Notes under the pieces: generated by a model | The model's database searches: none | Told to the model about the DNA's origin: nothing | The model's input: the letters and a program-made list of their open reading frames with translations, nothing else | Shown here: positions 1 through 38,500 of the stretch, piece by piece | How positions within the stretch are numbered: the stretch's first letter is position 1 | Layout: each line of letters begins with the position of its first letter | Translations under genes and position numbers: made by a program | NCBI GenBank assembly: GCA_030620115.1 | Contig: JAUXFG010000017.1 | Coordinates: 1 to 38,500, forward strand | Direction: 5' to 3' | Source: Candidatus Fermentibacterota bacterium | GTDB lineage: Bacteria > JAFGKV01 | Length of the DNA: 38,500 nt

Positions 1-4
1 ACCT

Positions 5-133
5 GTCATTGCGAGGAGGATAGCGACGAAGCAATCTCATCCGCCCATTGAGATCGCCGCGCGGAGTTTATGCTGCCTCCGGCCCGTAGGGCCTACGCCC
101 CGGAGGGAGCGAAGTCGAAGTGCTCGCAATGAC
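5..133. repeat. Dispersed palindromic repeat, copy A (with nested insertion)
   Basis: The outer ends are an exact inverted repeat: GTCATTGCGAG at 5-15 and CTCGCAATGAC at 123-133. The body closely resembles 26622-26696, and the reverse complement of 33475-33573. Relative to the latter it carries 32 extra bases at 76-107 that are themselves palindromic. It lies downstream of the minus-strand gene ending at 307. No protein is encoded in 1-306. Confidence 0.75.
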
Positions 134-200
134 TCCCGGCATGGCGTCAGTCATTGCAGACTGTTCGATGGGCAACCCCGCGCAGCACGCGGAACTCGGG

Positions 201-223
201 AAAAGCGGTAGCATGGCTACCGC
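201..223 (-). terminator. Rho-independent terminator candidate of the hutI operon
   Basis: On the minus strand, GCGGTAGC (223-216) and GCTACCGC (212-205) form a perfect 8-bp stem with a 3-nt loop, followed directly by TTTT (204-201). It lies about 85 nt past the stop of the last minus-strand gene at 307. The T-run is short, so this may be a REP-like hairpin acting as a terminator. Confidence 0.5.
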
Positions 224-306
224 ACTCCAAAGAGAAAGCGGTGTAATCTCACCGACGGCGTAATGAAGATGGGATGTCAGAATGAGGAGTTATCTCTGGG
301 CGAGCC

Positions 307-2265
307 CTAATCCCAGAATCGCCAGTGGAAGCCGATTTCAAGGTTCCTGCCCATGGCGGGATATCCGAGAACCTCCTGAAAATCCCCACTGCTCAGGTTC
401 TCGCCAAGGATCAACAGAGTAAAATCGCCTATGGCAACTGCCATCCACCCATCAAAAACCAAATACTCGTCCACTTCCAACGTCTCGTGTTCGCCCCAAT
501 AGCGCGGCCCCGCATATCGTGCCCTGAGACCGGCTTTGGGGTGAGCTCTTGTGCCGATTGGGAGATCAAAGGCCACGTCACACCTCATGGAAAGATCGGG
601 CCAACCCGGCATGTGGTGCTCACTCGCCCTCCACGGAAGATATTTCAGTTCAGCATCGACCTCCAGCCAGTTAATTGGTGAAAATCCCGCGCGCAAAGAC
701 CCTCCATGGCTCGACGGATGAGAGGGGCCCCACATCACGTGCACACCGGCGGGGAGTGTGTCGGCATAGCTCCAGCCCCATACATTGCTCCCGAACCCAT
801 GACAAGCCTCCAGCTCGATCGTACCACTGCTGAAGGCCCAAGCCGACGAAAACCATACTGAGCCAAATCGTCCTCTGTAGGCCGGCGGCTCATCACCGCC
901 GCCGGTCTGCCATCTCCATATGTCCTCAAGCCTTCTCTCATCCCAGCTTTGCTGCCCTCCGGCCTGCAAGAAGAATCTCCCGAATTTCCGTCCTGTCTTG
1001 ATGCCCCATGCAACACGATCGGAACCTTTACATCGTCGTATGCTTGCGGTAGCCTCGGTCTCTGCCATGGTCATGCCCAGGCCGACATCCAGCGCCCGTA
1101 CGTCTTCCTCCCACGATTCACTCCAGGAGGAGTCGGCTGTGGTCCACTCTATCTCTGCATCTCGTCGCACCAGTTCCACGGAAAAGACAGCCCACAGGCT
1201 ATCGAGTTCCGTTTCCTTGAGTGTGTGTCGTATCAGAAGCGCCGATCTTCGAGCGGCAAGATCCCCCGCGGCTTTGAAGAGTTGAGGATCGCCATTGCGA
1301 ATCATGGGAATGGGTGCCAAGCGATTCAAAAGCGCCTCATCCCTGACAATCGCCGCGTGGAGTGGAAAACGGCCACTGATGGTGGAAGCAAGCTGCAGGG
1401 CGAGGAGTCGCGTGGAGAGCTCCTCCCGGGCTTCCGCCCACATGACATCGGCGGCGCCGTGCCCCTGATCAAGTGCCCAAAACCGTGGGGATCGCGGATC
1501 CGAGGAATCCGGGAAGTCTACCCAGTAGGAAGGATGAGGTCCGGGCATACCACGGGAGATCCGCCCATAATGACTGAGCAAGCGGCATGGCCCAAGGAGG
1601 GGAGGGTTGAGATCGAGGCGCCAATCGTATTGCTTGAGACTGTAATCGCTGTTTGTCCTCGCGCCATTTCCGTCTCTGAAGGCAAAGGCAAAAAGAGAGT
1701 GGATGGTGCTGGTGACGCCGGTCCCAAACGAGAGCCCATACGTTCTATCGCCGTGGGGCCCCCCAAGCATCTGAAAACGCGTACCTGGAGACTGGATCGG
1801 GTCAAGCCATGGTCGCAACCCCACCGTCTGCCGTCCGCCGCCAACACCCGGGGACATGGCGACATAGATCGTGGCGCATGATGTAGGAAGCACCCCGCTG
1901 ACATCTCCCCCTAACTCGCCCAAGGCATTCCACGGCACGCCTATCCAGACATGGCTTATTTCCCCCGGCTCAAGCACGACGCAGGGCTGGGCCGGCCCCC
2001 CATGCCGCATCACTCCCACCCCGAGATCATCGAGAACATGACCAAGATGCAATGGCCACCAGTCGAGGCGAAGAGAATCAGCGGCGCCAGTGAGGGGAAT
2101 CAAAAGAGCAATCCGTGGAGGATCTACTGCTGCCTGCTCCCCCAAGGAATCGGTCCTCGCTGTCTCCACCGCCAGGGTCGAATCAGGTACATCCTTGGTT
2201 ATGGCATTCGAATTCCCAGGCCACGCCAAGACGAGCAGCAGAGCAAATAGGGCGGGGAATTTCAC
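307..2265 (-). CDS. Predicted outer-membrane beta-barrel protein, TonB-receptor-like C-terminus
   Basis: The 652-residue product starts with a clear signal peptide (residues 1-22, MKFPALFALLLVLAWPGNSNA then cut near A-I). The middle part (about 60-330) is Gly/Pro/Trp-rich and unrecognised. From about residue 395 to the end, alternating aromatic/hydrophobic strands suggest a barrel. The last 35 residues (GENLSSGDFQEVLGYPAMGR then about 12 more, ending F-W-D) resemble the terminal strands of TonB-dependent receptors. No plug domain or TonB box is seen, so transport specificity cannot be given. The GTG start at 2265 overlaps the stop of the upstream PHP gene as GTGA, so translation is probably coupled. 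It is the last gene of a three-gene operon with hutI. Barrel assignment is inference from composition and C-terminus. Confidence 0.6.
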   Translation of the reverse strand: MKFPALFALLLVLAWPGNSNAITKDVPDSTLAVETARTDSLGEQAAVDPPRIALLIPLTGAADSLRLDWWPLHLGHVLDDLGVGVMRHGGPAQPCVVLEPGEISHVWIGVPWNALGELGGDVSGVLPTSCATIYVAMSPGVGGGRQTVGLRPWLDPIQSPGTRFQMLGGPHGDRTYGLSFGTGVTSTIHSLFAFAFRDGNGARTNSDYSLKQYDWRLDLNPPLLGPCRLLSHYGRISRGMPGPHPSYWVDFPDSSDPRSPRFWALDQGHGAADVMWAEAREELSTRLLALQLASTISGRFPLHAAIVRDEALLNRLAPIPMIRNGDPQLFKAAGDLAARRSALLIRHTLKETELDSLWAVFSVELVRRDAEIEWTTADSSWSESWEEDVRALDVGLGMTMAETEATASIRRCKGSDRVAWGIKTGRKFGRFFLQAGGQQSWDERRLEDIWRWQTGGGDEPPAYRGRFGSVWFSSAWAFSSGTIELEACHGFGSNVWGWSYADTLPAGVHVMWGPSHPSSHGGSLRAGFSPINWLEVDAELKYLPWRASEHHMPGWPDLSMRCDVAFDLPIGTRAHPKAGLRARYAGPRYWGEHETLEVDEYLVFDGWMAVAIGDFTLLILGENLSSGDFQEVLGYPAMGRNLEIGFHWRFWD

Positions 2266-3149
2266 GCGGTGTTTCGACGTATCTCGGATGCTTCCCGCAA
2301 CCGCGTCACATCGGCAGGATCAGTGGCAAACTGCCCAAGGAGTGAGCCGCCGGCACCATTGCCGCCATGGAAATCAGACCCACCAGTGATCAAGAGCCCC
2401 CGATGAGCTGCCATGGCTCGATATCGCGCCTCGTCTCCAGGAGAATGCTCGGGATGAATGATCTCCAAGCCATCAAGCCCAAGTGCTACAAAACCATCCA
2501 ACCATTCGTCATGGTTCTCCAGCCCAGGATGGGCCCAGCACGCCACTCCACCGGCACGGTGAATGAGAGCAATCGCCTCTTGTGGACTGGTACGGTTTCG
2601 GGACACATATCCAGGCTTGTCATCGCCAATCAGCTTGTCGAAAGCCTCACTCATGGTTCCCACATAGCCGTATTCGACCAATGCTTTGGCCACATGCGGC
2701 CTTCCCACCGCCCCTTCCCCCGCCACGGTAAGCACGTAGTCGTAGTCGATGAGGATACCAAGGCCCGCCAGTTGCTCCAACATCCGACGAATTCGCTCCA
2801 ATCGAAGCGATTGGAAGTGAAGAAGTTTGTCATTGAGTTCGTCATGATCCGGATCGAAATAGTAGCCGAGTATGTGAACCTCATGCGAACCAACACCCGC
2901 GCTGATCTCGACGCCGGGGACCAATTCGATTCCAACCTCTCTGCCCTTGCGCAATCCCTCTCCAAGACCACCGATTGCATCGTGATCCGTGATGCTGAGC
3001 GCAGTGAGTTTCAACTCGGCAGCCATTTCCATGAGTTCCGAGGGTGTAAAAGCGCCATCTGAGAACGTGCTATGCACATGGAGATCAGCACGAAGAGTGC
3101 TTCCTTTCGCGCCCCGCGTATTCCTCGTGACCCGCTTATTGATATTCAT
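2262..3149 (-). CDS. PHP-domain metal-dependent phosphoesterase (RNase AM/YciV-TrpH type)
   Basis: The product is 295 residues. The PHP signature is complete: DLHVHSTFSDG (H24, H26), ITDHD, EISAG, HILGYYFD, CWAHPG and GSDFHG supply the metal ligands. The length and the HILGYYFD and AGGVACWAHPG blocks match the bacterial YciV/TrpH subgroup. Characterised members of that subgroup remove phosphate from 3',5'-nucleoside bisphosphates or trim RNA 5' ends. I chose ATG 3149 because it overlaps the hutI stop as ATGA and gives a normal N-terminus. The frame stays open to 3284, but that stretch lies inside hutI. It overlaps the downstream barrel gene by 4 nt. Family assignment is strong; the exact substrate is inferred. 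Confidence 0.88.
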   Translation of the reverse strand: MNINKRVTRNTRGAKGSTLRADLHVHSTFSDGAFTPSELMEMAAELKLTALSITDHDAIGGLGEGLRKGREVGIELVPGVEISAGVGSHEVHILGYYFDPDHDELNDKLLHFQSLRLERIRRMLEQLAGLGILIDYDYVLTVAGEGAVGRPHVAKALVEYGYVGTMSEAFDKLIGDDKPGYVSRNRTSPQEAIALIHRAGGVACWAHPGLENHDEWLDGFVALGLDGLEIIHPEHSPGDEARYRAMAAHRGLLITGGSDFHGGNGAGGSLLGQFATDPADVTRLREASEIRRNTA

Positions 3150-4432
3150 TTCTGAGTAATCATATTCCCGGAAACCGGGTATTGCGCCGCCGTTTCGTAG
3201 ACGACCTCTCCCCGTTTGACTACCAGGTTTGCCAAGGCCACTCCGAAGTGATACGCGAGTTCCTGGTAGTGCTGCGCATCCCATGCCACGAGATCCCCCC
3301 AGAAGCCTAATTCGAGTTGTCCCGTCTGCTCCCCCAGCCCCACAGCATAGGCGGCATTCACGGTGACGGCAGTGATCGCCTGCTCAACGGTCAATCCTGC
3401 ATAGAGGCAACCAAGAGTCATCATGAGGGGAAGGTTCTCGCAGAAGCAGTTCCCCGGATTCAGATCCGTGGCCAAGGCCACGGGAAGGCCGATCTCCGTC
3501 ATCAATTTCCCCGGGGCGTAGCCTGTTTTCCCAAGCCCAAGGCACGTGCCCGGCAGGATGACGCCAATTCCACCAGCATCCCGCAACGCTTCCAAGTCCG
3601 CTTTCGAAGCCCTGAGAAGATGGTCGGCGGTCTCGACACCAAGCTCTGCCCCGAGACGAGTTCCACCTGAGCTCGCAAGCTCATCAGCATGAATCTTGAG
3701 CTTCATTCCAAGACGCTGCGCTGAGAGGAGGATTCTCCTGCTCTCCTCAACCGTAAAGGCGCCCTCCTCACAGAAAACATCGCAGTACTCGGCGAGCCCC
3801 TCCTCTGCCACCGCAGGCGTCATCTCATTCACGATGTAATCTATGAAGGCTGGGCGATTCTTTTTCCTTTCAGGAGGTATGGCGTGCGCGCCCAAGTATG
3901 TCGGTATGATATCCTGCGGGATCTGTTCCGAAAGGGCATCGATGAGCCGAAGACTCCTGACCTCCTGCTCCGTAGTAAGGCCATATCCGCTTTTTATCTC
4001 GCAGGAGGTGACACCATGGGCGAGCATACGTAGAAGTCTGGCCCTGCTCTGGGCCAGAATCTCCTTGTCGCCGGCATCACGAAGCATCCGCGCCGACGCA
4101 CTGATGCCTCCTCCCTCCGCCATGATCTCTTCATACGTCGCACCTTCGACACGACGGGCGAATTCCTTCTCTCTCGTTCCCGCGAAAAGGGCATGTGTGT
4201 GCGGATCAACCAGGCCCGGAGTGACCACTCTGCCCTCCACATTCAGCTCTTGGGTGGGGCTCAATCCACGTGGAATCGCCTCTTCTGATCCGACCCAGCT
4301 GATCAATCCCTCATCAATAAGGAGAGCCCCATGCTCGATCACGCCAATATCTCGAGCATCCTCCCCTGCCCGCGGGCCCGCGGGCCCCAAGCACGTCACC
4401 AGTTGTGTGGTCCCTCTCACCAGAAGTCTCAT
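3146..4432 (-). CDS. hutI: Imidazolonepropionase
   Basis: The 428-residue amidohydrolase catalyses the third step of histidine degradation, opening imidazolone-5-propionate to N-formimino-L-glutamate in the cytoplasm. The metal-site residues are visible: H78 and H80 (DPHTHALFAG), H248 in KIHADELASSGG with E252, H271 (TADHLL) and D323 (ATDLNPGNC). EIKSGYGL and the GAHAIPPE loop are typical HutI motifs. Length matches the family (about 400-430). It is first in an operon with the PHP gene (ATGA overlap) and the barrel gene. No hutH, hutU or hutG is present in the window, so the rest of the pathway must be elsewhere or absent. Confidence 0.95.
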   Translation of the reverse strand: MRLLVRGTTQLVTCLGPAGPRAGEDARDIGVIEHGALLIDEGLISWVGSEEAIPRGLSPTQELNVEGRVVTPGLVDPHTHALFAGTREKEFARRVEGATYEEIMAEGGGISASARMLRDAGDKEILAQSRARLLRMLAHGVTSCEIKSGYGLTTEQEVRSLRLIDALSEQIPQDIIPTYLGAHAIPPERKKNRPAFIDYIVNEMTPAVAEEGLAEYCDVFCEEGAFTVEESRRILLSAQRLGMKLKIHADELASSGGTRLGAELGVETADHLLRASKADLEALRDAGGIGVILPGTCLGLGKTGYAPGKLMTEIGLPVALATDLNPGNCFCENLPLMMTLGCLYAGLTVEQAITAVTVNAAYAVGLGEQTGQLELGFWGDLVAWDAQHYQELAYHFGVALANLVVKRGEVVYETAAQYPVSGNMITQK

Positions 4433-4706
4433 GACGTCACTTCCTCATCTCTATTGATCTCATACGAGGTCTACGGATGCGTGAGCGGATCTAACTACAT
4501 ACCAACCTACGCAGTCAAGGGTTTCGGTTCACCGTTCACGGGTTCAGAGGAATCAGCTCGTTGGATATGTACTTCAGGAAAGCCCGCTCTCAGATAATGG
4601 CTTGACCTTCCAGCCGCAAAAGGATAGCCTTGCCTGCGGACTTTCATGATGTTCAAGCCCGCTGGAGGCTGGGCAAGATCCATTGATCTCAAGCAGGAGA
4701 AGAACC
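4433..4706. promoter_or_regulatory. Divergent intergenic region between hutI and fumarate hydratase
   Basis: This 274-nt gap separates two divergent operons and must hold both promoters. A GATAAT (4593-4598) is a possible -10 for the plus strand, but the hexamer 17 nt upstream (TACTTC) is a poor -35. GGTTCACCGTTCACGGGTTC near 4526-4545 belongs to the TTCAACGTTC-type intergenic repeats also seen at 37362-37449. No convincing ORF is present. Confidence 0.3.
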
Positions 4707-5594
4707 ATGCCGACTCCCCGCGCCATCGACTTGGAGGACGCCGCATTGGAGCTCATCCGACGGGCTTCAACGGTGCTCCCGGAAGACGTAACGGATGCTC
4801 TCAAACGGGCTCACGACAGGGAGGAATCGGGAAGCGCAGCGCAGCAATCGCTTGCCTCCATCCTCCAAAATATATCCATGGCGGCTGAAGCCTCCACGCC
4901 CGTGTGCCAGGACACCGGCACCCTGATCTTTCACGTCTACTATCCCTTTGGATACTCCACCGCCAGCATGATCAACCAGATCAATCGTGCCACGATACGA
5001 GCAACGGAGCATGCCTATCTCCGCCCCAACGCAGTGCACTCGCTGACGGGAAAAAATTCCGGGAATAACCTGGGAGCTGGGGCTCCGCAATTTCACTTCC
5101 ATGAGTGGGAGACCGATGAGATTCTTGTGCGGCTACTCCTCAAGGGAGGCGGTAGTGAGAATGTATGTGCCCAATGCAAGCTTCCGGACACGCGTCTGAA
5201 GGCCGGCCGAAATCTCGATGGCGTACGAAAGGTGGTGCTTGACACGATATTTGCCGCCCAGGGTATGGGCTGTGCGCCGGGTATCCTTGGAATCTGCATT
5301 GGGGGCGACCGAGGAGCGGGCTACATGTCGGCAAAAGAACAGCTGTTCAGGCCAATGAACGACAGGAATCCGGTTCCTGAACTGGCGGAACTGGAGGAGC
5401 GGCTCCTGAAGGAGACCAACGAGCTTGGCATTGGGCCCATGGGATTCGGAGGAAAAACCACGATTTTGAGCGTCAAGATCAGCGCCTTGCACCGTCTGCC
5501 TGCCTCCTTCTTTGTATCCATTGCATATCTCTGCTGGGCCGGCCGCCGCGCCGACATGACCATCAAAAACGGGGAGGTTGTCTATCATGCGTAA
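4707..5594 (+). CDS. Class I Fe-S fumarate hydratase (or tartrate dehydratase), alpha subunit
   Basis: The 295-residue product corresponds to the N-terminal half of class I fumarases. It forms the [4Fe-4S] catalytic subunit that interconverts fumarate and L-malate with the beta subunit encoded next. Visible landmarks are VCQDTGTLIFHV (cluster Cys), the GKNSGNNLGAGAPQFHFHEW block, CAQCKLPDTR, GCAPGILGICIGGDRGAGY and GPMGFGGKTT. ATG 4707 is preferred because AGGAG lies at 4694-4698, 8 nt upstream; the TTG eight codons earlier would place this Shine-Dalgarno inside the gene. It overlaps the beta gene by 8 nt. The related L-tartrate dehydratase TtdA cannot be excluded, but fumarase is the commoner role. 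Confidence 0.92.
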   Translation: MPTPRAIDLEDAALELIRRASTVLPEDVTDALKRAHDREESGSAAQQSLASILQNISMAAEASTPVCQDTGTLIFHVYYPFGYSTASMINQINRATIRATEHAYLRPNAVHSLTGKNSGNNLGAGAPQFHFHEWETDEILVRLLLKGGGSENVCAQCKLPDTRLKAGRNLDGVRKVVLDTIFAAQGMGCAPGILGICIGGDRGAGYMSAKEQLFRPMNDRNPVPELAELEERLLKETNELGIGPMGFGGKTTILSVKISALHRLPASFFVSIAYLCWAGRRADMTIKNGEVVYHA

Positions 5595-6198
5595 GCTCAC
5601 ATTGCCCCTCGATGAGAATACGATCCGTTCATTGCATGTAGGCGACCCGGTACTTCTCTCCGGTGTCATGCTGACAGGACGCGACACTGCGCACACCTAT
5701 TTCCTGGACGAGCTTCTCAAAGATCCCATTCCCGAAAGCGAGGTCGAGGTGGGGAAGGCTGTTCGCCGGATCTTGCACGGAGGCGCCATCTATCACTGCG
5801 GCCCAGTTGTCAAGAAAGAGAACGAGACGTGGACATTTGTGGCCGCCGGCCCAACCACTAGCATTCGTGAAGAGCCCTATGAAGCGGATGTCATCAAACA
5901 CTTCGGCGTAAGGGTGGTGATCGGCAAAGGGGGCATGGGAAAGAAAACCCTGGCGGCCTGCCAGGAACATGGCGCCATTTATCTTCACGCCATCGGAGGT
6001 GCCGCAACGCTTATCGCCAGGTCCGTGACCCAGGTCGAATCAGTATACAAGCTTGAGTTCGGCGTTCCGGAAGCGCTCTGGAGGATCCGCGTAGAGGACT
6101 TCCCTGGTGTGGTAACCATGGATTCCCATGGCAAGAGTATCCATGAAGATATCCGGGCCGCGAGCCAGAGGGCCTTGGAAGGACTGCTCGCCGGATAG
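5587..6198 (+). CDS. Class I fumarate hydratase (or tartrate dehydratase), beta subunit
   Basis: The 203-residue product matches the C-terminal domain of class I fumarases (TtdB/FumA-C family). It contains the substrate-binding GPTTSIREEPYEADVI motif, VVIGKGGMGKKT, HAIGGAATL and the C-terminal FPGVVTMDSHGKSIHEDI block. ATG 5587 follows GGGGAGG at 5571-5577 with a 9-nt spacer and overlaps the end of the alpha gene, so the subunits are probably translated together. Upstream GTG 5578 is less likely because it overlaps that ribosome site. The gene ends 11 nt from the convergent comF stop. Confidence 0.92.
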   Translation: MRKLTLPLDENTIRSLHVGDPVLLSGVMLTGRDTAHTYFLDELLKDPIPESEVEVGKAVRRILHGGAIYHCGPVVKKENETWTFVAAGPTTSIREEPYEADVIKHFGVRVVIGKGGMGKKTLAACQEHGAIYLHAIGGAATLIARSVTQVESVYKLEFGVPEALWRIRVEDFPGVVTMDSHGKSIHEDIRAASQRALEGLLAG

Positions 6199-6209
6199 CA
6201 CGTATTCAG

Positions 6210-7019
6210 CTACGCCAGCCCCAAGATCTCCGCTTGGGTTTTCCGGCGTCGAAAACGGCCGGGGCTCGGCAGGGTCAATACATAGACCTTCCTCGCACCG
6301 GCCGCCATGAGCACTCTGGTCATTTCTTTAGCGGTCGCGCCGGTGGTATACACATCATCTACTAGAAGCAGTGTCTTATGGAGGAATTCTCGGTGGTCTC
6401 GTACATGGAATACTCCTCGTACATTCTCGGCGCGCTTCTGAAGCTTGAATCCGACCTGGGATCGGCCACCCTTCCGGGTCACGGCGTGGTGGATCAGCGG
6501 AAGCCCAAGTTGCAGTGAGAGCGCTGCGGCAAGAAGCCGGGCCTGATTGTACCCCCGCCGCCAGACCCTCCACCTCGTCGTGGGCACTGCTACCACGGCC
6601 TCAATCCCCTTCCATTGAACCTGTGCCACGACCTCTTTCATCAGAGAAGCCAGAAAGGGCGCAAGATTCGGCTTGTGCCGATACTTCAGGTGATAGATAA
6701 GCACGCTGAGTGGAGGTTCGTGGGGCCCATAGCAGCGTGCTTGTGCAAAGGGCGGTTCAGCTTCCCAGCAATCGGCACAAAGCCCCGCTGCAATGCCTCC
6801 AGGAATTCCTTTTCCAGGATTCTCGGCACTCCATCGGACGGAACCACACTTCTTGCAGACCCTCTCATGGGGGATGACTGAGGCCATGCACGCAGTACAC
6901 ATCTCCTGATCGCCGGACACGAGAGGCTGACCACATAGGAGACAACGAGGAGGCCAGCAGAAATCACCCAGCGCACACAGTGAGTGCGTGAAGAACGAAC
7001 GGGCCGGAGCAGTCCTCAC
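6210..7019 (-). CDS. comF: ComF family phosphoribosyltransferase-like protein
   Basis: The product is about 269 residues from GTG 7019. The N-terminus carries zinc-finger-type Cys pairs (PPRCLLCGQPL, MCTACM, CKKCGS, LCADC). The C-terminal half is a PRTase fold with the PRPP-binding loop TLLLVDDVYTTGATAKE and the RGYNQARLLA block typical of ComF, a DNA-uptake-associated protein. The frame stays open to ATG 7076, but codons beyond 7019 are made of one arm of a dispersed inverted repeat (7040-7073). I therefore favour GTG 7019, preceded by a G-rich stretch. It lies downstream of lgt in the same orientation with a 180-nt repeat-filled gap, so co-transcription is possible but not certain. Confidence 0.85.
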   Translation of the reverse strand: MRTAPARSFFTHSLCALGDFCWPPRCLLCGQPLVSGDQEMCTACMASVIPHERVCKKCGSVRWSAENPGKGIPGGIAAGLCADCWEAEPPFAQARCYGPHEPPLSVLIYHLKYRHKPNLAPFLASLMKEVVAQVQWKGIEAVVAVPTTRWRVWRRGYNQARLLAAALSLQLGLPLIHHAVTRKGGRSQVGFKLQKRAENVRGVFHVRDHREFLHKTLLLVDDVYTTGATAKEMTRVLMAAGARKVYVLTLPSPGRFRRRKTQAEILGLA

Positions 7020-7039
7020 CCGCAATTCCCCCCCACCCA

Positions 7040-7140
7040 GATTCTTCGGTCGCTCCGCTCCCTCAGAATGACACATGAGATCACATCCTTCTGTACACTA
7101 CCCCTGTCATTCTGAGCGACCCGCGGGAGCGAAGAATCTC
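7040..7140. repeat. Inverted pair of dispersed 'TCATTCTGAG...GAAGAATCT' repeat
   Basis: Two copies of one short repeat face each other. The arm at 7105-7140 reads TGTCATTCTGAGCGACCCGC then GGGAGCGAAGAATCTC. The arm at 7040-7073 is its imperfect reverse complement. They could form a long hairpin with a roughly 31-nt loop between lgt and comF. The first arm gives rise to the spurious N-terminal codons of the longest comF frame. Confidence 0.7.
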
Positions 7141-7216
7141 TCCTCATTCCTTGATCCATCATCTGAACGCTGAACGCTTCCTCCCCATTCCATCACTCCA
7201 GTGCCCCAAATACGCC

Positions 7217-7232
7217 TGCCTGCCGGCAGGCA
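7217..7232. repeat. 16-bp perfect palindrome downstream of lgt
   Basis: TGCCTGCCGGCAGGCA is fully self-complementary and lies 25 nt past the lgt stop. It is not followed by a T-run on the minus strand, so a terminator role is weak; a REP-like element is likelier. Confidence 0.5.
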
Positions 7233-7257
7233 TGTATCAAAGCGAAGTCAAAGATCT

Positions 7258-8037
7258 TCAGGGATGGTTACGAACGTAGATAATCCACGCAATGGAGACC
7301 AGGACGAAGCCCAGAGAGAACAGCTGGCTGCTCGCCAGGGACACACCCAGGAATTCAAAGTAGTTGTTCGCCTCATAATGCCGAAGGAAATCCATCAGAA
7401 ACCGCGCAACCCCATACATGCCGAATACACTCCACACCACCGTTCCCGGTGGGACATTCTGCCGATCAATCAATAATACCAGCCCAAAGATGAGAAATCC
7501 GACCAGGCTGGCATAGAGCTGAGTCGGATGGAGATGCGTGTTCCCCATCACCGACCATGCCACCGATCCCGGTGGAAACGAAACAGCCCAAGGAAGATCG
7601 CATGCCCGGCCAAAACAGCAGCCATTGAGAAAACAACCGATCCGAGTGATTCCCATACCCAAGGCAACGGAAGGCGCAAGAACGTCTGACATCTCCCAGA
7701 GGGAAACATGCCGCCTCCGCAAGTAAAGGAGGGTGGAGGCAACTGCCAGCACGATCCCCCCAAACATGCTCAATCCTGCAAGCCCTTTGGTGATGTTGAT
7801 AGTATCCAGCCAGTGGCCCTTGAACTCATCTACATGAAAGAGCACGTAGAGCAGTCGAGAACCCACAATGGAGCTGATGAGGATGACCGTAGAAACATCG
7901 AGAACCAAGTCAGGAGAGAGCCCACGACTCGCGGCACGTTTCTGCGCGATCACAATGCCCACTCCGAAAGACAAGACGAGCATCAATCCATAGCTGTATA
8001 TGGGAAGCGAGCCGATACGAAATATCTCTGGATGCAT
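7258..8037 (-). CDS. lgt: Prolipoprotein diacylglyceryl transferase
   Basis: The 259-residue inner-membrane enzyme transfers diacylglyceryl from phosphatidylglycerol to the lipobox cysteine of preprolipoproteins. Family blocks are clear: the N-terminal IYSYGLMLVLSF, VGSRLLYVLFH, GLSMFGGI, the signature ITRIGCFLNGCCFGRACDLP and HLHPTQLYASL. About seven hydrophobic segments are visible. Start ATG 8037 sits 2 nt after the rodA stop, with GGAAGGAG upstream inside the end of rodA. It is the last gene of the contiguous mre/mrd cluster. Confidence 0.96.
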   Translation of the reverse strand: MHPEIFRIGSLPIYSYGLMLVLSFGVGIVIAQKRAASRGLSPDLVLDVSTVILISSIVGSRLLYVLFHVDEFKGHWLDTINITKGLAGLSMFGGIVLAVASTLLYLRRRHVSLWEMSDVLAPSVALGMGITRIGCFLNGCCFGRACDLPWAVSFPPGSVAWSVMGNTHLHPTQLYASLVGFLIFGLVLLIDRQNVPPGTVVWSVFGMYGVARFLMDFLRHYEANNYFEFLGVSLASSQLFSLGFVLVSIAWIIYVRNHP

Positions 8038-8039
8038 CC

Positions 8040-9245
8040 TTAAGAAGTCTCCTTCCAGTTTCGCTTCAGGGACTGTACGATCCCGATCATGGCCAGGGCG
8101 GCAATTATATGCGATCCTCCGTAACTGACAAATGGAAGAGGCAACCCGGTGACCGGGAGTAACCCGATGGTCATGCCCACATTCACCACCACCTCCACAG
8201 CGATAATCACGGTGTACCCCAACACGAGCACACGCGCAAATGGACTCCTACAAATTCCAGAAATCGCTATTCCCCTCCAAAGAATCAGAAAAAAGAGCCC
8301 CAGCACGAGGTGGGTCCCCACCCAACCAAACTCTTCGCCTATGACACTGAAAATGAAATCCGTATGCTGCTCAGGGAGAAACGCAAGTCCTTTCTGCGTG
8401 CCATGCATCAGCCCTTTTCCAAAAATCTTGCCGCTTCCCACCGCGATCTTCGATTGGATCACGTTCCATCCACTCCCCCGCGGGTCCAATCCGGGATTGA
8501 GAAAGGTAAGGATTCTTTTCTTCTGATACTCCTCGAGGAGCTCCCAGACATACGGGGTCAAGAGCCCGGTGGCGATACATGAAACGATCACCGTAGCGAA
8601 TCTTGAAAAACCGGCTCCCGCCCTGCGTAGTACCACCACGACTACGATCATCAATCCTGACCAGGATACAAGACTGAATGCACATATCATGCTGAGGAGT
8701 GGCGTCATCAACGAGAACAGAGTGAGAAGCGGCACTTCCGCCCACCAAAGCATCACTATGGCAACAGGCGCAAGCACCATGGCGGTTCCCAAATCCGGTT
8801 GAAACAGGATGAAAAAAAGGGGGAGACCAACGATAAGAGCGGATAGTCCCAAAATTCTCCAGGTGGATTCCCGGCTGCGTCCCGAAAGAAAAACCGCCAG
8901 TACCAAAGGTGTGGTGACTTTGGCCAGTTCCGACGGTTGTAGGAGTAGCGGGCCCAGCGTGATCCAACGAATGGCGCCTCCTCTCGTCTCGCCCACCGCC
9001 AGCACAAGGGCCAGGATAATCAGGGTGACAGAATACGCCGGATAAGCGATCACCTGCCAGAACCGCAATGATGGGCGGCTCAAGAACAACAGCGCCACAA
9101 GCCCGAAGGCAATGCGGATGAGCTGTGAGACCACCAGATCAGAGGTGTCGGAACCACTCCCTCCTGTGGTGCTATGCACCATGATCAACCCGATACCGCA
9201 AAGAAGGAGTACGCCTATGATCATGGGTCCATCCAGATCACGCAT
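8040..9245 (-). CDS. rodA: Peptidoglycan glycosyltransferase RodA (SEDS family)
   Basis: The 401-residue polytopic protein has about ten membrane segments and polymerises glycan strands for side-wall growth together with PBP2. SEDS landmarks are present: GGAIRWITLGPLLLQPSELAKV, LFQPDLGTAMVLAPV, the long extracytoplasmic stretch RILTFLNPGLDPRGSGWN, FLPEQHTDFIFSVIGEEFG and the C-terminal TGLPLPFVSYGGSHI. ATG 9245 overlaps the mrdA stop by 8 nt, with GGGAG about 10 nt upstream. ATGs at 9269/9272 would also be in frame but lie deeper inside mrdA. Confidence 0.95.
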   Translation of the reverse strand: MRDLDGPMIIGVLLLCGIGLIMVHSTTGGSGSDTSDLVVSQLIRIAFGLVALLFLSRPSLRFWQVIAYPAYSVTLIILALVLAVGETRGGAIRWITLGPLLLQPSELAKVTTPLVLAVFLSGRSRESTWRILGLSALIVGLPLFFILFQPDLGTAMVLAPVAIVMLWWAEVPLLTLFSLMTPLLSMICAFSLVSWSGLMIVVVVVLRRAGAGFSRFATVIVSCIATGLLTPYVWELLEEYQKKRILTFLNPGLDPRGSGWNVIQSKIAVGSGKIFGKGLMHGTQKGLAFLPEQHTDFIFSVIGEEFGWVGTHLVLGLFFLILWRGIAISGICRSPFARVLVLGYTVIIAVEVVVNVGMTIGLLPVTGLPLPFVSYGGSHIIAALAMIGIVQSLKRNWKETS

Positions 9246-11094
9246 CGCGGGAAGTCTCCCGGACGGCATCACTCTCAGGGAGGAGCCCTTCCTTCTTCAA
9301 CCATAGATGGAGAATCTCGCGGGCGATAGGAGCCGCCGTGCTCCCGCCATGCCCGCCGCGCTCCACAAGGACGCAGACGGAGATCACGGGATCCTCCGCC
9401 GGCGCATAGGCAACAAACCAGGCATGGTCATCTCCGTGGGGGTTCTGTGCGGTTCCCGTTTTTCCGGCAACATGAACACCAGGGATCCGGGCACGCTTCC
9501 CTGTACCGTGTTCATCCTCAACGACCCCGAGCAATGCATGCTGCAGCAACCGAATTGTCTTCTCGGAAAGAGGCAGCTTCTTGCCCTGCGGTTCCCAGAA
9601 CACCATCCGTCGTTCAGTCGACCTGTCGAAGCTCTCCACGCCGATGTGGGGGATGAACATGATACCGTTATTGCCAATGGCGCCGATGAATCGGGCGATT
9701 TGGAGCGGTGTCACCAGAACCTCTCCTTGCCCTATTGCGAGATTCACGTTCACCCCTCTTGACCAACCATAACGACCATAGTTCCGGTTGTACCATGACG
9801 CGGAAGGGAACAATCCAGCCTTTTCGTGGAAGAGATCGATGCCTGTCTTGGCCGCAAAGCCAAGTCTATGTGCCCAGGATCCCATGCGTTCCAAACCCAG
9901 CGAGAGACCAAGCTGATAGTAGAATACATCGCAGCTCTCAACAATGCTCTTGTACAGATCAACCGAACCATGGCCGCGTCGTTTCCAGCACTTGTGCACA
10001 CGATCTCCAAAACGAAACGCTCCCGTGCAAGTGACCGCCTTCCTTCCAGGCACGATGATTCCTTCTTCAAGACCTGCGGCAGCCACCGCTAGTTTGAACA
10101 CCGATCCTGGAGGAAATGTGCATTGGATAGGCCTATTGAGTAATGGGAACAGTGAATCGGAATTGAGCGCTTCCCAAAACTCATGCCCTACACCGCCCAC
10201 CAGGAGGTTGGGGTCAAAGGTCGGCCGAGAAACCAAAGCCAGAACATCTCCGCGGCGCGGATCCAGCGCCACCACGGCTCCCGCACGATCGCTTCCCAAA
10301 AGATCCCACGCCAGCTCCTGCAGATCCAAATCAATGGTGACTTTGAGATCCCTGCCGGGGATGGCGGGAATGGCCGAGCGTTCGGGCAGAGGCCCGAGCT
10401 CGCGCCCAACCGCATCGACCTGGATAAATTCCAGCCCGTTTTTTCCTCTGAGAAGCGATTCATATCGCCTCTCCAGACCGGCGCGGCCGATGAGATCACC
10501 GCGCTCATATGGGTATTCACCCCCGATCTCCGCCTCCAAGACTTCCGCCACATAGCCCACTACATGCGCCACCGCGCCACCTGGAAGGTATCGTCGGCGA
10601 AGACTCAGCCGCCGTGTCACGCCCCTGAGCTTGTCCCTCTGTTCCTCAACCCGGGAGACTTGTGCGAAACTGGCATCATGATCGATGATGGCCATAAGAC
10701 CTTTGGATTTGGCCCAGTCGATCTTCTCCCATATGGTTGCCTCGTCCGCACGGAGGAGAGAGGAGAGAAACCGTACGTTCGTCGAGTCTGCGCCGTAGGC
10801 GGGATTGAGCACGATCTTCGACGCAGCCCTATCGCGGGCAATGACCTTTCCATTGCGGTCGTAGATCACTCCCCTGGCCGCGCGAATCAGCGATGGACGT
10901 ACTCGATTCTCGTCGGCAAGCTCCAGATAATGGTCTCCCTTGAGGATTTGTAGGTAGAAGAGCTGCCCGCTGAGTAGAAGGAATAGCAATACGAGAAGCG
11001 CCCGTGCACCCGCCTGGCGCTTCTCCCTATCTGACTCGCCTGGGCTTGCGAACCCCCGCACGTCCCCAATCCTCGGGCAACAGCCAGCTGCCAA
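9238..11094 (-). CDS. mrdA: Penicillin-binding protein 2 (elongasome transpeptidase)
   Basis: The product is up to 618 residues. It has one N-terminal membrane anchor (about 32-52), then the PBP dimerisation domain with LIGRAGLERRYESLLRG (201-217), and a transpeptidase domain. Active-site motifs are intact: S331-V-F-K334 in FPPGSVFKLA, S387-C-D389 (the usual SCD variant of PBP2), and K545-T-G547. It crosslinks side-wall peptidoglycan as the RodA partner. The long frame begins inside mreD (67-nt overlap). A GTG at 11061 (residue 12) is an alternative, and the true start is uncertain because no strong ribosome site is seen. Confidence 0.95.
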   Translation of the reverse strand: MAAGCCPRIGDVRGFASPGESDREKRQAGARALLVLLFLLLSGQLFYLQILKGDHYLELADENRVRPSLIRAARGVIYDRNGKVIARDRAASKIVLNPAYGADSTNVRFLSSLLRADEATIWEKIDWAKSKGLMAIIDHDASFAQVSRVEEQRDKLRGVTRRLSLRRRYLPGGAVAHVVGYVAEVLEAEIGGEYPYERGDLIGRAGLERRYESLLRGKNGLEFIQVDAVGRELGPLPERSAIPAIPGRDLKVTIDLDLQELAWDLLGSDRAGAVVALDPRRGDVLALVSRPTFDPNLLVGGVGHEFWEALNSDSLFPLLNRPIQCTFPPGSVFKLAVAAAGLEEGIIVPGRKAVTCTGAFRFGDRVHKCWKRRGHGSVDLYKSIVESCDVFYYQLGLSLGLERMGSWAHRLGFAAKTGIDLFHEKAGLFPSASWYNRNYGRYGWSRGVNVNLAIGQGEVLVTPLQIARFIGAIGNNGIMFIPHIGVESFDRSTERRMVFWEPQGKKLPLSEKTIRLLQHALLGVVEDEHGTGKRARIPGVHVAGKTGTAQNPHGDDHAWFVAYAPAEDPVISVCVLVERGGHGGSTAAPIAREILHLWLKKEGLLPESDAVRETSRDA

Positions 11095-11545
11095 AAATAG
11101 TGATCATGATGATAGCGAATAGCATGCTGTACAGCACAACAGGTACGCCCTTGAACAGGAAACTCTGCACAACTCCCCCTACACCTCCTCCTCCTGTGAT
11201 GGCGAGAAGCGCTTCATGGATAAGTCCGATGGCGAGTATCACTGCGGCCTGTATAGGGATCTGTTCCACCTGAATCCTGCCGGCAAATGCTCCCGCGAGG
11301 TACCCCGAACACGTCTTGGCCAATGCGTGATGACCCAGCAATTCCGGGGCATAGAGATCCTGGTACAGCCCGGCTATAAACCCCATGATGATGGGAGGAA
11401 TCTCACCGGAGGTGAGGCCGAGATAGATCAGCGCGATGAGAACCACATCCGGCTGCCAACCCCGGATATCGAGCCACCTGCCGACCAATGCGTTCATCAG
11501 CGCAGCAACAATCACTCCAACAATCCAGACGCGACTAGCCCGCAT
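11027..11545 (-). CDS. mreD: Rod shape-determining protein MreD
   Basis: The 172-residue very hydrophobic protein has five to six membrane segments, including VWIVGVIVAALMNALVG and PDVVLIALIYLGL, with GFIAGLYQDLYAPELLG typical of MreD. It is the membrane subunit of the MreBCD scaffold. Start ATG 11545 is preceded by GGTGA with a short spacer. Its position between mreC and mrdA supports the call. A 172-nt gap from mreC is unusual, because all other genes of the cluster touch or overlap. Confidence 0.9.
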   Translation of the reverse strand: MRASRVWIVGVIVAALMNALVGRWLDIRGWQPDVVLIALIYLGLTSGEIPPIIMGFIAGLYQDLYAPELLGHHALAKTCSGYLAGAFAGRIQVEQIPIQAAVILAIGLIHEALLAITGGGGVGGVVQSFLFKGVPVVLYSMLFAIIMITIFGSWLLPEDWGRAGVRKPRRVR

Positions 11546-11548
11546 TTC

Positions 11549-11743
11549 TCACCAACTCTCTACTGCAACGGTCGATATGGTCCTGTCTGCTGCGTTACGC
11601 TCCATCGGCCATCCTCGACATATCACAGAGGATATGCCTGCGGGGTCCTCAGTCGCAAGCCTTGCAGCCAGAAGCATCTCCCCCTGTTTCGCTACGAGAG
11701 ACGGTGAGAAACGCGGGCTAGCGTTCACGGCCTTCCCCCACAT
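11549..11743 (-). other. Uncertain 64-codon open frame filling the mreC-mreD gap
   Basis: An open frame runs from inside the mreC 3' end (26-nt overlap) to a stop 3 nt before the mreD start, so it spans the whole gap. The predicted peptide (starting MWGKAVNASPRF, ending STVAVESW) matches no family I know and has no strong ribosome site. It may be a chance frame. Confidence 0.2.
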
Positions 11744-12533
11744 TGCTTCTATTGGTGGCCTCTTCCCTCCCTACAATGGCGAATACCTCCCGCACCCGCG
11801 AGAAGCGAACCAGGGGACGAACACGGACCTTATGCACCAAGAGACGTCGGTCGTCCTCGACCTTCATCACCGTTCCCACCTTCAGACCGGGAGGAAAGAT
11901 CCCCCCCAAACCGCTGGTGACTATGGTGTCGCCACGCGCCACGTCCGCCTCGATGGGGATATCACCAATCGTAAACCATCCCATTCTCTCCGATAGAAGA
12001 ATACCTCCGACTCCTGTTCTCGCCACCAAGATGCTGACTCTGGAATCCGGACTGAGAAGGGTTCTGATCTGTGCATTCCCAGGCGCCACATCTACCACTG
12101 TACCAACAAGGCCTTCGATAGAAATCACACCTTGATCAGGCGCGAGCCCTGCCTCACTGCCGGCATCTATGGCCAGATACTCACCGCCCAAGTGGCCGGG
12201 ATGGGCGATGACGAGCCCCGGCCGGAGATCAAAGGGAAGTACTTCCTTCATCCCAAGCATCTGCTTGAGACGTTCGTTTTGATCCTCGAGTTCGAACAAC
12301 CGGGCATGGTCGACAGTCTGTGAGGCCAAGATGGCTCGCAACGCCCTGTTGTCCTGAAGAAGCGTAGTCACGTTGTTCAAGAACATCGCCGCCCTGGAAG
12401 CCGGAAAAAAGAATACGGAACCTAACCGGGAAGCGAAATCCTGCTTGAAGGTAAGTGGAGATACAATAAGAGAGAAAGAGAGAGAGACGAATAGGATGAA
12501 CCACCACGCAGCCGGCGCCGATCTCCGCGCCAT
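11718..12533 (-). CDS. mreC: Rod shape-determining protein MreC
   Basis: The 271-residue bitopic protein has an N-terminal membrane anchor (about 9-27), a coiled-coil segment (about 55-95, DNRALRAILASQ through DQNERLKQML), then the periplasmic beta domain with VISIEGLVGTVVDVAP, ARTGVGGIL, GDTIVTSGLGGIFPPGLKVG and a short tail. It links MreB/MreD to PBP2 in the periplasm. ATG 12533 follows GAGGG with a 7-nt spacer and lies 16 nt after the mreB stop. Length matches the family. Confidence 0.95.
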   Translation of the reverse strand: MARRSAPAAWWFILFVSLSFSLIVSPLTFKQDFASRLGSVFFFPASRAAMFLNNVTTLLQDNRALRAILASQTVDHARLFELEDQNERLKQMLGMKEVLPFDLRPGLVIAHPGHLGGEYLAIDAGSEAGLAPDQGVISIEGLVGTVVDVAPGNAQIRTLLSPDSRVSILVARTGVGGILLSERMGWFTIGDIPIEADVARGDTIVTSGLGGIFPPGLKVGTVMKVEDDRRLLVHKVRVRPLVRFSRVREVFAIVGREEATNRSNVGEGRER

Positions 12534-12549
12534 TATTCCCTCGTGTGAC

Positions 12550-13617
12550 TCAACCGCGTGGTGGATCCATCAGCACCTTGCCATACTCCTCAGGATCATC
12601 AAGCACTTTGCCGGAGCCGAGAACCACACAAGAGAGGGGGTCATCCGCCACCGTGACCGTGAGGTTGGTCTCTTTGCTGAGCCGCTGATCTAATCCCTTC
12701 AACAGAGCTCCTCCCCCCGTCATGACAATACCCCGCTCAACAATGTCCGCGGATAGTTCCGGAGGTGTTCTTTCCAGCGTACGTCGGACTGCCTCCACGA
12801 TGGAAGAGATGGGCTCGCTCAAGGACTCTCGAATCTCGGCAGACCCAACCCGGATGGTCCTTGGTATGCCCGCCACCAGATCTCGTCCTGAAATTTCGAT
12901 TTCCTTCTCCTCTTTCATGGGGTACGCCGATCCCACGGACATCTTCAAATGCTCAACCGTCTGCTCTCCCACCGCCATATTGTAGTTCTTCCTCAGGTAT
13001 TGGACAATCGATTCATCCATTTCATCACCCGCAACTCTGATCGACATCTGCGTCACGATACCGGAAAGGGCAATGACGGCAATCTCCGTGGTGCCTCCTC
13101 CGATATCAATCACCATGTTGCCGCAGGCGGCATTCACCGGGAGCCCTACGCCAATGGCCGCCGCAACGGGTTCAGCGATAAGATGCAGATCGCGACATCC
13201 CGCGTGCATCGCCGAATCCTTCACCGCCCTCTTCTCCACCTCGGTAATGCCCGAGGGAACGCAGATAATGATGCGCGGTTTGATAAATCGCCGGCGATGA
13301 AGCACTTTGAGGATGAACGTCCGCAGCATATCCTCCGTCACCTCGAAGTCAGCGATCACCCCGTCCTTCATAGGACGGATGGCTTCTATGTCCGCCGGGG
13401 TCTTGCCAAGCATCAGCTTTGCTTCGCTCCCCACCGCTAAGCACTTCCGGGTCCTCGCCTCAACGGCCACAACGCTGGGCTCGTTGAGAACAATTCCTCT
13501 GCCTTTCATGTATATGAGTGTATTTGCGGTACCGAGATCAATGGCGATATCATTGGCCATGAAGTTTGAAAGCGATCGAAGAAATCCCAGGCTCTGTCGA
13601 AAATCCGATACGGTCAT
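12550..13617 (-). CDS. mreB: Cell shape-determining actin homologue MreB
   Basis: The 355-residue protein has all actin-fold nucleotide motifs: phosphate 1 [25 protein letters not shown], phosphate 2 [27 protein letters not shown] and the adenosine loop [14 protein letters not shown]. It polymerises under the inner membrane and orients the elongasome. Homologous N-termini usually begin about where this one reads [10 protein letters not shown] (residues 10-19). No Shine-Dalgarno is seen before ATG 13617 or ATG 13563, so the start is uncertain by up to 18 codons. It is the first gene of the mreBCD-mrdA-rodA-lgt cluster. Confidence 0.97.
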
Positions 13618-13650
13618 TATATAGATTCCATATTACTATCGTGCAGTAGC

Positions 13651-13665
13651 ACCAATATCATTGGT
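13651..13665. promoter_or_regulatory. 15-bp palindrome in the mreB leader, operator candidate
   Basis: ACCAAT-ATC-ATTGGT is a perfect 6-bp inverted repeat with a 3-nt centre, 34 nt upstream of the mreB ATG. A TTGACC lies further upstream on the minus strand, but no good -10 at standard spacing was found. The rest of 13618-13856 shows no gene. Confidence 0.25.
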
Positions 13666-13856
13666 ATTGCGTGCTTTGCGTGGTCAACAACCCACGCGCC
13701 TTCTATTGGGGATACGTTGGTCAAGCTCACGGAGAATTGCGCGGAATTTAGTGCCCGACCCCTTCGTGTCAACGGGCCCGTGGATAGAAAGGGGCTTGTC
13801 ACGGCGAAGCTCGAAGTGGGAAGACGGGAATTCGTCGCGCAACGGAGAAAGAAGAC

Positions 13857-13949
<93 letters not shown>

Positions 13950-14049
13950 GAACAATACTGGCAAAGTTCTGAAGCTAGCCATTGAGGTTCCACTGTCAAG
14001 AGCCTCCTGGGACGAATCTACCGGTTGGCGGCGTCCCTGTGGATACTGC

Positions 14050-14265
14050 GGACGCGACGGAGCGCGTCCCTCCATAGATCAATAACGCTCACATTCCCCG
14101 CTGGAGGGCCATGCTCCGTCATGGCCGCCATTTGTGCCGATACCGTAGACGCGACGAAGCGCGTCCCTCCATAGGACAATACGCTCATATCCCCCACTAT
14201 AGGGCCGTGACGGAGCATCGAAGATCCGTCAACCGGAGCATGGCCCTCCAGTGGGGAATATCTCG
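14050..14265. repeat. Cluster of palindromic and direct intergenic repeats
   Basis: A hairpin GGACGCG-ACGGAG-CGCGTCC (14050-14069) and its near copy (14148-14165) each start a roughly 48-nt direct repeat that continues CCTCCATAG...CGCTCA...CCCC (14050-14099 and 14147-14195). The flanking CTGGAGGGCCATGCTCCG (about 14101-14118) recurs as its reverse complement at about 14236-14258. Together they make a folded array between tRNA-Ser and the ATPase operon. No protein-coding frame accounts for it. Confidence 0.75.
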
Positions 14266-14301
14266 GATCAAGACTCTAACCTCTCAACCCCCTAACCTCT
14301 C

Positions 14302-14505
14302 ATGGCATCTTTGATGGATTCTCGGTTCGGCGCGGTCGAGGCACTGCGCAAGTATTGCAAAAGCGAACCACTCCGCATAATTGTCTCGGGTTCTCTTACA
14401 TATTCCTGTAGATCGAACTGCTTGGGGATCGGAACGCTTCCGCGCGTGGGCATGACTATCAGCCGGGAAATGTCGCCACCGCAACGTATCTCTATCCCAA
14501 GCTGA
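14302..14505 (+). other. Uncertain 67-codon open frame upstream of the ATPase operon
   Basis: The frame reads MASLMDSRFGAVEALRKYC and ends PPQRISIPS. It has plausible amino-acid composition but no ribosome site and no family match known to me. It occupies most of 14276-14570, which otherwise must hold the ATPase promoter. It could be a small gene, a gene remnant or chance. Confidence 0.2.
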
Positions 14506-14570
14506 GCGGTTCTTGTGGATGGCATTTGGTCATTTACATAGTGGTGAGTTCTTGAACTGGAGGGCCGGAA

Positions 14571-14882
14571 GTGCTTCAAGAAACGCTGGCGAAGATCCGA
14601 GAGGCCGAAGAGCAGGCAGCTGAAATGATCTCTCAGGTACGCAGGGAAGCGAGAGATATCCAGGAAGCCGCGGCCAAGGAAATCCGTGCCATGGATAAGG
14701 CGAGCCAAGATGAAACCGCCCAGGCCCGTGCCCGCCTCATCTCCGAGGCTGAAATGAGGGGAGAGGAGGAGGCGAGCAAGATCCGCTCGAAAACAGATCG
14801 TCATATCCAACAGCTCGTGGAGGCAGCCGAGAGTCATATGAATGCCGCGGTGGTGGAAATCAAGCAAGGGTTGCTAGGCTGA
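14571..14882 (+). CDS. atpH: A/V-type ATPase peripheral stalk subunit H (G-type)
   Basis: The 103-residue protein is almost entirely coiled coil, with charged heptads such as AKIREAEEQAAEMISQVRRE. It lies first in the operon, where archaeal-type ATPases keep subunit H, which pairs with subunit E to form the peripheral stalks. GTG 14571 is preceded by GGAGGG at about 14558-14563. Its stop overlaps the atpI start (TGATG). Sequence alone would only say 'coiled coil'; context makes the assignment. Confidence 0.85.
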   Translation: MLQETLAKIREAEEQAAEMISQVRREARDIQEAAAKEIRAMDKASQDETAQARARLISEAEMRGEEEASKIRSKTDRHIQQLVEAAESHMNAAVVEIKQGLLG

Positions 14883-16891
14883 TGGCCGTTGCCCCGATAA
14901 AACGCATACATATCGTATGCCACCGCTCAATGCATGAGACGATGCTTGTTCTGCTTCAAGACATCGGCGTGATACACATCTCGCCCTTGTCGGAAGACGA
15001 GACAAGTGATCTCCTAGAACCAGTCGGCAGCGACACACGCGATATCGAGAAAAAACTCGCGGAAGTTGAAGGCGCCGTCACCTATCTGGGGCGCTTCGTG
15101 CCCCCTGGGGGCCTGCTCAGTTCATTTCTTGGAGGAAAGATCGAGCTTACTCCGGCACAGTTCGGGGAACTCTCGGAGGAGCATCGCGTTGATCGGATTC
15201 TCGAAGAGGTGAAGGATCTCGAACAGGAAGTCGCGGAGCTTGATATCCGCACATCGCGATTGAACAGCGCGATTTATCATCTCCAGCCCTGGGCTCCTCT
15301 TCAGATCCCTCTGGAGGAGCTGGAGCCCACATCCCACACGGCGATATATGGCGGTTCGGTCCCCGTGGCAGCTCTTGATACGCTGCGTGAGAATCTTGCC
15401 CGCGGCGGTAACGGCTGGGTGATCGAGGAGACAAGCAGGTCCGGTGGTAGGGCCTATATCGTGTTGGTCGAACTGGCGGATGAAGCACTGGATGGGGAAC
15501 GGCTTCTCCGGGAGGCGGGATTCCAGCCCGCAGCGTTTCCATCGGAACAGGGTTCAGTGGAAGAGATTGTCGCGCGGATGGGGCAGGAGATGAGTGCGCT
15601 TTCCTCACAACGGGAAAAACTGCTGGCCAAGACGTCCGAGCTTGCAAAGCATCGGATCACGCTCATGGCGGCGTATGATTCTCTCGCACAGGCCAAAGCC
15701 CGTATCGAGGGTCTCTCGGAGGCATCTGGAACCAAGGACAGCGTGGTACTTTCCGGATGGTGTCTGTCCGAACAAATCCGGAAACTGGAGGAAGCACTCA
15801 GCTCCCTTTCTCCAGAGACCGCCGTGATCACGCGAGATCCGTTGCCTGAAGAAAAACCACCAGTAGCACTGAACAACAAGACAGCGGTGCGGCCGTTCCA
15901 AGTCGTCACCAACCTGTATGGCCTCCCCAAGTCAACGGAGATCGATCCAACACCCCTCTTGGCCCCCTTCTTCGTGCTTAGCTTCGGCATCGCGGTTGGT
16001 GAAGGTGGATACGGTGTGCTCCTGGCGGTCTTGTCAAAATTGGGTCTGAAGTTCCTCCGGCTCGAAGAGGGGGGAAGACGACTCCTCAACCTCCTCTTCT
16101 ATTGCGGAATCGCGACCTTTATCGCCGGCGTGCTCATGGGCAGCTTTTTTGCAATAGATTTCGCGTCGCTCCCCCAATTCCTCCAGCCGATTTCCTCTCT
16201 CTTCCAACATCTGCAGCTTTTCAATCCGCTGGAGGATTCGCTGCTTTTTCTCGGCATCGTGCTTGGCCTGGGCTTTTTTCAAGTATGGGTGGGCGTCCTC
16301 ATCGGAGGAATCATCAAATGGCGCTCAGGCGACAGAAAAACGGCCCTCTTCCATGACGGTGGATGGCTCGTGCTCCTGCCGCTCACCGCCTTTCTTGGCA
16401 AGACGATTGTTGGTGTGCCGGCACTCTACCCGTGGCTTGTTGCGGCGGCATCGATCTTCGTGTCGGCGGGGTTTGCATCAGCAGGCGTGGGGGGAAAGAT
16501 CGGTGCGGGCATCTATGCCCTCTACGGTCTGACCGGTTTTTTTGGAGACATACTCTCCTACTCCAGGCTCTTCGCTCTGGGATTGGCCACCGGGGTAATT
16601 GCAATGGTAGTCAACATCTTGGCCTCCATGACAAAGGGAATCCCTGTCATCGGATGGCTCATAATGCTCGTGGTCTTGATATTTGGCCACATCTTCAATC
16701 TCGCGATAAATGCTCTCGGGGCATTTATCCATACTGCTCGGCTTCAGTTTGTCGAGTTCTTCACGAAGTTCTTCGAAGGTGGAGGATCGCATTTCGAGCC
16801 TTTTTCCAGAAAATTCCGCTATACCACCATCACCACACACCACGCGGGCTCGTCCACCGGCTCGAAGAATCCCATGGTGGATGCAAAATGA
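14882..16891 (+). CDS. atpI: A/V-type ATPase membrane subunit I (a-subunit homologue)
   Basis: The product is 669 residues. The N-terminal half (1-350) is cytoplasmic, with long helices (coiled coil about 90-130 and 225-275) that hold the peripheral stalks. The C-terminal half has about seven or eight membrane segments from residue 355 (PLLAPFFVLSFGIAVGEGGYG) onward. R562 in ILSYSRLFALGLATGVIA is the conserved membrane Arg that faces the proteolipid ring and releases the bound ion. Length matches bacterial NtpI (about 650-670). ATG 14882 overlaps the atpH stop. Confidence 0.95.
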   Translation: MAVAPIKRIHIVCHRSMHETMLVLLQDIGVIHISPLSEDETSDLLEPVGSDTRDIEKKLAEVEGAVTYLGRFVPPGGLLSSFLGGKIELTPAQFGELSEEHRVDRILEEVKDLEQEVAELDIRTSRLNSAIYHLQPWAPLQIPLEELEPTSHTAIYGGSVPVAALDTLRENLARGGNGWVIEETSRSGGRAYIVLVELADEALDGERLLREAGFQPAAFPSEQGSVEEIVARMGQEMSALSSQREKLLAKTSELAKHRITLMAAYDSLAQAKARIEGLSEASGTKDSVVLSGWCLSEQIRKLEEALSSLSPETAVITRDPLPEEKPPVALNNKTAVRPFQVVTNLYGLPKSTEIDPTPLLAPFFVLSFGIAVGEGGYGVLLAVLSKLGLKFLRLEEGGRRLLNLLFYCGIATFIAGVLMGSFFAIDFASLPQFLQPISSLFQHLQLFNPLEDSLLFLGIVLGLGFFQVWVGVLIGGIIKWRSGDRKTALFHDGGWLVLLPLTAFLGKTIVGVPALYPWLVAAASIFVSAGFASAGVGGKIGAGIYALYGLTGFFGDILSYSRLFALGLATGVIAMVVNILASMTKGIPVIGWLIMLVVLIFGHIFNLAINALGAFIHTARLQFVEFFTKFFEGGGSHFEPFSRKFRYTTITTHHAGSSTGSKNPMVDAK

Positions 16892-16950
16892 GATTTGTTG
16901 CTCTTGGAAAAATGTCTGTCTCAAGAGCGGGAGATTCCATGGCCATTCTT

Positions 16951-17052
16951 TTGACATCAGCCATTTTGTGATTATTGGAGAGACAGTTGTATTCTGAAGC
17001 TTCGTGCGCGAGGAAACCACTCGCGTCAGCAATCGGACGAAAGGAGTAATCT
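16951..17052 (+). promoter_or_regulatory. Possible internal promoter and leader of atpK
   Basis: The 161-nt gap between atpI and atpK is the only sizeable gap in the ATPase operon. It contains a perfect TTGACA at 16951-16956, but no good TATAAT match at 16-18 nt (ATTGGA at 17). AAGGAG at 17041-17046 is a strong ribosome site 6 nt before the atpK ATG. An extra promoter would fit the high copy number of the proteolipid, but the evidence is weak. Confidence 0.25.
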
Positions 17053-17526
17053 ATGGACGGGTTGGCTCTATCGCTGTTGGGCGCCGCAGCTGCCGCATTT
17101 CTCGCGGGCATTGGCTCAAGCATTGGCGTGGGACTTGCGGGACAGGCGAGCACGGGAGTGATCGGTGAGGACCCTGAGAAATTTGGGAAAGTCATGCTTC
17201 TCACCGCACTGCCTGGTACTCAAGGCATCTATGGCTTTGTGATCGCATTCCTGATCCTCCTGAAGCTGCAGATCATTGGAGGCGAGATCCCGGCCGTGAC
17301 CACTGCTCAGGGTGGGCATCTGCTCTTCGCGAGCCTCCCGGTAGCTATTGCCGGCATGCTCAGTGCCATCCATCAGGGCAAGGTCTGCGCGGCAGGCGTC
17401 CAGATGACTGCCAAGCGGCCGGAAGAGTCGGGGAAGGCGCTCATTCTGGGTGTATTCGTCGAATTCTATGCGGTTCTTGGTTTCTTGGCCAGCTTCCTGA
17501 TCTCTAATGGAGTTCAGGTAGGTTAG
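17053..17526 (+). CDS. atpK: A/V-type ATPase proteolipid subunit K (c-ring), predicted Na+ type
   Basis: The 157-residue protein has four membrane helices arranged as two homologous hairpins, as in 16-kDa V-type proteolipids. Ligand positions known from the Na+-bound Enterococcus hirae NtpK ring (L61, T64, Q65, Q110, E139) are matched by L53, T56 and Q57 in LPGTQGIYG, Q108 in HQGKV and E137 in VFVEFYAVLGF, with the same internal spacings. Helix 2 has no carboxylate, so one ion site per four-helix subunit is expected. I therefore predict Na+ coupling (inference). It has a strong ribosome site and is the only ATPase gene preceded by a long gap. Confidence 0.95.
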   Translation: MDGLALSLLGAAAAAFLAGIGSSIGVGLAGQASTGVIGEDPEKFGKVMLLTALPGTQGIYGFVIAFLILLKLQIIGGEIPAVTTAQGGHLLFASLPVAIAGMLSAIHQGKVCAAGVQMTAKRPEESGKALILGVFVEFYAVLGFLASFLISNGVQVG

Positions 17527-17532
17527 GCGCTG

Positions 17533-18141
17533 ATGGCGCTTGAAGACATCACCTCACGAATACTGGAGAGAGCCCGTGAACAGGCCGACAAGACCCTCGC
17601 GAAGGCAAGAAAAGAGGCCGATGAGCTGAAGCGGGAGACCTCCACGCGGGTTGAACGTGCGAGCACATCGGCGTACGGCAAGGCAACGGAAGAAGCGAAG
17701 GCTGCAGCAGCCCGAATCGTTGCCTCGGCCGAGTCAGAAGCCAACAAGGCCATTCTCTCGGCCAAGCAGGATAGCATCACCGCAGCTATTGATCGTGCCG
17801 TCGAGGAGCTCCGGCAACGCGATGAAGCCGGCTATCTTGACCTTTTGGCGGGGCTTCTGGCCGAAATTCCTTTTGACACGGAAGCCGAGATGATCGTATC
17901 GCAGGCAGACCGGCGCTTTCTCGAAACCAATTTGGAATCATTACAGAAGCGTCTCTCGGGCTCGGGCAAGAAGCTCCGTTTATCATTGTCCGACGAAACA
18001 CGAGACATCGGTGGCGGGATTCTTCTCAAGATGGGGAAAATAGAATTCAATGCGTCGCTTCCCGCCGTGAGAAGGGCCAAAGAAGAGGAGCTGCGGGCCG
18101 TCGCCGCGCGGATTCTCTTCCCCGGAGCTGACGCCGCATGA
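17533..18141 (+). CDS. atpE: A/V-type ATPase peripheral stalk subunit E
   Basis: The 202-residue protein has an N-terminal coiled coil (1-100, rich in Ala, Glu, Lys) followed by a globular C-terminal domain with DIGGGILLKMGKIEFNASLP, the block shared by archaeal/bacterial subunit E. That domain binds the top of the A/B hexamer. ATG 17533 lies 6 nt after the atpK stop. The end overlaps atpC as ATGA. Confidence 0.92.
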   Translation: MALEDITSRILERAREQADKTLAKARKEADELKRETSTRVERASTSAYGKATEEAKAAAARIVASAESEANKAILSAKQDSITAAIDRAVEELRQRDEAGYLDLLAGLLAEIPFDTEAEMIVSQADRRFLETNLESLQKRLSGSGKKLRLSLSDETRDIGGGILLKMGKIEFNASLPAVRRAKEEELRAVAARILFPGADAA

Positions 18142-19175
18142 GAGCTGCCGCCCTGGACATGGTGTGGATCCCGCCTGATGATACCCGCTACACCTATGCC
18201 GTGGCGGTGGTTCGGGCTCTGGAGCATACACTGCTGCGAAGAAAGACGCTGGAGGCAATGGCCCGCGCCTTTTCACCAGAGGAGGCATTCCAGGAACTGG
18301 GGGAAACCTTCTACGCGAAGTTCATGTCCCCAGGGCTCTCCGCGGCGGGCTTCGAGACACTGCTGTCCGCCGTCTTGAAAGATACCTACGGCCTTTTCCG
18401 CCGTTTGGTTCTCGATGAATCATTGGAGCATGCGGTGCTCTCCGTGCACGACTTCCATAACCTCAAGGCCATACTCAAGAGCAAGTGGTCGGGCTTGGGC
18501 GAGCCAGTAGGGCTGGTGCCCTATGGCCTTTTCGATTCGCATCAGCTCGCCGCCGCGGTGGAATCTGGAGCATGGCGAGACCTTTCGCCAGCCCTGGAGC
18601 ATGCCGCCACCGCTGCCATGGAATCGTTCGAACTGGCCTCCAATCCCCGGCTCGTGGAAATGATCATCGACCGCTATTCCATGGACGCGAGGATCGCGCC
18701 GCTATTGGCTCTTGGTGCGCCCGAACAACAATGGTATGCCCGTGCTTTGGCTGACACCGCAAATATCAAGCTCCTCGTCCGATTGAATCATATGGATCCG
18801 GATTACACGTGCCTCGAGCACGCATTCATCGAACACGGGAGAATCCCATTCAACACATTGGCCGGCATTCTGGGAAAGAACACTGCCGCGGTGATCGACG
18901 CCCTGGCTTTGACCACCTATGCCAAGGCCCTGCGAGAAGGACTGCTCTATCTGGAGGACCAGGGTTCGTATGCAGCCCTGGATCGTGAGCTCGAGAACCT
19001 GCTCATGAACTCCCTCCGGGCCTCCAGGTTTACGATATTCGGTGCAGGACCTCTCCTGGCGCATGTCTTTGCCAGAGAGCATGAGGTACGGATGGTCCGT
19101 CTCATCATGGTGGCAAAAACAAATAACATTCCGACCGATCGACTCATCGCAAGGCTGTCGGTGCTCTATGTCTGA
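18138..19175 (+). CDS. atpC: A/V-type ATPase subunit C (d-type collar subunit)
   Basis: The 345-residue, mostly helical protein forms the socket that joins the central stalk to the proteolipid ring. Family-like features are the N-terminal YAVAVVRALEHTLL, the HDFHNLKAILKSKW block, IDRYSMDARIAPLL with a following D-x-x-N-I-K-L-L-V-R, and the C-terminal AREHEVRMVRLIMVAKTNNI. Its ATG overlaps the atpE stop by 4 nt and its end overlaps atpF by 8 nt. Confidence 0.92.
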   Translation: MRAAALDMVWIPPDDTRYTYAVAVVRALEHTLLRRKTLEAMARAFSPEEAFQELGETFYAKFMSPGLSAAGFETLLSAVLKDTYGLFRRLVLDESLEHAVLSVHDFHNLKAILKSKWSGLGEPVGLVPYGLFDSHQLAAAVESGAWRDLSPALEHAATAAMESFELASNPRLVEMIIDRYSMDARIAPLLALGAPEQQWYARALADTANIKLLVRLNHMDPDYTCLEHAFIEHGRIPFNTLAGILGKNTAAVIDALALTTYAKALREGLLYLEDQGSYAALDRELENLLMNSLRASRFTIFGAGPLLAHVFAREHEVRMVRLIMVAKTNNIPTDRLIARLSVLYV

Positions 19176-19527
19176 GAGAATTGCATTTCTTGGAAGCAAG
19201 GACACCGTGTCGGGGTTCATCCCGTTGGGAGTGGCCGCATATGCCGTTTCCGACTACGAATCAGCACTTGGTGCATTCAACGAATGCCTTGCAAGAAGGT
19301 ATGCCGTCCTCTTTGTAACAGAAGAGATCGCACAAGCCTTGGAGAAAGAACTGAAAGCCATACGCTTCAACCAAACGCCTGCGGTTCTGGTGGTGCCGTC
19401 CATGCTCGGATCGCAGGGACTCGGGCTCCGTAGACTGCGGAGCTTGGTGGAGAAAGCGGTGGGCGCGGATATTCTATCCAGAGATGAACCTACGGCCCAG
19501 AAGACAAATGCCAGGATGGGGGCATAA
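19168..19527 (+). CDS. atpF: A/V-type ATPase central stalk subunit F
   Basis: The 119-residue protein has the Rossmann-like fold pattern of subunit F: MSERIAFLGSKDTVSGFIPLG, then YAVLFVTEEIAQAL and QTPAVLVVPSMLGSQGLG. It sits on subunit D in the central rotor and regulates hydrolysis. The start ATG lies inside the last codons of atpC (8-nt overlap), so translation is coupled. Its stop directly abuts the atpA start. In E. hirae nomenclature this is NtpG. Confidence 0.9.
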   Translation: MSERIAFLGSKDTVSGFIPLGVAAYAVSDYESALGAFNECLARRYAVLFVTEEIAQALEKELKAIRFNQTPAVLVVPSMLGSQGLGLRRLRSLVEKAVGADILSRDEPTAQKTNARMGA

Positions 19528-21324
19528 ATGGAACAAGGAGTAATCGAGAAGGTTTCCGGCCCATTGGTTGTTGCCAAGGGTCTCATAAACGCAAGGATGT
19601 ACGATGTCGTACTGGTGAGCGAACATCGCCTCATCGGGGAAGTGATTGAACTGAGAGGTGATAGAGCCTCCATCCAAGTTTATGAAGAGACGGGAGGGCT
19701 CGGGCCGGGTGAGCCGGTGTTCAACACTGGTGCTCCGTTGTCGGTGGAGCTTGGCCCCGGACTGGTAGAGGCCATCTATGACGGCATTCAAAGGCCGCTT
19801 GATGTGATCTATGGAAAGGTGGGTGATCTCCTTACACGGGGTGTCTCCGCCCCAGCGCTCGATCGGAACAAGGTCTGGGAGTTCGTCCCCTCGGTTGAGG
19901 TGGGGACACAGGTTGTTCCCGGCGATATCCTGGGCAGCGTGAAAGAGACAAAACTCGTAATGCATCATATCATGGTCCCCCCTGGCATTGCCGGTGAACT
20001 CGTCTCAATGAAAGCGGGCAGCTACACCATCGAGCAGACCATCGGCGAGGTGAAGACTTCTGCGGGGGAAACCATTCCTCTGACCATGATGCAGCGGTGG
20101 CCCGTCAGAAGGAATAGACCCTATGACAAGAAGCTCCCGCCCCTGATGCCTCTGATCACTGGGCAACGAGTGATCGACGCGTTTTTCCCTATGGGCAAGG
20201 GGGGGACTGGGTGTGTCCCAGGCCCATTCGGCTCGGGGAAAACGGTGATTCAACACCAATTGGCCAAATGGGCTGACGCCGAGATCATCGTCTATGTAGG
20301 ATGTGGTGAGAGGGGAAACGAGATGACCGACGTGCTCATGGAGTTCCCCGAGCTACTGGATCCCAAGAGCGGTGAGCCTTTGATCAGGCGGACGGTGCTC
20401 ATCGCCAACACGTCGAATATGCCAGTGGCCGCTCGCGAGGCCTCGGTGTATACCGGTATCACCATAGCGGAGTATTTCAGAGATATGGGTTACTCCGTGG
20501 CCCTCCTCGCTGATTCGACTTCGCGATGGGCTGAGGCCATGCGCGAGATGTCGGGACGATTAGAGGAGATGCCGGGAGAAGAGGGGTATCCAGCATACCT
20601 GGGCACCAGGATTGCGGAATTCTACGAGCGCGCAGGTCGGGTTGCATGTTTAGGAGGAGATGACAGAGAAGGAACTCTCTCGGTCATTGGCGCCGTATCT
20701 CCTCCTGGTGGCGATCTCTCGGATCCTGTGGTGCAGGCAACACTCCGCGTGGTCAAAGTATTCTGGGGTCTCGAGGACAAGCTGGCCTACAAACGACACT
20801 TCCCGGCCATCAATTGGCTGACAAGCTATTCCCTGTACACCGATAGTATAGACCCCTATTTGCGCGATACAATCGGGGCGGACTGGATCAGCATGCGAGA
20901 AACCGCCATGGCCCTTCTGCAAAAGGAAGCGGAGCTGGAGGAAATCGCACGCCTGGTGGGTGTGGAGGCACTCTCCCCGGCGGACCGATTGATATTGGAG
21001 ACAGCCCGTTCCGTACGTGAAGACTTCCTCCACCAGAACGCCTTCCATGAAGAAGACACCTATACGTCGCTTGAGAAGCAGAAAGCACTGATCTCGCTCA
21101 TCATGCATCTTCATGAACGCATGGAAGAAGCATTGAAGAAGGGAGTCGCTCCTGCTGAGCTCTTCTGCCTGAAGGTCCGCGAATCTATCGCCAGGGCGAA
21201 ATTCACCCCCGAGGAAGATATGTCCAGGATTTTGGGCATCATTGATGAAATCGACGGGCAGGTTGACGGACTTATCGAAGCAGCCACCGGGGTCCTCGCC
21301 GCGGGAGCGGAGGTGACGACATGA
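19528..21324 (+). CDS. atpA: A/V-type ATPase catalytic subunit A
   Basis: The 598-residue catalytic subunit has the P-loop GPFGSGKT at 232-239 (catalytic Lys K238). The region before it (about 110-190) is the non-homologous insert that separates A subunits from F-type beta subunits. [44 protein letters not shown] and the C-terminal helical domain are all present. It hydrolyses or synthesises ATP at the A/B interface. It starts directly after the atpF stop (TAAATG) and overlaps atpB by 4 nt. Confidence 0.98.
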
Positions 21325-22709
21325 TCAAGGAATATCTGACCACTGCCGAGATTGTTGGTCCCCTCATGCTCGTCGAGCAAGTCGAAGGAGTTACGTACGA
21401 AGAATTGGTGGAAATCGAGCTCCCCAACGGAGAGACCAGGAGAGGCAAAGTTCTTGAAGTGAACAAAGATCAGGCCTTGGTCCAGCTCTTCGAGGGATCG
21501 TGGGGCGTGGATGTTCCCAATACCCGCGTACGGTTCTTGGGCAGAGGAATAGAGATCGGCGTTTCCAAGGATATTCTGGGAAGAGCATTCGACGGACAGG
21601 GGCGGCCCATCGATGGCGGGCCCGAACTCATACCGGATAAACGGTTGGATATCAATGGAAGCCCCATCAATCCCTATGCGCGGGACTACCCGTCTGAGTT
21701 CATCCAGACCGGCTTCTCTTGTATCGACGGCCTGAATACATTAGTGAGAGGCCAAAAGCTCCCGATCTTCTCGGGTTCGGGGCTTCCCCATCCCCAGATG
21801 GCCGCGCAGATCGCGAGACAGGCCCGAGTCCTTGGTTCAGCGGAAAGCTTCGCCGTGGTGTTCGCGGCCATGGGCATCACCTTCGAAGAGGCGGATTATT
21901 TCCTCAGCGACTTCAGACGAACCGGGGCCATTGAACGCGCCGTGCTGTTCTTGAATCTTGCCAATGATCCTGCTATCGAGCGCATATCCACGCCCAGGAT
22001 GGCATTGACTGCCGCGGAATACCTGGCCTATGACCTCGGCATGCATGTGCTTGTGATCCTTACCGACATGACCAACTACTGTGAGGCGCTACGGGAAATC
22101 TCCGCTGCACGGAAAGAAGTGCCTGGGCGACGCGGGTATCCTGGCTACCTGTATACTGACCTCGCAACCATCTACGAGCGCGCAGGAAAGATCAAAGGCA
22201 AGCAAGGATCGATTACCCAGATCCCTGTGCTCACCATGCCTGAGGACGACAAGACCCATCCAATCGCCGACCTTACGGGATACATCACCGAGGGGCAGGT
22301 CATCTTGTCCAGGCAGATGCACAAGAAGGGGATCTATCCGCCTGTTGACGTCATGCAATCGCTCTCACGGCTGAAGGACAAAGGAATCGGCGAGGGCAAA
22401 ACCCGGGAAGACCACTCAGACGGCTTCAACCAGCTCTTCGCCGCATATGCGCGAGGAAAGGAAGCCCAAGAGCTTGCCGTCATACTCGGAGAAGCGGCTC
22501 TCAGTGATCTCGACCGGAAATACTTTGCATTTGCTGATGTCTTCGAAGGCAGGTACATCCGGCAGGGCCAGGAGGATAATCGAACCATTGAGGAGACCCT
22601 GAATCTCGGGTGGGAGCTCTTAAGAATGCTGCCTGGGTCGGAGATGAAGCGTGTTCGAGAGCGGTTCCTGAAAAAATACTTCTTGGCTGAACAGGAAAAC
22701 ACCGAATAG
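21321..22709 (+). CDS. atpB: A/V-type ATPase regulatory subunit B
   Basis: The 462-residue subunit alternates with A in the hexamer head and supplies the arginine finger. Typical blocks are [38 protein letters not shown] (degenerate nucleotide loop), [40 protein letters not shown] and [23 protein letters not shown]. Its ATG overlaps the atpA stop (ATGA). Length matches NtpB (about 458). Confidence 0.98.
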
Positions 22710-22721
22710 GAGAACCCTCCT

Positions 22722-23351
22722 GTGAGACTTGACGTAAATGCTACCCGCATGGAGCTTCTCAGGCTTCGCAAGCGAGTAGCTCTGGCGCGGAGAGGTCATA
22801 AGCTCCTCAAGGATAAGCAAGACGAACTGATGCGGCGATTCCTGGAACTTCTTGGGCAGACCAAGGAGCTCAGGATGGAGGTTGAGAAAGCCTTGGCAGA
22901 GGCGTACTGGAGTTTCTCATACGCTTCGGCCACCGTGCCCCCGGAAGTCATGGACGTCGCATTCACCCTTTCTCCTGCCACACTCTCGGTGGAGACGAAG
23001 ACTGTGCAGGTGATGAACCTGCGCACACCGAGTTTCGAGGTGGCGCTCAGCGGCAACGTATTTGGTTACGGTTTCGCCTACACGACCGGGGCGCTGGACA
23101 TCGCGCTGGAACGGTACCAGACCATCCTTCCGAAGATGGTCGAGCTGGCGGAACGAGAGAAGGGCCTGGAGATGTTGTCGGAGGAGATCGAGAAGACTCG
23201 AAGGCGCGTGAATGCCCTGGAGTACGTGCTGATACCGAACCTCGAAGAGACAATCCGCTACATTACGCTCCGCCTCTCGGAGATGGAGCGCAGCGACCTG
23301 ACCCGGATCATGAAGGTCAAGGCGATGCTGGAGGAAGCACGTAGCGCTTAA
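22722..23351 (+). CDS. atpD: A/V-type ATPase central stalk subunit D
   Basis: The 209-residue protein consists of two long antiparallel helices (about 1-75 and 130-209), the rotor shaft of the enzyme. NATRMELLRLRKRVALARRG near the N-terminus and RRVNALEYVLIPNLEETIRY near the C-terminus are diagnostic for subunit D. GTG 22722 follows AGGAG with a short spacer, 12 nt after atpB. It is the last gene of the operon; a small hairpin (CGGACTT...AAGTCCG, 23354-23373) lies just past the stop. Confidence 0.96.
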   Translation: MRLDVNATRMELLRLRKRVALARRGHKLLKDKQDELMRRFLELLGQTKELRMEVEKALAEAYWSFSYASATVPPEVMDVAFTLSPATLSVETKTVQVMNLRTPSFEVALSGNVFGYGFAYTTGALDIALERYQTILPKMVELAEREKGLEMLSEEIEKTRRRVNALEYVLIPNLEETIRYITLRLSEMERSDLTRIMKVKAMLEEARSA

Positions 23352-23407
23352 CCCGGACTTCTCAATAAGTCCGTACATCCAACCTTCTCCCCCTTTTGCA
23401 AAGGGGG
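23352..23407. repeat. Two short hairpins after the ATPase operon
   Basis: CGGACTT/AAGTCCG (23354-23360, 23367-23373) follows the atpD stop. CCCCCTTT-TGC-AAAGGGGG (23389-23407) follows it. Neither is followed by a T-run. The first begins CCCGGACTTCTC, which recurs inverted at 32186-32197. They may protect the 3' end or partly terminate the ATPase message. The remaining stretch to 23483 holds the leader of the next gene. Confidence 0.45.
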
Positions 23408-23483
23408 ATTGAGGGGGATTTTCTCTGCATTGCACGGGGTTATTAAGAAGTTACGATAAGGACAAAAAACAAAGGAGAGTGAA

Positions 23484-26400
23484 ATGAAAGCAAGAATCCA
23501 CATCGTAGTACTTGCCATGCTGATGGTCCCAGCGATCACGATGGCGGTAACACTGCTGGATGAAGGGTTTGAAGGTAGTTTCCCGCCAACCGGTTGGACA
23601 ATCCTGAACCTTGGAGACCAAACAGCTGGCGAAACATGGATGCAATCCAGCGCGCATCATCATTCAGGCAGTCACGGTGCATTCTCACAAGACGGTGAGG
23701 CAGGATACGCCATGGAGGAATGGCTGATTACTCCCGCCATTGCTGTTCCTCTGAATAACTATATTGAGCTCACTTTTTGGCATAAATTTGAATGGGCGAG
23801 TTTCGGCGATGGTCCTGAGTATGTCTTAGTCTCCACGACAACGCCAACTGCGGATGCTTTTACAGACACGATTCTCATCGTTCCGCAGGAAGGAGAACCC
23901 ATTAATTGGACGGAGGTGTTGCTCAATGATCTGCCGGACTACGGTGGAGAAACTATCTACATAGGCTTTGTTCATACTTCGGCAAACGGCTATGCAGACG
24001 CCTGGGTGCTTGATGATATGCTACTGGAAAGCCATGAGTCGCAGGCAGCCGATGTGGGGATGGTCTCCATTGAAGTACCGGAAGAACATCACCTTATCGG
24101 TACAGAGATATTTCCTTCAGGGACCATTAGGAATTATGGCGCCACCGATGTGACAGTGGATTTCGATATCAGCTGTGAGATCGTTGATGAATTATCCATC
24201 ACTGTCTACAGCAGCACCATTATACATACAGGAACATTCGCCGTTGGCGCCACGGCGCCGGCCACATTTACTGCGCCTTGGGCACCTGCGGAGACGGGTG
24301 ATTATGTGGTCACCATATTCACCGCCCTGGCCGGCGATGGGGATGTGAGCAATGATACGCTCTCCAGCGAGACCCAAGTGGTCGAGCACCAGGGTACGGG
24401 AGGACCCGATGCATTCGGTTATCGTTGGATAGACAGCGAGGAGGTCGGCGGCCCGGTGTTCGACTGGATTGAAATAGCGGAAACAGGGACTTCAGCCGTA
24501 ATGTACGGCGTACCCACATTCCACGGAGACGACAACTTCTCCGAACCCATCGATTTCGGCTTTGATTTTCCGTTCTATGGAATTGATCGTACGTACTTCC
24601 ACGTAGACATCAACGGCGAATTCCTTCTCGCCGAAAACACATGGTATGAGGAGTATCATCCAGTATATCCCATGTGGAAAACCGACGGTAACATGTTCAA
24701 CTACATGTATCCCATTCCCGGATATTCGGGAATGCCCGCCCTTGTGGCCGCTTACTGGGATGACCTGTATGCAGATGAAGGTGTTGGCGACGTATACTTC
24801 CAAAGATTCGGCGAGGCGCCCGATCGGTACTGCGTGGTGGAGTGGCATAATCTCAGATTCTGTTATGGTACTGTTCAGGACACCACCCTCTGTTTCGAGG
24901 TCATATTCCATGAGAATGGCGATATGATCTTCCAGTATCAGAATACGGCCATCGGACAGACGGGATCGGTCTGCCCCCATGATAATGGTCGGAGTGCAAC
25001 GGTTGGTATCCAGAATGATACCGCCGATATCGGCCTCTGCTATCTAAGAGAAATCGTGGAAGGCGGGGAATACGTGGGGGTAGAACCATGGGGCAATCTG
25101 CTCCAAGACGAACTCGCCATCCGCTTCTATATGGGCGAAGATGACCTGCCGCCTGCTTTTGTCTATGAAGAGATCGGCAATACCTTTGACGCCACTCCGG
25201 CGTGTTCCCTCACTATATCCGATATGTCGGGAGTGCTATCTGACTCCATCTATTACAACACTGGAGGCGGCTGGGCTGCGGTTGGCCACTCACATTTCGA
25301 GGAGCCCAATATCTATTACTATGAGCTCCCTGTGATTCCTATCAGCACGACGATATACTACTATTTCGTCGCCACTGACAATTCCACGGCACAGAATAGA
25401 GGCACATTGCCGGAAAATGCTCCCAGCGAATACTATTCATTCAAGATACTGCCGACCGATGGCATTGATGTTCTTTTGGCATATCCCGGGAGTCAGGACT
25501 ATCAGAATCTCGAATTCCCGAAGTACACCACCGCATTGGATGCGGAAAACGTAGTATATGATGTCTACAACTGGAAGGAGTATGAGCAGTACTCCTTCCC
25601 AGGGAGCTACAAGGCCATCTTTACCTACGCCAATTCCGCAGGCAGTGGGGCCGAGCATGATACGCTTTCCATCGCGCTGATGAACTTCATGGATCTGGGC
25701 ACGAACGAGAATCCCAAGAATGTGTTCATGGCATCGGATGATTTTGGCTTTTTCCAGCACGGGCACGGCAACGAGAAACCCATGGTGAAGTTCCTTACCG
25801 CGTATATGCGCGTCGGATACCGTCCCGAGGGATCCTACCCCGGAGGAACGGACGGGTTGGCCGGCCCGGATGTATGGGAATATGAAAATGGAAGCGTCAT
25901 CGGCGTTGCCGGCTCCCCCATTGGCGAGGCTGGCGTAGAACTGCCCGTGTACGCGGATACACCCGATGTCCTCTACAGCCAAGATTGCCCGAGCTGGTAT
26001 GCAGGTGAGGTCAGCAATCCCGGAATCAGCTCCCAAGCATCTTTCTTGTTCGAGGATGGGCCCTTTGATGGTGATGCTTATGCCAAAGGATTCGAATGCG
26101 CGATATGGCTCAACAATCTGATCTACAAGTCATTCTACACGAGTTTTGACATTTCCCAATTCACCAACGACGCTGATATCAACATGATCATCTCTGATGC
26201 GGTTGCCTGGTTTGGCATCTCTACGCTTGCCGCTCCTTCGAATGTCGACATTTCGGTGGCAGGAGGCGATGTCACCATCACCTGGGATGCGGTGACCGGC
26301 GCGACATCCTACGAAGTGTACTCCTCTGACACGCCATACGAGGGATTTCTGCTTGATGCCAGTGGTGAATTCCACGGAACGAGTTGGACTTCCACGATTG

Positions 26401-26510
26401 CAGGAGAGAGGAAATACTACTATGTCAAAGCAGTGCAGGGCGTCATGCTCTCTCCACCGTCCGACACGGTGAGCTTCATGACCTTCCAAATCGATGACGG
26501 AGAGAGTTAA
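23484..26510 (+). CDS. Large secreted multidomain protein (choice-of-anchor-J-like domain, nidogen-like region, FN3)
   Basis: The 1008-residue protein has a signal peptide (1-21, ending AITMA). The region at about 22-180 resembles 'cleaved adhesin'/choice-of-anchor J domains: LLDEGFEGSFPPTGWTILN, GYAMEEWLITPAI, then GFVHTSANGYADAWVLDDM. Residues about 185-300 look like an Ig-like CARDB domain. About 305-560 resembles a nidogen-type module (DFGFDFPFYGIDRTYFHVDI; ALVAAYWDDLY). About 650-920 is unrecognised. About 925-1005 is a fibronectin type III domain. It lacks the C-terminal FlgD-like sorting domain present in the neighbouring GH13 protein, so its surface fate is unclear. AAAGGAG precedes the ATG. 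No enzymatic motif was recognised. Confidence 0.8.
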   Translation: MKARIHIVVLAMLMVPAITMAVTLLDEGFEGSFPPTGWTILNLGDQTAGETWMQSSAHHHSGSHGAFSQDGEAGYAMEEWLITPAIAVPLNNYIELTFWHKFEWASFGDGPEYVLVSTTTPTADAFTDTILIVPQEGEPINWTEVLLNDLPDYGGETIYIGFVHTSANGYADAWVLDDMLLESHESQAADVGMVSIEVPEEHHLIGTEIFPSGTIRNYGATDVTVDFDISCEIVDELSITVYSSTIIHTGTFAVGATAPATFTAPWAPAETGDYVVTIFTALAGDGDVSNDTLSSETQVVEHQGTGGPDAFGYRWIDSEEVGGPVFDWIEIAETGTSAVMYGVPTFHGDDNFSEPIDFGFDFPFYGIDRTYFHVDINGEFLLAENTWYEEYHPVYPMWKTDGNMFNYMYPIPGYSGMPALVAAYWDDLYADEGVGDVYFQRFGEAPDRYCVVEWHNLRFCYGTVQDTTLCFEVIFHENGDMIFQYQNTAIGQTGSVCPHDNGRSATVGIQNDTADIGLCYLREIVEGGEYVGVEPWGNLLQDELAIRFYMGEDDLPPAFVYEEIGNTFDATPACSLTISDMSGVLSDSIYYNTGGGWAAVGHSHFEEPNIYYYELPVIPISTTIYYYFVATDNSTAQNRGTLPENAPSEYYSFKILPTDGIDVLLAYPGSQDYQNLEFPKYTTALDAENVVYDVYNWKEYEQYSFPGSYKAIFTYANSAGSGAEHDTLSIALMNFMDLGTNENPKNVFMASDDFGFFQHGHGNEKPMVKFLTAYMRVGYRPEGSYPGGTDGLAGPDVWEYENGSVIGVAGSPIGEAGVELPVYADTPDVLYSQDCPSWYAGEVSNPGISSQASFLFEDGPFDGDAYAKGFECAIWLNNLIYKSFYTSFDISQFTNDADINMIISDAVAWFGISTLAAPSNVDISVAGGDVTITWDAVTGATSYEVYSSDTPYEGFLLDASGEFHGTSWTSTIAGERKYYYVKAVQGVMLSPPSDTVSFMTFQIDDGES

Positions 26511-26621
26511 GAGGAGGGGAAGTTTCATTCTCTCGATTTACGATCTCGGCCTATCGCCATGGTTCAAGATTAGGAATACAGGATTTCGTGGAGAGATTCG
26601 GGAACCGTGGCTTCACCTTCA

Positions 26622-26696
26622 GTCATTGCGAGGAGGGCAGCGACGAAGCAATCTCATGCCCTCAACTGAGATCGCCGCGCTGTCGCTCGCGATGAC
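26622..26696. repeat. Dispersed palindromic repeat, copy B
   Basis: GTCATTGCGAG (26622-26632) and CTCGCGATGAC (26686-26696) form near-perfect inverted ends. The first 55 nt closely match copy A at 5-64. It lies in the gap between convergent gene ends (26510 plus, 26745 minus). Nothing else is seen in 26511-26744. Confidence 0.75.
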
Positions 26697-26744
26697 CATC
26701 TCCTCCACCTGTCATTACAGGGAGGATTCCGAGAGGAGAGGGAA

Positions 26745-27179
26745 CTAGCTCGACTCAGGCACGTTTAACTGGAATGAGAAATTCTCCCGGGGCGTGGTCT
26801 CCAGCGTAAATGTAAACGTCGACTGATTGGGCGAAGTTGCTCTCAGCGTATCCCGCGCCAGGGCCCCGTCATCCCGGGAACCCGGCCCAGGCATACCGAC
26901 TTCCAAGAAGATCAGGAGAGCGGCAGCGGCAGCGGCAACACCCACGGGCAGCCAATGCGTCTTGTGTTTCTGGGGCGATGGAACGCGGAGCGCCGCACCG
27001 ATCTTCCATACTGACTCGAGTTCAAAGACACATGCGCGGCAGCGAAGAAGATGTTCTTCGAACAGTGCCTCTTCGTCTTCCGAAAGAATACCCCAATCAT
27101 ATGCGGCAAGAAGCCTGCCAAGCTCAGGCTTTATGCAGCCTTGGGGGGCACCCTCTTCAACAAGAACCAATTCGTTCAT
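26745..27179 (-). CDS. Membrane anti-sigma factor with zinc-finger (ZAS-type) motif
   Basis: The 144-residue protein has a short N-terminal domain with H43-x3-C47-x2-C50 (EEHLLRCRACVFE), the zinc-binding signature of anti-sigma factors. One membrane helix follows (about 77-94, Ala-rich), then a roughly 50-residue outer tail. I chose ATG 27179 because it overlaps the stop of the ECF sigma gene as ATGA; the frame upstream runs into that gene. Family knowledge says the N-terminal domain holds the sigma factor inactive until a signal releases it. The nature of the signal is unknown here. Confidence 0.85.
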   Translation of the reverse strand: MNELVLVEEGAPQGCIKPELGRLLAAYDWGILSEDEEALFEEHLLRCRACVFELESVWKIGAALRVPSPQKHKTHWLPVGVAAAAAALLIFLEVGMPGPGSRDDGALARDTLRATSPNQSTFTFTLETTPRENFSFQLNVPESS

Positions 27180-27730
27180 TCTCCCTTTCTCTCTGCCTCG
27201 AGTACTCTCTTGAGCTCCTGGCGACATCGATGAAATCGCATGTAGAGCGCATTCTTATTTGGAAGCCCGAGCCGTGCTTGCATCTCTCCGGCGCTCATGC
27301 CTGCAAGCTTCCACTCAAGAAGCTGTCGACAACGAGGGCCAAGCCTTGGAAGAGCTTCACTGATCTCCTCTTTGGCGGCTTCCCTCTCTCTTGTGACCCC
27401 ACCATGCCACCGCTCGGCAAGACCGGGAGCCCATGGTAGCAGACGCTCCGATCGCCGCTTCGCCATGTAGTAGTTGCCCACCACATTCCTGAGCACGGTC
27501 AGGCACCAGGGAACCACATCCACATTACTCGCCACGGCGCCCACACGCTCCGCCACCACGGCCAACGCATCATGGGCCAGGTCTTCCGCAGTATCCTGGT
27601 TCCCTATTCTTCGTTTAGCGAGGAGCACAAAACTAACGCGGAGTCGTGAACAGAGTTCTTCCAACGCCTGAGGATCCCCCGCCCTGGCGGCCCTGCCAAC
27701 CTCCTCCAAATCACGATCCTCATACACCAC
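27176..27730 (-). CDS. ECF-type RNA polymerase sigma factor
   Basis: The product is about 184 residues from GTG 27730. Region 2 lies at about 8-75 (EEVGRAARAGDPQALEELC, then AEDLAHDALAVVAERV and VPWCLTVLRNVVGNYYMAKRR). Region 4 is at about 115-180 (LPRLGPRCRQLLEWKLAGMS, ARLGLPNKNALYMRFHRCRQ). GTG 27730 has GGAG 6 nt upstream and gives the usual ECF length. The frame is open to TTG 27823, which would add 31 residues without a clear ribosome site. The gene overlaps its anti-sigma gene by 4 nt and is divergent from the exported GH13 gene, an obvious candidate target. Confidence 0.88.
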   Translation of the reverse strand: MVYEDRDLEEVGRAARAGDPQALEELCSRLRVSFVLLAKRRIGNQDTAEDLAHDALAVVAERVGAVASNVDVVPWCLTVLRNVVGNYYMAKRRSERLLPWAPGLAERWHGGVTREREAAKEEISEALPRLGPRCRQLLEWKLAGMSAGEMQARLGLPNKNALYMRFHRCRQELKRVLEAERKGE

Positions 27731-27977
27731 TGCCGACTCCGGTTCGTAGATAGCCTCCCACGATTGCCTCTTCTTGCTTAAGGATGCGAGATGAAAACCA
27801 GATTCTTCTGGCTCGTCAAGCAATGCGCTAGCAAAAATCCCCTCTCCGCCCAGACTATCCCCGCCCAGTGTGCACTCTATGCCCGTGCGTATCTGAGTGC
27901 ATGTTGACTATCCCCCTATCATGGTAGTTCTTGCTGACCTGTACCGAGAGGTCTCCGATCCACCAAGGAGGTGTACT
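27731..27977. promoter_or_regulatory. Divergent control region between ECF sigma factor and GH13 gene
   Basis: GACTATCCCC occurs twice (27853-27862 and 27906-27915), 53 bp apart, close to five helical turns. CCGCCCAG occurs twice (27846-27853, 27861-27868). TGCACTC (27871-27877) is inverted as GAGTGCA (27895-27901). A TTGACT at 27904-27909 overlaps the second GACTATCCCC. AAGGAGGT at 27965-27972 is the GH13 ribosome site. No proven promoter; operator function is inference. If the sigma gene starts at TTG 27823, part of this is coding. Confidence 0.35.
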
Positions 27978-30900
27978 GTGCGATCAGCACTATTCTGCCT
28001 TTTCTTGCTCTTCTGCCCATCGCTCAACGCAACTGAAGTCGAGGTTCATTTTCGCTTTTTCTATGAAGTTCAGCCGCCCGACGTGGCCGTGGGGCTTCTT
28101 GGAAGCATGACCTCGTGGGGCGCTCCCCCTGATGGATACTACGTTGTCTTCGAGGACGATGACGGGGACAATGTCTGGCAAGGATCCATGGTTCTGGAGG
28201 AGGGAAGGTATTTCTACAAGTTCGTATCGCTCTCTTCCACCGAACCTGACGTGAGCAGCAGCTACCCCGATGTCACTGGATGGTATCCTGATCCCTTGAA
28301 TCCCCTCACCGATGGATCTGCGTACAATAACTCCGTGTTGAACGTCGCCGACCCCATGATCTACTATCTGCTCCCCATGGATGGATCCGAAGTGGAGAAT
28401 CAGCGGCCGCTCTTGTCGGCAAACATTGCCGCCGGTGTCGAGATCGGGATTGATGTCGCGAGCCTCTCCATGACGTTTGACGGCACGGACGTGACCGCCC
28501 TTGCGATCTTTGATTCACTCACAGGGCAGCTCGCCTATCAACCAACGTCCAACCTGAGCTTGGGCACACATACTCTGCAGATCGCCGCGCGGAATATGAC
28601 TGGCGACGCGGTCTCAGACACATCCGTGTTCACCATCATCCAGGGTCCTCCCCGCATGGATGTCCGCTTCCTTTTGGATACTCTGAGCCCAAACTTCGAT
28701 CTCCTCATGGGTGTCGAGAGAGTACAGATCGCCGGTGATTTCAACGGGTGGAATCCCGCAACCGCACGCTTATCCGATGACGACGGAGATGGAATCTGGG
28801 ACGGCACGGTACGTTTCCCGATCGGGGACCGATTCGAATATCGGTTCACGGTGATGGATACGATTTCCAATAGCACGATCTGGATCCCGGATCCCGACAA
28901 CCCTTCGCTGGAGCTCCGCGATCCGGGCGACTGGTATGTCAGCCTCGGCAGGGCAAATCCAGACGGTACACCCAGAGTTGTTGACCTTGCGGTGCTACAA
29001 GGTCGGATCTTCCCGCCTGGGGAAACCGGAATCGTGGCGGAGTTCATGGCCCTGCCTGGCGACTGGGGTACGCCGCTGATACCCGACTCGCTTACTGCGA
29101 CATATGATGGCTCGCCCCTGGCAACATTCACACAAGTCTCCGGTGATACCATATTCGCCACGGTGGAACTCCCTCCAATCGATGAAGGGCTCCACCGCCT
29201 TGCCATCACGGCGGTTGACGATATCGGCCGCAGGGAGACCGCGGCTTTTTCCTTTGGCGCATATCGAGAAGGCTCCGGTTTTCACGTGATCGATGCCATA
29301 GACGATGACAAGGGACCCGGACGTTACCGTTACCCGGACGACGTTGAGGAGCAGTCCGCCGACATCCTTGCTTTTCATGTGGGCACGTCCACCAGGCTGG
29401 ATCCAACCATGATCCAGATAGTGATTGAGCTGGAGCACGTGGACCCGCATACCGCCGTGGGGCTCCTGATCGCCTCCACCCTGGAGGGGATGCCCACGCC
29501 CTTCCCCGGTTCCTTGGAGCTTCTTGGCCCTTCTTGGGTGCGCCAGGGCGCCTTCATCTGGCTCGTGCCTCCCTCGTCACCCTTTTACGATGACTCTCTC
29601 CACAACCGTCTCATCCTTGATTGGGATCCCCTGCGAGTTGGTCCGCCCGTTGCCGTGAACCCAGACCCGGAGGAAACAGGCAGCTTCTCCGTCACCGTCC
29701 CGCTGGATGAGTTGGAGATGCATTTAGGCAGCTACTCCGGGGCATGGCATTACACACTCTTCTCAGTCATCCATACTGGCGGTGAATTCGAGCTGGAACC
29801 CACACATGGCGGTTGGACTGATCGAGAAGATCCAGACGTCTACGATTTGGCTTTCTTCCCCGATAGAGCATCCCAGGAGAGGATACTGGGGAGCTGGATC
29901 GGGAACGGCATGCCCGGGGGCCCCCGCACAGTGAAGCTAGTTATCCCGGGAAGAGGGATACTGTCTCTTCCCCCGGACAGCATCGCAGGCCTGCCTGAAC
30001 CCGGCCCTGAGGTGCTCTTCTATTCAGCAGGAGCTCGACGAATCCGGAGGGATTTTACGGTCACCGGATTTGTGGCAGACGCCACGGTCACTTCCGGCAT
30101 ATTCCATCACGGCCATTCGATATGGCCTGTCGATATCGTTGATGGCTCTTTTTCCGTGCCGCTTCAACTCTTTGACGGGCCGAATTTCATGGGCCTCTCG
30201 GTAGTAGATGACGAAGGAAATGCGGCCACACACTGGGCACGGTACGACTGCCATCCCGACAAGACACCCAAGGCGCGAATACAGGTCGAGGCCGGCCCGG
30301 ACGCAGTACAATTGGATGGATCAGGCTCGTTTCATCCCGAGGGCCTTCCTCTCATTTCGTTCATGTGGACCGAGGAACCGGGAAACCCTGAAGCCATCGA
30401 TCTGAGCGGCAGTGCATCCATTCAGGCGTCATTTCCCCTACCGGAGACGTATGGCGAGTATGCGGTCCGCCTTGCGGTGGGCGACGGGGATCTTGTAGGA
30501 AACGCCGTGGTCACGATTCTTGTGGACAGCACTGGCGCACAGCATATGGCAATCGAAAACCATCCGGCATGGGCCGGCGACAACATCTTATATGAGATCT
30601 ACCCCGTGTCCTACTCAGGAGACAGGGATTTGGATGCCATCACGGATGACATTGACAGGATCATCGGATTGGGTGTTCGTTCAATCTGGCTAACGCCGAT
30701 TTTCGAAGGCCCCGAAGCGCACGGGTATGCCATTACCGATTACTTCCGCGTCAACCCCTCCCTGGGAGGCGGCACTGCCCTGACACGACTGATCGAGGCA
30801 GCGCATGATGCCGGCATCAAGCTGATTCTCGATCTTGTCATCAACCATACCTCCCTACAGCATCCATTCATGAAAGATGCCGTGCGCTACGGCGAGAATT

Positions 30901-32150
30901 CGATCTACCGCGACTACTATCTCTGGAATCCGGATGGCTCGTATCAGTCCTACTGGGCGGATTTGCCAAATCTGAATTACGCCAATCCGGAGGTATGGCG
31001 CCATTTTCTGGCCGCTTCAATGTATTGGATTGAACAGTACGATATCGACGGCTACCGGTGTGACGTCGCATGGGGCATACAGGAGCGAAACCCCGAATTC
31101 TGGATCGCGTGGCGCGATTCCCTCAAGCAAGTGAAGGACAATCTTCTCCTGTTGGCCGAAGCATCCACGGATGATGGCTCGCTCTTCCAGAGAAGGTTCG
31201 ATGCGGCATATGACTGGGGTTTCAGGAACCACATCAGGGAACTCCTCTCGGGCAATGAGCCCCCACTCTCCTTGCATCAACATCTTGTGGGGTTTCAGGG
31301 AACAGGGAGTGGGCCGTTGGCTCTGCGCTTCATCGAGAACCATGATGAGACGAGATTCGTAGGCGAGTTCGGTGATGCGCGCACGCGTCTCGCTGCCGCT
31401 CTCCTCTACACGGTACCCGGCCTACCCCTTCTCTATGCCGGTCAGGAAGTCGGAGAGATGACATCACGATACTACATCGACTGGAGTGATCCACTCAATC
31501 TGCAACCATTCTACCGATCCCTCGGCATTATCAGGAATGCTTTCGCGTGTCTCCGCAACGGCTCGTACTTCTGGGTACCGAATTCGAACACGTCAACGAT
31601 ATACAGCTTCTCACGGGAGAAAGGGGAGCAGAGAATCGTCGTGGCGGCCAACTGCTCTGACGCGACCCAGTCCATTATCCTCGGTCTCCCGGTCGAACGA
31701 TGGGGCTTTGAAGACGGCCAACAATGGATCATCAGCGATGTTCTCGGGGGGTGGCACGCCTCATTCACCACCGAGGAATTGAATTCGCTGTCCCTGGATC
31801 TGTCTCCGTATCAGATCGTCATTGCGGTGGTGGCTGATAGTCTTACCGTGCAAAGCCCTCCCGACATATCCGTAGAGCCCACGGAGCTTGCACTGTCACC
31901 TCCGAGTCCCAATCCTGCTCGCGGACCCGTTCGCTTCGCCTTCTCCCTCCCTGTGGGAGATGCCGTTGCCATTGACCTCTATGATCTCCTTGGACGAAGA
32001 AGGGCTCGAATCCTCGAACCGACCCCCTATAATGCGGGCCAACATGAGGTCATCTGGAATCAAGGGGAAGTACAGCCTGGGATCTATCTTGTCGTGTTCA
32101 GAGCCGCACGGATGCAGAAAACGGAGCGACTTGTTCTATTGAGCCGTTAG
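27978..32150 (+). CDS. Exported multidomain GH13 alpha-glucan-active enzyme with C-terminal FlgD-like sorting domain
   Basis: The 1390-residue protein starts at GTG 27978, chosen for AAGGAGGT 5 nt upstream and the signal peptide RSALFCLFLLFCPSLNA that follows. Domains, approximately: two starch/glycogen-binding-like (CBM20/48) modules at 22-125 and 230-335 (VQIAGDFNGWNP); a module resembling the glucodextranase C-terminal binding domain at 437-700 (IDAIDDDKGPGRYRYPDD); a PKD-like stretch; and a GH13 barrel at about 865-1215. GH13 regions are complete: DLVINHT; GYRCD with nucleophile D1029; LLAEAS with acid/base E1061; ENHDE with D1123. The last 80 residues (SPNPARGPVRFAFSLP onward) form a FlgD-like/Por-type sorting domain. 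It probably hydrolyses or transglycosylates alpha-glucans at the surface; exact specificity is unknown. Confidence 0.92.
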   Translation: MRSALFCLFLLFCPSLNATEVEVHFRFFYEVQPPDVAVGLLGSMTSWGAPPDGYYVVFEDDDGDNVWQGSMVLEEGRYFYKFVSLSSTEPDVSSSYPDVTGWYPDPLNPLTDGSAYNNSVLNVADPMIYYLLPMDGSEVENQRPLLSANIAAGVEIGIDVASLSMTFDGTDVTALAIFDSLTGQLAYQPTSNLSLGTHTLQIAARNMTGDAVSDTSVFTIIQGPPRMDVRFLLDTLSPNFDLLMGVERVQIAGDFNGWNPATARLSDDDGDGIWDGTVRFPIGDRFEYRFTVMDTISNSTIWIPDPDNPSLELRDPGDWYVSLGRANPDGTPRVVDLAVLQGRIFPPGETGIVAEFMALPGDWGTPLIPDSLTATYDGSPLATFTQVSGDTIFATVELPPIDEGLHRLAITAVDDIGRRETAAFSFGAYREGSGFHVIDAIDDDKGPGRYRYPDDVEEQSADILAFHVGTSTRLDPTMIQIVIELEHVDPHTAVGLLIASTLEGMPTPFPGSLELLGPSWVRQGAFIWLVPPSSPFYDDSLHNRLILDWDPLRVGPPVAVNPDPEETGSFSVTVPLDELEMHLGSYSGAWHYTLFSVIHTGGEFELEPTHGGWTDREDPDVYDLAFFPDRASQERILGSWIGNGMPGGPRTVKLVIPGRGILSLPPDSIAGLPEPGPEVLFYSAGARRIRRDFTVTGFVADATVTSGIFHHGHSIWPVDIVDGSFSVPLQLFDGPNFMGLSVVDDEGNAATHWARYDCHPDKTPKARIQVEAGPDAVQLDGSGSFHPEGLPLISFMWTEEPGNPEAIDLSGSASIQASFPLPETYGEYAVRLAVGDGDLVGNAVVTILVDSTGAQHMAIENHPAWAGDNILYEIYPVSYSGDRDLDAITDDIDRIIGLGVRSIWLTPIFEGPEAHGYAITDYFRVNPSLGGGTALTRLIEAAHDAGIKLILDLVINHTSLQHPFMKDAVRYGENSIYRDYYLWNPDGSYQSYWADLPNLNYANPEVWRHFLAASMYWIEQYDIDGYRCDVAWGIQERNPEFWIAWRDSLKQVKDNLLLLAEASTDDGSLFQRRFDAAYDWGFRNHIRELLSGNEPPLSLHQHLVGFQGTGSGPLALRFIENHDETRFVGEFGDARTRLAAALLYTVPGLPLLYAGQEVGEMTSRYYIDWSDPLNLQPFYRSLGIIRNAFACLRNGSYFWVPNSNTSTIYSFSREKGEQRIVVAANCSDATQSIILGLPVERWGFEDGQQWIISDVLGGWHASFTTEELNSLSLDLSPYQIVIAVVADSLTVQSPPDISVEPTELALSPPSPNPARGPVRFAFSLPVGDAVAIDLYDLLGRRRARILEPTPYNAGQHEVIWNQGEVQPGIYLVVFRAARMQKTERLVLLSR

Positions 32151-32151
32151 C

Positions 32152-32196
32152 CCGGAATTCTCGGCGGCTGTAGCCGAAAATTGGTGAGAAGTCCGG
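32152..32196. repeat. Inverted repeat between convergent GH13 and thioredoxin genes
   Basis: CCGGAATTCTC (32152-32162) pairs with GAGAAGTCCGG (32186-32196) with one mismatch. An inner TCGGC/GCCGA stem lies between. It fills the 47-nt convergent gap and could form a hairpin in either transcript; no long T-run is seen. Confidence 0.5.
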
Positions 32197-32197
32197 A

Positions 32198-32584
32198 CTA
32201 GTGCGCGGTGGGGAGATGATCGTCGAGAGCACTCCGCAGATCGGACTCAGACCGGACGCCTACCAATTGGTTGACCGGTTTTCCGCCACGAAAAATAGCG
32301 ATGGTCGGAATGCCCCGTACCCCCAGCCGCGATGCCCAACCTTGATGATCGTCAACATTGATCTTCGCCACCAATGCCTTGCCGTCATAGTCTCGGGCAA
32401 TACTCTCCAGCACCGGCGTAATCATATGACATGGTGCACACCACGGCGCCCAGAAATCTACCATCACGGGCATATCGGATGATTCAAGCAACTCGTCGAG
32501 CTCGTCATCGGATACATGGTGAATAAGTTCGCTCTGGACAGCGCCTTCGCCGGCATCTCTTGTGATCTTGTCAAAGAATCCCAT
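32198..32584 (-). CDS. trxA: Thioredoxin
   Basis: The 128-residue cytoplasmic protein has the redox centre WCAPC in VDFWAPWCAPCHMITPVLES, and the cis-Pro loop RGIPTIAIFRGG. It carries about 20 extra N-terminal residues (MGFFDKITRDAGEGAVQSEL) before the usual thioredoxin core; no signal peptide or TM is seen. ATG 32584 is preferred because GTGAGG lies about 9 nt upstream, whereas the GTG at 32597-32599 overlaps that site. The neighbours give no obvious partner such as trxB. Confidence 0.93.
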   Translation of the reverse strand: MGFFDKITRDAGEGAVQSELIHHVSDDELDELLESSDMPVMVDFWAPWCAPCHMITPVLESIARDYDGKALVAKINVDDHQGWASRLGVRGIPTIAIFRGGKPVNQLVGVRSESDLRSALDDHLPTAH

Positions 32585-32763
32585 CTTATGTAACCTCACT
32601 CAGTTGAATAGTCTATCATTGGTTCCTATGTTAAAGAGAAGTATAATATGGCTCGAACCCCGGCGCAAAACTGTGGTTCCCTGCTCCCTCACTGGAACGG
32701 CAGTGACTGGCCCCGGATTCAAGTCAGGAGACACATAAGGGTTCGCGCAAGAATAAGCTACAT

Positions 32764-32857
32764 CGAGTCCCGCGTACTGCGCGGGACTCGCATTCTTGGC
32801 GCACAGATTTGCCGGAGAATTGGTCTCCCCCACGTAGGGGCACGGCATGCCGTGCCC
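32764..32857. repeat. Two strong palindromes in the trxA/33-kb intergenic region
   Basis: CGAGTCCCGCG-TACTG-CGCGGGACTCG (32764-32790) is a perfect 11-bp stem. GGGCACGGCATGCCGTGCCC (32838-32857) is a perfect 20-bp palindrome. They lie between divergent genes (32584 minus, 32929 plus). No ORF in 32600-32928 looks real. Confidence 0.7.
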
Positions 32858-32928
32858 ATCGGAGGCGAATCCCAAAGAAAGCCCCCGAATATGACTTGCG
32901 ATATATCCCTGCCATGAAAGGAGAAACC

Positions 32929-33459
32929 ATGCGCCTTTCCTCTCTCTTTTTGTTATTGCTAGGTTGTGGCGCCATTCACGCAGCATCCACAAACCCCAAT
33001 CCCTCCCTCCAGCCGATGGCTGTGCTCCCGGATTCCATTGTCCACGCCTTCTCGGGTTGCTGGGAAACCAAGCTCTTCCGGACCGGCAGAGTAAGAACTC
33101 CAAGGATTGACATTGTGCCGGTATTGGAAGGGCGAGTCCTCTCCATATCTATCGACTTTGCCAAATATAACGATTATACGATTCTTGTCAACATCCTTGC
33201 GGCACCGGCCCCACGGGGATCAGGTTGGAACTGTCTATGGATCGATAGCTGCGGGAACCTGCAACCTGCCAGTGTCATCATGACCAGCCGCACCATCTAC
33301 GTGGCCGCCGATCTCCCCGATAACACCCAAGAGATCTATCTCATGAGAAAGCCCGAAGGCGACTTACGCGTTGTGCACAAATCAGAACGTGATGGGATCG
33401 CCACCTTCCTCTTCCAGGAAACGCTGCTTCCGTGCGTGGATGCGGCAGCACCGGAATAG
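32929..33459 (+). CDS. Small secreted protein of unknown function
   Basis: The 176-residue protein has a hydrophobic signal (MRLSSLFLLLLGCGAIHA). Cleavage may be after AIHA; C13 within LLGC could alternatively be a lipobox, though it is close to the N-terminus. The mature part is mostly beta (VEGRVLSISIDF-like strands; Cys at GCWE, NCLW, SCGN and LPCVD could pair). AAAGGAG (32917-32923) lies 5 nt before ATG 32929, which fixes the start against upstream in-frame codons. I do not recognise a family. Confidence 0.7.
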   Translation: MRLSSLFLLLLGCGAIHAASTNPNPSLQPMAVLPDSIVHAFSGCWETKLFRTGRVRTPRIDIVPVLEGRVLSISIDFAKYNDYTILVNILAAPAPRGSGWNCLWIDSCGNLQPASVIMTSRTIYVAADLPDNTQEIYLMRKPEGDLRVVHKSERDGIATFLFQETLLPCVDAAAPE

Positions 33460-33474
33460 CGGGGATGAGCCAGG

Positions 33475-33573
33475 GTCATCGCGAGCACTTCGACTTCGCT
33501 CAGCATAAACTCCGCGCGGCGATCTCAATGGACAAATGAGATTGCTTCGTCCCTACCCTCCTCGCTTGTCATC
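33475..33573. repeat. Dispersed palindromic repeat, copy C (inverted orientation)
   Basis: It reads GTCATCGCGAGCACTTCGAC at its left end and, reverse-complemented, follows copy A base for base over long stretches but lacks the 32-nt palindrome at 76-107. It lies between convergent gene ends (33459 plus, 33569 minus) and overlaps the last codon and stop of the membrane kinase gene. Confidence 0.75.
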
Positions 33574-34132
33574 CTGACATAAGCTTCATGACTGTTCCGG
33601 CAATGAGCGGAATCCGCAGATTGTCATCAAGGGGGATGGGCAGAAATTCAGCGATGGCCCCCGCCACTGCACCGTACGCGGCAAGGCTCGGAGGAACAAA
33701 GGCGATTCCAATGAGCCAGGAAACACCAACGTTGGCCACGAAACCCTCCATGCTCTTCCCGAATAATCGCACCGTTCCAAAGGTCTTCCCCACGATGGCC
33801 GCCGCGGCATCCCCAAGTATGAGGAAACTGAGTGCCGCGGCAGCAATGGGAGGTTCGAAAAGGTAGTAGGTGATCAGCGAGCCCACGAGGACAAATGTCG
33901 AACCAGTGAAACTGAAAGATTCGTGCTCTCGGATCACTGACCCAAAAAAACGCGCGAAAACATTGGCCGCGTGCTTGTTTTCCAGCCTGGCGAATTCTAT
34001 GAGGAGCATTGTGGTGCACGCGGACAAGAGGAGAATCATCACGAGCCGCCCGGGTAGGTAATAGACTCCCAAAGGAATGATCATTGCGGCCACATGAACC
34101 GATTTTCGTTCCAGCTCTTTGGCGAGGGACAA
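33569..34132 (-). CDS. Membrane dolichol/phytol/diacylglycerol kinase-like protein (CTP-dependent lipid kinase family)
   Basis: The 187-residue protein has about six membrane segments. The N-terminal ELERKSVHVAAMIIP and the cytoplasmic block LGDAAAAIVGKTFGTVRLFGKSMEGF are characteristic of the SEC59/VTE5/Dgk1 family, which phosphorylates polyprenols, phytol or diacylglycerol with CTP. The C-terminal AEFLPIPLDDNLRIPLIAG contains the conserved D-D-N. The substrate cannot be read from sequence; undecaprenol or diacylglycerol are reasonable guesses. The stop codon falls inside dispersed repeat copy C. It is a single gene with no obvious partner. Confidence 0.85.
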   Translation of the reverse strand: MSLAKELERKSVHVAAMIIPLGVYYLPGRLVMILLLSACTTMLLIEFARLENKHAANVFARFFGSVIREHESFSFTGSTFVLVGSLITYYLFEPPIAAAALSFLILGDAAAAIVGKTFGTVRLFGKSMEGFVANVGVSWLIGIAFVPPSLAAYGAVAGAIAEFLPIPLDDNLRIPLIAGTVMKLMSG

Positions 34133-34461
34133 ATTTCATCCCTTTCTTGTATTGCACGAACCATTATCGTATGAAACGCGGTGCTATCGAGAGATGCCGG
34201 GGTTGCTCTCCGACGCTTGCTGCATCAAACCAAGGCCAGGGGGCAGGGGCACGGGATCTCTCGGCCATGGAGGCTACGGAGAATTGTGGAATCCAAAGAC
34301 GATGTCTCTCGGGAATCCTCTCATCTCCGGGAATGAAATGCGAGGAGGACGGATGTTCGTAAGAAGCGATGCAATCCTTATCGGCCTATTGCTCCATCAT
34401 TACCTCACTCCACGAGCGGCGAAAGGCGAGCCCTGAGGAGGGCGCAGAATCGCTCCCCATC
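34133..34461. other. Gene-poor stretch with one 27-codon ORF (34353-34436, plus)
   Basis: No convincing gene is seen. A 27-codon frame at 34353-34436 begins MFVRSDAILIGLLLHHYL after a strong GAGGAGG site and looks like a truncated signal or membrane segment, stopping before the tRNA genes. It may be a gene remnant or a chance frame. Confidence 0.2.
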
Positions 34462-34536
34462 TGGTAGCGCCACGGGGAATCGAACCCCGGTTTGATGGCT
34501 GAGAACCACCCGTCCTAACCCCTAGACGATGGCGCC
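34462..34536 (-). tRNA. tRNA-Glu (anticodon CUC)
   Basis: On the minus strand the gene starts GGCGCCATCGTCTAGGGGTT. It has acceptor GGCGCCA/TGGCGCT (one G-U pair), D-arm GTCT...GGAC, anticodon stem GGTGG/CCATC with loop TTCTCAG (anticodon CTC), T-arm CGGGGTTCGATTCCCCG, discriminator A and encoded CCA. Length is 75 nt. It lies 13 nt after tRNA-Gln. Confidence 0.95.
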
Positions 34537-34549
34537 AATAAATTGACTC

Positions 34550-34623
34550 TGGCTGGGGAGCAGGGATTCGAACCCCGATACTACGGTCCAGAGCCGCATG
34601 TCCTGCCATTGGACGACTCCCCA
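34550..34623 (-). tRNA. tRNA-Gln (anticodon CUG)
   Basis: On the minus strand the gene starts TGGGGAGTCGTCCAATGGCA. It has acceptor TGGGGAG/CTCCCCA, anticodon stem TGCGG/CCGTA with loop CTCTGGA (anticodon CTG), T-loop TTCGAAT, discriminator G and encoded CCA. Length is 74 nt. Its 5' end is 2 nt from the gltX stop, so it is almost certainly in the gltX transcript. Confidence 0.96.
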
Positions 34624-34625
34624 CT

Positions 34626-36086
34626 TTACTGTGCTATTGCGGTGGCCCACTCGAGCCTTTCCAAAACTCGCTCTCTGCCAAGAGCAGCCGCAAGCTCGAA
34701 AAGCCCCGGGCCTTTCATCCGCCCCGTCATTGCGACCCTGGTGGGATGAATCAATTTCCCCGGGGAAAGCCCCATTTCCTCCGCCATCCCTCTCAGACTC
34801 TCTTCCGTAGCCTCCAGAGTAAACGCAGGGAGACTCTCCCACACGGATTTCAAGCGACGTAGTTTATCGGCGGCCCCCGGACGCGTCAAGTGCTTGCGCA
34901 CGGCCTTTTCCTCCATCACCGGCGCTTTGAGAAAAAAGTATTCCGTGAGCTCAGCGGCATCGGCCAGCGTCTTCGCACGCTCCTGAATCAGAGGCAACAC
35001 GCACCTTGCATACTCGACCTCTGCCGAATTCGCCAGGGAGATCAAATCAGCGCGCTCCAAGAAAGGAAGGCAGCATTCGGAGAATCGTTCTGGCGAGAGA
35101 GATCTTATATAATATCCATTCATCCAGGTCAGCTTCTCTGGATCGAAGATCGCATCTTTCTTGCTTGCCCTTTCGATCATGAACTCCTTTACCAATTCAT
35201 TCCGGGACAGGAGTTCCTCTCCGGAACCAGGAGACCAACCAAGGAGCGCAAGAAAATTCACCAATGCGTCGGAAAGGTAGCCCGCGTCTCTGTATTCCTC
35301 AACCAAGTGAAGCACACGTCTCCGGTCGCCTTCGGGCACGAGACTATGCCGTTTCGAAAGCTTCTGCTTGTCAGGGCCCAATATCATGGGCAGGTGGGCA
35401 TAGACCGGGGCATTTCCACCCAACGCAGCGTAGAGCTGAATATGCTTGGCCGTATTCTTGAGGTGGTCCACTCCCCGTATGACATGGGTAACTCCCATAG
35501 ATTCATCGTCGATTACCACAGCCAGATGATAGACCGGTGTTCCGTCACTCCTCAATAGGACGAAATCTCCCATCTCGCTGTTATCCACCGTGATCTCGCC
35601 AAACACCATGTCACGAAATGTGGTGACGCCGGGTGGAGTCAGAAGCCTCAAGACAAAGGGATCGCCTCGGCTCACCCTATGGCTGATCTCGGAAGGATCA
35701 AGCCCGGGGCATGCACCCGAGCATCCAAGCTGGCCGCCCTGCTCCTGGATTGCCTTGCGCGCCTTCTCGGATATATCGTGACGACAAAAACAGCGATAGG
35801 CCTTGCCGGTCTCAACGAGATCAAAGGCTTCTTTCTTATAGATCTCGAGTCGATCGGACTGTCGCAAGGGCGTCTCGTCCCATTGGATACCCAGCCACGT
35901 CAACACATCCATGATCTCATTCTCGAACTCGATTCGGGAACGTCCCGCATCAGTATCTTCGATCCTGAGCAGGAATTCTCCCCCCTCGTGGCGCGCAAAC
36001 AGGAAATTGAAAAGCGCGGTTCTGGCAAGGCCGACATGGAACTTGCCTGTGGGACTCGGTGCGAAGCGAACCCTGACTGCAGACAT
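34626..36086 (-). CDS. gltX: Glutamyl-tRNA synthetase
   Basis: The 486-residue class I synthetase has the HIGH-type motif HVGLARTALFNFLFARHE (residues 17-34) after VRVRFAPSPTGKF, LLRIEDTDAGRSR, GVTHVIRGVDHLKNT and the KMSKS-type loop KLSKRH. It has the C-terminal helical anticodon-binding domain of bacterial GluRS. ATG 36086 follows a GGGG stretch. The stop abuts tRNA-Gln(CUG) and then tRNA-Glu(CUC) on the same strand. In bacteria without GlnRS, GluRS charges both tRNAs with Glu and GatCAB amidates Glu-tRNA-Gln; this layout fits such a non-discriminating enzyme (inference). Confidence 0.97.
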   Translation of the reverse strand: MSAVRVRFAPSPTGKFHVGLARTALFNFLFARHEGGEFLLRIEDTDAGRSRIEFENEIMDVLTWLGIQWDETPLRQSDRLEIYKKEAFDLVETGKAYRCFCRHDISEKARKAIQEQGGQLGCSGACPGLDPSEISHRVSRGDPFVLRLLTPPGVTTFRDMVFGEITVDNSEMGDFVLLRSDGTPVYHLAVVIDDESMGVTHVIRGVDHLKNTAKHIQLYAALGGNAPVYAHLPMILGPDKQKLSKRHSLVPEGDRRRVLHLVEEYRDAGYLSDALVNFLALLGWSPGSGEELLSRNELVKEFMIERASKKDAIFDPEKLTWMNGYYIRSLSPERFSECCLPFLERADLISLANSAEVEYARCVLPLIQERAKTLADAAELTEYFFLKAPVMEEKAVRKHLTRPGAADKLRRLKSVWESLPAFTLEATEESLRGMAEEMGLSPGKLIHPTRVAMTGRMKGPGLFELAAALGRERVLERLEWATAIAQ

Positions 36087-36333
36087 GATTACCCCGCTCG
36101 GAGGAATCCTTTCAGATAGTGGTCTCTTAGCCGAGTCATGATATATGGCGGCATCATGGGGTCAAGTCAGCCTTGCTCTTGTCGACTCCCCCGCAGCTGC
36201 TCACTTAACCCACCTCATGCCCTTGCCTTTCACCTCAATCCCCACTACCTTGCGTCAGCCCCGAATAAGAGGGCACTTCCATGCCGATTCTGTACAATCT
36301 ATGGTGACTTCACCCTGCAAGGGAGGCGTGCGA

Positions 36334-37341
36334 ATGGACTGGAATAAGCTTGGTTTTCAGGTCGTTCCGACCAAGACAATGTACATTGCCAGAACCGATG
36401 ACGAGCTGAATTGGCAGCCGGGCGAATTCCGACCCTATGGGATGTTGGAGATACACCCCGCGTCAGGAGTCGTGAACTACGGTCAAAGTGGCTTCGAAGG
36501 CATGAAGGCGAATAGGGCCGTTGACAAGAAAATCGTGCTGTTCAGACCCCAGGACAACGCAAAGAGAATGCAGCAGCTTGCCGAACGATTCCTCATGCCT
36601 CCCTACCCCGTGGATGATTTTGTCAATGCGATCAAGAAGTTGGTTATCGAGAACAGGAAATTCATTCCGCCTGCCGACAAGGGGAGCCTCTACATCCGGC
36701 CTGTGCTCGCTGGATGGGGTCCGGTGCTCGGGGTGGCTCCGGCCAAGGAGTACATGTTCTACGCATTCACAAGCCCAGTCGGACCATACTTCAAGGGTGG
36801 CGTAAGGCCCATCAATCTTCTGATCACGGATTTTCACCGCGCCGCACCCCGAGGCACGGGGAACGTGAAGGGCGCCGGCAACTATGCCGCCAGCCTTTAC
36901 CCTTTGCGGATGGCCAAAGAAAATGGGTATGACGAAGTCCTCTACCTCGATGCTAGAGAGGATCGATTTGCGGAAGAAGTCGGTGCGGCGAATTTCTTCG
37001 CCATACTGAAGTCAGGGCTCGTGGTCACTCCGATATCCGAGTCAATACTCCCCGGAATCACGCGTCGATCCATCATCACGCTGGCCAAGGAGCATTTCGA
37101 ATGGGAAGTGGAGGAGCGTGACATTGATATCAACGAGGTACTCTCCGAGGCGGTGGAGTGCTTCAGCACCGGCACCGCGGCAGTGGTCACTCCCATCGGC
37201 AGCGTCACCTATCGTGGGACGCGCCACGAGTTCTCGGATGGGAAACCGGGAGAGAAGACAATGGCGTTGAGGGACAGGCTGGTTGGCATCCAAACAAAGC
37301 AATACGATGATCCCTATTCGTGGGTGGTGAATGTCACATAG
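36334..37341 (+). CDS. ilvE: Branched-chain amino acid aminotransferase
   Basis: The 335-residue fold-type IV PLP enzyme catalyses the last step of Val/Leu/Ile synthesis. The PLP lysine is in GTGNVKGAGNYAASLYP. Other family blocks are VNYGQSGFEGMKANR, LYIRPVLAGWG, EEVGAANFFAI, SILPGITRRSIITLA and CFSTGTAAVVTPIGSV. The sequence is of the BCAT2-like subgroup shared by bacteria and eukaryotes. ATG 36334 has GGGAGG (36321-36326) 7 nt upstream; the longer open frame to 36145 lacks homology-like sequence. It is divergent from gltX, with a 247-nt gap holding both promoters. Confidence 0.95.
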   Translation: MDWNKLGFQVVPTKTMYIARTDDELNWQPGEFRPYGMLEIHPASGVVNYGQSGFEGMKANRAVDKKIVLFRPQDNAKRMQQLAERFLMPPYPVDDFVNAIKKLVIENRKFIPPADKGSLYIRPVLAGWGPVLGVAPAKEYMFYAFTSPVGPYFKGGVRPINLLITDFHRAAPRGTGNVKGAGNYAASLYPLRMAKENGYDEVLYLDAREDRFAEEVGAANFFAILKSGLVVTPISESILPGITRRSIITLAKEHFEWEVEERDIDINEVLSEAVECFSTGTAAVVTPIGSVTYRGTRHEFSDGKPGEKTMALRDRLVGIQTKQYDDPYSWVVNVT

Positions 37342-37361
37342 CTCATTTGTGGGTGTTTGCA

Positions 37362-37449
37362 GGTTCAGGGTTCAACGTTCTGGGTTCAGGGTTGCTTCTC
37401 TTGATAACCTCCCATAACCTTGAACGGGAAACATCTGAACCTTGAACGG
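37362..37449. repeat. GGTTCAGGGTT / TTGAACG intergenic repeats
   Basis: GGTTCAGGGTT appears at 37362 and again, shifted, at about 37383, separated by CAACGTTCT. Inverted units CCTTGAACGG occur at about 37418 and 37440. Similar motifs occur at 4526-4545 and 7163-7173. The segment lies in the leader of the next gene; AGGAG at about 37471 is its ribosome site. Confidence 0.5.
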
Positions 37450-37481
37450 TTGCGCTCGCTTTTTTCGCCAGGAGATTTTTC

Positions 37482-38282
37482 GTGACTGAGTTTGCCATAG
37501 AGGTGGGCGGGCTAGGTACCACGGTGAAGGTCCCCGATCCGCATCTTGCGGACATGCTTTTGAAGCGATACGCTGCGTTTCTTACGGATCCGAACTCCCA
37601 CCATAGTGTCCTTGACCTCACCATCCTGGATAAGCCCATAGAGGAAGGGATCCGTCTGCCAACGGTCACCAGCAAAGATTCGGTACTGCGGATCAGTCGA
37701 TGGGATACTCTTGCTGAATCCATCGACAACGGAAGAAATTGGGCTGTCAGCCTCGTCAGCAATGAATACACATTTGACTCATTTCTCCGTGTGTTCTTGA
37801 CGCTCCGTTTGCTCGATGAAGATGGCTTTTTGATCCATTCGAGTGCGCAAATCAGACGAGATACCGCGTATATTTTCACCGGCAAGAGCGAGGCAGGAAA
37901 AACCACCATCAGCGACCTGGGAACCGAGAATCTGGTGCTCTGTGATGAGTTGCCCATGGTGCGCAGGGTGGACGGATCGTATCGGGTATATGGTACTCCG
38001 TTCTGGGGTAAATTCACCAAAGGCACGATCACGGACTCGGGTGAGGTCGGCGCCTTGTTCTTCCTCAACAAAGCGCCCTACAACCGAGCAGCCCCATTGT
38101 CCTTGCGTAGTGCTCTTCCTCGGCTCCTGCAGACTACCCTATTCTTCTCGAATCACCCCGCCCATATCGAACGTCTGATGAGGATATGTGTGGCCTTTCT
38201 CGAAGAGATCCCCTCCCACGACCTGTACTTCCGGCCCGAACCGGAAGTGTGGACAGCCGTCGATCACGCCATAGGCACCTAG
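37482..38282 (+). CDS. HprK-like P-loop kinase family protein
   Basis: The 266-residue protein has a P-loop GKSEAGKT (134-141) in AYIFTGKSEAGKTTISDLG, preceded by GFLIHSSAQI and followed by LVLCDELPMVRR (D155 Walker B-like) and YGTPFWGKF. This block order is typical of HPr-kinase-C-terminal-like proteins that are often found with PqqD-like and radical-SAM or RiPP genes. It lacks the N-terminal domain of true HprK, and no HPr gene is nearby. GTG 37482 has CAGGAG about 9 nt upstream. Substrate unknown; partners could lie past the window edge. Confidence 0.75.
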   Translation: MTEFAIEVGGLGTTVKVPDPHLADMLLKRYAAFLTDPNSHHSVLDLTILDKPIEEGIRLPTVTSKDSVLRISRWDTLAESIDNGRNWAVSLVSNEYTFDSFLRVFLTLRLLDEDGFLIHSSAQIRRDTAYIFTGKSEAGKTTISDLGTENLVLCDELPMVRRVDGSYRVYGTPFWGKFTKGTITDSGEVGALFFLNKAPYNRAAPLSLRSALPRLLQTTLFFSNHPAHIERLMRICVAFLEEIPSHDLYFRPEPEVWTAVDHAIGT

Positions 38283-38500
38283 CCCCCCGGAGGCGTAGTC
38301 CCGCCTACTGCGCGGAATTGACTGTGAAAGCGTTGAAGTATAGCCGCTCTGGAATTCGATTTTCCCCTCCCCTCCTTCCTCCCCACAAACTTCGTCTCGA
38401 ACTTCCCCTCCTCCCCCAAAACATCATCGGGAGCTTCATCGGGAACCTCGTCGATTCCCTCAGTCCCCCCTCCTTCCTGCTCATCAGCTCAACCGCTTAT
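38283..38500. other. Right-edge stretch without a recognisable gene
   Basis: A hairpin-like segment with CCCCCGGAGGCGTAGTCCCG follows the kinase stop and resembles the palindrome nested in copy A. From 38365 the plus strand is strongly pyrimidine-rich (CCCCTCC-type runs). One minus-strand frame gives an acidic peptide but has no start codon. I see no supported gene. Confidence 0.4.

Follow-up and report, generated by a model that had tools for sequence, protein, structure and literature searches.

The locus described here raises two linked questions: whether a glutamyl-tRNA synthetase (GluRS) gene, gltX, that runs almost directly into a tRNA-Gln and a tRNA-Glu gene forms one unit with them, and by which route the bacterium carrying it makes Gln-tRNA. 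The reading that we favour, and consider reasonably probable, is that gltX heads a tRNA-Gln/tRNA-Glu unit, that a non-discriminating GluRS charges both tRNAs, and that GatDE amidates Glu-tRNA(Gln).

Gene order at the gltX locus

The window (the whole stretch of 38,500 nt that was analysed) belongs to a MAG, G000, of 4.1 Mb in 296 contigs, which is 98.26% complete with an estimated contamination of 1.56%. The sample of its phylum comprised three genomes: G000 and, from a second genus of its family, G001 and G048 (the sister genomes). The following features define the locus:

32198..32599, minus strand: thioredoxin; same order in G001 and G048, 55-56% identity
33569..34132, minus strand: conserved ORF 3' of tRNA-Glu, membrane-protein-like; same place in G001 and G048, 75% identity
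34462..34536, minus strand: tRNA-Glu(CUC), CCA encoded (ARAGORN, Rfam); sequence identical in G001 and G048
34550..34623, minus strand: tRNA-Gln(CUG), CCA encoded, U1:A72, G73 (ARAGORN, Rfam); starts 2 nt past the gltX stop
34626..36086, minus strand: gltX, glutamyl-tRNA synthetase, 486 aa; sole PF00749 protein in the assembly
36138..36165, minus strand: promoter-like site TTGACC-16-TATCAT, 5' of gltX; consensus match 10/12
36334..37341, plus strand: ilvE, divergent flank; same place in G001 and G048, 71-76% identity; fixes the locus

ARAGORN, Rfam, the ORF and the sequence itself confirmed the order given in an earlier note on this DNA, in which gltX, tRNA-Gln(CUG) and tRNA-Glu(CUC) succeed one another on the minus strand. 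Only the two nucleotides AG lie between the UAA stop codon of gltX and base 1 of tRNA-Gln, and a 13-nt spacer separates the two tRNA genes. The gltX product scores 483.6 bits against TIGR00464 (cut-off 290), and the Rfam scores are 56.0 bits for tRNA-Gln and 54.6 bits for tRNA-Glu. In the assembly, tRNA-Gln(CUG) is the sole tRNA-Gln gene detected, while one more tRNA-Glu gene was detected besides tRNA-Glu(CUC); tRNA-Gln(UUG) was not found, nor were a number of further tRNA species, the tRNA set of this MAG being incomplete. A family search with the ORF at 33569..34132 returned no match. Elsewhere in the window, mreB is directly preceded on its own strand by a tRNA-Ser(GCU) gene (13857-13949), another case of a tRNA adjoining a core gene, and a complete-looking V/A-type ATPase operon, here in a bacterial genome, occupies 14882-23351.

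Both sister genomes are collinear with the window from thioredoxin through the conserved ORF, tRNA-Glu and tRNA-Gln to ilvE and a post-ilvE ORF (55-58% identity). Because the flanks on both sides match in this way, the gene order is no contig artefact. The order is not conserved among the relatives: G001 and G048 carry the tRNA pair between matching flanks but no gltX there, and no remnant of it was found between tRNA-Gln and ilvE. Their GluRS gene lies elsewhere, with glnS directly behind it. Either gltX was inserted in G000 or it was lost in the sister genomes. A compositional sign of recent import of gltX was sought and not found, its GC, GC3 and codon usage resembling those of its neighbours. 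Since Gln/Glu tRNA units are few against several thousand gene boundaries, an in-line gltX right before such a unit is, by a rough estimate, unlikely to be a product of chance. The gene order is real and goes beyond chance; on its own, it is a modest curiosity.

We compared the gene order of 30 gltX loci from GatE-positive bacteria. The same succession of gltX, tRNA-Gln(CUG) and tRNA-Glu(CUC) was seen in an unrelated bacterium, G036 (L142, G036:C75; tRNAs at 1250-1410, gltX at 1462-2877), whose GltX is 40% identical to that of the window; there is no flank synteny, and CCA is not encoded. A divergent tRNA-Gln gene stands beside gltX in G007 and G004, and a tRNA-Gln gene lies within 1 kb of it in G041. 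Adjacency of gltX and tRNA genes recurs but is not conserved. Because G036 has GlnRS and GatB as well as GatDE, the absence of GlnRS is not coupled to this gene order. In six further loci (L126, L135, L138, L141, L143 and L145), from GatE-positive and mostly acidobacteriotal genomes, tRNA-Ser(UGA) and/or tRNA-Ser(GCU) directly adjoins gltX.

Proposed transcription and processing of the unit

The promoter-like site at 36165-36138 lies about 50 nt before the gltX start, and TTGACC opens a top-scoring promoter-like site of the intergenic region in each of G000, G001 and G048. Given this site upstream in all three genomes and a collinear locus that lacks gltX in two of them, gltX therefore lies between the probable promoter of the tRNA unit and the tRNAs. 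All three genes share one strand, and the 2-nt gap, in which there is no terminator-like site, is too small for a promoter or a terminator between gltX and tRNA-Gln. The proposal of one unit is thus supported as far as the sequence can tell. The earlier note had named a separate promoter and terminator between gltX and the tRNAs as evidence against it: the gap is too small for either, while a weaker promoter-like match inside gltX (34889-34861, 9/12) leaves room for a separate start of the tRNAs. Among the Rfam matches in the window, which are three tRNAs, there is no T-box or riboswitch. A terminator hairpin 3' of tRNA-Glu is clear in the sister genomes (z -3.3 and -4.5) and is not evident in the window (z -0.04). 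The strong hairpin GGGGAAGGCG...CGCCUUCCCC that follows tRNA-Glu in both sister genomes has no conserved counterpart at 34400-34461 of the window.

A single transcript starting near 36138 would span gltX, tRNA-Gln and tRNA-Glu, and GluRS would be translated from it. RNase P cleavage 2 nt past the gltX stop would free tRNA-Gln, and tRNA-Glu would be released after further processing. From the geometry, tRNA-Gln would have its first bases under any ribosome that terminates at the gltX stop; translation of gltX and folding or cleavage of tRNA-Gln could therefore hinder each other, and the cleaved gltX message would end 2 nt after its own stop codon. Co-regulated charging and a cut of the mRNA at the gltX stop codon, both suggested earlier, are plausible.

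Route to Gln-tRNA in the assembly

GlnRS was not detected in the assembly, where the product of the window's gltX is the single PF00749 protein; this is a fragmented MAG at 98.26% completeness, and glnS may be unassembled. GatB gave no match over the cut-off. The only hit of its model (88 bits against 314.8) fell on the N-terminal part of a 658-aa protein of contig C235, and this protein is GatE (NF003107, 480.7 bits with a cut-off of 456; TIGR00134, 411.6 bits with a cut-off of 319.55). GatCAB was rejected as a candidate, the sub-cut-off GatB match being GatE itself. Directly downstream of gatE lies the gene of GatD (TIGR02153, 483.7 bits, cut-off 324). Both proteins align nearly full length with the archaeal GatDE structures 1ZQ1 and 2D6F. 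The His/Glu/Glu residues of GatE are conserved in 77 of the 77 aligned sequences, and the Thr/Thr/Asp/Lys residues of GatD are present in all aligned rows without a gap; we take these to be the catalytic residues assigned in work on M. thermautotrophicus. AsnRS is present (552 bits), and GatCAB is therefore not needed for Asn.

With no GlnRS, no GatB, an intact gatE-gatD tandem and AsnRS, the route deduced is a non-discriminating GluRS combined with GatDE. The sole GluRS would glutamylate both tRNA-Gln and tRNA-Glu, GatD and GatE from the other contig would convert Glu-tRNA(Gln) to Gln-tRNA(Gln), and AsnRS would serve Asn, leaving GatCAB dispensable. The interpretation in the earlier note was thus half right: the unit and a non-discriminating GluRS are supported, and the GatCAB route is not. 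The search for glnS and gatABC that it had proposed detected neither glnS nor GatB, the GatB model alone standing for GatCAB, and brought up GatDE instead. Of more weight than the gene order is what the gene content suggests: this bacterium apparently relies on GatDE only, while GlnRS is still present in its sister genus.

The GatE of G000 has a short branch and intact sites and belongs to another clade than the GatE of G001. The sister GatE branch (L150, G001:C217; L193, G048:C201) is very long (1.83), with the catalytic residues kept; perhaps the function has relaxed or changed where GlnRS is also present. In G000 and G001 (L004:9957-14105 and L150), gatE-gatD adjoins a glutamine synthetase gene, which is convergent in the former and upstream on the same strand in the latter. 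A general link between gatED and glutamine synthetase was not found, a match to the latter being near 4 of 82 loci (G000, G001, one archaeal and one weak). The proximity in so few loci marks it as a feature of the window's family.

The tRNA-Gln of the window is of the bacterial type (U1:A72, G73, C12:G23). Archaeal GatDE substrates have A1:U72 and A73, and the enzyme is reported to recognise A1:U72 together with the D-loop (PMC9499178). The window tRNA-Gln has neither A1:U72 nor A73, and a bacterial GatDE raises the question of how the enzyme reads a bacterial tRNA-Gln.

Type and specificity of the GluRS

The window GltX carries an HVGL motif, whereas the GluRS of the sister genus carries HVGT; the two are about 40% identical. 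T. thermophilus 1J09 and 5TGT share a clade with the sister GluRS (SH-aLRT 100), whose highest-scoring PDB entry is 5TGT (535 bits); T. thermophilus comes third. The window GltX is excluded from this T. thermophilus-type clade (SH-aLRT 99) and stands on a long, poorly placed branch. Among PDB entries it matches T. maritima GluRS1 best, an enzyme reported to be non-discriminating (PMC3927822). This difference in type agrees with a change of specificity and is no proof of it. A non-discriminating GluRS would be the simplest reading with a single PF00749 match and no GlnRS detected.

The position of T. thermophilus Arg358 is occupied by Arg in the window GluRS, in T. maritima GluRS1, in T. thermophilus and in most other rows. 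Arg at this position is found in discriminating GluRS enzymes. The residue is not general as a specificity marker (PMC3927822), and we dropped it as a mark of non-discrimination, T. maritima GluRS1 carrying Arg too.

GatDE across bacteria

To our knowledge, textbooks assign GatDE to archaea only. According to a 2022 review, GatDE occurs today in archaea only, a restriction that has been used in arguments on LUCA and on why archaea are without GlnRS (PMC9499178). A 2014 survey of bacterial GlxRS distinguished five classes, none of them without both GlnRS and GatCAB (PMC3927822). No report of bacterial GatDE was found in the open-licence literature.

In our scan of species genomes, many bacterial MAGs gave a GatE match, as did two chromosome-level records of Ignavibacteria (CP054675, which is complete, and CP053447). 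GatE scored over the cut-off in 15 of 119 Acidobacteriota in an even sample, in one case on a contig no shorter than 3.87 Mb, and the three genomes of the phylum to which the window belongs all carry it (G000 and G001 by model, G048 by alignment). Among 48 GatE-positive bacterial genomes, GlnRS exceeded the cut-off in 40, including the complete Ignavibacteria chromosome G039, and GatB in 19, leaving 29 without it. Both were missing in G000, G032, G041, G043 and G047 and, less clearly, in G017, where gltX lies at the end of a contig, and in G035, which has a GatB fragment; this makes a total of five to seven. The presence of GatDE in bacteria is real. We tested contamination as its origin and largely rejected this explanation. 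Two GluRS genes accompany GatE in G041 (L122, L148) and G047 (L123, L158), without GlnRS and without GatB over the cut-off; by its genes, this is the GluRS1/GluRS2 pattern with GatDE apparently replacing GatCAB.

Bacterial genomes with GatDE, some of them apparently without another Gln-tRNA route, challenge the archaea-only statement. We see about an even chance that the lineage of G000 switched between a discriminating GluRS with GlnRS and a GatDE-only state, and that gltX in the tRNA unit links enzyme synthesis to substrate processing. If true, this would represent a bacterial class new to both publications (PMC3927822, PMC9499178), with GluRS and GatDE and with neither GlnRS nor GatCAB.

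Alternative explanations

The main weakness of the reading that we favour is that a fragmented MAG is the ground for calling glnS absent. The organism may possess an unassembled glnS, in which case GluRS would be discriminating, Gln-tRNA would be made directly and GatDE would serve as a backup or in another role. Several observations fit this: the assembly is in 296 contigs and lacks several tRNAs, both sister genomes carry glnS right behind gltX, and in the 40 GatE-positive bacteria with GlnRS, G039 among them, GatDE must have just such a role. The Arg at the Arg358 position, the U1:A72 and G73 of tRNA-Gln and the missing tRNAs would likewise count against the reading that we favour. On the other side stand the completeness of 98.26% and the position and type of gltX, both different from those of the sister tandem, as fits a loss of the tandem as a block. 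G032, G041, G043 and G047 are also GatE-positive without GlnRS and GatB, and the G000 GatE has a short branch and intact sites, against the long branch in G001. We regard an overlooked glnS as rather unlikely. The adjacency could also be a by-product of the place in which gltX landed or stayed; transcription of the tRNAs would then start from a promoter within gltX, and charging, processing and translation would be uncoupled. The match inside gltX, a sister genus without the order and the lack of a tie to GlnRS absence (G036 has the order together with GlnRS and GatB) agree with this; but the internal match (9/12) is weaker than the upstream site (10/12), which the sister genomes share, and with a 2-nt gap read-through from gltX into tRNA-Gln is unavoidable. 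Such a by-product is unlikely in our view.

It is very improbable that binning misled us and that either the contig of the window or C235, which bears gatED, came from another organism in the sample. The low identities of the G000 gatE (47%) and gltX (40%) to their G001 counterparts, together with the contamination estimate, would suit such an origin. Yet both sides of gltX are collinear with G001 and G048, and the other window proteins are about as close to these genomes (with a composite query, MreB 86-87%, PBP2 62-63% and IlvE 72-74% identity) as the control, AsnRS from another G000 contig (75% to G001). Identities of 62-87% indicate that the window contig is correctly binned, and its tetranucleotide composition agrees with that of other G000 contigs (r 0.82). 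For C235 the support is weaker: the glutamine synthetase adjoining gatED is 66% identical to the one adjoining gatE in G001 and G048.

Comparison with known pathways

The predicted pathway resembles the archaeal one of a non-discriminating GluRS and GatDE (1ZQ1, 2D6F) in the catalytic residues of GatD and GatE, their tandem, the lack of GlnRS and a probable tRNA-dependent amidation; it differs in its bacterial host, a bacterial-type GluRS and a tRNA-Gln with U1:A72/G73 instead of A1:U72/A73. With the bacterial pathway of a non-discriminating GluRS and GatCAB (class 1|-|+, PMC3927822) it shares one GluRS and no GlnRS, whereas here no GatB exceeds the cut-off and GatDE stands in its place. As regards gene order, Escherichia coli gltX, which presumably adjoins the valUXY-lysV and alaW tRNA genes, is also a GluRS gene beside tRNA genes; unlike those neighbours, which are no GluRS substrates, the tRNAs of the window would be, and they follow in line 2 nt past the stop. 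The direct GlnRS pathway, represented by the sister genomes G001 and G048, belongs to the same family, with the same tRNA pair and locus and with GatDE, but it has an HVGT-type GluRS in tandem with glnS elsewhere, a locus without gltX and a GatE of another clade. With GlnRS in one sister genus and apparently none in the other, the two offer a natural comparison of a change between direct and indirect Gln-tRNA synthesis that extends to the locus of the GluRS gene.
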